Below are positions 1 through 64,000 of a stretch of 64,000 nt of DNA, piece after piece (within the stretch, counting starts at the first letter, position 1; each line of letters starts with the position of its first letter). This DNA comes from Corynebacterium lubricantis DSM 45231. Its GTDB lineage: Bacteria; Actinomycetota; Actinomycetes; Mycobacteriales; Mycobacteriaceae. The notes beneath the pieces were generated by a model that was given only the letters and a program-made list of their open reading frames with translations, made no database searches and was not told the origin of the DNA. The position numbers and the translations under genes were made by a program. The stretch lies in NCBI RefSeq assembly GCF_000379425.1, contig NZ_KB902182.1, forward strand, positions 1 to 64,000, given 5' to 3'.

Positions 1-195
1 ATCTTCCCTGACCGTGATTCGGTGGTCCGGTTGGTCGGGGCAGTGCTGGCTGAGCAGCATGAGGACTGGATGCAGCAGCGTCGGTACATGCCTCTGGCGA
101 TGCTGTCCTCGACGGCGGAGATGCTGGCGAAGGCCCGGGCAGCTGACGGCGTCGGCGTCGTTGTCGGTGACGGTCAGGAGGCTCTGGTGGCGTAA
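1..195 (+). mobile_element. 3' end of an IS256-family transposase gene, with the IS right end just after it
   Basis: The reading frame is open from the first base and stops at TAA 193-195, so only the last 64 residues are present. They begin IFPDRDSVVRLVGAVLAEQH and continue with a DWxxQRRYM segment, which is how IS256/MULE-type (DDE) transposases end. This part is C-terminal to the catalytic residues, which lie outside the window. The 80 bases after the stop (to about 275, with GATACACCACTC then GGACTTGACC) look like the right terminal inverted repeat region. The left end is not visible, so neither the target duplication nor the exact boundary can be confirmed. Whether the element is intact is unknown. 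Confidence 0.75.
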
Positions 196-433
196 GGAAT
201 CCTGTTCCGTCAGCGGTCAGTTCATCGCTGAGTCAACCGCTGGCGGATACACCACTCAAAAGGACTTGACCCAAATCAGCAGGACTATTTCTCAAAACGA
301 TGCCTTGACCCGCGGCTCTGAGATAGATTGCAATTGACTTGCTTGCTTCCAAAATTGCCGAACCCGCTTATGCTCATGTTCAGGGCAGAATTCATCAATT
401 AGCGTTATTTTTAATTCGAGAGGTACACGAAAC

Positions 434-1261
434 ATGTCTAGCTCCGCCGAAGGCCATCCCTCGGAAACTGAGTACGACGAAGAAATTCGCAAAGTCCGGA
501 TTCCCAAAGGAACAAAGCGACCCAAGTCGTCAAAAAACGCCAGTTATGAACGCGACATCGTATATGACGAGAACAATCGCCTAGCGGGACCTTCAGAATC
601 TCAGCTTCCGACTGAAGAAGATTTCGCTGCACTTGGATATGTCCACCAAGAGTCATTGGTCACCCAATCCGAAGAGGAGCACACTTTTCAGCGCAAAGCG
701 CGCAAGGATAGCTTCTTTCTCGATGTCGTATGGCCTATATTCGAAGAGATCGGTATCGCCGTTTACGAAGACAACAAGGAAGAAATCCACGGTGTAGTTC
801 GAGCTCAAACCAAGAAAATATCAAAAGGCGTCAAAAGTCGGCTTAGAAACGTCAGCCAACAGTTCGCCTCCATAAATAAAAAAGATTCACGGAATTCCGA
901 GCTCAATTCAATCGCCAAAACCAAAGTTAGCCGTGAAGAATACGCCTACATATTAACTTCGAAGGCACTTGCAGAAAGATTCGCAGAAAATCAGCAACAC
1001 TTGCTTTCAAACTTGTCGATTGGCGAAGATCTTTCTCCAGAAGAAATAGAAGACGAAATCCGTAAAATTCTAGACACTCACGTCGATGACCACAATCTCG
1101 CCACGGCGCTTCATGCACTGCTTGGTCTAGATCAGATAAAGCCTACACCGACGGGCAGCGCCATTCCGATGCCTGCAGGTAAGCCGAGTGAAAAAATGCG
1201 AGCGACACCTGAAAATCCAAAACTAGCATCTAAAGATGACCGCGAAGATAAAACTGTGTAG
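434..1261 (+). CDS. Hypothetical hydrophilic protein (275 aa), orphan next to an IS end
   Basis: I do not recognise this protein. The ATG at 434 has a GAGAGG ribosome-binding site about 10 bases upstream. The protein is very polar, with a charged and probably disordered N-terminus (about 1-70, rich in E, K, R, S). A middle region (75-110) has a few hydrophobic stretches, followed by a basic segment (110-150) and a likely helical segment near 165-235 (AYILTSKALAERFAEN). The tail is Pro/Lys rich and disordered. There is no signal peptide or membrane helix. The DNA is visibly more AT-rich than the genes to its right, which with the adjacent IS end suggests acquired DNA. The polar character recalls proteins that accompany phage or defence modules, but nothing in the sequence proves a role. 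Confidence 0.6.
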   Translation: MSSSAEGHPSETEYDEEIRKVRIPKGTKRPKSSKNASYERDIVYDENNRLAGPSESQLPTEEDFAALGYVHQESLVTQSEEEHTFQRKARKDSFFLDVVWPIFEEIGIAVYEDNKEEIHGVVRAQTKKISKGVKSRLRNVSQQFASINKKDSRNSELNSIAKTKVSREEYAYILTSKALAERFAENQQHLLSNLSIGEDLSPEEIEDEIRKILDTHVDDHNLATALHALLGLDQIKPTPTGSAIPMPAGKPSEKMRATPENPKLASKDDREDKTV

Positions 1262-1313
1262 CAGAACCGGTCCAGCGCGATCAGGCAACTGCACCAAATT
1301 TTGAAAAGTGCAC

Positions 1314-1350
1314 AAAAGCAGCCAGCGGATAATTCCACTGACTGCTTTTT
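1314..1350. terminator. Bidirectional intrinsic terminator between the orphan gene and tRNA-Glu
   Basis: AAAAGCAG (1314-1321) pairs with CTGCTTTT (1342-1349). The stem extends inward with a few mismatches and there is an A-run on the left and a T-run on the right. It can end the orphan gene on the plus strand and the tRNA-Glu transcript on the minus strand. Confidence 0.7.
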
Positions 1351-1356
1351 GCGTTG

Positions 1357-1429
1357 TACCCCGTACGGGATTTGAACCCGTGTTACCGCCGTGAGAGGGC
1401 GACGTCCTAGGCCGCTAGACGAACGGGGC
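1357..1429 (-). tRNA. tRNA-Glu (anticodon CUC), copy 1
   Basis: Read on the minus strand, the 73-nt gene has acceptor arms GCCCCGT and ACGGGGT, a D-arm with CTAGCGGCCTAGG, an anticodon loop CTCTCAC (anticodon CUC) on a TCGCC/GGCGG stem, and a T-arm ACGGGTTTGAACCCGT. The CCA end is not encoded. The gene is identical in sequence to the tRNA-Glu at 17073-17145, while the flanking bases differ. Glutamate identity follows from the anticodon. Confidence 0.95.
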
Positions 1430-1555
1430 GCGCTCGCTTGTTTGCGACTCGTTAACAATAAATGAACTAGGCCCGATGATACAAATCACGAGGTAATCCC
1501 CTATTTATTAGACTCTAGAATGCTGCGATACTTTTTAGTAGTGGTAGACTTACTT

Positions 1556-1667
1556 GTTGAAGGGGAGTAGTTCACACCCGCTTTTTAGTGGCGATGAATG
1601 GTCGACATCCTGGCGGCAGGTCCGCCCGGCCATCAGTCCGTGGCAACGGGCGAACGAGACCTTCTAT
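1556..1667 (+). promoter_or_regulatory. yybP-ykoY-type (manganese-sensing) riboswitch upstream of a CDF transporter
   Basis: The leader contains the hallmark blocks of the yybP-ykoY motif in order: GAAGGGGAGTAG (1559-1570), GGTCGACATCCTGG (1600-1613) and GAGACCTTC (1656-1664). The outer GAAGG and CCTTC can close the basal helix, and the GC-rich middle can form the other arms. This class binds Mn2+ and controls manganese efflux or homeostasis genes. A promoter -10-like TAGAAT lies at 1516-1521. The element ends about 55 bases before the start codon of the transporter. Control could act on transcription or translation; the aptamer alone does not show which. Confidence 0.82.
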
Positions 1668-1722
1668 CCAATCCCGCGCTTGGGTAGACGTTGCCCGAGC
1701 CCCGAATGTAAAAGGCCTCATC

Positions 1723-2637
1723 ATGACTGTTGAATCAGTAGATACAGAATCTCATAAAAAAGAGCAGAAAATCGTCGAGAGATTTATGCTTCTGTCCATC
1801 GCCGCCGCAATTGTCACCATCTTGCTCAAGGCTGCGGCTGCCGTCCTCACCGGCTCGGTCGGCTTCCTCTCGGATGCACTGGAATCCGGAGTGAACTTGA
1901 TCGCAGCGGTAGTTGCGTTCATTGCCATAAAGGTCGCTGCAAAACCTGCCGACGAAAACCACAACTTCGGTCACGGCAAGTCGGAATATGTTTCCGCGCT
2001 CGTTGAGGGCGCCATGATTTTCGTGGCCGCCGGCATGATCATTTACACCGCCGTCGAACGCCTGTTTAACCCACAACCACTGGAGCAGGTAGGAATCGGC
2101 TTGATTCTTTCGGTCGCTGCCGCACTGGTCAACCTACTCGTTGGACAAGCGCTCATCCGAGGTGGCAAGAAGTACCGTTCCGCTGCGCTTAATGCAGACG
2201 GCCACCACCTAATGACAGATGTGTGGACCACAGTTGGTGTCGTCGTCGGTATCGCCGCGGTTGCCCTGACCGGTTGGACCTGGCTCGACCCGATTATCGC
2301 TTTGCTCGTTGGCATCAACATCATGTGGACGGGTTACACGCTGCTCAAATCGTCGTTAAGCAACTTGATCAGCGAAGCGCTGCCGCAAGAAGACTTGGAC
2401 GTGCTCAACGAAGTCCTGGACAAGTTCGCCGCTGAGAAGGGTGTCGGCTTCCAGCCAGTGCGCACTGTTGCGTCGGGTCGCCAGCGTCTCGTGTACGTGA
2501 TCATGGAAGTGCCGGGTGACTGGAGTGTGGAGTTTTCGCACGAACTTGCCGACGAGCTGGAGGAAGCGATCTTCACAGCACTCCCCAACTCCGAGTCGCT
2601 CATTCACACGGAGCCGGCGAAAGTGACGACCAGGTAG
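1723..2637 (+). CDS. Cation diffusion facilitator (CDF) family metal exporter, probably Mn2+
   Basis: This 304-aa membrane protein should pump divalent metal out of the cell in exchange for protons. Family signs are a polar residue cluster in TM2 (D51 and S55 in SDALESGVN), the loop HNFGHGKSEY (H80, H84) and an HxxxD pair (H162, D166) in TM5, followed by a cytosolic C-terminal domain. The D-x3-S pair in TM2 differs from the D-x3-D of FieF and the H-x3-D of zinc exporters, so metal specificity cannot be read from the protein. The manganese-type riboswitch directly upstream argues for Mn2+. The start is ATG 1723; the reading frame is open further upstream only because it runs through the riboswitch. 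Confidence 0.88.
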   Translation: MTVESVDTESHKKEQKIVERFMLLSIAAAIVTILLKAAAAVLTGSVGFLSDALESGVNLIAAVVAFIAIKVAAKPADENHNFGHGKSEYVSALVEGAMIFVAAGMIIYTAVERLFNPQPLEQVGIGLILSVAAALVNLLVGQALIRGGKKYRSAALNADGHHLMTDVWTTVGVVVGIAAVALTGWTWLDPIIALLVGINIMWTGYTLLKSSLSNLISEALPQEDLDVLNEVLDKFAAEKGVGFQPVRTVASGRQRLVYVIMEVPGDWSVEFSHELADELEEAIFTALPNSESLIHTEPAKVTTR

Positions 2638-3081
2638 CTAGGCTTCCTCGAGCTTGTGCAGATGCTCCTGCAGGTCTGCGGGAAGCTCGGCAAACCAGGC
2701 GTCTTCCTCGCCCGGTTCCATAAGCAGGCGGCCGTACTCGGTCATATTCGCTCCGGGAATGTCGTTGAGGTACACCATCATCTCGGTAGCGGGAATGCTT
2801 AAAATGTCCGCAATCTCGCTGGTCAAGCGCAGAAGGAGTTTCTCCTTCTGCGCTTTTGTGCGTCCGCTGCGAATATCGGCGCGCACCCACACCTGCCCCT
2901 GGGGTGCTGGCTTTCCGCCGATAAAGTGCGAGCCCGGCGCGATCTCGTTGAAGATCACTTGGACCAAAAATCGTGGCGCTAGGGCTTCCTCATGGTGTGC
3001 CGTAGTGATGCACTCCGCGATGCGCCCCTTCGCCTCAGCCGAGATCGTAGTGGGTTGAGACCAGACGGTGTAGGTGGGCAT
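2638..3081 (-). CDS. Tautomerase-superfamily protein (147 aa)
   Basis: Starting at ATG 3081 (preceded by AAGGAG) the protein begins MPTYTVWSQ, so removal of Met would expose Pro-1, the catalytic general base of the tautomerase (4-oxalocrotonate tautomerase/CaaD/MSAD) superfamily. The length of about 147 residues suits a fused or long-chain member. A conserved basic segment RADIRSGRTKAQKEKL near residues 85-100 resembles the helical region of such enzymes. The substrate cannot be predicted. The gene is convergent with the CDF gene, with stop codons directly adjacent. A longer reading frame exists upstream but would bury the catalytic proline, so it is rejected. Confidence 0.78.
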   Translation of the reverse strand: MPTYTVWSQPTTISAEAKGRIAECITTAHHEEALAPRFLVQVIFNEIAPGSHFIGGKPAPQGQVWVRADIRSGRTKAQKEKLLLRLTSEIADILSIPATEMMVYLNDIPGANMTEYGRLLMEPGEEDAWFAELPADLQEHLHKLEEA

Positions 3082-3268
3082 TTTCGCTCCTTGTATTCCT
3101 TTATTTGATGGTTTCCGAGCGTAGACCCCCATGAAAATTTCTGCCGAAATACATTGATTACCATCGATATGTTTTATAGAGTTTTATATAGACACTCATC
3201 AATATGAGAGGTCCGCAAGGCCCGCTTTCCACCGCCCGATCCTGACCACCCGACGAAAGGCTTGAGTC

Positions 3269-3913
3269 ATGCCCGCCCCTGAAACTTCCCTAGATACGCT
3301 GGATACCCGCATCCTCCAACGCGCCGTGACAGATCTCGCGAAAAAATACGAAGGCATCTTTTCCGCAGAGACAGTCGAGCGCTATGTCTACGAGTCCTAC
3401 GCCACGCTCTCGCGTACCGCGCGCATTAGAAAGTACTTGCCTGTTCTTGCCGAGCGTTTTGCGAAGGATCGACTCCGCGCGCTAGCTATCTCCGAAGGAA
3501 AGATCGACACCGTTATCCCGCAGGTCCTCTTCGTCTGTGTCCACAACTCTGGCCGCTCACAGATCGCCGCCGCTCTTCTGTCGGACCTGGCAGGGCCGGA
3601 TGTTGAAGTTCGCTCCGCCGGATCACTTCCCGGCTCTGAGATTCATCCCCTAGTTATTGAAGAGCTCAAGTCACGCAACATCGATCTAGCCGGAGCATTT
3701 CCAAAGCCGCTTACCGACGACGTTGTCCGCGCCGCAGATTACGTGATCACCATGGGTTGTGGTGACGCTTGCCCTATCTATCCAGGCAAGACCTACCTTG
3801 ATTGGGACCTCCCCGACCCAACGGACCAAACGCGAGAGGAAGTCAGTGACATTGTTGATCAGGTTGACGTCCTAGTGAACAACTTGTGGAAGGAGATCGA
3901 AGCCAAGAACTGA
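3269..3913 (+). CDS. arsC: Arsenate reductase, mycothiol-dependent type (LMW-phosphatase fold)
   Basis: The 214-aa protein has an N-terminal three-helix-bundle region (about 12-75, LDTRILQRAVTDLAKKYEGI), then a low-molecular-weight protein tyrosine phosphatase fold. That fold carries the anion-binding loop CVHNSGR (C90 to R96) and a distal DP motif (D182). This layout matches corynebacterial arsenate-mycothiol transferases, which attach mycothiol to arsenate so that mycoredoxin can reduce it to arsenite. There is no arsenite exporter or ArsR gene next to it, so it is an isolated member. Additional cysteines (C163, C167) lie in MGCGDAC and could form disulfides. It could also serve as a phosphatase, but the arsenate role is more likely. 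Confidence 0.85.
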   Translation: MPAPETSLDTLDTRILQRAVTDLAKKYEGIFSAETVERYVYESYATLSRTARIRKYLPVLAERFAKDRLRALAISEGKIDTVIPQVLFVCVHNSGRSQIAAALLSDLAGPDVEVRSAGSLPGSEIHPLVIEELKSRNIDLAGAFPKPLTDDVVRAADYVITMGCGDACPIYPGKTYLDWDLPDPTDQTREEVSDIVDQVDVLVNNLWKEIEAKN

Positions 3914-3948
3914 CATTATTCAGCAACGTGTGAAACCACATTTGGCCC

Positions 3949-3982
3949 CCTCTCAAGTCAATCTCCCCATAGACTTGAGGGG
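3949..3982 (+). repeat. Inverted repeat (hairpin) between arsC and the DUF308 gene
   Basis: CTCAAGTC (3952-3959) is repeated inverted as GACTTGAG (3972-3979), extended by G-U and C-G pairs to an 11-bp stem with a 12-base loop. No T-run follows, so it is a weak terminator at best. It could equally be an operator or an mRNA structure in the leader of the next gene. Confidence 0.5.
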
Positions 3983-4085
3983 TAAGTACCTTTGGATCAC
4001 CTTTCCACGCCTCCTGGCTACTAACAGGCTTGGAGGAGAAAGCGTGATACCAAGGAACTCGTCCAATAGAGAATCGGTGTTCACC

Positions 4086-4643
4086 ATGCTTGATTTCGTT
4101 AAACGCTCAGGAACTCTCCTAATCGCCTCCGGTGTCATTGCCATCATTTTTGGCTTCATCGCGCTAGTCTGGCCAACCTCTACAGTTGTCGCCCTCGTGG
4201 TCCTGTGGGGTGCCTACGCCCTCGTCGATGGAATCCTCTCCCTCATCTCTGCATTCCAACCCGCAGGTCGCCCGGCGCGCGGTTGGCTGATCGTGATGGG
4301 CATTATCGGTATCATCGCTGGCCTTCTCGTTCTGTTCCGACCCTTTGAAAGCGCGGTCGCGCTCGCCTGGATTCTGGGTATTTGGCTGATCCTGCGCGGC
4401 ATCATCGGGCTCATCACAGCATTCGGCCCAGTTGCCATGGGCTCACGCTGGATGATCGGACTCAGCGGCGTGCTCTTCATCATCGCTGGCATCCTCTTTA
4501 TCGCGAACCCTGGCAGCGCAGCCGTCGGTGTTGCGCTGTTCCTGGGTCTGCTCGCGCTTGGTTGGGGTATCTTCCAGCTCATTAGTGGTATCCAGATCCG
4601 CAATGATGCGAAGAAGGCACAGGGCTCGGGCTCGCGGGTGTAG
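4086..4643 (+). CDS. DUF308/HdeD-family membrane protein (185 aa)
   Basis: The protein is almost entirely hydrophobic, with six predicted transmembrane helices arranged as repeated helix pairs typical of DUF308/HdeD proteins (for example LLIASGVIAIIFGFIALVWP, and later repeats containing GIIGIIAGLLVLF and FIIAGILFI). HdeD is linked to acid stress in enterobacteria; the role in actinobacteria is not established. I choose ATG 4086 because it begins at the first repeat, although an upstream in-frame extension to 3930 exists. The gene is followed after 45 bases by the first SUKH-like gene and may be transcribed with it. Confidence 0.78.
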   Translation: MLDFVKRSGTLLIASGVIAIIFGFIALVWPTSTVVALVVLWGAYALVDGILSLISAFQPAGRPARGWLIVMGIIGIIAGLLVLFRPFESAVALAWILGIWLILRGIIGLITAFGPVAMGSRWMIGLSGVLFIIAGILFIANPGSAAVGVALFLGLLALGWGIFQLISGIQIRNDAKKAQGSGSRV

Positions 4644-4688
4644 CAGCCAGCTGTTGCGGGCGTGCATTACCTCCCTGACAATGAGGGC

Positions 4689-6104
4689 ATGCACATTGAG
4701 CAGCAGCACCTCAATCCCCTGCTTCAAGTCCTCCGTATCGCCTTCGTTGCCGTCCCTGAGTCAGAAAAAGTGACAATCAAGTTGAGCTACGGCGAACGCA
4801 ACTGGGGTTTCCAACTCGGGTGCCGTGATGCCCATGGAAATCGCCTCGAAGTTTCGAACCGGATGCATTCACTGGTGCGCGAGCCCGTCAAGACTCTTCA
4901 CCATGCCCTTGCACCCACCAAGCAGCACACCATTGTTGTGACCTTGGATATCGACGGCAATTGGAAAGTCACCTCGGTTCCAGGAAATCCCACTTACGTC
5001 ACGCTCCGCGACCTGCCCATCAAGGATGTGCCGCAGCCACTTCCAGAGCCTTCGCAAGAGCGTATCGACGAGCTCACGTCGCTCTGGGAGAGCCACTCTC
5101 AGTTTTATAGAACTTTTGGTGGGGCAACGGACGAGCAGCTAGAGGACCTTGCAAAGGTGTTGGGGCAGCCAGTGCCTCCTGAATTGGCCGCGTTCCTGCG
5201 CCTCTCGAATGGTCCTGAACTTGATTCCTTCGACAACGTCGAAGAGGAAAGCTTGAGCGACTATTGGTCGTTATCGCGCACGGAAATCATCGCTCGGGAT
5301 TACACAAACAGCACCGATGTTGCCCTCGCCCCGTCATTCAATAACGTTGGCTACACGAACGGGCGCGAAGGAGCCACTCAGCTGCGCCAAAGGCACCCCG
5401 GGTGGATCCCCTTCGCAAATGACTCTGACGGAAACTACCTGGCCATCGATACAGTTCCGGGGCCAACTGGTACCCCAGGCCAAGTTATTAATTTCGGTGA
5501 TGAGGAATTTGAGGGACCCACACTGATCGCGGACTCACTAATCGATTACCTGGCGGGGCGTTTGACTCCCAAGGTGAAGTTGCCCAAAAAGCAATTCACC
5601 GTGAAATCCGAAGCACCATTTGAGCCAGCGAGTGTGCCTTCCGGCACTCAGGAATTGGTGGTCGGGGAAGCTCCGAGCGTCCAGGTAGACGAGCTAAAAG
5701 GACACGAGTTGTTCAGCCTTTATCTTTTTGACATCCGCGACGTTGATCTCACCGGAATCACTGATCTCCCACTCCAGGAACTCGTGCTCTCAGGCATTCC
5801 AGATGTGGACCTGGCACCACTTGCTGGCCATCCCACCCTGCGTATTCTCAAGCTTCGCCAGCTCGATTCCATTCGCTCTCCCGAAGTCTTAGCCGAGCTC
5901 CCCGCTTTGGAAACCGTGACGCTTGAATTCACTGATGAAGCAACTGAGTGGCCGGTCATCGAGGCACTGTCGCGCAGCACAACTCTCGCAGGAGTCGATT
6001 TCAGATGGCAGACGAAGCTCAGCATAGAGGATCTCAACAAACGTGCGGTTGCTCTCGCCTCGGGCGATGCACCCAATATGATGACCGAGACTGGGCGGAT
6101 TTAG
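4689..6104 (+). CDS. SUKH (SMI1/KNR4)-domain protein with C-terminal leucine-rich repeats, copy 1
   Basis: This 471-aa protein has three parts. An N-terminal module (1-110) is unknown. Residues about 143-290 form a SMI1/KNR4 (SUKH) domain, with LGQPVPPELAAFLRLSNG and later WIPFANDSDGNYLAIDT and GQVINFGDEEFEGP. Residues about 325-460 are leucine-rich-repeat-like, with units such as LPLQELVLSGIPDVDLAPL and HPTLRILKLRQLDS. SUKH domains are known as immunity proteins against contact-dependent or secreted nuclease toxins, and also occur in regulatory proteins. No signal peptide is seen, so it is cytosolic. ATG 4689 is preferred over an upstream ATG at 4662 because the paralogue starts with the same codons. 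No toxin gene is adjacent. Confidence 0.75.
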   Translation: MHIEQQHLNPLLQVLRIAFVAVPESEKVTIKLSYGERNWGFQLGCRDAHGNRLEVSNRMHSLVREPVKTLHHALAPTKQHTIVVTLDIDGNWKVTSVPGNPTYVTLRDLPIKDVPQPLPEPSQERIDELTSLWESHSQFYRTFGGATDEQLEDLAKVLGQPVPPELAAFLRLSNGPELDSFDNVEEESLSDYWSLSRTEIIARDYTNSTDVALAPSFNNVGYTNGREGATQLRQRHPGWIPFANDSDGNYLAIDTVPGPTGTPGQVINFGDEEFEGPTLIADSLIDYLAGRLTPKVKLPKKQFTVKSEAPFEPASVPSGTQELVVGEAPSVQVDELKGHELFSLYLFDIRDVDLTGITDLPLQELVLSGIPDVDLAPLAGHPTLRILKLRQLDSIRSPEVLAELPALETVTLEFTDEATEWPVIEALSRSTTLAGVDFRWQTKLSIEDLNKRAVALASGDAPNMMTETGRI

Positions 6105-6165
6105 CCAATACCTAGCTGGGCACCTACTTGTTACCGGCATATACTTTTGCCCCCATAGTCAAGTC

Positions 6166-7536
6166 ATGCACATTGAGCAGCAGCACCTCAATCCCCTGCT
6201 TCAAACCTTTCAAACCGCGCTAGCTGGCGCTCCGGAAGTGGTATCAGCAACGATACATCTCGATCTCACCAAGAACTCCCTCGGATTTGATAGTAAGTTT
6301 TTTGAACATTTAGACGACGCCGTCGACGCGCTTTACGCTGCCATCGAACCAACCAGCAAGATCTCAATCGATCTCTCGCTGGACAGGAATGGTTCCTGGA
6401 TGCTCAGTACTACGCAAGCCAATCCTTCTTACATTCACCTGCGCAATCTTCAAATTTCCGATGTACCAAGTACACTTCCACAACCAACGCAAGAGCGTAT
6501 CGACGAGTTTTCAGCCCTCTGGGAAGAACAGGCGCATCTCTACACTCCCGCAGTGCCTGCAACCCGCGAGGAGCTAGCACAACTGGAAACTTCTGTGGGA
6601 CAGCCTGTGCCACCGGAAATGGTCGCGTTTCTGCACCTCTCTAACGGGGCGCGGCACAGTTCATTCGACCAAGATCGTGGAACCACCACCTTAATTTGGG
6701 ACATCCTGGATACTCAACAGGTCGCCGATCGCCACCAAGAACTGGTTGCAGTCGCGCTCAATCCGAGCTTCACTTCGGTCGGATATACACGTGGCATTGA
6801 AGGGGCGACACAACTTCGTCAGGACCATGCCGGGTGGATTCCTTTTGCCCACGATTTTGGTGGAAACTACCTCGGCATCGACACGGCTCCCGGCCCTCGT
6901 GGCACAGCAGGACAGGTGTTCCTCTTTGGTCGCGATGAATTCGAAGGGCCCCTCGTCATCGCCGATTCTCTGGTCGATTTCTTCACCGGGCGATCCTCTC
7001 AAGCAACAGAGCAGCGCGAAAAACTCTTTGCCCGCCACACAGCTGGTCGCTTCAATCCGGCTGACATTCCGGACGGGACCCAAGAGCTCATCCTTAGCAA
7101 TCACACCGGCATCGACCTCAATGCTCTGTCCGGGCACCACATCAAAAGCCTCACCCTGAGAAATACCGCCGAGCTAGATCTCGAGGGAATCGCGCAACTC
7201 CCCCTCCAAGAGCTTGACCTTGCCAACGTTCCTACCCTGGACCTGGAACCCCTTGCGGGGCATCCCACCCTGCGCATTCATACGCTAAGCGAAATCGACT
7301 CTGTGGGCTCCCCCGAAGTCGTGGCTGGCCTGCCCACTCTGGAGACCGTGACCATCGAAGGAATCGGTGCGACTTCCGAATCGGCACTCCTTGAAGCTTT
7401 GTCGCGCAATCCATCTCTTGCCAGTGTGAGTTTCGGGCGCAGCACCGGGCTCAGCCTTGCAGAACTCCACGCACGCGCGCGCATTCTCGATCCCAACTAC
7501 GCACCGAAAGTGTGGAGCAAACAAGGACAGCTCTAG
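6166..7536 (+). CDS. SUKH (SMI1/KNR4)-domain protein with C-terminal leucine-rich repeats, copy 2
   Basis: This 456-aa tandem paralogue of the preceding gene has the same three-part layout: N-terminal module, SUKH domain with VGQPVPPEMVAFLHLSNG and WIPFAHDFGGNYLGIDT, and leucine-rich C-terminus with LPLQELDLANVPTLDLEPL. Its first 39 bases (6166-6204) are identical to 4689-4727, yet protein similarity over the rest is much lower, especially before the SUKH domain. The 61-base gap to the first copy is short enough for a shared transcript, though it ends with a possible promoter-like ATATACTTT. As with copy 1, the role as an immunity or regulatory protein is inferred from the SUKH domain only. 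Confidence 0.75.
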   Translation: MHIEQQHLNPLLQTFQTALAGAPEVVSATIHLDLTKNSLGFDSKFFEHLDDAVDALYAAIEPTSKISIDLSLDRNGSWMLSTTQANPSYIHLRNLQISDVPSTLPQPTQERIDEFSALWEEQAHLYTPAVPATREELAQLETSVGQPVPPEMVAFLHLSNGARHSSFDQDRGTTTLIWDILDTQQVADRHQELVAVALNPSFTSVGYTRGIEGATQLRQDHAGWIPFAHDFGGNYLGIDTAPGPRGTAGQVFLFGRDEFEGPLVIADSLVDFFTGRSSQATEQREKLFARHTAGRFNPADIPDGTQELILSNHTGIDLNALSGHHIKSLTLRNTAELDLEGIAQLPLQELDLANVPTLDLEPLAGHPTLRIHTLSEIDSVGSPEVVAGLPTLETVTIEGIGATSESALLEALSRNPSLASVSFGRSTGLSLAELHARARILDPNYAPKVWSKQGQL

Positions 7537-7544
7537 TCCGCGCT

Positions 7545-8036
7545 CTATTCCGCGCGTGGCACCCTAATCACATCTCCCACGTGTATCACGTTCGGGTTGA
7601 CGATCCCCGGGTTGGCCGTGACCAGCCGGTGATACAAGCTACCGTTGCCATAATGTCGCTGCGCAATAGACCACAGTGTTTCCCCGCCGGCCACGATGTG
7701 CTCCAAGTACGCGGTATAGCCGGGCACTATCAACGCACCCAAGATCACAGGGACTATTACTCTGTCGCGCTCTGATCCATCTCGAGGAGAGACGTGATAG
7801 ACCTCGACGTAGGCGAACACTTGGGTAAAGGCCGCAGTGGTGACATCCGCAATCACTTGAAATTGTCCATGCCCGCCTACGCCATCTCCAGCCATGAAAT
7901 GCCCAGCGACTTCATCGTGCCCCTCGGTGATCCGATAGCTATAGCTTGCCTCAAAGGCAGCTCCGGCGGTGCCTGCAATATGAATGTGATTTCCAACGAG
8001 GTCGTAAGGTTGCGGTTGCTGAATGTTGATGCTCAT
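7545..8036 (-). CDS. Gmad2-like plus LysM domain protein (163 aa)
   Basis: Residues 1-100 (INIQQPQPYDLVGNHIHIAG, then a beta-rich region with FTQVFAYVEVYHVSPRDGSE) match the Gmad2 immunoglobulin-like fold found in spore-germination-related proteins. Residues about 112-160 form a LysM motif (HIVAGGETLWSIAQRHYGNG ... PNVIHVGDVIRVP) that binds peptidoglycan-type glycans. No signal peptide or transmembrane helix is visible, which is odd for a wall-binding protein; it may be intracellular or leave by another route. ATG 8036 is preceded by AAGGAA. The gene converges on the second SUKH gene with 8 bases between stops. Confidence 0.75.
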   Translation of the reverse strand: MSINIQQPQPYDLVGNHIHIAGTAGAAFEASYSYRITEGHDEVAGHFMAGDGVGGHGQFQVIADVTTAAFTQVFAYVEVYHVSPRDGSERDRVIVPVILGALIVPGYTAYLEHIVAGGETLWSIAQRHYGNGSLYHRLVTANPGIVNPNVIHVGDVIRVPRAE

Positions 8037-8160
8037 GGCTTGTTCCTTCGTCGAGAAGCAATATTTTATTTTGAGCACAAACTTACTTTCCCTTCAGCAT
8101 CCCACCTGGCCATCGAAGGAACAAGGGGGTTCACCTAAACGTGATCCCGAAAGGGGTGGG

Positions 8161-9171
8161 TCAGCTCTTGCTGCCTTGGACCCAATCGCCAATCGCTTTG
8201 ATTGCAACCGTGTCAGTGGTGACCCCGATATGGCTGGTGCCCTCGAGGATCTTGTAGGTTCCCGATTTTGTTTGAGCGGCGATGACTGGTTCATACTGTT
8301 CGGCTTTGAAGGATTCATCATTGGCACCGGCAATCAGCAGGAATGGTTGTTGCAGAGCGGCGAGGTCGCGCTTGTAGTTGGACCGAGGCGCAAAGCCGGT
8401 GTTGAGCCGAAAGGAATACTGGGTGGTCACCGTTGATCCGAGCGGTCCATCGAGGACTTCCTGTGGCATGGCAAAGCTGATCACCGGCAGGTGGTTCAGT
8501 GCAGTGATGCCAACGTTGTTGAGCATGGTCAGCCCGATAATCCGGCGCGTGGCTGGGTAGGCCCAGTTGCCGGAGTTCGGCTTCGTCGTGGGCGCGTTGT
8601 ACTTGAGAAATGGCGCCATCAACACGAAGCGATCTGCCTGGTGGCCGTGTTTTCCGCCGGCGAAGCGCACCACTAAACCGCCGCCAGACGAGTGCCCACC
8701 GACGACAACCTCGCCATAATTCTGCTCGCTTTGCATCTCCGCGATCAGATCTGCCAGATCGTCCTCGAGTTGACCAATGTAGTCGATGTCTCCGCGCCGC
8801 TGCGGGTTGTCTCCGTGTCCTCGCAGGTCGGGCACCACCACGGTTCCAAGTCCGCGGGCAGCCAGTGCGCTGGCCATCGGGTGGAATTGCATCCCGTGCC
8901 ATGCAGATCCATGTATCAGCACGATCAGTCGATCGTTGCCTTCTTCATACCGTCGGTACGGTAAACGGCTCCCGTTCCTTGCCTGGTAGGTACTCAGAGC
9001 GGGAAGTGAGCTGTAGTCGGCGTCGACCGCAGACGAGAAGCCTATCCCCTTTTTCTCAGCTGCCGAGCGCTGCTTCGGGGCCTGGCTGAAAGTAAAGCCC
9101 AACGCCAAACCGAAATAGATGATGAGAGTGATACCAATACTGATCAGGATTGAAGTGAGCACACGCTTCAA
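8161..9171 (-). CDS. Membrane-anchored alpha/beta hydrolase (lysophospholipase-like, 336 aa)
   Basis: An N-terminal hydrophobic segment (about 5-28, ILISIGITLIIYFGLALGF) should export or anchor the protein outside. The alpha/beta hydrolase fold follows: oxyanion HGSAWHG near 97-103, nucleophile elbow GHSSGG (serine near 170), acid in ANDESF and catalytic histidine in TSHIGV near the C-terminus. Such enzymes hydrolyse esters, often lysophospholipids or monoacylglycerols. It is close enough (124 bases) to the LysM gene downstream on the same strand to be co-transcribed. Substrate is unknown. Confidence 0.83.
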   Translation of the reverse strand: MKRVLTSILISIGITLIIYFGLALGFTFSQAPKQRSAAEKKGIGFSSAVDADYSSLPALSTYQARNGSRLPYRRYEEGNDRLIVLIHGSAWHGMQFHPMASALAARGLGTVVVPDLRGHGDNPQRRGDIDYIGQLEDDLADLIAEMQSEQNYGEVVVGGHSSGGGLVVRFAGGKHGHQADRFVLMAPFLKYNAPTTKPNSGNWAYPATRRIIGLTMLNNVGITALNHLPVISFAMPQEVLDGPLGSTVTTQYSFRLNTGFAPRSNYKRDLAALQQPFLLIAGANDESFKAEQYEPVIAAQTKSGTYKILEGTSHIGVTTDTVAIKAIGDWVQGSKS

Positions 9172-9302
9172 CCTACCCAGCCCAGGGATTAACCGCGACT
9201 TCTGAAAATTGCCCGGTCAGTGCACAAAAATACGTGTTTCATCTCATTTAATAATCACGGTTCAACCAGTCCCCCAGGTCATAGACTGAAACTACGAAAC
9301 GC

Positions 9303-9724
9303 ACGTGGAAAACACTGCTCATCATCATCGCCTGGTTCCAAGTCATCTCCACCCTGATCGGCTAGGGCACCCTCTGGTTTATTCCGCACATCTATGCCCC
9401 TGCGCTAGATCCCACACCTTTTGCCGGTCAATACATATTGGCCGGTTTTTTGCTTGGTGTCGTCGTTGGTGGCTGGCAGTGGGCGGCCCTCATTGTTGGC
9501 TGGAAGTGGCCGCAGTGGTTCGCGCTGGCACACCTGGCTGCAGGTTTTGTCATGGTCTGTTGGATCTTCGGCGAATGCTTGGTACTCAACGGATTCGGTT
9601 GGGCTCACGCACTGTGGGGGGAGTCGGCTTGCTGCAGGTTACTTTCGTTGCGGGCTATTTGGGAGTGCTCAAGCCCGAGGAGGATCGCTCCAAGGTGCCA
9701 ATTTCGGCGCCGGCTTCGTCGTAA
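9303..9724 (+). pseudogene. Broken gene for a small membrane protein (about 140 aa)
   Basis: Reading from 9303 gives a coherent hydrophobic protein (TLLIIIAWFQVISTLIG, stop, GTLWFIPHIYAPALD, then AGFLLGVVVGGWQWAALIVG and further helices). It is interrupted by an in-frame TAG at 9363-9365. It then needs a one-base shift at the G-run 9616-9621 to continue as GVGLLQVTFVAGYLGVLKPEED to the stop at 9724. The expected start position reads ACG. Three independent lesions argue for a true pseudogene and not a single sequencing error. The last 70 bases overlap the convergent META lipoprotein gene. I do not recognise the family. Confidence 0.7.
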
Positions 9725-10041
9725 AGGTGCAATGTTTCCTTCTTCAACTCGGCGGAGGATGCCCTGGAGAGCCAGGTGTCCACGCCTTCACAGAACATCA
9801 TCGTTGTGGCGAGTGGGGAAAGAAAGACGCGTTCGTCGCGAAGCTCCCAACTACCGATGATCCGATTGCAACCGTCGGTGCCGCTGAGCGTTCCGTCGTC
9901 GGCAAGGGTCAGTTGGGGCTTGTGTGGTTCATTACTGCCCCAACTGCCTTGCGGGGAACTTGCTTGGCTGGGCGAACTGCACGCTGCAATCAGTACGCCG
10001 GGGAGAAGTGCTGCGGCAAGAAGGGCGGTTTTCAGTTTCAT
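9655..10041 (-). CDS. META-domain lipoprotein (128 aa)
   Basis: An N-terminal signal with positively charged start and lipobox LIAAC (about 17-21) marks a lipoprotein. The mature part has the META/HslJ-like pattern: GSWGSN near the start, LTLADDGTLSGTDGCNRIIGSWEL, then a beta-rich second half. META-domain proteins are small surface or periplasmic proteins of unclear function, associated in E. coli with novobiocin resistance (HslJ) and in other bacteria with stress. The cysteine in DGCNRI is the conserved family position. The gene overlaps the degenerate membrane gene on the other strand. Confidence 0.82.
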   Translation of the reverse strand: MKLKTALLAAALLPGVLIAACSSPSQASSPQGSWGSNEPHKPQLTLADDGTLSGTDGCNRIIGSWELRDERVFLSPLATTMMFCEGVDTWLSRASSAELKKETLHLYDEAGAEIGTLERSSSGLSTPK

Positions 10042-10226
10042 GGATTGAGCGTAGCGGGTTTGTGAGGTCCTTGCGGGTGGCTGAGAGGAGTCGGTTTAAT
10101 TCCCAGCTTTCTCCAACACAGCGGGGCGTACCATCGTGGCACAAGGCCAAACTGGACGGCTCAGTCACTTCTGAATCGTTTGGCCACGGCGTTTTTAGCT
10201 TCAGAATTTGGAAAGGGTTCAAAACG

Positions 10227-11555
10227 ATGTCAGCAATCAGAGTTAAAGACGCAGCCGAATTGGCCAGCGCCATCAAGGCCCACGCGGCCGAGATCGAAGT
10301 AGACGGCGTGATCACCGGCTCACCAATGATCACCCTGTCACCAGGCACGACTCTGCGGGGCGGTACCTTGCGATTCAACGCCCGTGGTATCCGTTTGACC
10401 TCCAATAACACTCTTGAAGACGTGGTGGTCGAGACACCGCTGCATGAGACAGCCATTCTTAACGACACGTCGGTCGACGATCTTGGAACACTGACGCTTC
10501 GCAACGTGACCACTCGTGGCTAGGTCGTGATCCTTGCAGAGGACCAAGTGCGCGCCGGGCATGTTCAGGCCGAAGGGGTGCGCGTTGCATCTGCAGACGT
10601 GCGTGGTCGCGACTATCGCCCCCACGGTTTTGGCGCCGATGCCTTGCAAGGCGGATTTACCTTGTGGAACAGGCAGGCCGACCCCGCAGTCCAGCTCACT
10701 GCTGAACTCCTGGACATCTCTGCTGGCAGCGCCGAGGAACCCGTGCGCGGTTCCGGGGTGTTCGTCGGCGGCCATGGCGACTGGAATGGTGCAGCCGACG
10801 GCGGCACCATCCACGTCACTCAATTGCGCACCGGAGAGATCCACACTGACGGCGGCATCCCTGAGGGAACACCGGACCTGATCTCAGGTGGCGTGTTCGT
10901 GATCTCCGGCGCCGCCGTGGATAACGTCACCTCTGCAGGACCTGTGACTACCTACGGGCAGAACGACATGGTGCTGGACAATTGGGGCAGCGTGGCCACC
11001 TGGACTGCAACCGCGCCGGTGACTTCTCACGGACCTAGTGGTATTGGATTCGTGAACTTTGGTGAGCTCACCACTTTGGATGTTCAGGCGCCAATCATTA
11101 CCACTGGCAAAGGCGCCCGCGGATTCAATCTTTACGATGGCAGCCTTGACGAAGCCCGATTTGAAAGCATCTCCACCACCGGGGACGGATCAATCGGTAT
11201 CCAGGTAAGCAAGCCACTTCGTCGTCTCAGTGTCGCAGGAGATGTCACCACAACCGGTGGAGAGGGCCTCAGTCTTGTCAAAGGTGTCCAACTTAAACTT
11301 CAAGCCTTCGCGCTGAGCGTGAAATCCGACGGCGACATTGAATCTCTCGACATTGGCGGGAAACTTGCTACAGAGGGCAGCAATATCGCAACGCTTGAGG
11401 TGGAAGGAAGGGTCGGATCCGTCACCATCGGCGGTGGGGTTCATGCCAGTGGCCAGGGTTCGGCCGCGGTACAGCTCAGCGATGGGCAGATCGACCTCGA
11501 GGGTTTGGAGCTCTCGGCGGCCTTTGGTGAAACTGTTCGTAACCAGTTGATGTGA
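10227..11555 (+). pseudogene. Beta-helix-like protein gene split by an in-frame TAG
   Basis: From ATG 10227 the frame is open to TAG 10521-10523 (codon 99 of 443) and continues in the same frame, without a shift, to 11555. Both sides have the same character: short repeated beta-strand units rich in G, T, V and D, such as ITLSPGTTLRGGTLRF, and GPVTTYGQNDMVLDNWGSVA after the stop. This suggests a right-handed parallel beta-helix protein of about 442 residues. No signal peptide is evident. The downstream part could be expressed separately from GTG 10527, but no ribosome-binding site is seen, so a nonsense-mutated gene is more likely. Function unknown. Confidence 0.7.
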
Positions 11556-11635
11556 CCGTCCGCTTAAGGAATGGGAAGCCTCGCCCCGACTGACGGCGAG
11601 ACGGTCATGCCGATCTCTGGTTAGACTATGTTGAT

Positions 11636-12607
11636 ATGACGACAAATAACTTATCCCATGACGAAAACCAGGGTTCTGACTCACGCTGGGTAGCTACCAG
11701 CTTTGACGGACTCGATGCGTTAGAGTTCGAGGCTTTTAACCTCCCAGCCCCCGCCGATGACGAGGTCACGATTAGGGTCGAGTCGGCGGGAGTGAACCCG
11801 ATTGATCTGAAGATTCTCTCGATAGTAAATGATCCGAAGATGCTCCCCCATCCGATCGGCAATGAGATCTCCGGCATCGTCGAAGCAATCGGCAAAGACG
11901 CGCAGACAGGAACACCTGGGATCAAGGTCGGCGACGAGGTGATCGCCTACCACACCCCAGGTGGCTACGCGACGCGGATCAACGTTCCTGCGCAGGATGT
12001 ATTCTCCAAGCCAGAAAGCCTGCCATTTGATGAGGCCGCGGGGCTTCTGCTTGTAGGCACCACCGCGCTAGAGATGGTGGACCGAGTGGGTGTGAAGGCC
12101 GGTGACACTGTCTTGCTGCACGGCGCGTCGGGTGCGATCGGTGCGATGGTTTTGCAATTTGCCAAGGGTGTTGGGGCAACCGTAATCGGCACTTCGTCTG
12201 CGAAAAATGCTGAGAATGTGCGCCGCTTCGGTGGCATTCCCGTCGAGTATGGGCCAGGTTTGGCTGACCGCGTCCGCGCGGCGGCGCCCGAAGGTATCAC
12301 AGTCGCGCTCGACGCGGCCGGCACCGAGGAAGCAACGGAAACCTCGCTGGAATTCGTGAGCGACCGAAACCGCATTCTCACCGTTGCTGCTGCGCCTGGT
12401 GTCGCAGAAGAGCATGGCTTCCTCCGCCTCGGCGGCCCAAAGAGCATGGGATTTAGAAACGCCAAGCGCGCCGAACTGATCGAGCTCGCAGGCGCGGGTG
12501 AGATTCAGGTCCCTATTTCCCACCGTTTGCCGCTCGCCGAAGCAAAGGAAGGCCTCGACCTGGTTGTCAATGGCGGCTCGGCCGGCAAGGTCATCCTAAA
12601 CCCATAG
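11636..12607 (+). CDS. Quinone oxidoreductase-like NADP-dependent oxidoreductase (MDR superfamily, 323 aa)
   Basis: The N-terminal GroES-like domain (about 20-130, VESAGVNPIDLK, IGNEISGIVEAIG) and the Rossmann domain (VLLHGASGAIGAMVLQFAKG near 160-180) place it in the zinc-independent quinone oxidoreductase group of medium-chain dehydrogenases. The structural and catalytic zinc ligands of alcohol dehydrogenases are absent. It probably reduces quinones or enones with NADPH. It stands alone, convergent with the YbaK gene 7 bases away. The exact substrate is not predictable. Confidence 0.85.
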   Translation: MTTNNLSHDENQGSDSRWVATSFDGLDALEFEAFNLPAPADDEVTIRVESAGVNPIDLKILSIVNDPKMLPHPIGNEISGIVEAIGKDAQTGTPGIKVGDEVIAYHTPGGYATRINVPAQDVFSKPESLPFDEAAGLLLVGTTALEMVDRVGVKAGDTVLLHGASGAIGAMVLQFAKGVGATVIGTSSAKNAENVRRFGGIPVEYGPGLADRVRAAAPEGITVALDAAGTEEATETSLEFVSDRNRILTVAAAPGVAEEHGFLRLGGPKSMGFRNAKRAELIELAGAGEIQVPISHRLPLAEAKEGLDLVVNGGSAGKVILNP

Positions 12608-12614
12608 GGCAGCC

Positions 12615-13112
12615 TCAACGCTCCGCGATATCTGCGTAGCCGCCACCAGTGGCACGCAAAACATCGTCCGGAGCCAAAATCAACGACCACCCGCGCCGGC
12701 CAGCACTGACGTAAATCTCATCCTGCAGGATCGCAGATTCGTCCAGGAACACCCGGTGCGGGTTCTTCTGTCCAATGGGCGAAATCCCGCCCGCGATATA
12801 CCCGGTGACCACCTGCGCGCGGCCGCGATCCATCATCGCAGCATGCTTCCCGCCACCCGCCTTGGCCAGCTGCTTTAGGTTCAACGTGCAATCGGCGGGT
12901 ACCACTGCCACGACATGTTCCCCATCGATCTCCGCCATCAGCGTCTTAAACACCTGCTCCGGAGGCACACCCATCACCTCGGAAGCGTCGAGCGCAAACC
13001 CCTTCGCGGACTTCGGGTCCACGTCGTGAATATCCAACCGGTACGGGATCTGCTGTTCAGTCAACAAAGTAAGAGCCGGGGTTGCGGAGCTGTTGTTGAC
13101 CTTCTTTGCCAT
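12615..13112 (-). CDS. ybaK: YbaK/EbsC-family aminoacyl-tRNA deacylase
   Basis: The 165-aa protein fits YbaK, which hydrolyses mischarged Cys-tRNA(Pro). Typical segments are TPALTLLTEQQIPYRLDIHD at the start, ASEVMGVPPEQVFKTLM, VAVVPADCTLNLKQLA with the conserved lysine region, GYIAGGISPIGQK (the GxxSPxG element) and the closing RRGWSLILAPDDVLRAT. Length is normal for the family. ATG 13112 is chosen because the protein then starts MAKKVNNSSATPALT as family members do; the frame runs a little further upstream. It is cytosolic and works in translation quality control. Confidence 0.85.
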   Translation of the reverse strand: MAKKVNNSSATPALTLLTEQQIPYRLDIHDVDPKSAKGFALDASEVMGVPPEQVFKTLMAEIDGEHVVAVVPADCTLNLKQLAKAGGGKHAAMMDRGRAQVVTGYIAGGISPIGQKNPHRVFLDESAILQDEIYVSAGRRGWSLILAPDDVLRATGGGYADIAER

Positions 13113-13210
13113 AAGCCAAGATTCTAATCCCTCTTCGGTCAAGCTCACACATTTCCCCTCCCCTACCTGCTGTTTTAGGTGTAACGTGAGCGCTAACGGC
13201 TTTCGTATTC

Positions 13211-15529
13211 GTGAATCTAAAGATCATTGGCAACGATATTGCGCGCAGCAAACTGATCACCATTACCATGGTGCTCTTTGTGGCAGCCGCATCCACGCTG
13301 GTCTCGCTCACCGCAATCCTGTCCATGAATCTTTCCGGCGCGATTGACACGCTCATGATCAACGCGCAGACCCCACACTTCCTCCAAATGCACACCGGGC
13401 AGCTCGACCAGGAAAGATTAAAAGATTTCTCGCTTGACGACGACCGCGTGGACTCCTTCCAAGTCCAAGAATTTCTCAACCTGGAAGGCAGCCACATTGT
13501 CATCGGAGACAACTCACTGGCCGACAACGTCCAAGACAACGGAGTGGTCACCCAAAACCAAGACTTCGACTTCTTACTTGACCTTGACGACCAGCCGATC
13601 CAACCCCAAGACGGCGAGCTCTACGTTCCCCTTGCTTAAATGAAAGACGGGACCGCCTCTGTAGGAGATACTGCCACCGTCGCAGGTCAGGAATTTAGCG
13701 TGGCTGGCTTTCTTCGCGACTCGCAGATGAATTCCACGCTCTCGTCGTCGAAACGCTTCCTTATCAGCGACCGTAACTTTGAGGCCCTGCGCGAGGCCGG
13801 CACCGTGGAATACCTGATTGAATTTCTCCTGCACGATACGGCGGATCTCGGCGCCTTTGAGGCTGCCTATGCCACGAACGGCTTTGAGGCGAACGGCCCG
13901 ACGATCACCTATCCCCTGTTTCGGATGATTAACGCGTTTTCGGACGGCATGATGATCCTGATTCTGATTTCGGTCAGCCTCATGGTGGTCATTGTGGCGT
14001 TCCTGTGTATTCGATTTACGCTGCTGACGAAGATTGATCAGGGCACGCGCGAGATCGGCGTGATGAAGGCGATTGGTCTGCGAATTCGCGATATTAAGCA
14101 GATCTACCTGGCGAAATACGTCGCCATCGCCGTGGCCGGAGCGCTGTTGGGTTACCTTCTCGCGCTGGTATTCCAGGCACCGCTGCGCGAAAATATTCGG
14201 CTGTATATGGGCACGAGCGCCAACGATGGGCTTGCCTCGCTGGTGGGTGTCGCGGGCATCCTCCTGGTGCTGCTGGCGATTGTTGGCTACGTCAATCACG
14301 TGCTCAACCGCCTGCGGAAGATCTCGCCGACCGAGGCCATTCGCTTCGGCGACGTGGCCGAGAAGGTCTCGCCGACGCGGGTGCTCAAGCTTTCCCAGAA
14401 CCGAGTGCTCAGTGCCAATGCGTTCCTTGGGCTGAAGGATCTTCTGACCAGGAAGAAGCTCTACGTCACGATGTTTTTGATCCTGGTCATTTCCACGATC
14501 ATCATGACGATTCCTCAGAACATTGCCACCACGATGTCGGATAAGAGCTTCGTGCAATACCTTGGCATCGGCCAAAGCGACATCATTGTCACCCTGCAGC
14601 AGTCCGACGACATTGCGGGCGCGACCGCCGAGATCGAAAAAGCCGTTTCTGCCGACAGCGAGGTCGATGAGTACGTCGCACTGTTGACCAAGGGCTACAC
14701 CACCGAGGCCGCCGATGGCCAACCCTAAACGATCAAGATCGAACTCGGCAACCACGAAGTCTTTCCCGTTGCCTACCTCAACGGCGCGGCGCCTCACTTG
14801 GAGACCGACATCGCGCTGTCCACAATCAACGCCAACGAGCTAGGTAAATCCGTCGGCGATCCGCTGACCATTTCCACCGGCTCCCACACGAGGGACCTGA
14901 CCGTCTCCGGTATCTACTCCGACGTGACCAACGGCGGCAAAACGGCCAAGGCAGCCTTTACCGACCAGGACACCGACGTACTCAGAAGCATGATCTGCCT
15001 AACCACCACCGACGACTCCCTCGTTGAGACGAAGGCCCAGTCTCTTGAGGACCAGTTCAGCTTTGCCAAGGTGGCCAGCGTGAATACGTATACCCAGCAG
15101 ATGTTCGGCGACACAATCTCGGCCGTGAAAACAGTCGCTCAGGCAGCGCTTGCCGTCGCCATCGGCCTGACGCTTTTGATCACCCTGCTCTTCGTGCAGA
15201 TGATCGTGGTCAAGGACCGCCGCGAGATCGCCATCTTAAAATCCACCGGCTTCACCACCGCAGACATCACCGCGCAGTACCTCACGCGCACCCTCGTGGT
15301 CACCGTCGTTGCGATCCTGCTCGGCATCATCCTCGCCAGCACTCTCGGCGCCTGGCTTGCCGGGCTTTTCCTCGCCCAAATCGGAGCCACATCGGTTCGC
15401 TTCATCGCCAACCCATGGCTGGTGTACCTGCTCTACCCGGCTCTCCTCGCCATTACCGTCACACTCGCCACTCCGCTGGGCATGCGCAGCGCCAAGCAGA
15501 TCACCATTGCCAACAACATAAGGGAATGA
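13211..15529 (+). pseudogene. MacB/FtsX-type ABC transporter permease gene with two in-frame stops
   Basis: From GTG 13211 the three consecutive open stretches lie in the same frame and are separated only by TAA at 13637-13639 (codon 143) and TAA at 14726-14728 (codon 506). Read through, they make one 772-aa permease: an N-terminal helix, an extracytoplasmic domain, three helices near the middle with a cytosolic TREIGVMKAIGLR segment, a second anchor and extracytoplasmic domain, and three final helices with KDRREIAILKSTGF. The last two segments are paired FtsX domains. No frameshift is needed. The intact ATPase follows 1 base after the stop. Two nonsense codons should abolish the transporter unless they are suppressed. 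Confidence 0.8.
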
Positions 15530-15530
15530 C

Positions 15531-16286
15531 ATGAGCACTTTTATCATCGAGGCCCGCGACATCCGGAAATCGTTTAGCAGCGACGGCGAACCCAACGTGG
15601 TGCTCAACAACTTCTCGCTCACCATCGCGCTGGGCGAATTCGTAGCCATCATGGGCCCCTCGGGTTCCGGCAAGTCCACGCTACTCTTCGCCCTCAGTGG
15701 CATTGACACGATAGATAGCGGAGAGGTGCTTTTCGACGATAAGAACCTCGCCACCGCCTCGGAGAACGAACTCGCCGACCTACGCCGCGAGCAGATGGGC
15801 TTCGTGTTCCAGCAACCCACGATGCTGAAGAACCTAAACATCCTAGACAACATCATTTTGCCCTCAATGAATACGAGGCGCTCCGACCGGGATTTGATCG
15901 TTGAGGAGGCCCGCTCGATTATGGCGGATCTCAGCATCTCGCACCTAGAAGACCGCGAGATTACCCAGACCTCTGGTGGCGAACTCCAACGCGCAGCGAT
16001 CGCCCGGGCACTGATGGGCAGCCCTAAGGTGATCTTCGGCGATGAGCCCACAGGCGCACTGAACACGAAAACCGCCGACGAGATCATGGAGGCGTTCGAG
16101 CAGATCAACCAGTCCGGCACTACCGTTGTGTTGGTGACTCACGACGCGCGCGTGGCTTCCCGCGCAGGCCGCGTTGTGTTTATGCGTGATGGGAAGATTG
16201 CTGAGGATGTGCTGCTTTCGGAAGGTTTGTCGCTGGATGAGCGCAGGGATGCAGTGGCGCGGCAGATGAATGGGTTGGGGATTTAA
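15531..16286 (+). CDS. ABC transporter ATP-binding protein (MacB/LolD type, 251 aa)
   Basis: All catalytic motifs are present: Walker A GPSGSGKST (about 43-51), Q-loop FVFQQPTM, signature SGGELQRAAIARALMG, Walker B VIFGDEPTGALN and H-loop VLVTHDARV. The spacing and the EPTGAL sequence place it with the MacB/LolD/FtsE exporters, whose permeases carry FtsX domains. It begins one base after the end of the permease reading frame, so the two were translated together. As the permease is split by stop codons, this ATPase may now be an orphan. The usual substrates of such exporters are antimicrobial peptides or lipoproteins; none is indicated here. Confidence 0.9.
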   Translation: MSTFIIEARDIRKSFSSDGEPNVVLNNFSLTIALGEFVAIMGPSGSGKSTLLFALSGIDTIDSGEVLFDDKNLATASENELADLRREQMGFVFQQPTMLKNLNILDNIILPSMNTRRSDRDLIVEEARSIMADLSISHLEDREITQTSGGELQRAAIARALMGSPKVIFGDEPTGALNTKTADEIMEAFEQINQSGTTVVLVTHDARVASRAGRVVFMRDGKIAEDVLLSEGLSLDERRDAVARQMNGLGI

Positions 16287-16344
16287 GTCATCTAGAACGT
16301 TTAAATTTCACGGCGCTGTGGTGGGCATCCACAACCTCGCGGCG

Positions 16345-16827
16345 ATGTCGAGTGCGCCCGATAGCATCCCGGCTATGGAGAGCTACAACGCCACCGAACC
16401 CGTACCACTTAAGTGGAAAACCCCATCAGTGACCGCCATCTACGCCCTGTTCGTCACCGCATTTGTCATCATATTCATGGTCGCCCTCGCTCTAGATTCG
16501 GAGGAAACTCGACGCCTACTTCTCAAATCCGTTACGCGGGTCGCCGCTCCATTGGCTGCGGCACTGGTCGCTTGGCTCGGTATCAATCACACTGTCCTCA
16601 ACGCAAGGCGCCTTGAATCCCTGAAAGAATGGCATGCAGACCTCCGTTGGGCGTGCAAGATGTGCTTGTCCGAGGAAAATAAGGAGGCTAACCTAGGAGT
16701 AGCTATCCTCGATTCCATCGACGATCACCCTGACTTGTCAAAACCGGAGCAAGAATTGATCGATGCCGCCCTCACATCGATTTTGGCCACTCTTCAAGAA
16801 TCAGCAAAGGAGGGACAGCAACTATGA
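16345..16827 (+). CDS. Hypothetical two-helix membrane protein (about 160 aa)
   Basis: I do not recognise this protein. It has two hydrophobic segments (about 28-50, TAIYALFVTAFVIIFMVALA, and 65-86, VAAPLAAALVAWLGIN), then a charged cytosolic part with WHADLRWACKMCLSEENKEA and an acidic helical end. The stop codon overlaps the start of the next small gene (ATGA), so the two are translationally coupled. The start is uncertain: ATG 16345 and ATG 16375 are possible and neither has a clear ribosome-binding site. A two-helix membrane protein coupled to a tiny cytosolic partner is a layout seen in several accessory modules, but no function is assigned. Confidence 0.55.
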   Translation: MSSAPDSIPAMESYNATEPVPLKWKTPSVTAIYALFVTAFVIIFMVALALDSEETRRLLLKSVTRVAAPLAAALVAWLGINHTVLNARRLESLKEWHADLRWACKMCLSEENKEANLGVAILDSIDDHPDLSKPEQELIDAALTSILATLQESAKEGQQL

Positions 16828-16997
16828 CGAACCAAGAGACTCGCCGTACCGTCGACGAAACTATCGGGCTAGAAAAGCTAAATCCGACGTCGGCTCAGAT
16901 CGCAGCTGCAAAGCTCATTATTAAGCGCGACAAGGAAGGCAAGGGAAACGTAGAAATCACTCCCCTAATTCGCAAACTCGCAGCAATGGGTAATTAG
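16824..16997 (+). CDS. Small hypothetical protein (57 aa) coupled to the two-helix membrane protein
   Basis: ATG 16824 overlaps the upstream stop by four bases and has an excellent AAAGGAGGG ribosome-binding site. The 57 residues start MTNQETRRTVDETIGLEKL, are charged and helical (TSAQIAAAKLIIKRDKEGKG), and end LIRKLAAMGN. There is no signal peptide or membrane segment. The strong initiation signal and ATGA coupling make it a real gene. The partner relationship with the membrane protein is inferred from this coupling; function is unknown. Confidence 0.6.
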   Translation: MTNQETRRTVDETIGLEKLNPTSAQIAAAKLIIKRDKEGKGNVEITPLIRKLAAMGN

Positions 16998-17031
16998 AAG
17001 TTCGGCCAACAGCTACCATCCCGACGCATAG

Positions 17032-17066
17032 AAAAAGAGCGAGACCGATAAGGTCTCGCTCTTTTT
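17032..17066. terminator. Strong bidirectional terminator
   Basis: A perfect 15-bp stem AAAAAGAGCGAGACC (17032-17046) and GGTCTCGCTCTTTTT (17052-17066) with a 5-base loop, A-run on one side and T-run on the other. It ends the small gene pair on the plus strand and the tRNA-Gln/tRNA-Glu transcript on the minus strand. Confidence 0.92.
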
Positions 17067-17072
17067 CATTGG

Positions 17073-17145
17073 TACCCCGTACGGGATTTGAACCCGTGTT
17101 ACCGCCGTGAGAGGGCGACGTCCTAGGCCGCTAGACGAACGGGGC
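17073..17145 (-). tRNA. tRNA-Glu (anticodon CUC), copy 2
   Basis: The gene is base-for-base the same as copy 1 at 1357-1429: acceptor GCCCCGT/ACGGGGT, anticodon loop CTCTCAC and T-arm ACGGGTTTGAACCCGT. It lies 26 bases after tRNA-Gln on the same strand and 270 bases downstream of gltX. In C. glutamicum I recall tRNA-Glu and tRNA-Gln beside gltX, so this is the expected ancestral position. Confidence 0.95.
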
Positions 17146-17171
17146 ATTAGGACTTGCAGATTGCTCTGCAG

Positions 17172-17243
17172 CTGGCCTACCAGGACTCGAACCTAGAATG
17201 ACGGTACCAGAAACCGTAGTGTTGCCAATTACACCATAGGCCA
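17172..17243 (-). tRNA. tRNA-Gln (anticodon CUG)
   Basis: On the minus strand the 72-nt gene has acceptor arms TGGCCTA/TAGGCCA, a D-arm with TGGTGTAATTGGCA, anticodon loop TTCTGGT (anticodon CUG) and a T-arm CTAGGTTCGAGTCCTGG. In this organism it should be charged first with glutamate by GltX and then amidated by GatCAB, whose genes are also in the window. Confidence 0.95.
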
Positions 17244-17415
17244 ATCGTTTTCCTTCGCTTTGTTCTCACCTGGCTGGTGAGCACTTGCTCTGAACAACGT
17301 TGATAACTATAACCAGAACTACCGATTAAGACCAAATCGGCTGGTCACAGCACATAAATTACGCGTTTGTAATTCTGGTATAGCCATTCAACGAAGCGAA
17401 AGAAACTAAAAGAAT

Positions 17416-18897
17416 TTAAGCTTCAGCCGTGTAAGGCGTCTGCTCGCGGGCAGCCTTCAGGCGCGCCAGGGTGGATTCGCGGCCCAAAAGCTCCATGGAC
17501 TCAAACAGCGGTGGAGAAATAGCCTCACCCGAGATGCCCACACGCAGGGCGCCGTAGGCCACGCGAGGCTTGAGCTCGAGATCGTCGATAAGCGCCTTGG
17601 ACAGTGCCGCCTCGATGTTCTCGGTGGTCCACTCCCCGACCCCCTCGAGCGCTGCCATGCCCACCTCGAGAGGCTGAATCGCAGCCTCCTTGAGGTTCTT
17701 CTTTGCGGCCTTGGGATCCAGCACGATGTCCTCGTCGTCGGTGACAAGGAACTTCAGCAGGCCGTAGGCCTCGGAAAGCGTCTTGATGCGGGTCTGCACG
17801 AGGTCCGCTGCGATGGTGAACTTCTCGTCCGGGTAATCGGCTGGGAAGTCGGTGTACTCGCTCAAGTAATCGCGTAGGCGCTGCTTGAAGTCGGCTGGCT
17901 CGAGCAGACGAATCTGGTCCGCGTTGATCGCTTCGAGCTTCTTCTGATCGAATCGTGCGGGGTTACCCAGAACGTCCTTGACGTCGAAGGCTGCGACGAA
18001 CTCGTCGACGGAGAAGATGTCCTGATCGGCAGAGAGCGACCAGCCCAACAGTGCGAGGTAGTTGATCATGCCCTCGGGGATGATGCCGTTGTCGCGGTGG
18101 TTGAAGAGGTTGGATTCAGGGTCGCGCTTGGACAGCTTCTTGTTGCCCTGGCCCATCACGAATGGCAGGTGCGCAAACTGCGGGGTGAAATCGGTCACGC
18201 CGATGCGCTGCAGTGCCTCGTAGAGTGCGAGCTGGCGTGGCGTGGAGGACAGCAGGTCCTCGCCGCGCAGGACGTGGGTGATCTGCATCAGCGCGTCGTC
18301 GACAGGGTTGACCAACGTGTACAAAGGCGCACCGTTGGAGCGGGCAACCACGAAGTCAGGCTGGGTCTCCGGCTTGAACTCCATCTCGCCGCGCACCAGG
18401 TCGGTCCACGCCCAAGTCTTGTGTGGCATGCGCAGGCGCCACACCGGCTGGCGGCCCTCAGCCTCATAGGTCGCGATCTGCTCTGCGGTGAGGTCGCGGT
18501 CGAAGTTGTCGTAGCCCAGCTGTGGGTCACGGCCAGCAGCCTTGTGGCGCTCGATGACTTCCTCGTTGGTGGAGTACGCCGGGTAGACCTCGCCTGCATC
18601 TTTCAGCTTCTGCAGGATATCCGCGTAGATGTCCATGCGCTGCGACTGACGGTAAGGGGCGTGCGGGCCACCCTTTTCCACGCCTTCATCCCACTCGAGG
18701 TTCAGCCACTCAAGGGCATCCACGATGGCCTTGTAGGAGTCCTCGGAGTCACGTGCAGCATCGGTATCTTCGATGCGGAAGACCAGCTTGCCACCGGTGT
18801 GGCGGGCATAGGCCCAATTGAACAATGCGGTGCGCACCAGGCCAACGTGCGGGGTTCCAGTGGGTGATGGGCAGAATCGTACGCGTACTTCAGTCAT
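17416..18897 (-). CDS. gltX: Glutamyl-tRNA synthetase (probably non-discriminating)
   Basis: The 493-aa enzyme starts at ATG 18897 as [20 protein letters not shown], with the class I HIGH-type motif PHVGL and the KMSKS-type motif KLSKRD near residue 250. The C-terminal half is the anticodon-binding helical domain. The reading frame extends upstream, but the HIGH region then would not be N-terminal. It charges tRNA-Glu and, because the window encodes GatA, GatB and GatC, presumably also tRNA-Gln. It lies next to tRNA-Gln and tRNA-Glu on the same strand. Confidence 0.97.
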
Positions 18898-19044
18898 GCG
18901 CCCTATGGTACAACCCCGGGCCTGCGCATTCTGCGCCAGCTCGCGTTTTCCATCAGCGATATTCCCAGAAGCAATAACAAACCTTTGATTGATTCTGCGC
19001 CCCTGTGGCATTGAGCCGATCAATGCGCGCTAGACTTCTGTTCC

Positions 19045-20160
19045 ATGTGTGCCAACCGTCCCTCAACTGCGCCCGATTTCTTGTTATCTCGGGCGCATGG
19101 CTCTGTGCGCACCCAGGGAGCAAAAACCACGTTCACCGATCCCTGGGAAGCCATCGATGCGCTCAAAAACGGCCAAGTAGAAATGGTTGTCGGCGCGCTC
19201 CCCTTCGACCGGAGCGCACCTGCCGCGCTGACCGTCCCGGAGACCATCGTGCGCGAATCGGGCACGCTGGAACCGCATCCTTATTATCGCATCGGCCAGG
19301 GCTCCACGCTGCACGCAAGTGTTTACGGCTTCGACCCTGAGCCTTCCGAGCACCTGCGCCGCGTCGAAGCCGCGGTCGAGACCATCAGGCGTTCCGCCTT
19401 GAACAAGGTGGTGCTCGCGCGCGCGGTGGACATCGAGTTCAACCCACCCGTGGATGCCCGCCTCGTGGGTGCCCGGCTGATCGATATGTCCTATACCCGC
19501 GACGGTTTTATCGCCGATCTCACCCCTGCCGGCAAGCCCGGACACATGCTCGTGGGTTCCTCCACCGAAGTTTTGGTGCGCCGCGAGGGTAACCAGGTCA
19601 CCTCGTACCCGTTGGCAGGCTCGGCCGCACGCAATATCTACGACCGCGACGTCGACGAGGCGAAGGGCCGCGCGCTCTATGAATCGGCCAAGGATCTCGA
19701 CGAGCACGCCTACGTCGTCGACCACATCAGGGACATCCTCACCCCGCTGTGCACCGAGCTGGAGATCACCGATCGTCCGCAATTGCACAAGACCAACGAG
19801 ATGTGGCACCTGGCCACCCCGATTCGTGGCGCGCTGAAAGAGCCAACCCCAAATGCCTTGGAATTGGCTCTGCGCCTCTACCCCACCCCGGCCGTGTGCG
19901 GAACTCCGCAAGACGCCGCCGAAGCCTTGATTACCACCGCGGAATCGGATCGCTCCTTCTACGCCGGCACCGTGGGTTGGTGCGACTGCTCAGGCGACGG
20001 TGAGTACATGGTGTCGATCCGTTGCGCCGAGGTTAACGGCGAGGGTACAATGGCCCGCGCCTGGGCAGGCGGCGGGCTGGTCGCGGAGTCCGACCCCGAG
20101 GCTGAGCTCGAGGAGACCTCCGCGAAGTTGCGCACGATTATGCGGGCTCTTGGCCTCTAA
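19045..20160 (+). CDS. Isochorismate synthase (chorismate-binding enzyme, 371 aa)
   Basis: The protein belongs to the anthranilate synthase component I/chorismate-binding family. The catalytic core includes SALNKVVLARAVDIEF, VGSSTEVLVRREGN, YPLAGSAARN, the HLATPIRG region and the C-terminal AVCGTPQDAAEAL, FYAGTVGWCD and WAGGGLVAESDPEAELEET segments. The AVCGxP and FYxGxxG patterns are those of MenF/EntC/DhbC rather than TrpE or PabB. It converts chorismate to isochorismate, for menaquinone or for a catecholate/salicylate product. No other men or siderophore gene is adjacent, so the pathway cannot be settled; in corynebacteria menaquinone is the simplest assumption. Confidence 0.85.
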   Translation: MCANRPSTAPDFLLSRAHGSVRTQGAKTTFTDPWEAIDALKNGQVEMVVGALPFDRSAPAALTVPETIVRESGTLEPHPYYRIGQGSTLHASVYGFDPEPSEHLRRVEAAVETIRRSALNKVVLARAVDIEFNPPVDARLVGARLIDMSYTRDGFIADLTPAGKPGHMLVGSSTEVLVRREGNQVTSYPLAGSAARNIYDRDVDEAKGRALYESAKDLDEHAYVVDHIRDILTPLCTELEITDRPQLHKTNEMWHLATPIRGALKEPTPNALELALRLYPTPAVCGTPQDAAEALITTAESDRSFYAGTVGWCDCSGDGEYMVSIRCAEVNGEGTMARAWAGGGLVAESDPEAELEETSAKLRTIMRALGL

Positions 20161-20168
20161 CCAGGGCT

Positions 20169-20750
20169 TTAAGCCCTAGTAGCTACCAGCACCAAATCTG
20201 TGCGGTGATGCGCGCCAGCCCCGTGCGTTTCTCCCCGATCCACGGTAGAAAGCTGCGGCGCTGGGAACTCGTCGCCAAGCATCTCTGCGACCTGCTGCGG
20301 CGACAAAATCGCGTTCGGCTCATCGAACTGATGGTGCACGAACAGCAGCGTACCGCCGGGCGCAACAAGTGACGCGAGCGTATCGACGATCTCCTGCGTG
20401 GCCTCCAGCGGGATGTACATCGCGGAGACAAGGTCGAAGCTCGTGTCCGCGAATTTCTCGGCTGTGCCTGCAAGATCAAGCGCGAAGAGCGGCGCATCGG
20501 TGACCTCGCGGGCGCGGTCGAGCGCACCCTGAATCGGATCGGTGCCGATGACGTCCCAGCCAGCCTTGGCCAGCCAGGCGACGTCGGCGCCCTCCCCGCA
20601 GCCAATGTCAAGGGCGGTGCCTGGAGTTAGCTTCTCGGCCTCGCGGACGAGAGTGGTATTCGGATTTCCCGACCATTTCTGGCCCTCGGCGTAGAACGCG
20701 TGGAAATCCTCGGCGGCGTGGCCCGAGTGGGAGTGGTTATGCTCGCTCAA
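20169..20750 (-). CDS. SAM-dependent methyltransferase (class I, about 193 aa)
   Basis: Motif I LDIGCGEGADVAWLAKAGW (about 47-65) and the following acidic VIGTDPI mark a class I methyltransferase of the UbiE/TehB-like type. The likely start is TTG 20750, giving MSEHNHSHSGHAAEDFHAFY, which overlaps the end of the upstream FAH gene by 14 bases and suggests translational coupling. The longer frame would run deep into that gene. The histidine-rich first residues are unusual. The methyl acceptor is unknown. Confidence 0.8.
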   Translation of the reverse strand: MSEHNHSHSGHAAEDFHAFYAEGQKWSGNPNTTLVREAEKLTPGTALDIGCGEGADVAWLAKAGWDVIGTDPIQGALDRAREVTDAPLFALDLAGTAEKFADTSFDLVSAMYIPLEATQEIVDTLASLVAPGGTLLFVHHQFDEPNAILSPQQVAEMLGDEFPAPQLSTVDRGETHGAGAHHRTDLVLVATRA

Positions 20751-21528
20751 CTGGGTTCGCCAGCTTTCCGATGCCAGGAATCTCAACTTCGATGCGATCG
20801 CCGGGGAACATTGCCGCGGTGCCTGCAGGCGAGCCGGTGCAGATGACATCGCCTGGCAGCAGGGTGATGGAAGCGGTGATGAATTCGAGGATCTCGCCCA
20901 GCTTCATGATCATCTGGTTCGAGTTGGAATCCTGCTTGGTCTCGGTGACGCCATTCTGAGTCAGGTGAGCCTTGATGGGCAGGTCATCGAAATCAAACTT
21001 ATCCAGGTCAGTCTCGATCCATGGGCCGAGTGGGCAGAAAGTGTCAATGCCCTTCGCGCGAGCCCACTGGCCGTCAGCGAACTGCAGGTCACGGGAGGAA
21101 ACATCGTTAACAATGGTGACGCCGGCAATGACCGAGCGCCAGTCCTCTGCCTTGACGTTCTTGCATGGCTTGCCCACAACGAGCGCCAGCTCGCCCTCGA
21201 ACTCAACCTTGGTAGCAAAATCTGGGATCTTGATGGCAGCCTCAGGGCCGATGACAGCTGTCGGCGGCTTGATGAACAGGGTCGGTGGCAAGTGCTCTGC
21301 GGACTCCTTGAACACCTCCTCGACGTGATCGGCATAGTTGCGGCCGATGGCAATGATCTTGCTTGGCAGCATAGGGGCTAACAGGCGGACTTCGTCCATC
21401 TTCCACTCCTTGCCGGTGTACTCCGGCTCGGTAAATGGGGTGCCCGCAATCTGCTTGGCGGTAGTAGCTTCGTCGTTGATGACCGCAAAGGTCATTCCTT
21501 CTGGTGTTGCAATTCGTCCAAAACGCAT
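20737..21528 (-). CDS. Fumarylacetoacetate hydrolase (FAH)-family protein (263 aa)
   Basis: The catalytic domain is recognisable from IAIGRNYADHVEEV, PTLFIKPPTAVIGPEAAI, VEFEGELALVVGK (metal-binding ExE), the segment around IVNDVSSRDLQFADGQWARAK and the end LLPGDVICTGSPAGTAAM. The family includes fumarylpyruvate hydrolases, oxaloacetate decarboxylases and 2-hydroxyhepta-2,4-diene-1,7-dioate isomerases. In C. glutamicum the protein at the equivalent position is an FAH-family enzyme that I recall as an oxaloacetate decarboxylase; that is from memory, not from sequence alone. It is translationally coupled to the methyltransferase. Confidence 0.87.
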   Translation of the reverse strand: MRFGRIATPEGMTFAVINDEATTAKQIAGTPFTEPEYTGKEWKMDEVRLLAPMLPSKIIAIGRNYADHVEEVFKESAEHLPPTLFIKPPTAVIGPEAAIKIPDFATKVEFEGELALVVGKPCKNVKAEDWRSVIAGVTIVNDVSSRDLQFADGQWARAKGIDTFCPLGPWIETDLDKFDFDDLPIKAHLTQNGVTETKQDSNSNQMIMKLGEILEFITASITLLPGDVICTGSPAGTAAMFPGDRIEVEIPGIGKLANPVERA

Positions 21529-21582
21529 GAAACGTACAATACCTCAACGGCCCGACACTGCTGCGACCGAGCTGCGACAAGC

Positions 21583-22152
21583 TCAGGCTGTAATAGCCAA
21601 ATACACCTCAGCACACGCCAATGCATCTGTCAGCGCGTTGTGATTTTTATAGTTCGGCAATCCGTAGCGCCCGCGCACGCGGGCCAGGCGCAGATCCTCA
21701 CCGCGCGGGTAGGTGGCCATGCGCTCCATGTGGCGACGCTCCAGCTCGAAGGTATCAGTAACCTGATCCTCTCCGAACTTCCACGGCTTTCTCCGGACTC
21801 GGCGGTGCAGCTCTGAGATAAAGCCCGTTTCCATCTGAGCGAAGTGCGCAAGCAACGCGCGCGATTCTAAGGCCGTCTCAAACTCCTCGAGAACCACCTC
21901 GGGGGCGACACCGTGGTTGGCGATGTCGTCGTCAGTTACGCCGTGCACCAACGCCGAGTCGCCGACCGAAGCTCCGGCGAGAACGAAGTAGCCTGCCCCG
22001 GAAAGATCGATGACGCGATCGGTCACCGGCACCCATCCGATGGACACGAGCTGGTCGCGTTTTGGATTGAGCCCCGTTGTTTCCACGTCGACTGCAAGAA
22101 AGCGTCCCGGCTCAATCTCGCCGCGGTCCTTCCTGCGAAACCTGTCCAACAT
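21583..22152 (-). CDS. DnaQ-like 3'-5' exonuclease (189 aa)
   Basis: The DEDD exonuclease motif I appears as FLAVDVETTGLNP, with later conserved segments (VHGVTDDDIANHG, LLAHFAQMETGFI) and a final HNALTDALACAEVYLAI that supplies motif III (H-x4-D). This is the proofreading-type exonuclease fold without a polymerase domain. Its start overlaps the last base of the DUF294 gene upstream (ATG at 22152), so the two are translationally coupled, as I recall for the corresponding C. glutamicum pair. The pairing suggests a nucleotide- or nucleic-acid-related role for the neighbour. Confidence 0.87.
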   Translation of the reverse strand: MLDRFRRKDRGEIEPGRFLAVDVETTGLNPKRDQLVSIGWVPVTDRVIDLSGAGYFVLAGASVGDSALVHGVTDDDIANHGVAPEVVLEEFETALESRALLAHFAQMETGFISELHRRVRRKPWKFGEDQVTDTFELERRHMERMATYPRGEDLRLARVRGRYGLPNYKNHNALTDALACAEVYLAITA

Positions 22153-24002
22153 CAGAAGTTCCTCACTGGGTACTTGTTGCCCAGAGCGTTTTGCATTCCC
22201 TTGATCACGCCGAAGGCTTCGCGGAGGTTCTCCCGGTCACCGACAGGCAGTTCTTTCGGATCGATCCGGTAGTTCGGTTTTTCACCCGCGCGAATCTGCT
22301 TCGCCTGATGACGCACCGTCAGAATTTGCAGGTAGTCAAAGGCATCAATGAGATCGTCGGCACCCTTTTGCGACACACTATTGCCCGCAGAGGCCTTCAA
22401 GCGCTCCTTCGTCTCCACCTCTTCGCTGCCCGCCGAGATGGCATACAGGCGTGCCATTTGGACCACGGCGGCAATCCCGCCCTTTTTAATATCCAGCGTG
22501 TCGGCGTACTCGCCGGAGCGCTCGACCACGAGCCCGCGAAAGAATCCAATCGGCGGTTCGCGGTGCGCGGCGAGTCCGGCAAGGTGCGCATGGAAGCGTG
22601 TCGACGATTTTGCGGCCAACACAGCATTACTGTGCACCCCGCGGGCCATCTGCTCATCACCGGCGAGCGCGCGGAAATCGAAGAAGATCTGTGCATTGAG
22701 CACGGACTCGGATTCTAGGGCTGTGACCCAGTGGTGAAATTTCTTATTCCACTGCGTCACCGTCATGCGCCATTCCGGGTTCGAGGCCATCATATTGCCA
22801 GGGCACAGCACCTGACCAGCGGCATCAAGACCCACGCAGACGAACTCCGACATCTTGGCGAAGTACTCTCCGTGGAGCTTCTCGTCGTAGGAATCGTCCA
22901 GGACAAGGGCGTTGTCTTGATCCGAGGCCGGCCCCATCTCGCGGCGGCCCTGTGAGCCCACTGCCACAAACGCATAAGGAATCGGCGCCGGGCCGATTTC
23001 TTCCTCGATCAGGGCAATCAATCGGCGTGCAACGGTATCGGCCACACTCGTCATCAGGCGCTGAGCCTCTTCGGCGGTGGCTCCCCGATCGATAAAACGA
23101 GCGGCGACGTCGGCTGCTCGTCGATAAGCGCCTTTGAGCTCTTCGTACGAACTGCGCGCGAGATCCGCCGTGAGATAAATCGGGTCGTCTTGGAGCTGCC
23201 GGAAGATATCACCGCTGGTGAGTACGCCGACGACCTCGCCATTATCCACGACCGGGAGGTGGTGAATGCCCATCTCACTCATGACCAGCATCGCCTGGAA
23301 GGTGAGGATATCCGTGTCCACGGTGCGAGGATTCGGAGTCATGACATCGGAGACAATCGACTCGGAGCTCAAGCCCTGGGAGACGACGCGGGTACGCATG
23401 TCCTTATCGGTGAGGATGCCCTCAAGGCCGTTGTCAACGATAACTATCGACGAGACGTTCGCCTCCGTCATGATCATCGCGGCCTGGCGCAGCGTCGCAT
23501 CGGATGTAACCGTGACGGGCGGGCGACTTTGAATCAGCTTGGCTATTGGGGTGCGCATCAGCTCGGCCGCGGAGCTATCGCGCACCTCGTCTGCCGCCGC
23601 CTTGACCCGGCGCGACTGCGAGGTGAAATACACCTTCGTCTCCGGGTGGGACGCGATCAGCTCATTAAAGTCATCGCGGGGCAGCTGCAGCAACAGACAA
23701 TCCTCGACCGCGACCATACGGTAATGGGACTCGGGATCTCCGACGAGCGTGGAATAGCCGAAGTTGCGGCCTTCCTCGCGACGGTCCAGGAGGAGGTCGT
23801 CGGTGCTGATGACGTCTACGGCCCCGGAGCGGATGATATACAGCGCATGGTTTTCCTCACCCGGGGAGATGATGGTGTCGCCACGCCGGACGTACGACAT
23901 TGTCATCTTCCTGGGCAACGCATCCAGTGTTTCGTCCGGGAGGTGCGCAAATGGTTCCTGTTGCGCGAGGAAGCCGCGGACTTCTTCGAGTTCGACGCTC
24001 AT
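22152..24002 (-). CDS. cNMP-binding, CBS and DUF294 nucleotidyltransferase-domain protein (616 aa)
   Basis: Domains in order: a cyclic-nucleotide-binding-like domain (about 10-130, with GDTIISPGEENHALYIIRSG), a pair of CBS domains (about 160-275, with ILTDKDMRTRVVSQGLS and VVGVLTSGDIFRQL), a nucleotidyltransferase-like DUF294 domain (about 320-440, motif GSQGRREMGPASDQDNALV with the Asp triad) and a C-terminal DUF294 output domain. There is no membrane segment. The combination is known in many bacteria as a putative signal-transduction protein that senses nucleotides and may modify a partner, by analogy with GlnD/GlnE-like NT folds. Target unknown. It is coupled to the exonuclease gene. Confidence 0.88.
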   Translation of the reverse strand: MSVELEEVRGFLAQQEPFAHLPDETLDALPRKMTMSYVRRGDTIISPGEENHALYIIRSGAVDVISTDDLLLDRREEGRNFGYSTLVGDPESHYRMVAVEDCLLLQLPRDDFNELIASHPETKVYFTSQSRRVKAAADEVRDSSAAELMRTPIAKLIQSRPPVTVTSDATLRQAAMIMTEANVSSIVIVDNGLEGILTDKDMRTRVVSQGLSSESIVSDVMTPNPRTVDTDILTFQAMLVMSEMGIHHLPVVDNGEVVGVLTSGDIFRQLQDDPIYLTADLARSSYEELKGAYRRAADVAARFIDRGATAEEAQRLMTSVADTVARRLIALIEEEIGPAPIPYAFVAVGSQGRREMGPASDQDNALVLDDSYDEKLHGEYFAKMSEFVCVGLDAAGQVLCPGNMMASNPEWRMTVTQWNKKFHHWVTALESESVLNAQIFFDFRALAGDEQMARGVHSNAVLAAKSSTRFHAHLAGLAAHREPPIGFFRGLVVERSGEYADTLDIKKGGIAAVVQMARLYAISAGSEEVETKERLKASAGNSVSQKGADDLIDAFDYLQILTVRHQAKQIRAGEKPNYRIDPKELPVGDRENLREAFGVIKGMQNALGNKYPVRNF

Positions 24003-24042
24003 GGGGTTAGGTTAGCGCACCCACGAGCGTGTTTATCGGGTT

Positions 24043-25521
24043 TTACTGGTACGAGACGAACCACGGACGCGGATCGACATTGTTGTAGGTTTCCTCCGGG
24101 GTAAACGTTGGGGAATCCTCATCCTCGAAGTTCTTCCAGGCCATGAAGTAGTCGGAACTTAAGCCCTGGCGCATGGCATTCCAGGTATCGAACTTGTCAT
24201 TCGGACTACCGTGCCCATCGGCGTGCAAGATAAACGCAAGCTCAGGGTGATCCGTGTTGATCTGGTCGCGGTCGCGCAGCATCTGCAATTGGAACTGGTG
24301 CAGGATCAGCCCCTTTTGCGGCAGGTTGTTCTCGCGGGTCAGCTCGGCGAGCCAATCAGCGACCTCGTTGATCTCGGCCGCCTCGGCATGACCAACTTGC
24401 TGAAGTGGCTTTTCGCCCGGGCCGATCTTCCACTCGGGATCAAGTGCAAGTCCCACGTTCGGGCGCTTGAGCAATTCTTCGTAGCGCTTTGCCTGATCCA
24501 AGAAGCTGGCCTGGCCTGGTTGTAGGTCGAGGAAGGCGTAGCCGCCGGCTTCGGTAATCGCATCGATATAGCCGATGAATTCCTCGGGGTCACCTTCGTT
24601 GGAGTAATCGCCATCGTCGCCGGGGAACTCGGAGGCAACTGTCACGATGATCTCGAACGCGGGAAGCACCGGCTGTTCCTCTAATGCTTGATAGTCCTCG
24701 ATCATCCCCTCGAGGCGATCGACGGCTTCTGCAGGGGGTTGCTCCCCCATCATGCCGAGGGAATCACCTGAAGGATGTCCGTAGAGTGCGACCATGCGGC
24801 GACCCGGGAACAACAGGCCTCCGCCACCGGGGAGCTCGCCATTGTTGGCGAGTTCAACGCGCTCACCGAATTCTTCGCTGGAGCCAAATTGGGCGCCCAA
24901 TGCGAGGGTGTCTTGTTCGGTGACCGTGCGCATCGACTCGGAGGTCTCTCGCGGATCCGGAACCGATAGGACTTGAATCTCTGCACCTGCGGCTGCCGCC
25001 GTTGCAGCTGCTGCGAGCGAGGTGTGAGGGGTGGCCAACATCGGTGGCATTTGCAAGTCGGAGGGTTCTCCGCCTTCCTGGGCCGCGATTGCTTCCACAG
25101 CACTGTCGCGAGCCGCAGCGACTACTGGTTCCGTGTCTTCGAGGGCTCGATCCTCGCCGGGGACCTCGATGACCTGGGTCGCCCCGAGCCTTTCAATTTC
25201 CGCATCGACCGCGGCCTCATTGCCCGTCAAACGCGTCAGCATCGGCGCCCCCTGCTGCTTTGCTACCGCCGCGGCCTGAAGCTGATCGGACAGTTCATAG
25301 GTAGACACCACCACAACATCGGAGGATTCGAAGAGACGAGCTGACACTTCCGCACCCGATCCGTCGGGATCCGTCAGCACTTCGGGGCCGCTGGTGGCCA
25401 GCTGGGGCTTTTCCTCTTGCGTCGATTCCTGCGCCCCCGAGCTGTCCCCGCTTGCACAGGAGGACATCACCAACGCACTGGAAACGATCAACGCGGTTAA
25501 ACCAAGCGTATTCGAACGCAT
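24043..25521 (-). CDS. Large lipoprotein with a cell-wall-binding-repeat-like N-terminal region (492 aa)
   Basis: ATG 25521 is preceded by GAGGGG and starts a lipoprotein signal ending in VMSSC (about 21-25). After a low-complexity linker come about 200 residues resembling cell-wall-binding repeat type 2 regions (SSDVVVVSTYELSDQLQAAA, APMLTRLTGNEAAVDAEI, LGATQVIEVPG). The C-terminal 250 residues contain ALYGHPSGDSLGMMGEQP, YAFLDLQPGQASFLDQAKRY, VGLALDPEWKIGPG and FILHADGHGS, which look like a TIM-barrel hydrolase-like domain. A protein with a similar N-terminal region lies at 31017-31904. It is probably attached to the outer face of the membrane. Function not known; a wall-related role is inferred. 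Confidence 0.72.
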   Translation of the reverse strand: MRSNTLGLTALIVSSALVMSSCASGDSSGAQESTQEEKPQLATSGPEVLTDPDGSGAEVSARLFESSDVVVVSTYELSDQLQAAAVAKQQGAPMLTRLTGNEAAVDAEIERLGATQVIEVPGEDRALEDTEPVVAAARDSAVEAIAAQEGGEPSDLQMPPMLATPHTSLAAAATAAAAGAEIQVLSVPDPRETSESMRTVTEQDTLALGAQFGSSEEFGERVELANNGELPGGGGLLFPGRRMVALYGHPSGDSLGMMGEQPPAEAVDRLEGMIEDYQALEEQPVLPAFEIIVTVASEFPGDDGDYSNEGDPEEFIGYIDAITEAGGYAFLDLQPGQASFLDQAKRYEELLKRPNVGLALDPEWKIGPGEKPLQQVGHAEAAEINEVADWLAELTRENNLPQKGLILHQFQLQMLRDRDQINTDHPELAFILHADGHGSPNDKFDTWNAMRQGLSSDYFMAWKNFEDEDSPTFTPEETYNNVDPRPWFVSYQ

Positions 25522-25563
25522 GAGGCCCCTCTTCCTACTGTTACTCTGCACTACATAAACAAA

Positions 25564-25595
25564 TGCACTGACGCCAAACTAGTGGCATCAGTGCA
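25564..25595 (-). terminator. Terminator downstream of leuB
   Basis: TGCACTGA (25564-25571) and TCAGTGCA (25588-25595) form the base of a stem that extends by GCC/GGC with one mismatch. On the minus strand the stem is followed by TTTGTTTA. It ends the leuB transcript ahead of the lipoprotein gene. Confidence 0.75.
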
Positions 25596-25615
25596 TAAGT
25601 TTTGACCTATGTAGC

Positions 25616-26632
25616 TTACTTCAGAGCGTCAGCAATCCGGTCACCGACCTGCGTCGTGACGATCTTTGTTTCACCACGGTTAGAAACATCCTGCGCAACG
25701 GCTTCTTCGATACGCACCGCGTTGTCCTCGTCGCCCAACCAGCGCAGCATCATCGCGACGGACAGAATCATTGCCGTTGGATCAGCAATACCCTGGCCTG
25801 CGATATCAGGTGCGGAGCCGTGGACCGGCTCGAACATGGATGGGTTGGTACGCGATGCGTCGATGTTGCCCGAAGATGCCAGACCAACACCACCGGAGAC
25901 CGCACCGGCGAGGTCGGTGAGGATATCGCCGAAGAGGTTATCGGTCACGATGACGTCGTAGCGCGCAGGATCGGTGACCATGTAGATGGTCGCCGCATCG
26001 ATGTGGTTGTAATCAACCTGCACCTCTGGGTACTCCTTAGCCACGTCATCGACAGCGTTTTGCCACAACACACCTGCGTTGACCAAGACGTTCTTCTTGT
26101 GCACCAAGGTGAGCTTCTTGTCGCGCTGCATTGCCAGATCGAAGGCGTAGCGCACGGTGCGCTCCACACCGTAGCGGGTGTTCTGAGACACCTCAGAAGC
26201 CACCTCGTGCGGGGTGCCCTGACGCAGGGTTCCGCCGTTGCCGGCGTAGAGGCCTTCGGTGCCCTCGCGGACAACGACGAAGTCGATGTCGCCTGGGTTA
26301 GCCAGCGGGCTGACCGAGGTTGGGTACAACTTCGAAGGACGCAAGTTGATGAAGTGATCCAGGGTAAAGCGCATCTTCAGCAGCAGTCCACGCTCGAGGA
26401 CACCTGGGGTGACCTTTTCAGGATCGCCGATTGCACCCAGCAGAATAGCGTCGTGCTCGCGCAGGCTGGCTAGATCGTCCTCGGTGATAAGTTCACCATT
26501 GCGCTGGTAGCGACGCGAACCAAGATCGTACTCCGTGGTTTCAATATCGTCTCGCACAGCGTGGAGGACCTTGAGGCCCTCTGCCATAACCTCGGGACCG
26601 ATACCGTCGCCGCCAATAACCGCAATCTTCAT
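25616..26632 (-). CDS. leuB: 3-isopropylmalate dehydrogenase
   Basis: The 338-aa protein starts at ATG 26632 as [20 protein letters not shown] and has the isocitrate/isopropylmalate dehydrogenase core: [44 protein letters not shown], and [13 protein letters not shown] with the metal-binding aspartates, plus [18 protein letters not shown] near the C-terminus. It oxidises 3-isopropylmalate in leucine synthesis. It lies in the same direction as ybdD and cstA, 43 bases downstream, but with its own likely start site. Length is normal. Confidence 0.97.
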
Positions 26633-26675
26633 ATTGTGGGATTCCTTTCTCACCTGATGGACACTAGTTGTCAGT

Positions 26676-26870
26676 CTAGCAGCATCTGCTCTGCGGGTTG
26701 GCTTCTTGACGAGCCCAACGTTCCTTCCAGTACTCCCGCTCCGTGGGCACCTCCTGGTCGGGGTGGTGCCGAGACAGATGAGCGCAGTACTTCGAGTAAT
26801 CGTTATCCCCCATCAGCTCCTTGAAATACCAGGAAACTGACGAGGCACCCTTCTTGAGTGCGTCAATCAT
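26676..26870 (-). CDS. ybdD: YbdD/YjiX-family small protein, partner of CstA (64 aa)
   Basis: This 64-residue protein ([20 protein letters not shown], later [18 protein letters not shown] and [19 protein letters not shown]) is the YbdD/YjiX (DUF466) family, always found immediately downstream of CstA/BtsT-type transporters and thought to be part of the transporter. The cstA stop is 14 bases upstream, so they are an operon. The C-terminal cysteines in SRCC match the family. Confidence 0.9.
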
Positions 26871-26884
26871 GATTGCCTCTCTTC

Positions 26885-29173
26885 CTAGTTTTCCCCGCTA
26901 CTACCCTGGGTAATACCGAGCTCCTGCATCATCGCCTTTTCTTCCTGCGTGGCCGCCAATCCGCGTGGCACGAAGGTCTTCGATGGGGTGTCGGGTTCTT
27001 CCGTGGTGCCCACGTGTTCGCCACGACTACGTGCTTGGATTGCCCGCACACAGACAACAAATGCCGATGCGACCACGATCAGGACGAGAACCGCGAAGAG
27101 CACCGACAGAATGCCCTGGACCATGGTGTTGCGGACGACCGCATCGATCGCTTCCGGAGTTGCAGCACCTTGGAAGGAATCCAAGCCCTGCGCTTGTGCT
27201 TCCTTGTAACGAGCATGCTGCGCAAAGTAGCCAATGGACGGATTCGAGTGGAAGATCTTCTGCCAGCTCGCCGTCATCGTGACAACCAGATCCCAGACCA
27301 GTGGGATCAACGGGATCCAGGCCCACTTATATAATCCCTTTTTCACCAGGACGACCAGCACAAGGGATAGGGCCATAGCCGCCAATAGCTGGTTCGCAAT
27401 ACCAAAGAGTGGGAACAAGACGTTGATGCCGCCCAGTGGGTCGGTCACGCCCATCAGCAAGATTGCGCCCCACAACAGGCAGACGACGATGGTGGAAATC
27501 CAGTTGCCGAAAGTCCATGTTGGGTCCTTGAACTTCGCCAGACCCGGCAGGTTGGACAAGGTGTCGGTCATCATGAAGCGGGCCACGCGAGTGCCGGCGT
27601 CCACGGTGGTGAGGATGAATAACGCCTCAAACATGATGGCGAAGTGGTACCAGAATGCTTGCAGAGCCGGGTTGCCCAAGATGTCCGTCAGAATCTCTGA
27701 CATGCCGTAAGCCAATGTCGGGGCGCCACCGGTGCGAGAGACGATAGTCGCTTCACCGATTGCTTGTGCTGCGGCATCCAATTCGCCAGCGGTGATGGGA
27801 GTGCCAGGCAGATCGAGCGTTGCGACGAAGCTTGCAGCTCCTTCAGAAGTGCCGCCGGTCAGCGATGCTGGCGCATTCATGGCGAAGTACTTGTGGCGAT
27901 CAATCACCACAGCGGCGACGAGTGCCATCACTGCGACGAAGGATTCCATCAGCATGCCGCCATAGCCGATCGGACGCATCTGAGATTCCTTCTCGATCAG
28001 CTTCGGAGTAGTACCCGAGGAGATCAATGCGTGGAATCCCGAGAGCGCGCCACAGGCGATGGTAATAAACAGGAACGGGAACAAACTACCCGAGAACACC
28101 GGACCATTGCCCTCGATGGCGAAGCTTGTGATCGCCGGCATCTGGACCTCGGGGCGATTGATCAAAATCGCGATTGCCAGCAGGACAATCACGCCGATCT
28201 TCATGAACGTCGAGAGGTAGTCACGTGGTGCAAGCAGCAGCCACACGGGCAGAATCGCTGCGACAATGCCGTAGCCGATCAGCGCGAAGGCAAGTGTTTC
28301 CTTCGACCAGGTAAACATGGCAACGCCCCACTCGGTGTCAGCGACGTAGCCACCGCCAATGATGGCCGCGAGCAACAAAACAACACCGATGATGGACACT
28401 TCCGTCACCGCACCAGGGCGAATGTAGCGCTGGTAGACACCCATGAACATCGCAATGGGAATGGTCATCGTGATGGAGAAGACGCCCCATGGGGAATCCG
28501 CCAATGCGTTCACAATGATCAGCGCGAGCACCGCGATGATGATAATCATGATGACAATCGTGGCGAGGATGCCGGCGGCGCCACCGACGCGGCCCATCTC
28601 GTCGCGAATCATTTGTCCCAGGGAACGCCCACGACGACGAGTGGAGACCCATAACACGAGGTAGTCCTGCACCGCACCGGCGAAAATCACGCCGAAAACG
28701 ATCCACAATGTACCAGGCAGGTAACCCATCTGGGCTGCCATTACAGGACCGACAAGTGGGCCAGCACCGGCGATTGCCGCAAAGTGGTGGCCGAAGAGTA
28801 CTCGGCGATCCGTGGGGACAAAGTCTTTTCCGTCGTCTACATACTCCGCCGGGGTGGCACGCGCATTTTTCGGCTTGACCACCTTGTATTCAATGAGACG
28901 GGAGTAGAGCGAGTAGCCAATGATGTACGACCCGATGGCTGCAAAGACCAGCCATACCGAGTTAATGGTTTCGTCTCGGTTGAGCGCGATTGCTCCCCAA
29001 CCTAAGGCTGCTAGGACCGCACACACGGCGATAATGATGCGCTCTGTCGTGCCGATCATCTTCTTGGGACGAATACCGACGACATGTTCTTTGCCGTCAG
29101 CGGTGACCGATTTTTCGATTCTGTCTTCGAGATCTTTGTGCTCGCCGACTGGTTCGTTGGTCTTCGTACTCAT
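26885..29173 (-). CDS. cstA: Carbon starvation protein A (peptide/pyruvate transporter family)
   Basis: The 762-aa integral membrane protein has about 18 hydrophobic segments and typical CstA features: LFGHHFAAIAGAGPLVGPVM, YLPGTLWIVFGVIFAGAVQD, the RRGRSLGQMIRDEMG loop, GFHALISSGTTPKLIEKESQ, and a cluster ending FLSVLFAVL-type helices and a charged tail. CstA-type proteins import pyruvate or peptides and are induced on carbon starvation. A GlxR-like site lies upstream. Length is normal; the protein starts MSTKTNEPVGEHKDLEDRIE. Confidence 0.96.
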   Translation of the reverse strand: MSTKTNEPVGEHKDLEDRIEKSVTADGKEHVVGIRPKKMIGTTERIIIAVCAVLAALGWGAIALNRDETINSVWLVFAAIGSYIIGYSLYSRLIEYKVVKPKNARATPAEYVDDGKDFVPTDRRVLFGHHFAAIAGAGPLVGPVMAAQMGYLPGTLWIVFGVIFAGAVQDYLVLWVSTRRRGRSLGQMIRDEMGRVGGAAGILATIVIMIIIIAVLALIIVNALADSPWGVFSITMTIPIAMFMGVYQRYIRPGAVTEVSIIGVVLLLAAIIGGGYVADTEWGVAMFTWSKETLAFALIGYGIVAAILPVWLLLAPRDYLSTFMKIGVIVLLAIAILINRPEVQMPAITSFAIEGNGPVFSGSLFPFLFITIACGALSGFHALISSGTTPKLIEKESQMRPIGYGGMLMESFVAVMALVAAVVIDRHKYFAMNAPASLTGGTSEGAASFVATLDLPGTPITAGELDAAAQAIGEATIVSRTGGAPTLAYGMSEILTDILGNPALQAFWYHFAIMFEALFILTTVDAGTRVARFMMTDTLSNLPGLAKFKDPTWTFGNWISTIVVCLLWGAILLMGVTDPLGGINVLFPLFGIANQLLAAMALSLVLVVLVKKGLYKWAWIPLIPLVWDLVVTMTASWQKIFHSNPSIGYFAQHARYKEAQAQGLDSFQGAATPEAIDAVVRNTMVQGILSVLFAVLVLIVVASAFVVCVRAIQARSRGEHVGTTEEPDTPSKTFVPRGLAATQEEKAMMQELGITQGSSGEN

Positions 29174-29237
29174 TTACGACACTCCTTTCCGATACTTTCC
29201 ACGGTTGCAATAACTCAATAAGTGACAAAACTCGGCC

Positions 29238-29253
29238 GGTGAGCCGAGTCACA
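29238..29253 (-). promoter_or_regulatory. Putative GlxR (CRP-type) binding site upstream of cstA
   Basis: On the minus strand the site reads TGTGACTCGGCTCACC, matching the CRP/GlxR pattern TGTGA-N6-TCACA in nine of ten positions. It lies 65-80 bases before the cstA start. GlxR is the global carbon regulator in corynebacteria, and regulation of cstA by it is plausible. The arms also form a hairpin (29230-29249) followed by TTTT on the minus strand, so part of the same sequence could act as a terminator-like structure. Confidence 0.6.
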
Positions 29254-29275
29254 GTAATATTGCCATACATAACCG

Positions 29276-29323
29276 TAAAAAACAGCGTTTTCCCAGAAAC
29301 ATTATGTTTCTGGGAAAACGCTG
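29276..29323 (-). terminator. Terminator downstream of serA
   Basis: A perfect 20-bp stem (29283-29302 with 29304-29323; CAGCGTTTTCCCAGAAACAT and its complement) is followed on the minus strand by six T residues (29277-29282). It ends serA transcription ahead of the cstA promoter. Confidence 0.93.
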
Positions 29324-29350
29324 AAAAAGCGAGTGTGATTAATTCAAGAA

Positions 29351-30934
29351 TTAATCCAGGTTGATCTGCAGCGACTCAGCGCCGAGGGACTCAGCGATCT
29401 TGGCTTCCAGATCAGCTGGTACCTCTGCCTCGACACGCAGGACCAAGACGGCACCGTCGCCCTTGGTGGTCTGGGTCAGAGCAGCAGCCTCGATGTTGAT
29501 GCCGGCGTCGCCGAGCTGGGAACCAACCTTGCCCAGGGCACCTGGCTGATCGGTGTAGCGCAGGAAGAGGTTGCGTCCAGCTGCACGCATATCCACGCCA
29601 CGACCGTTGATGCGAACGATCTTTTCCACGCGCTCAAGGCCGGTCAGGGCGCCGATGACGGTGGAGACTTCACCGTTTCCGGACACTGCCTGAACCTCGA
29701 GGATGGAGCGGTGCGACACGGACTCGGTCTCGGTAGCAACCGAGTACTCCAGGCCGCGCTGCTCCGCGATCTGAGGCGCGTTCACGAACGTGACAGGCTC
29801 TTCGGTCACGCCGGAGAACAGGCCACGGACAGCGGACAGACCCAGTGCGTCAACCTTTTCGGTGGACAGCTCACCGCGTGCGGTGACCTTGAGGGAGACA
29901 GCTGCGTCGTCGAGAAGCTTGCCTGCGAGCAGACCGAGCTTGCGGGACAGGTCGAGCCATGCTGCGACCTCTTCGCCCACAGCACCGCCGGAGACGTTGA
30001 CTGCGTCTGGGACGAACTCGCCAGCGAGTGCCTTCAGAACGGAAGCAGCAACGTCGGTACCAGCACGGTCCTGTGCCTCTTCGGTGGATGCGCCGAGGTG
30101 AGGGGTAACAACGACCTCTGGCAGCTCGAAGAGTGGAGAGTCGGTGGAAGGCTCGGTGGAGTACACGTCGAAGCCAGCGCCGCGGATGTGGCCGGACTTG
30201 ATGGCATCTGCGAGAGCCTGCTCGTCAACGAGGCCACCACGGGCAGCGTTGATGATGATCTGACCCTTCTTGGACTTAGCAAGCAGCTCAGCATCGAACA
30301 TGCCGGCCGTTTCCTTTGTCTTTGGCAGGTGGATGGTGACAAAGTCAGAGGTGCCCACCAAAGTGTCCAGGTCAACGAGCTCAACGCCGAGCTGAGCTGC
30401 GCGGGCTGGGTTCGCGTATGGGTCGTACGCAATGACAGTGGTGTCGAATGCCTGCAGGCGCTGAGCGAACAGCTGGCCGATGTGGCCGAAGCCGACGATG
30501 CCGACGGTCTTGCCGAAGATTTCTACGCCCTTGAACTGGGAGCGCTTCCACTCGTGCTCACGCAGGGTCTGATCCGCAGCTGGGATCTGACGCGCGGTGG
30601 ACAGAAGCAGTGCAATTGCGTGCTCGCAAGCGGAGTGAATGTTCGAGGTGGGTGCGTTGACAACCATCACGCCACGCTCGGTAGCAGCGTCGATGTCGAC
30701 GTTGTCCAGGCCAACACCCGCACGACCGACGATCTGCAGCTTAGAGGCTGCCTCGAGTACCTCTGCGTCAACGGTGGTTGCAGAGCGAACCAGGAGTGCA
30801 TCAGCTTCAGGAACTGCGGCGAGGAGCTCCTCGCGGTTCGGACCGTCTACCCAGCGCACCTCCACAGCATCTCCGAGTGCATTGACGGTGGATTGGGCAA
30901 GCTTGTCTGCGATAAGCACGACGGGTTTGGTCAC
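29351..30934 (-). CDS. serA: D-3-phosphoglycerate dehydrogenase
   Basis: From GTG 30934 (ribosome-binding site AGGAG seven bases upstream) the 527-aa protein begins [20 protein letters not shown] and carries the D-isomer dehydrogenase NAD domain ([16 protein letters not shown]), the catalytic Arg/Glu/His region ([21 protein letters not shown]), an intervening domain typical of actinobacterial SerA, and a C-terminal ACT domain ([20 protein letters not shown]). It makes 3-phosphohydroxypyruvate, the first step of serine synthesis. The ACT domain is the site where serine can inhibit. The frame is open further upstream, but the family start fits GTG 30934. Confidence 0.97.
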
Positions 30935-31016
30935 GTAACTGCTCCTGAAATCGATCTCACTAAAAGATTTGGTAGATGACGAAAATAGTTTAGCCCCCAA
31001 GGCCGATATTTGCCTA

Positions 31017-31904
31017 TTAATTCGGCATGTAAATGGCCTCAGCACCGCGAATGCGTGAACGCAATTCTTCATCGGTGCCGAATTCCTGCCCTAGCGCAAG
31101 CAGTGGTTGGTCCTCGAGTCCCACCATCGTCATGAAGGTTTCATCCGAGGTCACCGGATTGGGATCATCAACTACGTCCACGTCGGCGCCGTAGCTGCGA
31201 GCGTTGACCACCGCCGCGAGGTCGGATTGGTGCGTGGCAACCACTTTCGGGGCCATATCTGCATCGCGCGGACTCGATGCCGGGACCGCGGCCGCCCGCG
31301 CTTGGGGTGCAACTTCCGGGTCCGCCCAGGAGGCGCGCAGCCACTTTTGCTCCTGCTCTCCCACAGACGCCACTGCTTGTACTGCATCGTCGGGGCTTTC
31401 TACAACAACTTCATCGAAGGCGTAGGCAGTCATGGTGCCCAGAGCTTCCAACCCACCTGGGTCGCGGATCACGGACACGGATCCTGATGCCGGAGCAAGA
31501 GACACCTTCCCGACGGTCAAGACAGTGTGGGCTCCCAGGCGACGGATCTCTTCGACCACCTCGCGGTGCATTTCGGGCTTGTACACCAGCATCGGCGCAT
31601 GCGTTACCAAAGCGACTGACGCACCACGCAGGGCGGCCGCAGTAGTTTCATCAACAACGACCAGAATTTCCGAGGATGGAAAGAACAACTGCGACGTTTC
31701 AAATCCGAAGGGATCCTCCACGACGACGGGGTGCTGAGCAAAGTCCGCCGACACCGACCTGTTCTGGTTGTGCACACGCGCCTGCTCGTATGGGCCGAGC
31801 GGTTCAGCTGGCGCGCACCCCGCAATCAGCGTTGCTGTGGCGAGGAGACCTGCAAGAAAGCCACGTGGGTGGCTAACTTTCCCCCTGGCCCTGTGCTGCT
31901 TCAC
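31017..31904 (-). CDS. Lipoprotein with a cell-wall-binding-repeat-like domain (295 aa)
   Basis: The signal peptide ends in the lipobox LIAGC (about 27-31). The rest resembles the N-terminal 200 residues of the lipoprotein at 24043-25521: SSEILVVVDETTAAALRGAS matches its SSDVVVVSTYELSDQLQAAA, and the following APMLVYKPEMHREVVEEI, LGAHTVLTVGKVSL, and the C-terminal QPLLALGQEFGTDEELRSRI also match in order. It lacks the hydrolase-like C-terminal domain. The start codon overlaps the upstream DUF262 gene by 32 bases. A GTG start is assumed. The substrate and binding partner are unknown. Confidence 0.68.
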   Translation of the reverse strand: MKQHRARGKVSHPRGFLAGLLATATLIAGCAPAEPLGPYEQARVHNQNRSVSADFAQHPVVVEDPFGFETSQLFFPSSEILVVVDETTAAALRGASVALVTHAPMLVYKPEMHREVVEEIRRLGAHTVLTVGKVSLAPASGSVSVIRDPGGLEALGTMTAYAFDEVVVESPDDAVQAVASVGEQEQKWLRASWADPEVAPQARAAAVPASSPRDADMAPKVVATHQSDLAAVVNARSYGADVDVVDDPNPVTSDETFMTMVGLEDQPLLALGQEFGTDEELRSRIRGAEAIYMPN

Positions 31905-33714
31905 CTGTTTTCTCGGATCCTTCTGCTACTGCTTCATCATTGGGCGCGTTCTCGGGCGCGCCATTCGGTTCTACATCACGGATAACCGGCTTGTCCATGG
32001 CATATTCCACGATGCCGAGGAAACGCTCCCACCGATCTTGGAAGAATGCCTTCCAATTGGAGCTAAACAGGTAGCTCGGTTCCATTTCGTGGGTGCTCAG
32101 AACGTCATCGAACTCGTCGTCTTCCATGATCGACTTTGCTTGGATGCGGCGCAGGTAACGCTTCGGTTCCCCACCGTCGACGACAATCTCGGTCCGCTTG
32201 CCCATTGGCGTGAGGTTCAAAACGGAATGCGCAAGTTGATCGTCCACGCCGATCTGCTCGCAATACTGCAGTGGGAACACGTGGAAGTAACCCGGCTCGA
32301 GCTCGTCGTAGGTTTCCGCAGTGAACTCGTCGCCGGTGCGCAGATCTTTGGCACCGCGCGCCATGAGCAGTGCAAAGAAACCGCGGTATACGCCCGATTC
32401 AGGGCCAGCTGTAAGCAACCGGGATTCATGGAATTCTGCGTCATTGAGTGACTTCGGTACCTCATCGGTACCGCTGCGGATCCACTCGGTAACCTGATCC
32501 ACATCACGACCGGAACGAATGGTTGGGGACGCCGCTGCGTAGAGCTCGCTGAACACGACAGACCAGAACCACTGACTGACACGGTCGTTGGCCTGCTTGG
32601 ACTCGAGGAGCCCTGGGGTTTCTGCAAGGCGGGCCAAGATCACAGCCAAAGGCACGAGCTGGGTTGTGTAGGGAACTTGGTCGGTGGTGAAAATACGGCG
32701 CTCTGCCAAAAACTCCGCCGTATTGGCGAAAGCCTGCTTCAGATCTTCCGCGGCCCCCAAGTATTCGTCGAGGGTGAGGTTGAGAATATCTCCTCTATGC
32801 CCCATCGCCTGGCCTTGCCTGCTAGTTACCAGCAGCGCAACCGCGCGGAGGAACTGCATCCGTCCAATCCCGTCGAGGGCGCGGAACTGGCGCAGGTAGT
32901 CAGAGATTTCTGCCCAGTGATCGGCAAGGCGGAAATTATCATTGGACTTGGCAAACACCGCGGTGAGCAGTTCGAAAACGTCCATCGGTTGGCCAATAGA
33001 GTTGGCCTGCGCGAAGATCTGGCCGACGCCACGCTGAGGTGTGTCGCGGTCAAGGCGCACCATGGGAATGTCATAGGCAGTCAATCGGCGCAGAACACTG
33101 TTATGGAATTTTTTGACAGCGGTGCGGATCTCGGGATCGTCGGTACTCGCGGCCATCTCGAAGAGGAGATCATTTCCCTCCTCGCCGAGCAGCGAAGACA
33201 CGGGAACGATGTAGTTTTCAATCATCTGCTCCGTGGTCTGGACACCAGAGGGAATCGACGGACCGAAGTGCGACCGGATCCTCCCCTCACGGTCGACGGT
33301 AAAAATCGCTTCATCGGTTAACGGGTCCGTTGAGGTAGCAAGACGCACATCGACGAAGAACTTGCGATCAATCGGATTGCCAAGGTGATTGAGAGTCTGG
33401 ACAAAACCTTCTCCCTGCAGCGAGTGGTACAACGCTGTGACGCGCTGCTGCCCATCAAGCAGCAACAGGCCGGGTGCGACACCACGGTCTGGGGCACCTG
33501 CCACCGGGCGCGGCTTAAAGGGAGTGTCGGTGTTGCGCGTATCAAGAGCGAGCAGTGAACCAACCGGGTATCCACGCAGCACGGTAGCAACTAGTGAGCG
33601 GATCCGGTCGATGTCCCAGCTCACCTCGCGCTGGAAATCAGGGATTTGAAGTTCGGATCGATCAATTCGTTCGAACAGGTCAGTCAGCGAATAGCTTGGC
33701 GTAGTAAAACCCAT
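31873..33714 (-). CDS. DUF262-domain protein (GmrS/ParB-like, about 613 aa)
   Basis: ATG 33714 is chosen, as the frame before it has only a TTG start. The N-terminal 200 residues are a DUF262 domain: QIPDFQREVSWD, then LLLLDGQQRVTALYHSL with the conserved DGQQR motif, and later an HNSVLRRLTAYDIPMV segment. DUF262 is related to ParB and forms the N-terminal NTPase-like half of GmrSD-type restriction enzymes. Here the C-terminal HNH-type DUF1524 domain is not evident; the long C-terminal region (250-560) is helical and unfamiliar, and the last 40 residues are acidic and disordered. It could be a stand-alone defence or DNA-related protein. It overlaps the lipoprotein gene by 32 bases. Confidence 0.75.
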   Translation of the reverse strand: MGFTTPSYSLTDLFERIDRSELQIPDFQREVSWDIDRIRSLVATVLRGYPVGSLLALDTRNTDTPFKPRPVAGAPDRGVAPGLLLLDGQQRVTALYHSLQGEGFVQTLNHLGNPIDRKFFVDVRLATSTDPLTDEAIFTVDREGRIRSHFGPSIPSGVQTTEQMIENYIVPVSSLLGEEGNDLLFEMAASTDDPEIRTAVKKFHNSVLRRLTAYDIPMVRLDRDTPQRGVGQIFAQANSIGQPMDVFELLTAVFAKSNDNFRLADHWAEISDYLRQFRALDGIGRMQFLRAVALLVTSRQGQAMGHRGDILNLTLDEYLGAAEDLKQAFANTAEFLAERRIFTTDQVPYTTQLVPLAVILARLAETPGLLESKQANDRVSQWFWSVVFSELYAAASPTIRSGRDVDQVTEWIRSGTDEVPKSLNDAEFHESRLLTAGPESGVYRGFFALLMARGAKDLRTGDEFTAETYDELEPGYFHVFPLQYCEQIGVDDQLAHSVLNLTPMGKRTEIVVDGGEPKRYLRRIQAKSIMEDDEFDDVLSTHEMEPSYLFSSNWKAFFQDRWERFLGIVEYAMDKPVIRDVEPNGAPENAPNDEAVAEGSEKTGEAAQGQGES

Positions 33715-33776
33715 GGTGCCTAGCTTAACGGTCAACGCAGGAATCCGCGGGACTACGATGAAATAGTACGATTATT

Positions 33777-34691
33777 TCAGCACACTTGCTCGTGATCCTG
33801 GTGTCCAGGTTGCTCAATCTGAATCGTCGAGTGGTTGATCCCCAGTTCGCGGAGGCGCTGCTGCGCCTCATCCAGCAACGGACCGCTGGGTACCTCGCCG
33901 TCGACGACGAGGTGGCAGGTGGCCAAGGCCTCAGATCCGCTGACCGACCAGACATGAAGATCATGCACTGCATCGACGTGAGGGATGTCGCTTAACGACG
34001 ATTCAATCTCGCCCACCTCGAATCCGGCCGGGACCTTATCCAGCAGCACATCCACGGAGGTCCGCAGAAGCTGCAGCGCACGCGGCAACACGAGTGCTGC
34101 GATGATCAAGGATGCGATGGTGTCCGCCGCTGTAAAACCGGTGAAGTGAATGACCACGGCCGCGATAATGACGGCGATCGATCCGAGCATGTCCGTGAGC
34201 ACATGTAGAAATGCACCCTCAACGTTAAGTGAGTTCTTGCGCTGACGCGACAATACCCACGCCGAGGCCAGATTGGCTAGCAAACCGATCACGGCGATCC
34301 AGCCCATCATGGCTGTGTCGATGGGGGTGTGCGAGTTCAAGCGCATGATGGCGGCAACGACGATCCAGACGGCCACCACGGCCACCGTCAACGCATTGAC
34401 TGCGGCAGCAAGCGCCTCCACTCCCCGGTACCCATAGGTCGCCTTCGAGGTGGCGGTCTTGCGTCCGATGAGAACTGCGATCACGGCGATGATCAGCCCC
34501 GTCGCGTCCGAGAGCATGTGCATGGCATCTGCCATCAGCGCCAGCGAACCAGAAATCCAGCCACCGATGAGTTCGGCGAAGAAAATCGTGCCAGTAATAG
34601 TCAACGCAGTAATCAGCGCGCGCAGAGACGCGGTCTGCGGGTCGATGCCATGATCATGGCCATGATCATGCGTGTGGCTGTGCGTGTGCAT
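33777..34691 (-). CDS. CDF-family zinc exporter (ZitB/CzcD type, 304 aa)
   Basis: ATG 34691 starts with a His-rich tail MHTHSHTHDHGHDHG, typical of zinc-exporting cation diffusion facilitators, which is absent from the CDF protein at 1723-2637. TM2 has HMLSDATG with the H-x3-D pair for zinc, and TM5 has HVLTDMLG with a second H-x3-D. The C-terminal cytosolic domain contains DIPHVDAVHDLHVWSVSGSE with the usual metal-binding histidines, ending in a His/Cys-containing tail. It should export zinc. The frame runs upstream of the ATG but without a membrane segment, so it was not used. Confidence 0.93.
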   Translation of the reverse strand: MHTHSHTHDHGHDHGIDPQTASLRALITALTITGTIFFAELIGGWISGSLALMADAMHMLSDATGLIIAVIAVLIGRKTATSKATYGYRGVEALAAAVNALTVAVVAVWIVVAAIMRLNSHTPIDTAMMGWIAVIGLLANLASAWVLSRQRKNSLNVEGAFLHVLTDMLGSIAVIIAAVVIHFTGFTAADTIASLIIAALVLPRALQLLRTSVDVLLDKVPAGFEVGEIESSLSDIPHVDAVHDLHVWSVSGSEALATCHLVVDGEVPSGPLLDEAQQRLRELGINHSTIQIEQPGHQDHEQVC

Positions 34692-34751
34692 GCCCTCACC
34701 ATACCGCAAAACTCGGCTTATTGAAAACAAATTGAAAACATGGTGGCAAAA

Positions 34752-34776
34752 CAAAAGCCCAGGTAAAAACCTGGGC
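34752..34776 (-). terminator. Terminator downstream of ilvC
   Basis: GCCCAGGT (34757-34764) pairs with ACCTGGGC (34769-34776). On the minus strand it is followed by TTTTGTTTTG. It ends the ilvBNC operon. Confidence 0.88.
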
Positions 34777-34799
34777 AGATGTAATCGTCGTAAAGCGAA

Positions 34800-35888
<1,089 letters not shown>

Positions 35889-35940
35889 TCATTTTGGTAG
35901 CAAATATGCACTTGCTACCAGATGTACTTACTGTGCTTAC

Positions 35941-36450
35941 TTACTTCGACGGTGCCATGGTCTTTGGTCCACGGTTCAAAGCAATCTCACCGGAGCGGAT
36001 GAGCTCACGGATACCGAATGGCTCCAAAACATCCAAGAAAGCCTTCAGCTTACTAGGAGTACCGGTTGCTTCGATGACGACCGACTCTTGGGCGACGTCA
36101 ACGATGCGGGCGCGGAAAATATTCGCCGCGTCCACCACCTGCGGGCGGTTGGAATTGTTCGCGTTGACCTTGACCATCATCAGTGAGCGAGCAATGGTGG
36201 TCTCTTCTTCGAGGCGGACAACCTTGATCACGGGAATGATCTTGTTCAGCTGCTTGGTCATCTGCTCGATCTGGTACTCGGTGGCATCGACCACGATGGT
36301 CAGGCGGTTCAGCCCTTCCGTCTCCGTCTTTGCAGACACCAGCGACACGAGGTTGAAGCCGCGGCGGGTGAACATTGCTGTTACGCGCGAGATGATGCCG
36401 TCGACGTCCTGGACCTGAACTGAGAGGATATTACGTGTGACTTCAGACAT
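35941..36450 (-). CDS. ilvN: Acetolactate synthase small (regulatory) subunit
   Basis: The 169-aa protein begins MSEVTRNILSVQVQDVDGII and has an N-terminal ACT domain (VTAMFTRRGFNLVSLVSAKT) followed by a second ACT-like half (DAANIFRARIVDVAQESVVI, ending FGIRELIRSGEIALNRGP). It activates the IlvB catalytic subunit and gives feedback inhibition by valine and the other branched-chain amino acids. Only 3 bases separate it from ilvB, so the pair is tightly coupled. Residues at the usual valine-binding region look normal. Confidence 0.97.
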   Translation of the reverse strand: MSEVTRNILSVQVQDVDGIISRVTAMFTRRGFNLVSLVSAKTETEGLNRLTIVVDATEYQIEQMTKQLNKIIPVIKVVRLEEETTIARSLMMVKVNANNSNRPQVVDAANIFRARIVDVAQESVVIEATGTPSKLKAFLDVLEPFGIRELIRSGEIALNRGPKTMAPSK

Positions 36451-36453
36451 GTC

Positions 36454-38322
36454 TTAGTTCTCCTTCTGCTTTGCAGCGTCGTCGAGGGCATCGTGGATAT
36501 CGGCAGGCGTCTCGGCCGCTGACTCTTCACCGTCAAACAGTGGACGCAAACCGCGCGCGTACTCAATGTCCGAGTTATTGGTGCCGGCGGCGATCATTGG
36601 CCAGACCTGAGCATCCTCGCCAACAACGAAGTCGATGACAACTGGGCGGTCGTTGATCTCACGCGCACGCTTGATCGCTGGCAGGACTTCTTCCTCTGAG
36701 GTGACGCGGATTGCCTCAGCACCAAGCGCCTCGGAGAGCTGCAAGAAATCAGGAACGTAGTGGTCGTCCTGGTGCAGCTTCGTGTTCGAGTACTGCTTGT
36801 TGTAGAACAGGGTCTGCCACTGGCGAACCATGCCCAAGTTGCCGTTGTTAATCAGAGCAACCTTGATGGGGAAACCCTCCACCGCTGCGGTGGTGATTTC
36901 CTGGTTGGTCATCTGGAAGCAGCCATCACCGTCGATTGCCCAGACTTCCTTGTCTGGCATGCCGGCCTTGGCGCCCAGTGCTGCTGGGATGGCGTAGCCC
37001 ATGGTGCCCAGACCACCGGAATTGATCCAGGTGCGAGGGTTTTCGAAATCGAGGAACTGTGCTGCCCACATCTGGTGCTGGCCAACGCCTGCGACGTAGA
37101 TTGCCTCGGGGCCGACTTCCTTGCTCAGCGTCTCGATGACGAACTGAGGCGCAAGCGTGCCGTTGGGCTGGCGGTCGTAGCCGCGTGGGAAACGTTCCTT
37201 CAATCCGTTCAGGTACTCGATCCATGGGTGGATATGTGGAACCGAGAGCTTCTTCGAGGACTGGAAGTTCTCCAGCAGTGCCTCAAGGACTTCCTTGGCG
37301 TCGCCGACGATGGGGACATCAGCGGCACGGATCTTGCCGATTTCGGCTGGATCGATATCCGCGTGGATAACTTTTGCCTCAGGGGCGAAACTTGCGAGGT
37401 CACCCGTGACGCGATCGTCGAAACGTGCGCCGATGGTGATCAGCAAATCTGCACCCTGCAGCGCACCGACAGCAGGGACGGTGCCATGCATGCCAGGCAT
37501 GCCCATGTACAACTCGTGGGACTCTGGGAAAGAACCCAAGCCCATGAGCGTGGTGACAACAGGAATTCCGGTGTGCTCAGCGAAAGCCAGCAGTTCCTTG
37601 TTAGCGTTCGACTTGATGACGCCGCCGCCAACGTAGAGGATGGGGCGCTCTGCCTCGGCAATGAGCTCAGTCGCCTGAGAGATCTGGCGGGAGTGAGGCG
37701 TAGTGACGGGCTTGTAGCCAGGCATGTCAATGACTGGTGGCCAGACGAAATCCATCTCCTGGTTCTGAACATCCTTCGGGATATCCACCAGGACTGGGCC
37801 GGGACGGCCAGTCTCGGCCAAGTGGAAGGCCGCAGCAATAGCTTCTGGGATCTCGTTCGCGTCGGTGACCATGAAGTTGTGCTTGGTAATAGGCATGGTC
37901 ACGCCGCGGATATCCGCTTCCTGGAAGGCGTCGGTACCCAGCAAGGACGAACCGACCTGACCAGTGATGGCAACGATGGGGACCGAGTCGAGGTTGGCAT
38001 CAGCCAAGGCGGTGACCAGGTTCGTTGCACCCGGGCCCGAGGTAGCAATGCAGACTCCAACGCGACCGGAGGCCTGAGCGTAACCCTCAGCTGCGTGACC
38101 GGCGCCCTGCTCGTGGCGAACGAGCACGTGACGAAGATGTTCCGCGGCGTAGAGCGCATCGTAGAGAGGTAGGACCGCACCTCCCGGAATACCAAACACT
38201 AAGTCGGTTCCTAGAGATTCGAGGCTTTTGACAATCGCTTCAGCACCGGTCATGCGTTGCGGTGCTGCGCTGCCTGCCTTGCTGGCTGCCTTCGCGGGCG
38301 AAGGCGTGGGGGAAGCTGCCAC
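36454..38322 (-). CDS. ilvB: Acetolactate synthase large (catalytic) subunit
   Basis: From GTG 38322 the 622-aa protein carries the ThDP fold: N-terminal [20 protein letters not shown] and [15 protein letters not shown], catalytic glutamate in [15 protein letters not shown], and the GDG...N Mg2+/ThDP motif ([19 protein letters not shown]) near residue 470. It joins two pyruvates, or pyruvate and 2-ketobutyrate, to start valine, leucine and isoleucine synthesis. GTG 38322 is used because a sound ribosome-binding site (AAGGAG) precedes it. A leader peptide and terminator lie upstream. Confidence 0.97.
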
Positions 38323-38419
38323 TTTGAAAGCTCCTTATAAAAAGTAGGTTGTAAACGAGTATTCGCACTCTAGGTGTGAGAACGAGTGTGTTTAGCCGTA
38401 TTGATGCGCGACCACATAA

Positions 38420-38461
38420 CAAAACCCTCGCACAGGCACTATGGGTGGGTGCTGTCGAGGG
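38420..38461 (-). terminator. Attenuator terminator in the ilvB leader
   Basis: CCCTCG (38425-38430) pairs with CGAGGG (38456-38461), extended by CAC and GTG segments inward. On the minus strand the stem is followed by TTTTG (38420-38424). It lies between the leader peptide and ilvB, as expected for transcription attenuation. Confidence 0.8.
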
Positions 38462-38496
38462 CGCTTGTCACAACGACGAGAAGTAAGTTCTCACCG

Positions 38497-38544
38497 TCAC
38501 GGCAGGCGCCGCGTCGGTACTACCACTAGTCGTAAAATGATCAT
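38497..38544 (-). CDS. ilvBNC leader peptide ([15 protein letters not shown])
   Basis: On the minus strand a 15-codon frame from ATG 38544 to TGA 38497-38499 encodes Ile-Ile-Leu-Arg-Leu-Val-Val-Val. Six of its eight consecutive codons after Met code for Ile, Leu or Val, the products of the operon. It matches the leader described in C. glutamicum, which is nearly identical in its IIxRLVVV core. Ribosome stalling here, when charged branched-chain tRNAs are scarce, would prevent the downstream terminator. A start four codons further upstream is also possible. Confidence 0.85.
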
Positions 38545-38606
38545 GCGGTAAATCATACACACTTCACAGCACATTCCTCCTTTTGGGGGTTAGCATCGAA
38601 AACATC

Positions 38607-40409
38607 ATGCCTTTTCAATATCTTCTCAATGCTGCGTGGCAGTGGATGGCGGACTCAGGACTCAATATTGCGATCCTGATCGTCTTAATTTTCTTGGTCC
38701 CGCGTGCGGGACGTTTAGCCAACCGAATTCTTGAACGTCGGATTGAGCAAAAAGGTGACGCCGAAGAAGGCAAGAGCCAGCTCGCGCTGTCTGGAGTGGG
38801 CGTATATATCCTCCAGATCATTGCCTACTTCATCTTGATTGTGCTGATCCTGCAGCAGTTCGGCTTCTCGCTGGCCGGTGCCGCGATCCCGGCGACGATC
38901 GTTTCGGCTGCAGTCGGCTTTGGTGCGCAATCGATTATTGCTGACTTCTTGTCTGGTTTTTTCATCCTCACCGAGAAGCAATACGGCGTGGGCGACTGGG
39001 TGGCCTTCGAAGGCACCGGATCGACCGGGACGCTTGAAGGTACTGTCATCCAGTTCACCATGCGATCGACCCAGATTCGCACCATTGATCAGTCAACGGT
39101 GACAATCCCGAACTCCACGGCCCGCGTCGCAATCAACCGCTCGAAGTACTGGTCGCGTGCAGTCGTCGTCATGCCCGTGCCGCTGCTGGGTTCGCATAGT
39201 TCCGACGAAGCGCTCGAGCGCGCCGAGCGCGCAACCCGCACGGCTCTTGCTCGCCCTGAGGTGAAATCGGAGCTGCTCGGCGATCTTGATGTCCACCCAG
39301 CCGTAGCGGTGAGCCCACCAACCACGGTGGGCATGCCGTGGACTGTGGACATGCGGTTCATGATTCAGGTCAAGGCGGGTTCCCAGTGGTTGGTGGAACG
39401 CGCGATCCGCATGTCTATCCTGAACGAGTTCTGGGATGAGTACGGCTCCGCCACCACCGTCAGCGGTGCGCTGATCGAAGATGTGCACACCCCGAAGCTG
39501 CCCACCGAAGCTTTTAATGACAATGGCACCCGGGACGACAGTGGCACTCAGTCAGATGTGAAGGACGACAAGATCGTCGCGGACACAACGCCGAGTGCCA
39601 CCGCCACGACTGCGGCGTTTGCCGCGACCACCGGCGAGACCGGCAAGATCGACTTGTCGGAACCCACTGATGAGGCTAACGACGAGGCCACGACCCAAAT
39701 CTTCAGTCCGGGCGATGCCAAGACCGAACTCTTCCCTGCTACCACTGCGGAAAACTCAGACGAAAACTCAGAAGAAAAGAAGTCTTCACAGGCCGATTCT
39801 GATCAACCCGACGTGCCTGAGAAGTTCGATGAAGGCGACGGCGAAGACCCGGCGGTGACGGAAAAGGCCAAGGACACCGAGAAGAAGGAAGACCCGAAGA
39901 CCAAATTCGAGCGCTTCATTACCCTCGGCGGGCGCATGCGCGTGTCGAGCGCTGGTCTCTTGATCCTCCTGGTGGCATTGCTCATTCTGCGCGGGTTGAC
40001 CTTCTCCTCGACAGCTAATGACGAGCGCGTCGCAGGCGTGCTGGCACCTCCGGCCACATCGACCGCCCCAGAGACCGCGGGCGAGCAGCCCACCGGCACC
40101 ACATCCGGCAGCCAAACTACGGGCACGAACGAGACTGGTCAGCAACAGACTGATTCCAATTGGACTGAACAGGTCAGCCCCACCGATCAACAGGCCCCGA
40201 CAACGCAACAGGATGCCCCACAGCAAAATACGCAAAATCAGCAAGATAGCGTAAACCAGTTCCAGCAGGAACCGACGACGGCGCAGCAGCAGCCCCAGCA
40301 ACAGACGCAGCAGCAACAGCAGCCTCAACAACAACAGCAGACGCAGCCACCGACTGTTTCTCCGCAGTCAGCGGAGACCACTGTGCAATCGGAAACTACG
40401 GTTCGCTAG
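38607..40409 (+). CDS. mscCG: MscS-type mechanosensitive channel, MscCG-like (glutamate efflux)
   Basis: The 600-aa protein starts at ATG 38607. Three N-terminal helices end with the pore helix ([20 protein letters not shown]), then the MscS beta domain ([31 protein letters not shown]). A long acidic linker (about 300-455) leads to a fourth hydrophobic helix ([16 protein letters not shown] near 460). The last 100 residues are Gln/Thr-rich with runs of Q. In C. glutamicum MscCG (NCgl1221), the extra C-terminal helix and tail are known to be needed for glutamate excretion. It diverges from the ilvB leader, the same position as in C. glutamicum. The Q-rich end is longer than the 533-aa homologue I recall. 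Confidence 0.9.
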
Positions 40410-40410
40410 C

Positions 40411-41019
40411 ATGGCAAGCATGAGTTCCGAAGAACAACAGCCGGACACCACCTATTTCCGGCCAGATCGCTCGCACGTTATTGCCACCGTATTGATGACG
40501 GGCATTGCGCTCATCGGAATCAGCTGGGCGCCACTGGCGCTCGGCTGGTTGCTCATCTTCCCCATCGCCTTCATCGTGTGGGTCTATAAGGCGCACACGC
40601 GTGTCGACGAGAACGGGATCGCCATCAACTACCTGTACCGCAAGAACGTCACCATTGGCTGGGACTCGCTCCAAGGAATTGGTTTTAAGGGATCCAAGGC
40701 TGTCGCCGCGACAACCGACGGCAAGGAGTACTTCCTGCCAGGAGTCACCTTCAATTCCTTGCCGAAACTCGAAGAGGCTTCCCGGGGTCGCATCCCGGAT
40801 GTTCTCACCGAGGGACTTGCCTCACTCGATGGAAAGATGTCTGTCATCGACAAAGACGGACACCAGGTGCTGATGACACAGGAAGAGTACGCGGAACACC
40901 AACGCCAAAAAGCGGGAGATTCGCAGGACGCTTCCCAAAATTCAGAAACCACAGCAATTAACGAAGACGACGCTCAATCAGACAACAGCGCCGCTTCCAC
41001 CGATTCACCGAAGGAGTGA
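40411..41019 (+). CDS. PH-domain membrane-associated protein (202 aa)
   Basis: After a polar N-terminus come two hydrophobic segments (about 25-60, [20 protein letters not shown] and [15 protein letters not shown]), then a PH-like domain with [20 protein letters not shown] and [19 protein letters not shown]. The C-terminal 45 residues are acidic and disordered. Actinobacterial proteins of this kind (bPH6 family, for example mycobacterial CFP6-like) are small and of unknown function. It starts one base after mscCG stops, so it is in the mscCG operon. A start at ATG 40420 is also possible. Confidence 0.75.
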
Positions 41020-41020
41020 A

Positions 41021-42862
41021 ATGGTATTCCCACTTCGTTCTAAAGTCACCACTGTCGGCCGTCAGGCTGCAGGTGCCCGTGCACTGTGGCGTGCAACTGG
41101 CACCAAAGAAAACGAGTTCGGTAAGCCCATCGTGGCGATCGTCAACTCGTACACTCAGTTCGTCCCTGGCCACGTGCACCTCAAAGACGTGGGCGATATT
41201 GTGGCGGATGCAGTGCGTGAAGCAGGGGGCGTACCAAAGGAGTTCAATACGATTGCTGTCGACGACGGCATCGCAATGGGCCACCAGGGCATGCTGTACT
41301 CGCTGCCTTCCCGCGAGATCATCACTGACTCTGTCGAGTACATGGTCAATGCACACACCGCTGACGCCATGGTCTGCATTTCTAACTGCGACAAGATCAC
41401 CCCGGGCATGCTCAACGCTGCGATGCGTTTGAACATCCCTGTTGTGTTTGTCTCCGGCGGCCCGATGGAGGCCGGTAAGGCAGTCGTCGTCGATGGCGTT
41501 GCTCGCACCGCGACGAACCTCATCGACGCGATCACCTTCTCTGCCGACGACAAGGTTTCGGACGCGGAGCTCAACGAGGTTGAGGCAGCTGCCTGCCCTA
41601 CCTGTGGCTCCTGCTCCGGTATGTTCACCGCAAACTCGATGAACTGCCTGACCGAGGCACTTGGCCTCTCACTTCCAGGTAACGGCTCCACCCTGGCAAC
41701 GCACTCCGCGCGCCGTGAGCTTTTCGAAGAAGCCGGCCGCACCATCATGGAGCTGTGCCGCCGCTACTACGGCGAAGAGGACGAGTCCGTCTTGCCGCGC
41801 AACATTGCCACCCGCGATGCGTTCCGCAACGCAATGGCACTGGACATGGCTATGGGTGGATCTTCCAACACCATCTTGCACATCCTGGCAGCAGCTCAGG
41901 AAGGCGAAGTTGACTTCGATCTCTCGGACATCGACGAGCTTTCGCACTCCATCCCTTGTGTCTCCAAGGTTGCGCCTAACGGCACTGCACACGTCGAAGA
42001 TGTCCACCGCGCCGGTGGCATCCCTGCCATCCTCGGTGAACTCAACCGCGGCGGGATGTTGAACAAGGATGTTCACTCCATCAAGTACAACTCTCTCGAC
42101 GAGTGGATGGACGACTGGGATATCCGCGGTGGCAAGGCCTCCGAGCAGGCCATCGAGCTTTTCCACGCCGCTCCTGGTGGCGTGCGCTCAACCAAGGCTT
42201 TCTCCCAGTCCAACCGCTGGGACGAGCTGGACACCGATTCGGTCAACGGTGTAATCCACGACGTGGAGCACCCGTTCACCTCCGACGGTGGCCTCGTCAT
42301 CCTGCGCGGCAACTTGGCTCCGAATGGTGCCGTACTCAAGACCGCTGGTGTGGAAGAAGAGCTCTGGGAGTTCTCCGGTCCAGCTCGCGTCGTTGACTCG
42401 CAAGAGCAGGGCGTATCGACGATTCTCAACCGCGAAGTTCAGCCGGGCGAGGTCGTTGTCATCCGCTACGAGGGCCCATCCGGTGGACCTGGCATGCAGG
42501 AAATGCTCCACCCAACCTCCTTCCTCAAGGGCGCTGGTCTGGGCAAGAAGTGTGCACTGATCACTGACGGCCGCTTCTCTGGTGGTACCTCTGGCCTGTC
42601 CATCGGTCATATCTCCCCTGAGGCTGCGCACAAGGGCATGATCGGTCTGATCGAAAACGGTGACACCATCACCATCTCGGTCCACGACCGTGAGCTCAGG
42701 CTCGATGTCCCTGAGGAGGAGCTGGAGCGTCGTCGTGAAGCGATGGAAGCTTCCGAAAACCCCTGGACGCCGAAGCGCGAACGAACCGTATCCAAGGCAC
42801 TGCGCGCATACGCCAAAATGGCCACCAGCGCCGATAAGGGTGCCGTACGTCAGGTGGACTAG
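41021..42862 (+). CDS. ilvD: Dihydroxy-acid dehydratase
   Basis: The 613-aa protein has the DHAD/EDD core: the three iron-sulfur cysteines appear in [11 protein letters not shown] (Cys near 126) and [19 protein letters not shown] (about 191-209), followed by [20 protein letters not shown], and the C-terminal region [20 protein letters not shown]. It dehydrates dihydroxy acids in valine and isoleucine synthesis. The gene begins one base after the PH-domain gene stops, so mscCG, the PH gene and ilvD form one operon-like block. The length matches the family. Confidence 0.98.
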
Positions 42863-42872
42863 ACTCACCCAA

Positions 42873-44279
42873 ATGAACGATCATGATTTTCGCCAGCTTC
42901 TGCCCCGCTTCCTGACGTGGTTGGGGCTGGCTGCCGGATTAGGTGTCACATGGCGGCATATTAGCCAGACGAATTTTCCGGTAGACATGATCATCTACCG
43001 CGAGGGATCCCGTGCGTTTTTCTCGGGCGGAGAAGTGTACTCCGTGCCGATGTTCGCGGGAGACCTCGCGCTTCCCTTTATCTACCCGCCTTTCGGCGCG
43101 CTGATCCTTGGACCGCTGACACCGAGCTGGATTTCCGACGACTTGGCCGGCGACATCATGATCGTCGTGTCCAATATTTTGTTGCTGGCCTGTTTGCACT
43201 TTGCGTTCAAGGAGCTCATGCCGAAAGCGCAGGCGTGGGATCGTAGAGCGGTCACGGTCGTAGCGTGGGTAGCAGGCATGCTCATTGAGCCGGTGTGGCT
43301 GAACCAGGGCTTTGCCCAAGTCAACATGCTGCTGATGGGATTGGTTTTTCTTGACCTTGTGCCACGTAAGCGCCATCTCCCCCGCGGTTTCTGGATCGGT
43401 ATCGCTGCCGCAATTAAGATCTCACCGCTGGCCATGTGCTTGTATTTCTTACTGCGTAAGGACTTCCGCGCAATTATTACGACGGCGGTAACCGCACTCG
43501 TCGCAACGCTCATTGCTGCTGCCGTGCGCTGGGATGCCACCGTGGAGTACTTCTCCGTGACCCTTCTGGGGATGAACTCGGGCAACGAGTTCGGTGTGGA
43601 TTCTTCGTATCAGTCAAATAGCTCGATCAAGGGTGTGCTCATGCGCTTTGCGGAGTCGCAGGCGCAGCTCGATGCCAATAGCACCCTGGTCAATATCCTC
43701 ACGATTGTGCTGTCTCTTGCCGTCATCGTGGCCGGCAGCCTACTGATGCTCGCTCTGATGCGCCGCAATATGACTATCGACGCAATTCTGGTCAACTCGT
43801 TGGTTATGCTGCTGATTTCACCAGTGTCGTGGTCGCACCACTGGGTCTGGCTGGCGCTCATCCTGCCGGTGACTGCGTGGCGCCTGGCTACAGTGCTCAA
43901 GCAAAATACCGCCCTGACAGTGGTGACTGCACTGTGGGCGGTACTTGTTCTCACCAATCCACCTAAATGGTGGTTCGGTGATGCTATTCAGGTCTTCGAG
44001 CTAGCTATCTGGCAGAAGATCCTGGTCAGCGATTTTGTCTGGCTGGCCATCGCGTACATGATCGCGCTGGCCGTGGCGCTACGCGCCGTGCCTTTAAGCG
44101 AACGGGTTGATTCCGGTTCCGAAAATCCAGACGGCGACAAGGGCGGCGATGCCCAGGACGATAAAGATCCAGGAGCTAGCAAGCGGGCGACGAGCCCATC
44201 CGCGGCCGGTGTCGAAGGAGTAGATGCCAGGTCCGGTGAACTGCAGGACGACCGAAATTCCGAACAGGATCAGGGCTAG
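42873..44279 (+). CDS. GT87-type polyprenyl-phosphate mannosyltransferase-like membrane protein
   Basis: ATG 42873 begins MNDHDFRQLLPRFLTWLGLA. The protein is multi-membrane-spanning and fits the DUF2029/GT87 family (PimE, MptC): PVDMIIYREGSRAFFSGGEVY with the catalytic Asp in the first extracytoplasmic loop, LPFIYPPFGALILGPL, and LLISPVSWSHHWVWLALI. Such enzymes transfer mannose from polyprenyl-phosphate mannose to phosphatidylinositol mannosides or lipomannan. The last 53 residues (from about 416) are low-complexity, hydrophilic and lie antisense to the DoxX gene; they are probably not part of the ancestral protein. It starts 10 bases after ilvD stops. Exact acceptor unknown. Confidence 0.82.
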   Translation: MNDHDFRQLLPRFLTWLGLAAGLGVTWRHISQTNFPVDMIIYREGSRAFFSGGEVYSVPMFAGDLALPFIYPPFGALILGPLTPSWISDDLAGDIMIVVSNILLLACLHFAFKELMPKAQAWDRRAVTVVAWVAGMLIEPVWLNQGFAQVNMLLMGLVFLDLVPRKRHLPRGFWIGIAAAIKISPLAMCLYFLLRKDFRAIITTAVTALVATLIAAAVRWDATVEYFSVTLLGMNSGNEFGVDSSYQSNSSIKGVLMRFAESQAQLDANSTLVNILTIVLSLAVIVAGSLLMLALMRRNMTIDAILVNSLVMLLISPVSWSHHWVWLALILPVTAWRLATVLKQNTALTVVTALWAVLVLTNPPKWWFGDAIQVFELAIWQKILVSDFVWLAIAYMIALAVALRAVPLSERVDSGSENPDGDKGGDAQDDKDPGASKRATSPSAAGVEGVDARSGELQDDRNSEQDQG

Positions 44280-45077
44280 CCAAATCGCCTCGGTCCAGTT
44301 GAAGAGGTTGAGGCCTGCTCCAGACATGTAGAGCGCGTGGAGTGCCACAAAGCCGGTAGCAACGGTGGCGACCATCGCAGCAACTGGGGTGAGCAGGCCG
44401 AGGACCAGGAATACACCTGCGGCGAGCTGCGCCGTTGGCAGGCCGATGGCCAGGATATTTCCGTAAGCATAGTTGGTGAACTCGGTTTCCAGGCCCGCAA
44501 GTCCTCCCGCGGCACCCAGCTGGAAGAAGGTCTGAACGGATTCCAGGATGAGGAAACCGCCGAGGAGCAAACGGAGCAGCAGCAGACCGAAGTCAATGGT
44601 GCCGCGACGCGCCTCCTTGAGGGCTGCCTGCCCTGCAGTGGGCTGCTCTACATCCACTTGCTGGGAATCAAGGTAGGACGTTGCCGTAGCCGCTTGGACG
44701 CTTGCTGCATCTGCGGGGCGAGCGGCAGCGGTGTTTGCGTACGCTTCGTTGCCTGCGTTCGCTGATTCCTTGGAGCTGTAATCGAAATCCGTGGTGTAAA
44801 ACTCGGTTTTATCGGTAGACGATTGAGCTACTGGCTCCGAACGATTCATAGAAATCGTCTCGGTGAGAGGAGTCTGTGGCGTTTGCTCACGACCACCCTT
44901 GCCCGATGCAGCAGGAGTTGTCGGCTCAATACGTTCTGGAGCTGCGCGTCCAGTGCGCTGGTAAATGTCAGGGCCAGGCTTATTAGCTTTGCCTTTGTAG
45001 GTTGGAACGTCGAGATCGTTCAGGTCATCAAAGTCCGCCGAATTATCGCGGTTTGGCTGTGGGGTTTTGTCACTCAT
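44094..45077 (-). CDS. DoxX-family membrane protein with a disordered N-terminus (327 aa)
   Basis: ATG 45077 gives an N-terminal 165-residue hydrophilic region (MSDKTPQPNRDNSADFDDLN) followed by four transmembrane helices of the DoxX family ([20 protein letters not shown], then AIGLPTAQLAAGVFLVLG and ALYMSGAGLNLFNWTEA), and a final helix near 305-325. DoxX proteins act in redox-related membrane complexes (for example with SodA/SseA in mycobacteria); the role here is unproven. The disordered extension is typical of corynebacterial DoxX proteins. The 3' end is inside the frame of the mannosyltransferase on the other strand (186 bases of overlap). Confidence 0.8.
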   Translation of the reverse strand: MSDKTPQPNRDNSADFDDLNDLDVPTYKGKANKPGPDIYQRTGRAAPERIEPTTPAASGKGGREQTPQTPLTETISMNRSEPVAQSSTDKTEFYTTDFDYSSKESANAGNEAYANTAAARPADAASVQAATATSYLDSQQVDVEQPTAGQAALKEARRGTIDFGLLLLRLLLGGFLILESVQTFFQLGAAGGLAGLETEFTNYAYGNILAIGLPTAQLAAGVFLVLGLLTPVAAMVATVATGFVALHALYMSGAGLNLFNWTEAIWLALILFGISVVLQFTGPGIYSFDTGRGWARRPLASSWIFIVLGIAALVAVWIFGTGINPFA

Positions 45078-45172
45078 ATGCCCAAATGTAGGCGAGTCCC
45101 CCGCCTCAGCGGGGCAGGTGAAACGGCGCGCCATGTGTTTTTCATCAAAGCGTAACCTCCACACAAATTTTG

Positions 45173-45201
45173 TTGACATGCACACAACTTGGGCTTAAGC
45201 T
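45173..45201 (+). promoter_or_regulatory. Likely sigma-A promoter for the GST-like reductase gene
   Basis: TTGACA (45173-45178), a 17-base spacer and TAAGCT (45196-45201) make a near-consensus promoter, 52 bases before the start codon. The ribosome-binding site ACAGGAG is just before ATG 45254. Confidence 0.6.
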
Positions 45202-45253
45202 GGAAGTCATACAATTAAATCCACAATAAATCACTGGGATTACAGGAGTTGGA

Positions 45254-46327
45254 ATGAAGAAGGAAAACTGGGTCGAAGCCCCGAAGAACGCATCCCCCGA
45301 CGGGGAATTCGTCCGCGACACCACTTATATCGAGGACCACATTGTTTCCGACCTCGCGCCAGGCTCCGAGCCCCAGGCACAGGACGACGGAACTTTCCAA
45401 TGGCCAGTAGAGGCAGGCCGCTACCGCCTCATGGCAGCCCGTGCGTGTCCTTGGGCACACCGCACTATTATTACGCGCCGTCTCCTAGGTCTCGAAGACG
45501 TCATTTCCCTCGGCCTTGCCGGACCGACACATGACCGTCGCTCCTGGACTTTCGATCTTGATCCCGATGAGAAGGATCCCGCCACCGGCCTCCACTTCCT
45601 CCAAGAGGCGTACTTCAACCGCTTCCCCGATTACCCACGTGGCATTACCGTCCCCGCGATCGTTGAGGTCTCCTCGAAGAAGGTCGTGACCAACGACTTC
45701 CCTTCCATCCCCGTAGATTTCATCGATCAGTGGAAGCAGTTCCACCGCGAAGGCGCGCCCGACCTCTACCCAGTAGAAATGCGTGAAGAGATCGACAAGG
45801 TCACCACCGAGATCTATCACGAGGTCAACAACGGCGTGTACCGCGCCGGCTTCGCCGGTTCTCAGGAGGCCTACGAAAAGGCCTACGACCGCCTGTGGAA
45901 GGCGATGGATTGGATCGAGGAACGCCTTTCGAAGAACCGCTTCCTCATGGGCGAGCACATCACCCTGGCTGATATTTACCTCTACCCGACCTTGGTGCGC
46001 TTCGACCCTGTTTACTACTCGCACTTCAAGGCATCACGCAACAAGATCACGGAGATGCCTAATATCTGGGGCTACCTGAGGGAACTGTTCCAGACCCCTG
46101 GCTTCGGCGACACCACCGATTTCCAGGAGATCAAGGAGCACTACTTCATTACGCACCAGGAGGTTAACCCAACGGGCATCGTGCCTGTGGGCCCTGACAT
46201 GAGTGGCATCATGGAGCCTCACGGTCGCGACCACCTGCCTGGCTCGCCTTTCGCCGAAGGTGTCACCCTTCCCGGGCCTATCGCCGAGTCCGAGAAGGTC
46301 AAGAATCCAGAGCCGTTCCAGCTCTAA
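45254..46327 (+). CDS. Xi-class glutathione S-transferase-like reductase (YqjG/mycothiol type, 357 aa)
   Basis: The active-site motif ACPWAHR has its nucleophilic Cys at 65, as in S-glutathionyl-hydroquinone reductases (Xi class). Other family signs are FQWPVEAGRYRLMAAR, PDYPRGITVPAIVEVSSKK, and the helical C-terminal GST domain with LSKNRFLMGEHITLADIYL. In an actinobacterium the thiol is likely mycothiol, so the activity would be removal of mycothiol from quinone adducts. A TTGACA-TAAGCT promoter is upstream. Its 3' end overlaps the lysG gene by 29 bases on the opposite strand. Confidence 0.87.
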   Translation: MKKENWVEAPKNASPDGEFVRDTTYIEDHIVSDLAPGSEPQAQDDGTFQWPVEAGRYRLMAARACPWAHRTIITRRLLGLEDVISLGLAGPTHDRRSWTFDLDPDEKDPATGLHFLQEAYFNRFPDYPRGITVPAIVEVSSKKVVTNDFPSIPVDFIDQWKQFHREGAPDLYPVEMREEIDKVTTEIYHEVNNGVYRAGFAGSQEAYEKAYDRLWKAMDWIEERLSKNRFLMGEHITLADIYLYPTLVRFDPVYYSHFKASRNKITEMPNIWGYLRELFQTPGFGDTTDFQEIKEHYFITHQEVNPTGIVPVGPDMSGIMEPHGRDHLPGSPFAEGVTLPGPIAESEKVKNPEPFQL

Positions 46328-47156
46328 GCACAACATCGGTGAGCTCTTGGAGCAGGTCGGATTCTAGCCGCCACCGCTGCCAGTAGAGCGAGACATCCAC
46401 AGGCTCTTCGTCAATGACGAGGAGCCTGTTTTCGTCGATAAGCGGGCGCGCCTGCACGAGTGGCAACAGACCCCATCCCAATCCCACCACCAATGCCTCG
46501 ATGAAGGCTTGGGAGGTAGGGATCAGGCTTTCACCGCGTTCGACCCGCTGTCCACGAGCCAAGTGACGACGAGCGACTTGATCCTGGTAGCCATCTGCCG
46601 GACTACCGCGCAGCACCGGCATCCGGGCGAAGTCGATCCCGTTTTCTACGAGCTGCGGGGCGGCAACTGACACGTAGCGCATCGAGCCGAGCCGACTTAC
46701 CGTACACCCCGACACTGGTGTGGATTCTCGGGTAACGGCGCCCATGACGTCGCCGCGGCGCAGCAGGGCGAGCGTGAGAGATTCATCTTCCACTCTTAGG
46801 CGCAAGCTGGCGTTCCCCATTTTGGCAACGTCGCCGAGAACCGGTTGAAACCAGGTAGCCAGGGAATCGGCGTTGACCGCCACGTCGAGTGGGACCCTGG
46901 ACAGACGTGATCGGAGTTTGGCGTCGGTCTCGGCTTGTAAGAGTGACATGCGTTTGGCTGCCTGGACAACTACCTCACCGGCTTGGGTTGCGGTCACGGG
47001 AATGGTGCGGTGCAGAAGCACTCGGCCAGCCTCATGCTCGAGAGCCTTAACACGCTGAGAGACCGCGCTCGGCGAGATTCCCAATACGTCGGCAGCGGCT
47101 TCGAAGCTGCCTTCATCCACGATTGCTGCGAGCGTTGCCATCTTGACCTGGTCCAT
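46299..47156 (-). CDS. lysG: LysR-family regulator of lysine/arginine export
   Basis: The 285-aa protein has an N-terminal LysR helix-turn-helix (MDQVKMATLAAIVDEGSFEA, then VLGISPSAVSQRVKALEHEA) and a sensor domain with RGDVMGAVTRESTPVSGCTV. It matches LysG/ArgP (IciA). LysG activates lysE when lysine, arginine or histidine rise in the cell; here it lies divergent to lysE with 69 bases between start codons. It is the classical pair. The last residues overlap the GST-like gene on the other strand. Confidence 0.94.
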   Translation of the reverse strand: MDQVKMATLAAIVDEGSFEAAADVLGISPSAVSQRVKALEHEAGRVLLHRTIPVTATQAGEVVVQAAKRMSLLQAETDAKLRSRLSRVPLDVAVNADSLATWFQPVLGDVAKMGNASLRLRVEDESLTLALLRRGDVMGAVTRESTPVSGCTVSRLGSMRYVSVAAPQLVENGIDFARMPVLRGSPADGYQDQVARRHLARGQRVERGESLIPTSQAFIEALVVGLGWGLLPLVQARPLIDENRLLVIDEEPVDVSLYWQRWRLESDLLQELTDVVLRAGTALDS

Positions 47157-47225
47157 GAAGCAATTCTAAACCAGGATGAAAAAATGTAAATGGACTAAAC
47201 TTCTGTGTCGTGTTGAGATAGTCGC
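47157..47225. promoter_or_regulatory. lysG-lysE divergent control region
   Basis: This 69-base interval between divergent starts must hold the promoters of both genes and the LysG operator, as in C. glutamicum. It is AT-rich (GATGAAAAAATGTAAATGG), but no LysR box can be defined with confidence from one sequence. Confidence 0.5.
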
Positions 47226-47921
47226 GTGTCCATCATGTCGATCATTCTCGCCGGTATTGCGCTAGGTTTCTCGCTGATCATCTCGATCGGCCCGCAGAAT
47301 ATTTTCCTGATCAAACAGGGCATTAAACGCGAGTCGATTACCGCGGTGATCCTTGTCTGCATTCTGTCTGACGTTGTGCTCTACATCATTGCGGTCAGCG
47401 GTGTTGGTGTTCTCGTTGAACAAGCCCCAGTGGTGCTCGAGATTCTGCGCTGGGTCGGTGTGACCTACTTGGGATGGTTCGCCATCCAAGCGTTTAAGGA
47501 TGCATTCAAGCGGGCCGAACACTCGGTATCCGTAGTCGATGATCAGAAACCCACGACAAATGGGTCCGCCACTGTCGGCGCGGGAAGCTCCGTCGCATTA
47601 AAGACCGCGCAGAGCACTCGGTCGAAGATACGCCACCGCCTGCACACCCCTGTTGCCACCGCTTTGATACTGACCTGGGTAAACCCCAATACCTGGGTTG
47701 ATGCCGTGGTGATCGGTGGCATCGCCGCGCAATACGGGGATCCAGGGCGTTGGTTGTTCATCGTGGGCACGATGATTACCAGCCTGATCTGGTTCCCGCT
47801 CGTCGGCTACGGCGCAGGTGCCTTGTCAAAGCCCCTCTCTAACCCGCGAGTCTGGCGCGTGCTCAATGTTGGCATTGGCCTCATCTTGACAGGGCTGACG
47901 TTTAAGCTTGCTCTGATGTAA
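47226..47921 (+). CDS. lysE: Basic amino acid exporter
   Basis: The 231-aa membrane protein has the LysE/RhtB pattern: ALGFSLIISIGPQNIFLIKQGIKRE-type N-terminus (shown by the segment SIGPQNIFLIKQGIKRE), a hydrophilic central loop, ILTWVNPNTWVDAVVIGG and a C-terminal helix after RVWRVLNVGIG. It exports lysine and arginine. GTG 47226 is the likely start; ATG 47235 is possible. Its end overlaps the GNAT gene by 20 bases on the opposite strand. Confidence 0.93.
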   Translation: MSIMSIILAGIALGFSLIISIGPQNIFLIKQGIKRESITAVILVCILSDVVLYIIAVSGVGVLVEQAPVVLEILRWVGVTYLGWFAIQAFKDAFKRAEHSVSVVDDQKPTTNGSATVGAGSSVALKTAQSTRSKIRHRLHTPVATALILTWVNPNTWVDAVVIGGIAAQYGDPGRWLFIVGTMITSLIWFPLVGYGAGALSKPLSNPRVWRVLNVGIGLILTGLTFKLALM

Positions 47922-48399
47922 AAGGAGCTGCCCCGAGGCGTTCTAGCGCCTGTCCCGTGAGCCTGAAGGTGTCCCATTCCTCCATCGCGGAGGCACCAAG
48001 GGAGCGGTAGAACTCAATCGACGGAGTATTCCACTTCAGCACGGCCCACTCGACGCGGCGGTAGTCATTCTTCACCGCGATGCGTGCAAGTTCTGTCAGC
48101 AGCGCTTTTCCGTAGCCATGCCCACGAAATGCTGGCTTGACATAGAGGTCCTCCAGCCAGATCCCGTGGCGCCCCTCCCAGGTGGAATAGTTCAGGAAGT
48201 ACAAGCTGAAACCAACAACTGCCCCGTCCGCTTCGGCAACGTTGGCATACACTGCGGGCCGCCCTGCAAACAGGTGGCGCTCGAGGTCTGCCGGCGTAGC
48301 GATCACTGCGTCGGGTTCCTTTTCATAGACCGCCAACTCGACGATCATCTCGTGAATGGCGGGAACATCGCGGATTTCAGCGGGTCGAATGCTAAGCAT
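47902..48399 (-). CDS. GNAT-family acetyltransferase (165 aa)
   Basis: From ATG 48399 the protein starts MLSIRPAEIRDVPAIHEMIV and shows the acetyl-CoA-binding loop FRGHGYGKALLTEL with the Q/RxxGxG pattern, preceded by LEDLYVKPAF and followed by VLKWNTPSIEFYRSLGA. It resembles diamine/thialysine N-acetyltransferases (SSAT-like: LYFLNYSTWEGRHGIWLEDL). A polyamine or lysine-like substrate is therefore conceivable, and it sits beside lysE. The upstream frame extension is not used. Confidence 0.85.
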   Translation of the reverse strand: MLSIRPAEIRDVPAIHEMIVELAVYEKEPDAVIATPADLERHLFAGRPAVYANVAEADGAVVGFSLYFLNYSTWEGRHGIWLEDLYVKPAFRGHGYGKALLTELARIAVKNDYRRVEWAVLKWNTPSIEFYRSLGASAMEEWDTFRLTGQALERLGAAPFTSEQA

Positions 48400-48525
48400 G
48401 CGCCTGATTCTAGAACACGCGCGTGTAGGAACTCGTGCGGCAGCCTCGTCGTTAAGCAAGCAAAATTTTAAATGAATTACTTTCTATTTGAAGTTTTAAT
48501 CTCGGGCCATATATCATGTGTAACT

Positions 48526-48999
48526 ATGAATGACGCTCGCTGGCTCAACGACGATGAGACCGACACTTGGCTAGCGCTGTGGGCCGTCATCTCATGGCTT
48601 CCCACACGCTTAGATGAACAACTGAAGGCAGATAGTGGAATGGGTCACCACGACTATTTCACTTTGGCGCAGATTTCTATGTCCGACAACGCCAGTGTCA
48701 CCATGACCGATTTAGCGGCGTTGACGCAAATGTCCCCTTCTCGGCTGTCTCACGTAGTGGGTCGGTTGGAGAAGCGTGGTTTTGTCACGCGTACGCCTGA
48801 CAATGAGGACCGGCGCATCAATATCGCTGCTATGACCGACGAGGGTTGGGACTTCATTCGCGAAGCAGCTCCCGGACACGTTGAACACGTCCGCGAGCTG
48901 ATCTTCGATGCGTTGTCCAAGGAAGAATCGCACCAACTTGGTGAATTGCTGCGAAAGGTAATTACCAAATTGGAGCCGACAACGCTGCCCCGGGCTTAA
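48526..48999 (+). CDS. MarR-family transcriptional regulator (157 aa)
   Basis: ATG 48526 begins MNDARWLNDDETDTWLALWA. The winged helix-turn-helix is clear: VTMTDLAALTQMSPSRLSHV and VVGRLEKRGFVTRTPDNEDR, with the beta-wing. MarR proteins repress genes for resistance or aromatic compound metabolism and are relieved by ligands. The adjacent convergent aldo-keto reductase overlaps it by 4 bases. The AT-rich upstream region (48419-48525) probably holds its own operator, but no clean palindrome is seen. Confidence 0.9.
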   Translation: MNDARWLNDDETDTWLALWAVISWLPTRLDEQLKADSGMGHHDYFTLAQISMSDNASVTMTDLAALTQMSPSRLSHVVGRLEKRGFVTRTPDNEDRRINIAAMTDEGWDFIREAAPGHVEHVRELIFDALSKEESHQLGELLRKVITKLEPTTLPRA

Positions 49000-50072
49000 C
49001 CGCGGGTGCGGGATTCGACCGCCCGAGCCCACATGTTGACCCCAGCATCGTGAGCGACGTCGTCGATCGCCTTGAGCTCTTCTGCACTAAACGCCAGGTT
49101 GTTCACCGCGTCGAGGTTTTGATCCAGCTGCTCCACGCTCGACGCACCAATGAGCGCACTGGCCACGGTATCGACCCCGTTTTCGCCCTGCTCGCGCAGC
49201 ACCCAAGCAATTGCCATCTGCGCCAAGGATTGCCCACGCTCCGCGGCAATATCGTTGAGAGCCTTCGCCATGGTGATGTTCTCTTCGCTGAGCATGTCCC
49301 CAGACAGCGTCTTATTGGAGGCGCCACGAGACCCTTCGGGCACGCCGTTGAGATAGCGGTCAGTTAGCAGCCCCTGAGCCAGCGGGGAAAAGGCGATCAC
49401 ACCCAAGCCAGCGTTGGCGGCGGATTCCAACAGCGACTCCCCGTCTTCGCCGGGCTGTTCCACCCAGCGATTCACAATGGAATAGCTCGGCTGGTGGATC
49501 AGCAAAGGACAGCCTTCTTCTGCCATAAACTGTGCGGCCTCGGCCGTCAGCTCAGGGCCGTAGGAGGAAATACCCACGTACAGCGCCTTGCCTGAAGCGA
49601 CGATGTCGCGCAGCGCATAGAGCGTTTCCTCTAGCGGAGTGTTGGGGTCTGGGCGGTGGTGGTAGAAGATATCCACGTAATCCACGCCGAGGCGTCGCAG
49701 GGATTGATCAAGCGAACTCATCAGATACTTCCGGGATCCTCCCCACCCGTACGGGCCGGGCCACATGCCCCAGCCAGCCTTGGAGGAAATCACCATCTCA
49801 TCGCGGTAGTTACTGAGATCCTCGCGCAAGATGCGACCAAAGTTTGTCTCCGCGCTACCAGCAGGTGGGCCGTAGTTGTTCGCCAAGTCGAAGTGGGTCA
49901 CGCCCCGGTCGAATGCGCGATGAATGATGGCGCGCTGCGTTTCAAGGGGTTTGTCGTCGCCGAAGTTGTGCCACAACCCGAGCGAGACCGCAGGGAGTTG
50001 CAGACCCGAATGCCCCACCGTGCGGTAGGGCATGTCGGAGTAGCGATTAGCATCCGGAAGATAGGTAGTCAT
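48996..50072 (-). CDS. Aldo/keto reductase (YghZ/Gpr-like, 358 aa)
   Basis: The TIM-barrel aldo-keto reductase has FDLANNYGPPAGSAE (catalytic Asp and Tyr), VISSKAGWGMWPGPYGWGG (Lys), IFYHHRPDPNTPLEE (His), and the NADPH-binding C-terminus. The pattern of MPYRTVGHSGLQLPAVSLGL and the GWGGSRKYL segment fit the L-glyceraldehyde-3-phosphate reductase (YghZ) group. It probably reduces toxic aldehydes such as methylglyoxal. It faces the MarR gene. Confidence 0.9.
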   Translation of the reverse strand: MTTYLPDANRYSDMPYRTVGHSGLQLPAVSLGLWHNFGDDKPLETQRAIIHRAFDRGVTHFDLANNYGPPAGSAETNFGRILREDLSNYRDEMVISSKAGWGMWPGPYGWGGSRKYLMSSLDQSLRRLGVDYVDIFYHHRPDPNTPLEETLYALRDIVASGKALYVGISSYGPELTAEAAQFMAEEGCPLLIHQPSYSIVNRWVEQPGEDGESLLESAANAGLGVIAFSPLAQGLLTDRYLNGVPEGSRGASNKTLSGDMLSEENITMAKALNDIAAERGQSLAQMAIAWVLREQGENGVDTVASALIGASSVEQLDQNLDAVNNLAFSAEELKAIDDVAHDAGVNMWARAVESRTRG

Positions 50073-50095
50073 GACACCATTGTATCCTTTTCCCG

Positions 50096-51385
50096 CTACT
50101 TCTGCACGGATTTCTCGTTACTGGAGGCGCTTTGCTCCCCTGCCTCAGGAACATCCAGATCGAGATCTTCGGCGACGTCGTGCTTGACCGATTCCCACAG
50201 TTCCTTGCCGTCGACGCGGGACTTCTTCGCCAACTCCTTGACCTCTTTAACTTCCTCCCGCGAGAGGTCGTCTTGGTCAGGGTCCAAGTTTTGCTCTGCC
50301 AGTTCAGCCATGCGCTCGCGCAGACGTTCCTCACGGCCGAGCCTGCGTCGGCCTCGGAACCAGGCAACCGTGGTGATCACGATCATCACCATGCCGATAT
50401 AGCCAATGACCGGATAGACCCACCCCAGTAGGTTGGAGAATCCCAGGAAGGACACCACGAAGCCAGCAAGTGTGACAGCAATGAACACCGGAACGAATTT
50501 CTCCGGATGATTCGACGTCAACCGCTTGGCCAGCGCGTAGAACATTCCGATGGCGGTGTTGTAGATCATGGCGTAAATAATCCAGGACACAACGAATCCG
50601 ACAGCTGGATGCATCGCATCGAAGACCCCCAGTAGCGGCAGGTCAAGGCCGGCGACCTGATCGATGTTGAAGAAGATCACGAATGCCAACACCAGCAGCA
50701 TCGCGGTGAATATGATGCCGCCGAGCACACCGCCGCGGAAGGCCGCCTTAGTCGATGACTGGTTTCCGCCGATCACCAGAATCATGGATACACCGAGCAT
50801 CAGGGCCATCGCGGTGTAATTGACTGCCGAGAGCAACCAGTGTGGCAACGCGGAGTCCTGCTGCATCGCGATCTCATTGAGGTGCGAAGTGTCTTCCGGG
50901 AAGTTGAGCAGCGTGATCACGAAGGCAACCAGGATAGCGATGATAATAAATGGCGTAATCGCGGAGATGACGTTGGTGACTTTGTCCACGTCAAGGAACC
51001 CAGTGACCAAAACCAGCACCGTCATCAGGCATGCGCCGACCCACGTCGGCCAGCCGAATTGTTGCTCCAAATTGGAGCCAGCGCCGGCCAGCATGACAAA
51101 TCCGATGGCGAACAGAGTGATAATCGTCGTTACGTCCAAAAACTTGGACACCCACGGGTGCGCCACATTCTTAAACACGGCGTTGTGGTCGGACGCCTGA
51201 AAATATGAGCCGAGTTGGAAGATGATGGCACCGGAGAAAATCATGATGGCTCCGGCGATCACCGCCCCGACGAGGCCCATGTACCCAAATGAAATGAAAT
51301 ATTGAACTACTTCTTGGCCGGTAGCAAAACCTGCGCCAACCAGAAGGCCCACAAATGCTAGTGCGATTGTGATACTTCTACGCAC
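50096..51385 (-). CDS. YkvI-family membrane transporter (APC superfamily, 429 aa)
   Basis: The N-terminus GLLVGAGFATGQEVVQYFISF carries the glycine-rich unwound helix typical of APC-type transporters, and the protein has about ten transmembrane helices. YkvI-like proteins are related to branched-chain or amino acid transporters, but no substrate is established. The C-terminal 90 residues after the last helix are charged (RGRRRLGREERLRERM), with a predicted coiled/acidic end. A terminator and a short open frame lie upstream. Confidence 0.78.
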   Translation of the reverse strand: MRRSITIALAFVGLLVGAGFATGQEVVQYFISFGYMGLVGAVIAGAIMIFSGAIIFQLGSYFQASDHNAVFKNVAHPWVSKFLDVTTIITLFAIGFVMLAGAGSNLEQQFGWPTWVGACLMTVLVLVTGFLDVDKVTNVISAITPFIIIAILVAFVITLLNFPEDTSHLNEIAMQQDSALPHWLLSAVNYTAMALMLGVSMILVIGGNQSSTKAAFRGGVLGGIIFTAMLLVLAFVIFFNIDQVAGLDLPLLGVFDAMHPAVGFVVSWIIYAMIYNTAIGMFYALAKRLTSNHPEKFVPVFIAVTLAGFVVSFLGFSNLLGWVYPVIGYIGMVMIVITTVAWFRGRRRLGREERLRERMAELAEQNLDPDQDDLSREEVKEVKELAKKSRVDGKELWESVKHDVAEDLDLDVPEAGEQSASSNEKSVQK

Positions 51386-51409
51386 AGTAAAAACCCTTTA
51401 CATATCTAG

Positions 51410-51440
51410 AAAACAAAACAAGCGCGTACGAGACGCGCTT
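51410..51440 (-). terminator. Terminator between gatB and the YkvI-type gene
   Basis: AAGCGCGT (51420-51427) and ACGCGCTT (51433-51440) form a stem with a 5-base loop; on the minus strand TTTTGTTTT follows (51412-51419). It ends gatB, but lies only about 30 bases upstream of the next start codon, so it might act as an attenuator of the transporter. Confidence 0.82.
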
Positions 51441-51558
51441 GAAATGAAAAAGGTTTCCCCGAATTGATCGGGAAATTGCGACCACCTTCTTCGCGTCATC
51501 CCGTACAACGGTGGCCCACCATACCAGAAGCTGGGATGACTCGAAGAAATTTCACAGG

Positions 51559-53058
51559 CTACTTCAACTTGGCAGCAATCAATTCGTTGACCTGCTTCGG
51601 GTCAGCCTTGCCCTTCGTTGCCTTCATCACGGCACCGACGATTGCGCCGGTGACCTTGGTGTTTCCGGCCTTGTACTTCTCCACGATGTCCGGGTTAGCG
51701 GCCAGTGCTTCGTCGACAGCTGCTTCGATGGCACCGTCGTCGCGCACGACCTCAAGGCCTCGCTTTGCGACGACCTCGTCCACGTCGCCCTCTCCCGCAA
51801 TGACACCGTCGAGTGCCTGGCGGGCGAGCTTCGTGGTCAGCTTGCCTTCCTTGACCAAAGCGACGACGCGGGCAACGTGCTCTGGCTCAACGCCTAGGGC
51901 ATCGAGGTCAGTGCCCAGCTCGTTGGCCTTGCCTGCGAGGTAGGAAACCCACCATGCGCGTGCCTCGTCGGGAGTGGTACCGGCCTCAACCGTGTCCACG
52001 ACGAGATCAAGAGCGCCCGCGTTAACCAGATCGCGGAATTCCTTCTCCGGTAGCTGCCATTCCTTCTCAATGCGCGCGCGGCGTACCCAAGGAAGCTCAG
52101 GCAAGGTGGAACGGATTTCCTCGACCCACTCGGCTGGAGCCAGAACTGGAGGCAGGTCTGGGTCGTTGAAGTATCGGTAATCGTCGGAGTTTTCCTTACG
52201 ACGCCCCTTCGAGGTGGTGCCGTCGGTTTCCTGGTAGTGGCGAGTTTCCTGGATGATCTCTTCGCCGTTTTCGATCGCGCGAGCCTGACGCTGCATTTCG
52301 AAGCGGACAGCCTGCTCTACCGACTTCAGGGAGTTAATGTTCTTGGTCTCGGTACGGGTACCAAATTCTTCCTGGCCCCATGGGCGCAGGGAGACGTTCG
52401 CATCGCAGCGCATCGTGCCCTGGTCCATGCGTCCGTCCGAAACACCCAGCGCGCGGACGAGCTCGCGGATGGCACCAACGTACGCACGCGCGATCTCCGG
52501 CATGCGTTCGCCAGCACCCTCGATGGGCTTGGTCACGATCTCGATCAGCGGGATGCCTGCACGGTTGCAGTCCACCAACGAAGCGGTTGCGCCGTGGATA
52601 CGGCCACTCGTGCCGCCGAGGTGGGTCAGCTTACCGGTGTCTTCTTCCATGTGGGCGCGCTCAATTTCGACGCGCCACTCGGTGCCATCGTCGAGAAGAA
52701 CATCGAGGTAGCCGTTGTATGCGATGGGCTCGTCGTACTGCGAAATCTGATAGTTCTTTGGCTGATCTGGGTAAAAGTAGTTCTTCCGCGCGAAGCGGGA
52801 GGATTCTGCGATCTCGCAGTTCAGCGCCAGGCCGATCTTGATTGCCCACTCAACACCTTTGGCATTGACCACTGGCAACGCACCCGGCAGACCAAGGGAA
52901 ACTGGGTCCACGTTGGTGTTCGGGGCCGCACCGAAGTGAGCCGAAGAGGTGGAGAACATCTTTGTTTCGGTAGCAAGCTCGACGTGAACCTCGAGGCCCA
53001 TTACAGGGTCAAACTTCTCGAGAACCTCGTCGTAATCCATCAGGTCGTACGCAGTCAT
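51559..53058 (-). CDS. gatB: Aspartyl/glutamyl-tRNA(Asn/Gln) amidotransferase subunit B
   Basis: The 499-aa protein has the GatB signatures: [48 protein letters not shown] and [10 protein letters not shown], then the C-terminal tRNA-recognition (YqeY-like) domain ending [20 protein letters not shown]. It works with GatA and GatC to amidate Glu-tRNA(Gln) and Asp-tRNA(Asn). It lies separately from gatC-gatA (61 kb). Length is normal. Confidence 0.97.
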
Positions 53059-53079
53059 GGTTGGTAGTCTAGTGCCCGC

Positions 53080-54048
53080 TTAGTCCGCTTGTCGCTTCAG
53101 GGTCTGCGCTTCCGCAGCCCGCTTATCTTTCATGCGGAAGAACATTGCCAGCAAGGCACCGGAGAGGTTGTGCCACACGGAGAACACTGCAGCCGGCAGT
53201 GCAGAGAGCGGAGTCATGTACTGGGTAGCCAGCGATGCGGCCAGACCCGAATTCTGCATACCCACCTCGATGGCCATGGTGCGCGAGGTGGATTCCGGCT
53301 GACGCGTGGCCTTACCGGTGAGGTAGCCCAAGAGGTAGCCGAGCGTATTGTGCAAGATCACGGCGACCAAGACAGTCAAGCCCGCCGTTGCTAATTGATC
53401 ACGCGAACCGGACACAACAATGGCCACGATCATCGAAATCGCCACAACCGAGATCCACGGCATCAGAGGCAGGATGGGCTGCACCAGCTTCGGCAGCAGC
53501 AGGCGCACGATAAGACCACCGACAACTGGGATGAGCACCATTTGCACGATCGACATGGCCATGGCACCAGCCGAGACGTTCATGTGCTCGCCAGCCAGCC
53601 ACAAAGTCAGGAGCGGAGTCATGATCGGCGCGAGCAGCGTGGAAACCGAAGTCATCGTTACCGACAAGGCGACATCACCGCGGGCGAGGTAGCTCACCAC
53701 GTTGGATGAGGTACCGCCCGGCGCGCAGCCCACCAGGATCACACCAACGGCGATCTCAGGTGGCAGTTGCATGATCCACACCACCAACACCGCCAGCAGC
53801 GGCATAATAACGTATTGCGCAACCACACCGATGAGCACGGGCAATGGACGCTGGAACACCAGCTTGAAGTCCACGGGCTTGAGCGTCAGGCCCATACCGA
53901 ACATGATGATTCCCAACAAAGCGCTCGTCCAACCCGAAATCGGTTCGACTACTCCCGGCGCGAAGTAGCCAATTAACCCACCAAGAATGACGAGTAGCGG
54001 AAACCCGAGCGTGGCCACGTAGGCTGATCTATCTTGTGTCGTATTCAT
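53080..54048 (-). CDS. Bile acid:sodium symporter (BASS)-family transporter (322 aa)
   Basis: ATG 54048 begins MNTTQDRSAYVATLGFPLLV. The protein has about nine or ten transmembrane helices and the family landmarks GMGLTLKPVDFKLVFQRP, VGVILVGCAPGGTSSNVVSY and VGMQNSGLAASLATQYMTP. Bacterial BASS proteins carry organic anions such as pantoate or keto acids with sodium. The gene diverges from the PrpF-like gene (46 bases apart), so a carboxylate substrate handled by that enzyme is a reasonable guess. Confidence 0.9.
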   Translation of the reverse strand: MNTTQDRSAYVATLGFPLLVILGGLIGYFAPGVVEPISGWTSALLGIIMFGMGLTLKPVDFKLVFQRPLPVLIGVVAQYVIMPLLAVLVVWIMQLPPEIAVGVILVGCAPGGTSSNVVSYLARGDVALSVTMTSVSTLLAPIMTPLLTLWLAGEHMNVSAGAMAMSIVQMVLIPVVGGLIVRLLLPKLVQPILPLMPWISVVAISMIVAIVVSGSRDQLATAGLTVLVAVILHNTLGYLLGYLTGKATRQPESTSRTMAIEVGMQNSGLAASLATQYMTPLSALPAAVFSVWHNLSGALLAMFFRMKDKRAAEAQTLKRQAD

Positions 54049-54094
54049 TTTTATTACTGTATTCCTATATCTTCCACAGCGTATTATCACCCTC

Positions 54095-55006
54095 ATGACT
54101 GCCTCATACCCGTGCCACATCATGCGTGGCGGCACCAGCCGCGGCCTCTTATTACGCCTCCAGGATTTGCCGGAAGAGCAATCGCTTCGCGACGAGTTAT
54201 GCCTGCGCTTAATAGGTAGCCCCGACCCGGTCGCTTTTGATGGGCTTGGGGGCGGCGTGTCCTCGAATTCAAAGGTGATGTTTGTTGGCCCCGCCGAGGA
54301 ATCGGACGAAGCGGACGTGGTGAGCCTTTTCGCCCAAGTCTCCCCCACTGAGGCACTCGTGGATTGGAATGGAAATTGCGGCAACCTCTCGTCCGCGATT
54401 CTGCCCTATGCCATCGACACGGGATTGATTCCTGCGCAGGAGTCGTGCTTAGTGCGCAATCTCAATACCGGCACTCTCATGGAAATTACTGCGACGCACA
54501 CGCGGTTTGTGCGCCCGGGCGGCGAGAAAACGGGTGCAATCTTCCCTGCCGGCCGGATCACGCAGATCCAGGGAGTAGACACCACGCTCATCGACGTGGC
54601 GAACCCCATTGCAATCGTCCGCGCACGCGATCTCGGTGTCGAACTGACTACGCGCGAGGACATGAACGCGGATCAAGCGCTCTTGGATCGGCTCGAATCC
54701 TTCCGTATCGAAGCTGGAGCGCGGATGGGGCTGAATTCTAAAGTCATCCCCCGCCTCGCGCTCTCTGACGGGAATCGGGTGTTTATGACTTCGGTGGGCG
54801 TGATTCACCACGCGCTACCGGCCACGGGCATCCTGGCCCTTGGGGCTGCGGCTGCGCTCGGTGGCACAGTGTTCGAGGGTGGAATGACTTTCAGCCACCC
54901 GAAAGGCGACGTCACCGTCGAGGCATCGGTCAACGGTGACGAATTGAAATGGGTCGCACTCGAACGCACCGCGCGCATCATCATGCGCGGTGAGGTGTTT
55001 GTTTAA
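54095..55006 (+). CDS. PrpF-family isomerase-like protein (303 aa)
   Basis: The N-terminus [20 protein letters not shown] and the central [18 protein letters not shown] with the conserved Cys-Gly segment match PrpF/4-oxalomesaconate tautomerase proteins. The C-terminal half includes [17 protein letters not shown] and a second conserved region [20 protein letters not shown]. PrpF isomerises methylaconitate; others act on oxalomesaconate. At 303 residues it is at the short end for the family. Neither prpC nor acn genes are adjacent. It diverges from the BASS transporter. Confidence 0.85.
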
Positions 55007-56034
55007 GAAAACATCGTCTTCGCAGTGTGGTAGCGGTGGTCTGGCACTGTTTTTAGGCTGCCCGTTGCGTCCTCGAGCGAGACCATCTCGATGTCTTCGC
55101 CGTGCAAGGCTACGGACATGCCGAAGTGTCCCTCGTGTGCTGCCTTTGCCGCTGCCGCGCCGTAACGGGTAGCGAGCACTCGGTCATAGGCCGTTGGTGT
55201 GCCACCGCGCTGGATGTGGCCAAGGACGGTGGTGCGCACGTCGTAGCCAGTGCGGCGATGGATCTCATCCGCGATGACCTGTCCCATGCCTGTGAAGGTC
55301 TTATGGCCGAACTCGTCCTCGTCGCCCAGGCCTGCGTCCATGGTGCCTTCCTTGGGAACAGCGCCCTCGGCAACGACAACGATGCCGTACTTCTCACCCA
55401 TCTGGAAGCGGCGTTCCATGGCCTTGGTAATCTCCGCGATATCGAAAGGCTCTTCCGGAATCACCGTGTAGTGAGCACCACCCGCCATGCCAGCATGCAG
55501 TGCGATCCAGCCGACGTGGCGCCCCATGACTTCAACGATGAGGATGCGGTTATGCGACTCAGCGGTCGTGTGCAGGCGGTCAATGGCATCTGTAGCAACG
55601 GACACCGCAGTGTCAAATCCGAAGGTGTAATCGGTCGAGCTGACATCATTGTCGATGGTCTTCGGTACACCCACAACAGGAATGCCATTATCGGAGAGCC
55701 ATTTCGCGCCCTTGAGGGTGCCCTCGCCGCCGATGGCGATCAGCGCATCAATTCCGGCATCGTCCAGATTCTCTTTAATCTGGTCCAATCCCGCCTTAAA
55801 TTTGTCTGGGTGCAGGCGACCGGTGCCCAAGATCGTGCCACCACGCAGCAAAATCGAGTCGATAAAGTGATCGTCGTAAAGCTGAATGCGGTCATCGTTG
55901 AGGAGACCCACCCAACCGTCGAGATAACCAACAACCGTCGAACCGTATTCGGTGTTGGCGGTGCGGACGATACTACGAATAACTGCGTTAAGGCCGGGGC
56001 AGTCGCCGCCGGAAGTCAAAGTGGCTAGGCGCAT
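55003..56034 (-). CDS. pfkA: 6-phosphofructokinase
   Basis: ATG 56034 starts [20 protein letters not shown], the ATP-binding glycine-rich loop; [37 protein letters not shown] (catalytic Asp region) and [16 protein letters not shown] complete the core. The 343-aa length fits the actinobacterial ATP-dependent type. It phosphorylates fructose 6-phosphate in glycolysis. The GGEGT (instead of GGDGS) sequence is characteristic of some PPi-dependent and actinobacterial forms, so the phosphoryl donor is not certain from sequence alone. It overlaps the PrpF-like gene by 4 bases. Confidence 0.96.
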
Positions 56035-56044
56035 GCACCCAACT

Positions 56045-57415
56045 TTAGCGGTTCCGGCGAGGAATGTCTGAGCGTAGGAAAACAGATGCGATGACACCGA
56101 TGAGCATCGCCGCGGTAAGGATCAACATGGCATCCGCCGACGCAAGGTCGATTCCACGAGTTGGGGTCGCTACTGACAACGTCGCGCCAATGAGCGCGAC
56201 ACCGACAACGCTTCCGACCTGGCGAACTGTGTTGTACGCCCCGGAGGCGGCACCGGCCAAGTGCCGAGGGATCGTGCGCATCGCAGTTGTCGCATTCGGT
56301 GCCCAGATAAAGGCACTACCCACGCCTTTCAGTGCGGTAATCACGATCATCCAGTAGACGGAGCCTGAGCTCACCATCAGCCACCACGTCCACAACATCG
56401 ACAGCGCTAGTACGCCAAACCCGATCGTCGACAGAATTTTCGGGTTGACCCGATCCGCCAGCACTCCAACGACTGGTGTCAAAAGCAGCGCCACAATCGA
56501 CATGGGCACAGTCAGCCACCCCGCGGTGGTGGCGTCGATGCCACGCGCGTCCTGGAGCCAAAACATAATCGGGATGAATTGGGCGGCTGCGGCAAATCCC
56601 ATGGTCGCGATGCCGAGGGAGGCCAGCGTGAAGTTCCGGTTCCGGAACACGCTAAGCGGAAGCAGCGCCTGATCACCATGCTTGGCTTGTAGCCGGAAGA
56701 ACAACGCCAGGGCAATAATTCCGACGACGAGGGCGACGATATTGCCATATTGGATCCCATAGACCAGCGCCCCGAGACCGAGGAAGGAAACGATGACAGA
56801 GGGTGCGTCGATACGCGCGCTCGATGTGGTCATCTTGGGGATCCACGCCCACGCCAAGCCACAGGCGATAAGACCTAGGCCTGCTTGGATACCAAACGCA
56901 CCACGCCAGCCAATGGTGTCGACGGCGATGCCCGCGAATACCGGTCCAATGAGAGAGCCCACCGAACCCACTACACCCCACATGGCGAAGGCTGGACCGC
57001 GGGAATTGTCGGGGAAAATTTTTCCGATGACGCTAAATGCCTGGGGCAAAAACGCTGCCGCTCCAAGACCTTGGAGGCCACGGGCGATAATCAGCAAAGC
57101 AAATGACGGAGCTGCGGCCGCAAGCGCAAGGCCGAGCGAATACACCGCGATCCCTGCCAAATAGAGGTTGCGCTGTCCGTATCGATCCCCCATCCGCCCT
57201 GTGACGAGCATGGGCACCACGGTGCATAACAGGTAGATGCTGGTGATCCACACGGAATCGCCGACGTTGGAGGGAAGATGCGGGGTCAACACGGGCACGA
57301 CGGCTTGGTCCAGCATGACGAAAAAATAGCCTACGGACATCGCCGTAAGTGCCAACCACCTACTGCGCTTCGTCTGACTCGCTTCCGCCGGGGACGCCTG
57401 CCCGTCCGTGCCCAT
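56045..57415 (-). CDS. MFS drug-exporter-like protein (DHA2 type, 456 aa)
   Basis: About 12 to 14 hydrophobic helices with MFS landmarks: [18 protein letters not shown], the loop [17 protein letters not shown] (motif A), and [20 protein letters not shown] (DHA2 pattern). It should pump out small toxic compounds by proton antiport. The start overlaps the end of the ABC-like gene by 56 bases, which suggests translational coupling, although a later start is possible. It is near pfkA but unrelated in function. Confidence 0.87.
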
Positions 57416-59036
57416 TTCTCTGCCTGCTCTCTATCGCGCGGATCCCATCGACGTTCCAGATTACGCGGTTGTCCGGCAACCACTCCGTTTGCGTCGTGGC
57501 GACGAGGACGACGCCTGGGTAACGAACGAGAATCCGGGACAGGTCTGCGAGAAATTCCGCAGACACGTGCTGGTCGATACCTTCGAGAATCAGTATCGGC
57601 GGTTGTCCAAGTAGCGCACGCGCAACTTTCAGGCGCGCCACCTCGCTTTGCGACCAAGGCTGACCATCATTTTTCAATTGCCGGCGCAGGCCCTTCTCGT
57701 CGCTACGCACTGTCTCGTCGAGCCCGACGGCTGTGAGAACGGCATCGATTTCCTCTGGTTGCGCTGCGGGTAGCCGGTAAGTAATGAGGCGATTGACCGA
57801 ACCTCGCTCCAGACGTGTGTGGATCGAGGCGAAGCCGACCAGCTCGCGTCGCACCTTCGCAGGCGCGCTGGCGAAATCCAGACCGTTGATGACGAAGCAA
57901 TCCTCGTCGTCGGTAGATAAGAGCTCAGAGACGACAGACCTGAGGCGGGTTTGATTGTCTGAGCGCATTTCGACGATGGTGCCTGCCGGTGCCATCAGGG
58001 TATCGATCGGAGCGCCGTCGACAAGCAATCGGTCGATGACGACAGAGCCACCGGTGGTGGGCACGTCTTCGTCGTCACGCTGCTCCCACGCTTTGCGACG
58101 CATCTCCTCGATCTCTTTGAGACGGTCTGCTTGTTTGAGCACGGGCACGAGGATCCTGGCGGCCGCATTGTAATTCTGGCGATACTCCACGACTTTGCCG
58201 AGATCATTTAACGGTGTAGCCAACACACCCAGCAACGTCATGGCCGAGGCGACCGACGCCGCTTCAGCGAGGCCTTGATCCGAGACCATGACCACCGCCA
58301 CCACAGCGAAGGACGAGGCGGTTGCGGAGAGTGCGCGTGTTAATCCGGTGATTCTCGCGCGGGATACGGCAGCGACGACGACTTTGCCGCTGTGGCGATC
58401 GAGCTGTTTGATCTCTCGGGCAACGGCACCAGAGGCACGCACGGATTCACTCGCTAACACGGTGTCAGCAATGCGCGCCGACATCCTGCCGCGCCTGCGC
58501 CGCAGGTCCCGAGATTTTTTGAACGTGGCGCTGGACAATGCGGGAATCGCGACGAAGAAGAAGGCCATGGAGACAGCGACAGCAAGCGCGAGCTCCAATT
58601 CGAGCATGAAGAGTCCGATCAGTACGACAACGATCAGCGGGATTCCGGTGACCAAGGGAACAATGCCAAGTGAGATCCAGTTCCGGATTGAGGAGAGGTC
58701 GTTGGAGGCACGGGTCACCGTCACTCCGAGGGAGCCGGTATATTCACTTTCTCCCACGGCGGTGACCACGAGTCGACGACGCTGTTCGAAAACATAATCC
58801 TGGCCGAGATCCTCCCCGCAGACGCGCTCCAGCCACCGGGCCAGCCCCAGGCCGAGAGCCGAGACGATCATCACCACCAGAACGAGGCGATCAGTGGACT
58901 GGTCGGGGTCAAGCACTGCCTCGACGCACAACGCCATGACCAGGGCTGAGACTGCTTGGACGATTCCTAGCACGGTGAGTAGGACCAAGAGTCCACGTCT
59001 GCGTCCCGCCCAGATCGGCGGCATCTTTTCTGTCAT
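57360..59036 (-). CDS. ABC-exporter-like protein with a degenerate nucleotide-binding domain (558 aa)
   Basis: Residues 1-300 form the usual six-helix ABC exporter domain (GLLVLLTVLGIVQAVSALVM, later PLVTGIPLIVVVLIGLFMLE). Residues about 326-535 keep the fold of an ABC ATPase but have lost its catalytic motifs. The Walker A position near 353-362 reads TIVEMRSDNQ without GxxGxGKS, the signature is WSQSE (461-465) instead of LSGGQ, the Walker B region is PILILEGID (480-488), and there is no H-loop histidine in VVLVATTQTEW. It probably cannot hydrolyse ATP by itself and may pair with another half-transporter not seen here. It overlaps the MFS gene. Confidence 0.8.
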   Translation of the reverse strand: MTEKMPPIWAGRRRGLLVLLTVLGIVQAVSALVMALCVEAVLDPDQSTDRLVLVVMIVSALGLGLARWLERVCGEDLGQDYVFEQRRRLVVTAVGESEYTGSLGVTVTRASNDLSSIRNWISLGIVPLVTGIPLIVVVLIGLFMLELELALAVAVSMAFFFVAIPALSSATFKKSRDLRRRRGRMSARIADTVLASESVRASGAVAREIKQLDRHSGKVVVAAVSRARITGLTRALSATASSFAVVAVVMVSDQGLAEAASVASAMTLLGVLATPLNDLGKVVEYRQNYNAAARILVPVLKQADRLKEIEEMRRKAWEQRDDEDVPTTGGSVVIDRLLVDGAPIDTLMAPAGTIVEMRSDNQTRLRSVVSELLSTDDEDCFVINGLDFASAPAKVRRELVGFASIHTRLERGSVNRLITYRLPAAQPEEIDAVLTAVGLDETVRSDEKGLRRQLKNDGQPWSQSEVARLKVARALLGQPPILILEGIDQHVSAEFLADLSRILVRYPGVVLVATTQTEWLPDNRVIWNVDGIRAIESRQRNGHGRAGVPGGSESDEAQ

Positions 59037-59062
59037 TGTTCCCTTTTGCTGTGGGCCTATTT

Positions 59063-60241
59063 CTACTGGCCCTGACTAATAAATGCCTCCACTACTTGTG
59101 GTTCGCACAACTCGAAAGTATTAATCACGGGAACATCCAAATCAAGTAGCACCGCAGCTGCTTCGCGCGCAGCGAGTGGCGACGACGTCATCACTCCCGA
59201 GGCACAGGCCACGGACAACCCGGCCTCCTGCAGGGTCTGCACACCAGCTCGAGCACCGAGTGCATCCACAGCAGAGAAGACGAGGCGATCGACGCTTGCC
59301 TGGAAGATGTCGTCGCGAAGCAAGCGGACGGTTTCGTCCTGGTAGATTCCGTCTGCGATTTCTACGATCACGACATCGTTGTTGTGGCTGAGCAGTTCGA
59401 TCATGTTGGCGGTGAGGTCACGCACCTGATTGAAGTCAAGTCGGAAGGTTGTTCCGTACCCGAAATCGGTGAAGTCGACGACGTCAGCCGCGCCGGCATC
59501 GATGAACAGGTTCCGGTCGTTTCCAGCGCCGGTGCCCGTGATCTTTCCCGCGCCAACGCGCTTTCCTGCTTTGGTAAACCCATTGATCATGCAGGCGGCG
59601 GTGGTGGACTTTCCCGAGTTCATCGAGGTGCCCAAAACCGCGATCACTTCGGTTGTTTTGCGTGGTGCCTCGGGCCGGCTCACGTTGACGTGGGGCGCGT
59701 ATTCCATCACGTTGACCACGACTCCGTCGCGTGCCAGCAAGCCCAGTGGTTCGATGAGCGTGGGCTCGTCGATACCCGCGTGCTGTTCCGTAACAACTCC
59801 CGCGATCCCGCCTGCCGCGACCAGGTGGCAGTAGTCCAGGGAGTCTGGGATGTGCGCCAAGAATTGATCCGCGGCGTAGCGATGCCCATAGGCCAAGAGC
59901 ACGAGATGACCCTCGAACAGGATTGCCTTGCGGGAGTGCTCCGTTTCCACGCGCTTGTGGTTGTGGATTCCGACGACGCGGGCCAGGACGACATCGCCTG
60001 CTCGCGGAGCGACATCGGAACCGGCGATCAGGTGGAAGTCATTGTCTGGGTCGGTGAGCGACGGTGTGAGGAACCGGCAGGTGTAGGAGTTTTGAATGCG
60101 CTGAGTTGGAAGTTCTTCCCTCCGGTGGGCCCCTTGCGACGCCGGAGCGGACATCGCTTCAAACTCGAGTTGTGCGGAAGCACCGTTGAGCATCGCCAAT
60201 TGTTGGTGAAGAATTCCTGGCGCGGAGAGAATTGAGGTCAT
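59063..60241 (-). CDS. DUF1611-family P-loop protein (392 aa)
   Basis: After a beta-rich N-terminal half, a clear Walker A GTSMNSGKSTTA (about 204-215) is followed by a DVVIVEIADGIYQDET segment that supplies the second nucleotide-binding motif. The DUF1611 family is related to dethiobiotin synthetase-like NTPases and is often found near D-amino acid or dipeptide epimerase genes. Here the neighbour is the degenerate ABC protein and the MFS exporter on the same strand; a shared operon (26-base gap to the ABC gene) is likely. Substrate unknown. Confidence 0.77.
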   Translation of the reverse strand: MTSILSAPGILHQQLAMLNGASAQLEFEAMSAPASQGAHRREELPTQRIQNSYTCRFLTPSLTDPDNDFHLIAGSDVAPRAGDVVLARVVGIHNHKRVETEHSRKAILFEGHLVLLAYGHRYAADQFLAHIPDSLDYCHLVAAGGIAGVVTEQHAGIDEPTLIEPLGLLARDGVVVNVMEYAPHVNVSRPEAPRKTTEVIAVLGTSMNSGKSTTAACMINGFTKAGKRVGAGKITGTGAGNDRNLFIDAGAADVVDFTDFGYGTTFRLDFNQVRDLTANMIELLSHNNDVVIVEIADGIYQDETVRLLRDDIFQASVDRLVFSAVDALGARAGVQTLQEAGLSVACASGVMTSSPLAAREAAAVLLDLDVPVINTFELCEPQVVEAFISQGQ

Positions 60242-60332
60242 TAACCAAGCCTTTCGAGCATCAATAGATCATCTTTTTCAAAAACCATTGCTTATTAAAC
60301 AGCAGCAATGTGAATCTCAGGTGAAAAGAAAA

Positions 60333-60346
60333 TGAGAACATTCTCA
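60333..60346. promoter_or_regulatory. Palindrome upstream of the DUF1611 gene
   Basis: TGAGAA-CA-TTCTCA, a perfect 6-base inverted repeat with a 2-base spacer, lies about 92 bases before the DUF1611 start in an AT-rich region. It is typical of an operator for a dimeric regulator. It resembles Zur/Fur-family arms only loosely. The regulator is unknown. Confidence 0.45.
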
Positions 60347-60376
60347 CTCGTCTAATCTAAGGTGCTACACAGACAT

Positions 60377-60423
60377 AAACCCCATAAGTTCCCTGCATCT
60401 CTGCATGTCAGGAACTTATGGGG
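60377..60423 (-). terminator. Terminator downstream of gatA
   Basis: CCCCATAAGTTCC (60380-60392) pairs with GGAACTTATGGGG (60411-60423) around an 18-base loop. On the minus strand it is followed by TTTATG. It closes the gatC-gatA transcript. Confidence 0.85.
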
Positions 60424-60455
60424 TGTTGTAAATTGCGCGGCTTTTAAGGCCGGTT

Positions 60456-61940
60456 TTACGCGCGGGCCGCCTCGAAGGCAGCGCCGACGCGGTAGAGGCG
60501 ATCATCCTTAAATGCCGGTGCCATCAGCTGGAGGCCGACAGGCAGGTTTGTGTCTTCAGCAAATCCTGCTGGCAAGCTCATGCCAGGCAGGCCCGCCAGG
60601 TTCAGTGGCAGGGTAAACAGGTCGAAGTTGTACATCGCCAGCGGATCGTCGACCTTCTCGCCCAGCTTGAAGGCGGTGGTTGGCGTCACTGGTGCCGCGA
60701 TAACATCAACCTGCTCGAAGGCCTTGGTGAAGTCCTGAGCAATCAGCGCGCGGACGCGCTGTGCCTGCAGGTAGTAGGCATCGTAGTAGCCGACGGACAG
60801 AGCGTAGGTGCCCAGCATGATGCGACGCTTAACCTCGTCGCCGAAGCCCTCTGCACGCGAAATCGCCATCACTTCGTTAGCGGAATGCTGTCCATCGTCG
60901 CCGCCGCGGTGGCCGTAACGCATACCGTCGAAGCGGGACAGATTGGACGAGACCTCGGAGGTCTGGATGATGTAGTAGGCACCCATGACGTCGTCAAAGT
61001 GGGGGCAATCAACCTCGATGATCTCGGCACCGAGGTTTGCCAACTCGTCGTATGCCTTGGTGATCGCTGCCTGCACGCCAGGCTGATTGCCCGGGCGGTT
61101 GAACTGCTTGACCACACCAATCTTGGTGCCCTTCAGATCACCAGCAGCACCCTCGCGGGCAGCGGCGACGACGGGAGCGAGCGGGGTGTCAACGCTGGTT
61201 GCGTCGAAAGCATCGTGGCTTGCAATGACCTCGTGCAACAGCGCGGTATCAAGGACGGTGCGCGCACTGGGGCCACCCTGGTCCAGGGAGGACGCAGCGG
61301 CGATCATGCCGTAGCGCGACACGGTGCCATAGGTTGGCTTCACACCAACCGTGCCGGTCAAAGCTGCTGGCTGGCGGATGGAGCCGCCGGTATCGGTACC
61401 AATGCCCAAAGGAGCCTGACCAGAGGCCAAAGCCGCTGCAGTGCCACCGCCGGAGCCACCAGGGGTGCGCTCGGTGTCATGTGGGTTGCGGGTGAGCTTG
61501 TACGCGGAGTTCTCGTTGGAAGAACCCATCGCGAACTCATCCAGGTTCGTCTTGCCCAGGATGGGTACGCCTGCGGCACGCAGGTTTTGCACCACAGTCG
61601 CGTCGTAGGGCGACATGTAGCCTTCAAGCATCTTCGAAGCCGCGGTGGTGGGCGCATCCGTGGTGACGAACAAGTCCTTCACTGCGACAGGCACACCGGC
61701 CAGAGCGGAAGGAAGTTCCTCGCCCGCTGCGACCTTGGCGTCGATCTCGTCGGCAACTGCGAGTGCTTCCTCTGCGCCGACATGCAAGAAGGCGCCCAGC
61801 ACCTCGTCGGTTTCGGCAATGCGGTCAAGGTGTGCCTGGGTTACTTCACGGGAGGTGACCTCGCCGGAATGGATCTTCTCGGCGAGCTCGGCAGCGCTGA
61901 GGCTGGTCAATCCGGAAGTAGGTGTGGTGTACTCGGTCAT
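60456..61940 (-). CDS. gatA: Aspartyl/glutamyl-tRNA(Asn/Gln) amidotransferase subunit A
   Basis: The 494-aa amidase carries the amidase signature around the Ser-cisSer-Lys triad: [20 protein letters not shown] (Lys), [20 protein letters not shown] (Ser) and [16 protein letters not shown]. It supplies ammonia from glutamine. It sits 2 bases downstream of gatC on the same strand, so the two form an operon. The length is normal for GatA. Confidence 0.98.
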
Positions 61941-61942
61941 TT

Positions 61943-62242
61943 TTATTCAGCTTCTCCCAGGATCTGTGGAACGACAAAACGCTCGTCTTCAACCTCTGGG
62001 GCCTGATCGAGTGCCTGTTCTTGTGTCAACGTCTTAATCTCAACGTCTTCGCGCATTGGCGCGTGGATGGAGTGTGGATGGCTCATCGGCTCGACTCCTT
62101 CCGTGTTGACCTGGGAAACCTTCGACACAGCGTCCATGATGGTATCCATCTGGTCGGCATATGTAGACAGTTCTTCTTCGGTCAGCGCGAGACGGGCAAG
62201 ACTTGCGAGGTGATCGATATCCTCGCGGGAAATGTCAGACAC
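61943..62242 (-). CDS. gatC: Aspartyl/glutamyl-tRNA(Asn/Gln) amidotransferase subunit C
   Basis: The 99-aa protein begins [20 protein letters not shown] from a GTG codon (62242) with an AAGGAAGAG ribosome-binding site. It is the small stabilising subunit. The C-terminal [17 protein letters not shown] includes the conserved VPxIL. The frame runs upstream, but that extension is not part of the family. It is translated just before gatA. Confidence 0.93.
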
Positions 62243-62371
62243 GTAAACTCTTCCTTTGCACTTTAATCTGTTGAACCGCTCCCATATTACGGCACGAGGA
62301 AATCTTCGGGCAGTGAGGTAGCGCTGGTATAAAGAGAGAAGCGCAATCTTTGCCAATGAAAGAGGAAAACA

Positions 62372-63037
62372 ATGTCGTACCTGATTCGCGTATTGCTCGC
62401 TGATACTCCCGGAAGCCTCGGCGAACTCGCCCAAGCATTCGGGTTATTAGGGGCCAATATTCAATCAGTAGACATCGTTGAAGCACTCCCCGACGGAACT
62501 GTGTTGGATGATATCGTCGTCGAACTCCCCCGCGATGTCATGGCCGATGCACTCATTACCGCCGCCAGCGATGTCGAAGGCGCGGAGGTGGATTCGATCC
62601 GCCCGTTTACCGGACGGGTCGACCGTCGCGGTCAGATTCAGATGTTGGCTCGGGTGGCCAAGCAGTCCCACAACCTGACCCGCGCGATGGAGGAATTGGT
62701 CACGGTCATGCCGTTGGCACTGACCTCGTCGTGGGCCATCGTGCTGCGCCAGACCGAGCAGGGTGTCACGCGCATTGCGGCATCGCAGGCCGCGCCTAGC
62801 GACGATGGCTCCTCGCCTGCCCTGACCAATGTGGAAGAGGCACGCATCCTCCGCCCCGAAGACGAGGACTGGATCCCTGAATCCTGGGGATTGTTGGACT
62901 CCACCCTGGCCGCGACTCCCCTGCGCGGCACCGACCTTGTGCTGATTGTAGGGCGCACCGGCGGACCAGATTTCCTGGCCAACGAAGTGACCCACATCGG
63001 AGATCTGGGCACCATCGTCGGCTCACTGCTGCACTAG
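62372..63037 (+). CDS. ACT-domain protein (221 aa)
   Basis: The N-terminus MSYLIRVLLADTPGSLGELA with GLLGANIQSVDIVEALPDG is an ACT domain, which binds amino acids. The remainder has a less familiar beta-rich region (MPLALTSSWAIVLRQTEQG) and ends with a TDLVLIVGRTGGPDF segment. It appears next to gatC and ligA in corynebacteria. Its ligand is not known. It lies divergent from gatC with 129 bases between starts. Confidence 0.82.
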   Translation: MSYLIRVLLADTPGSLGELAQAFGLLGANIQSVDIVEALPDGTVLDDIVVELPRDVMADALITAASDVEGAEVDSIRPFTGRVDRRGQIQMLARVAKQSHNLTRAMEELVTVMPLALTSSWAIVLRQTEQGVTRIAASQAAPSDDGSSPALTNVEEARILRPEDEDWIPESWGLLDSTLAATPLRGTDLVLIVGRTGGPDFLANEVTHIGDLGTIVGSLLH

Positions 63038-63056
63038 GGCGCTGAGCTAATCCGAG

Positions 63057-64000
<944 letters not shown>

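Follow-up and report, generated by a model that had tools for sequence, protein, structure and literature searches.

The analysed window is a stretch of 64,000 nucleotides from Corynebacterium lubricantis DSM 45231 (contig NZ_KB902182.1, positions 1 to 64,000). On its forward strand, a gene at 1723-2637 encodes a cation diffusion facilitator (CDF) of 304 residues with an EN-HD A-site, a predicted Mn2+ exporter. Upstream of the CDF start codon, an ATG at 1723, direct reading of the window places three blocks: GAAGGGGAGTAG at 1559-1570, GGTCGACATCC at 1600-1610 and GAGACCTTC at 1656-1664. A sequence-only reading had called these blocks conserved parts of the CDF leader; they are found at these positions and recur beyond chance. 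The leader is preceded on the same strand by a predicted extended -10 promoter element, TGG-TAGACT (1542-1550), from which the RNA would start at approximately 1557-1560. GAAGG, which forms the 5' strand of the switch helix P1.1 described below, has a TANNNT element 14-17 nt ahead of it in 22 of the 27 distinct upstream regions compared (raw count). Because of this placement of the -10 element, an RNA start near P1.1 is probable.

The CDF matches PF01545 with 160 bits (cut-off 26.6) and ZT_dimer with 44.7 bits (cut-off 26.7). In an alignment to E. coli YiiP, the ligand residues D45, D49, H153 and D157 (numbering from the accessible part of PMC5703985) correspond to E, N, H and D in the window CDF. 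The metal site thus consists of E-x3-N in TM2 and H-x3-D in TM5. A D-x3-S site in TM2 had been proposed, but the alignment gives E and N, and the D and S in question do not fall at the metal-site positions. Among 46 homologues, which were selected by a TM2 search motif, EN is present in all 46 and HD in 43, with TM5 left unresolved by the script in the other three (L029, L056 and L060). The EN-HD quartet corresponds to CDF clade 6, which is associated mainly with Mn and Fe2+, and also with Zn and Cd, as far as the accessible part of PMC5703985 describes it. EmfA of R. etli and Brucella possibly belongs to the same clade, judging from parts of PMC5703985 and PMC9936198. The MntE equivalog NF052621 is the best of ten NCBIfam matches and yet scores 251.3 bits against a cut-off of 500; since this is only half of the cut-off, we do not name the protein MntE. 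A second CDF on the minus strand of the window (33777-34754) has, by eye, the HD-HD style of zinc exporters.

The locus lies between two identical direct repeats of 74 bp, at 1356-1429 and 17072-17145, each containing a complete tRNA-Glu(CTC) gene. Next to the second copy are a tRNA-Gln gene and, at 17416-19023, a gene named gltX-like by eye. The repeats are 15.6 kb apart, and this interval, which includes the riboswitch and the CDF, may represent an inserted or duplicated segment; no integrase was found among the 13 inner proteins scanned, a subset of the inner frames. The repeats suggest the accessory segment proposed earlier and do not go further than that. Beside the first tRNA-Glu copy, the first 33-36 bases (1430-1465) have 89% matches in two further genomes of the genus, and are possibly a conserved tRNA gene promoter. 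The segment has other features. Two neighbouring FtsX-type permease pieces at 13640-14728 and 14798-15529, which may represent either two genes or a single interrupted one, are followed by an ABC ATPase (15531-16286). Tandem SMI1/KNR4 (SUKH-1) paralogues with tails that by eye are leucine-repeat-like occupy 4662-6104 and 6166-7536.

The blocks are not confined to this genome. Of 201 genomes of the genus, 28 carry the spaced pattern GGGGAGTAG-N-TCGACA-N-GAGACC, at 29 places in all, while a control search with the pattern read backward returned none in the same 201. At 25 of the 29 places, the pattern lies directly upstream of a CDF of the window type (by eye, first 60 residues), and at three it lies upstream of MntP (PF02659, 154-161 bits). 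One place, L023, is an intragenic match that was rejected as chance. Named Corynebacterium records carry leaders and CDFs of this kind too; L187, which resembles L014 of the genus set, is an example. The leader is not universal, as many of 30 homologous CDF loci have no such blocks upstream.

The check put forward for the initial assignment, a match to the Rfam model RF00080, came out negative, an outcome that had been named beforehand as a refutation. With Rfam 15, the leader is unmatched both at the gathering score and at E up to 10; it does not reach 45 bits, a value that serves as a detection cut-off and not as a structural feature. The source genome contains two matches only, with E of 5 and 8, both elsewhere. 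Across the 201 genus genomes, none reaches the cut-off, and RF00080 was not listed for any of 24 other genus leader loci scanned directly (4 + 20). However, the leader of E. coli K-12 mntP scores 41.6 bits, below the cut-off as well, and for the E. coli alx leader the model gives no entry at E up to 10. RF00080 is therefore too insensitive to provide a fair refutation. The model is not blind, as two of 14 well-known control genomes pass the cut-off. In C. glutamicum, a match is listed at E up to 10 and absent at E up to 1.

The 2 E. coli leaders and 4 of the genus loci just mentioned were scanned together with 14 loci from the phylum: none of these 20 reaches the RF00080 cut-off, and a match is listed for five (L087, L094, L099, L108 and L110). 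Sub-threshold matches with E up to 1 are present in 25 of the 201 genus genomes. Our own covariance model, R1, confirms none of these 25 loci, with a single match at E 0.23 (L076). Another of the sub-threshold loci, L065, has by eye the look of an aptamer with a terminator and is not listed by R1 at E up to 1. For the most part, the current Rfam model fails to detect the manganese riboswitches of the phylum Actinomycetota.

R1 was built from an alignment (A1) of 26 distinct genus leaders. It places a four-way junction aptamer at 1559-1664 of the forward strand with 86.1 bits, the window's own sequence being among the 26. The switch helix P1.1 has the 5' strand GAAGG (1559-1563) paired with CCUUC (1660-1664), as indicated by RNAalifold, covariation and folding. 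It closes an internal loop, L1, in which GGGGAGUA lies opposite GAGA. The 5' side, GGAGUA (1564-1569), is identical in 83 of 83 rows, in part because the search pattern set it: for loci found by the pattern, the letters of L1, TCGACA and GAGACC were fixed by the search, and their conservation counts only for the loci found by the model (L090-L118). The 3' side of L1, GAGA, together with the CCUUC strand (1656-1664), is complementary to the ribosome-binding region. Above L1, P1.2 pairs GUUC (1570-1573) with GAAC (1652-1655) and covaries with GCUC/GAGC.

Two hairpin arms complete the junction. P2 spans 1578-1591 (1578-1582 with 1587-1591) and P4 spans 1636-1651 (1636-1641 with 1646-1651). When segments of the 26 leaders were folded, every leader gave a P2 stem of at least 4 pairs, and 21 gave a P4 stem of that length with no interruption. 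Between them, P3.1 (1599-1603 with 1628-1632), supported by RNAalifold and covariation, encloses loop L3 (1604-1611, GACAUCCU) and P3.2 (1612-1616 with 1622-1626). In the leaders of three genus CDFs, L049, L055 and L056, the P2 arm is very short or missing while L1, L3 and P1.1 are intact; these possibly constitute a three-arm version of the aptamer. L049 and L055 were excluded from A1 and match R1.

Applied unaided to the 26 leaders, RNAalifold recovers P1.1, P1.2, P3.1 and P3.2. In an alignment of 83 matches, 16 of the 20 pairs show changes on both sides. Pairing cells in this alignment amount to 95.8%, compared with 78.2% for shuffles (0 of 500 reach the observed value) and 26-52% for slid partners; as the alignment was fitted to the model structure, the paired percentage is biased toward the model. 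The set includes 38 of 80 named loci, apparent chance loci and repeats having been dropped, and the matching of 82 of 82 sources is no gauge of the truth rate of the pattern. Taken as a single sequence, the leader folds no better than its shuffles (z -0.54), and P1.1 is scarcely formed in the plain-fold ensemble of the window.

R1 contains no E. coli sequence. It nevertheless finds two E. coli leaders, that of mntP with 39.8 bits (E 2.2e-8) and that of alx with 26.3 bits (E 7.6e-5); the E-values are rough. Both are described as manganese-sensing riboswitches in the consulted part of PMC9603457, and the window leader is thereby connected to validated members of the yybP-ykoY class. That the blocks reflect chance or coding resemblance, with no structured RNA behind them, would agree with the missing RF00080 match and the unremarkable single-sequence fold. 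It is refuted by the recurrence within the genus against an empty backward control, by the covariation and by the R1 matches to the E. coli riboswitches, and we assign it practically no probability.

Over the phylum, R1 returns matches in 37 of 296 genomes at E up to 0.1. In named genomes, scanning 77 frames downstream of the pattern matches listed identified GDT1/UPF0016 in at least 22, VIT1 in at least 18, Na_Ca_ex in at least 14, MntP in at least 7, CDF in at least 6 and TerC in at least 2. These frames were picked by a hydrophobicity rule from the 80 named-genome loci listed, three of which had no usable frame. P-type ATPases lie downstream of the aptamer at two loci of the phylum. The aptamer is thus found ahead of Mn2+ transport genes, the usual targets of Mn2+ riboswitches and their relatives. 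The VIT1 frames (at least 18 of 77 among the matches listed; for example L122, L129, L141 and L160) come, by eye, mostly from Arthrobacter and Microbacteriaceae, and some (for example L128, L145 and L161) open with a ferritin-like stretch. The claim of a manganese aptamer of yybP-ykoY type before the CDF, which would make the CDF a probable Mn exporter, is well supported by the R1 homology, the covariation and the target genes. We regard the leader at 1559-1722 as very probably a genuine RNA switch that senses manganese and belongs to a known class.

The Mn2+ ligand of the class is A48 of ACA48UACU in the X. oryzae structure and A41 in L. lactis (PMC6754395, consulted in part). The corresponding adenosine of L3 is A1607 in the window, and an A occupies this position in 82 of 82 lettered rows. 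Most genus leaders have UCGACAUACU as their L3 and the window has UCGACAUCCU, in which C1609 replaces an A; this is unique among the 26 genus leaders. Across the wider relatives, the position is A in 57 rows, C in 9, G in 9 and U in 7. As eight other rows of the 82 share the C, it need not impair function.

These residues bear on the identity of the metal. An aptamer of Mn2+-sensing descent could by now respond to another metal, such as Fe2+, and be matched to an iron-exporting CDF. The link of clade 6 CDFs to Fe2+ as well as Mn transport (PMC5703985, in the part consulted) would fit such a change, as would the C at 1609. But the adenosine that specifies Mn2+ is constant, position 1609 varies among the wider relatives, and the aptamer lies three times in the genus ahead of the manganese efflux pump MntP. 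We consider a switch of metal very improbable. Mn2+ itself would be the ligand of the leader aptamer, as we infer from these features, and the direction of switching discussed below is likewise derived by inference.

The region between the aptamer and the CDF contains a hairpin predicted by folding (1678-1686 with 1692-1700; 1678-1700 on the forward strand), the linker of the expression platform, and the Shine-Dalgarno region AAAGGCCUC at 1711-1719. In an open aptamer, the latter could pair with 1656-1663 (7 of 8 positions) or with 1562-1565 (CCUC). The aptamer ends in GAGACCUUC, a sequence complementary to the region where the ribosome binds. Four leaders (L004, L007, L020 and L022) carry the complement AAGGUCUC 3 nt before the start codon. 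The window has AAGGCCUC, with one mismatch (A-C), and a second group of leaders has ACCGAAGG. In L038, ACCGAAGGUAUC and GAUACCUUCGGU form 12 of 12 pairs. The aptamer of this locus (L038:20-131) has GAUACC for GAGACC and yet a perfect 12-pair complement of the ribosome site, so that the OFF pairing is preserved despite the changed letter in the aptamer.

We compared this complementarity with shuffled sequences in 20 of the 26 leaders, leaving out the near-duplicates L010, L015, L018, L025, L026 and L027. The start codons were chosen by script. In 15 of the 20, the P1.1 3' strand complements the 24 nt that precede the start codon to a degree equalled by no more than 15 of 300 shuffles; for the window, 1 of 300 shuffles is as good. 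The complement is absent in the other five (L011, L016, L021, L029 and L031), and L016, L029 and L031 have, by eye, U-rich terminator-like stretches in its place. In another duplex test, which often picked the adjacent linker hairpin and not the ribosome site, the pairing was equalled by no more than 5 of 500 shuffles for 13 of 26 leaders, and by no more than 25 of 500 for 22 of 26.

Folding calculations for the window point in the same direction. The predicted probability that GGCCUC of the Shine-Dalgarno region is unpaired rises from 0.14-0.29 in the free ensemble to 0.72-0.93 when the aptamer is forced. The gain varies with the chosen 3' end, from 0.37 to 0.93 (1722), 0.07 to 0.69 (1735), 0.21 to 0.80 (1752) and 0.18 to 0.44 (1780). 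A mixture of partners for 1711-1719 tempers the result further: the free ensemble has about 2.8 expected pairs to the aptamer interior, 1.3 to the P1.1 3' strand and 1.2 to the 5' strand. At minimum energy, 1716-1719 is paired with 1562-1565, on the side of the P1.1 5' strand. Calculated with neither Mn2+ nor tertiary contacts, the forced ON and OFF states have -58.6 and -59.8 kcal/mol, and the free minimum has -62.0 kcal/mol. Pairing of either P1.1 strand with the Shine-Dalgarno region excludes the closed aptamer.

The predicted pairings are consistent with a translational ON switch as the likely mechanism. Transcription would begin at about the first base of P1.1. At low Mn2+, the aptamer would stay open, and its strands, chiefly the P1.1 3' strand GAGACCUU, would pair with the Shine-Dalgarno region and mask it; the exact OFF pairing in the window could involve any of several candidate partners. 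Rising Mn2+ would bridge L1 and L3, with A1607 as ligand, and stabilise P1.1. The ribosome site would then be freed, the CDF translated and Mn2+, its presumed substrate, exported.

It is also possible that the Mn2+ aptamer acts on transcription, through a terminator and antiterminator or through Rho, and not on ribosome access. Terminator-like sequences with a P1.1 complement are seen by eye in the relatives L092 and L100 and in L016 of the genus, E. coli mntP is reportedly under Rho-dependent control (PMC11647493), and the OFF pairing partners in the window are mixed. Against this, 1664-1723 contains no hairpin followed by a U-run in the window (by eye), and the P1.1 complement, which stops 3 nt short of the start codon, shares bases with the Shine-Dalgarno region. 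We regard control of transcription as rather unlikely here. Control of translation is favoured, and we are confident overall that a compact, GC-rich Mn2+ riboswitch of the yybP-ykoY class at 1559-1722 governs translation of the CDF at 1723-2637.

The class itself is not new in Corynebacterium. An older Rfam model gave yybP-ykoY matches in C. glutamicum with 43.7, 49.1 (upstream of terC) and 49.9 bits (PMC3890552), and C. pseudotuberculosis has predicted elements as well (PMC3917459, PMC3890534); the motif is classed as widely distributed (PMC3766115), each source having been consulted in part. In a search that most subscription journals lay outside, no title or abstract opening dealt with a Corynebacterium CDF under a Mn2+ riboswitch, and no paper paired yybP-ykoY with VIT1. 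The present analysis adds the branch linked to CDFs, the mimicry at the Shine-Dalgarno region and the failure of today's Rfam model on members of the phylum, none of them the subject of a title or abstract opening in that search.

Since a negative RF00080 result does not equal absence, Mn2+ regulons of Actinomycetota are probably under-annotated. A broader picture, which we hold to be evenly balanced between true and false, combines two elements. The phylum would harbour a large Mn2+ riboswitch regulon unseen by Rfam, including unusual targets (VIT1-type, Na/Ca-exchanger type and clade 6 CDF). In Corynebacterium, aptamer and ribosome site would be fused in one minimal device, the Shine-Dalgarno region copying the 5' strand of the switch helix. 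If the fused device is real, Mn2+ binding directly determines if the ribosome site is concealed by the mRNA that carries it. The mimicry would offer a small, testable design for a Mn2+-induced switch in C. glutamicum. In addition, the RNA switch assigns a probable role in manganese efflux to a Corynebacterium CDF subtype, which the protein sequence alone does not.

By sequence and structure, the leader appears to be a genuine Mn2+ riboswitch, ordinary in kind. It shares with the E. coli mntP and alx switches the layout of P1.1-L1-P1.2, P2, P3.1-L3-P3.2 and P4. L1 (GGGGAGUA/GAGA) is identical, and the kinds of target gene are alike. L3 reads UCAACAUACU in E. coli mntP, to be compared with the UCGACAUACU and UCGACAUCCU forms given above for most genus leaders and the window. 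Both the window and E. coli mntP fall below the Rfam 15 RF00080 cut-off. The C. glutamicum sites detected with RF00080 belong to the same class and genus, but the only gene named for them in the consulted part of PMC3890552 is terC (cg2157), not a CDF. The window CDF has the A-site quartet of the mainly Mn- and Fe2+-linked clade 6; it differs from that clade in being actinobacterial and placed under a Mn2+ riboswitch, and is known here from its sequence. In the window and in most of the genus leaders tested, the complement of the switch helix is the Shine-Dalgarno region and not a terminator, a difference from the known yybP-ykoY riboswitches.
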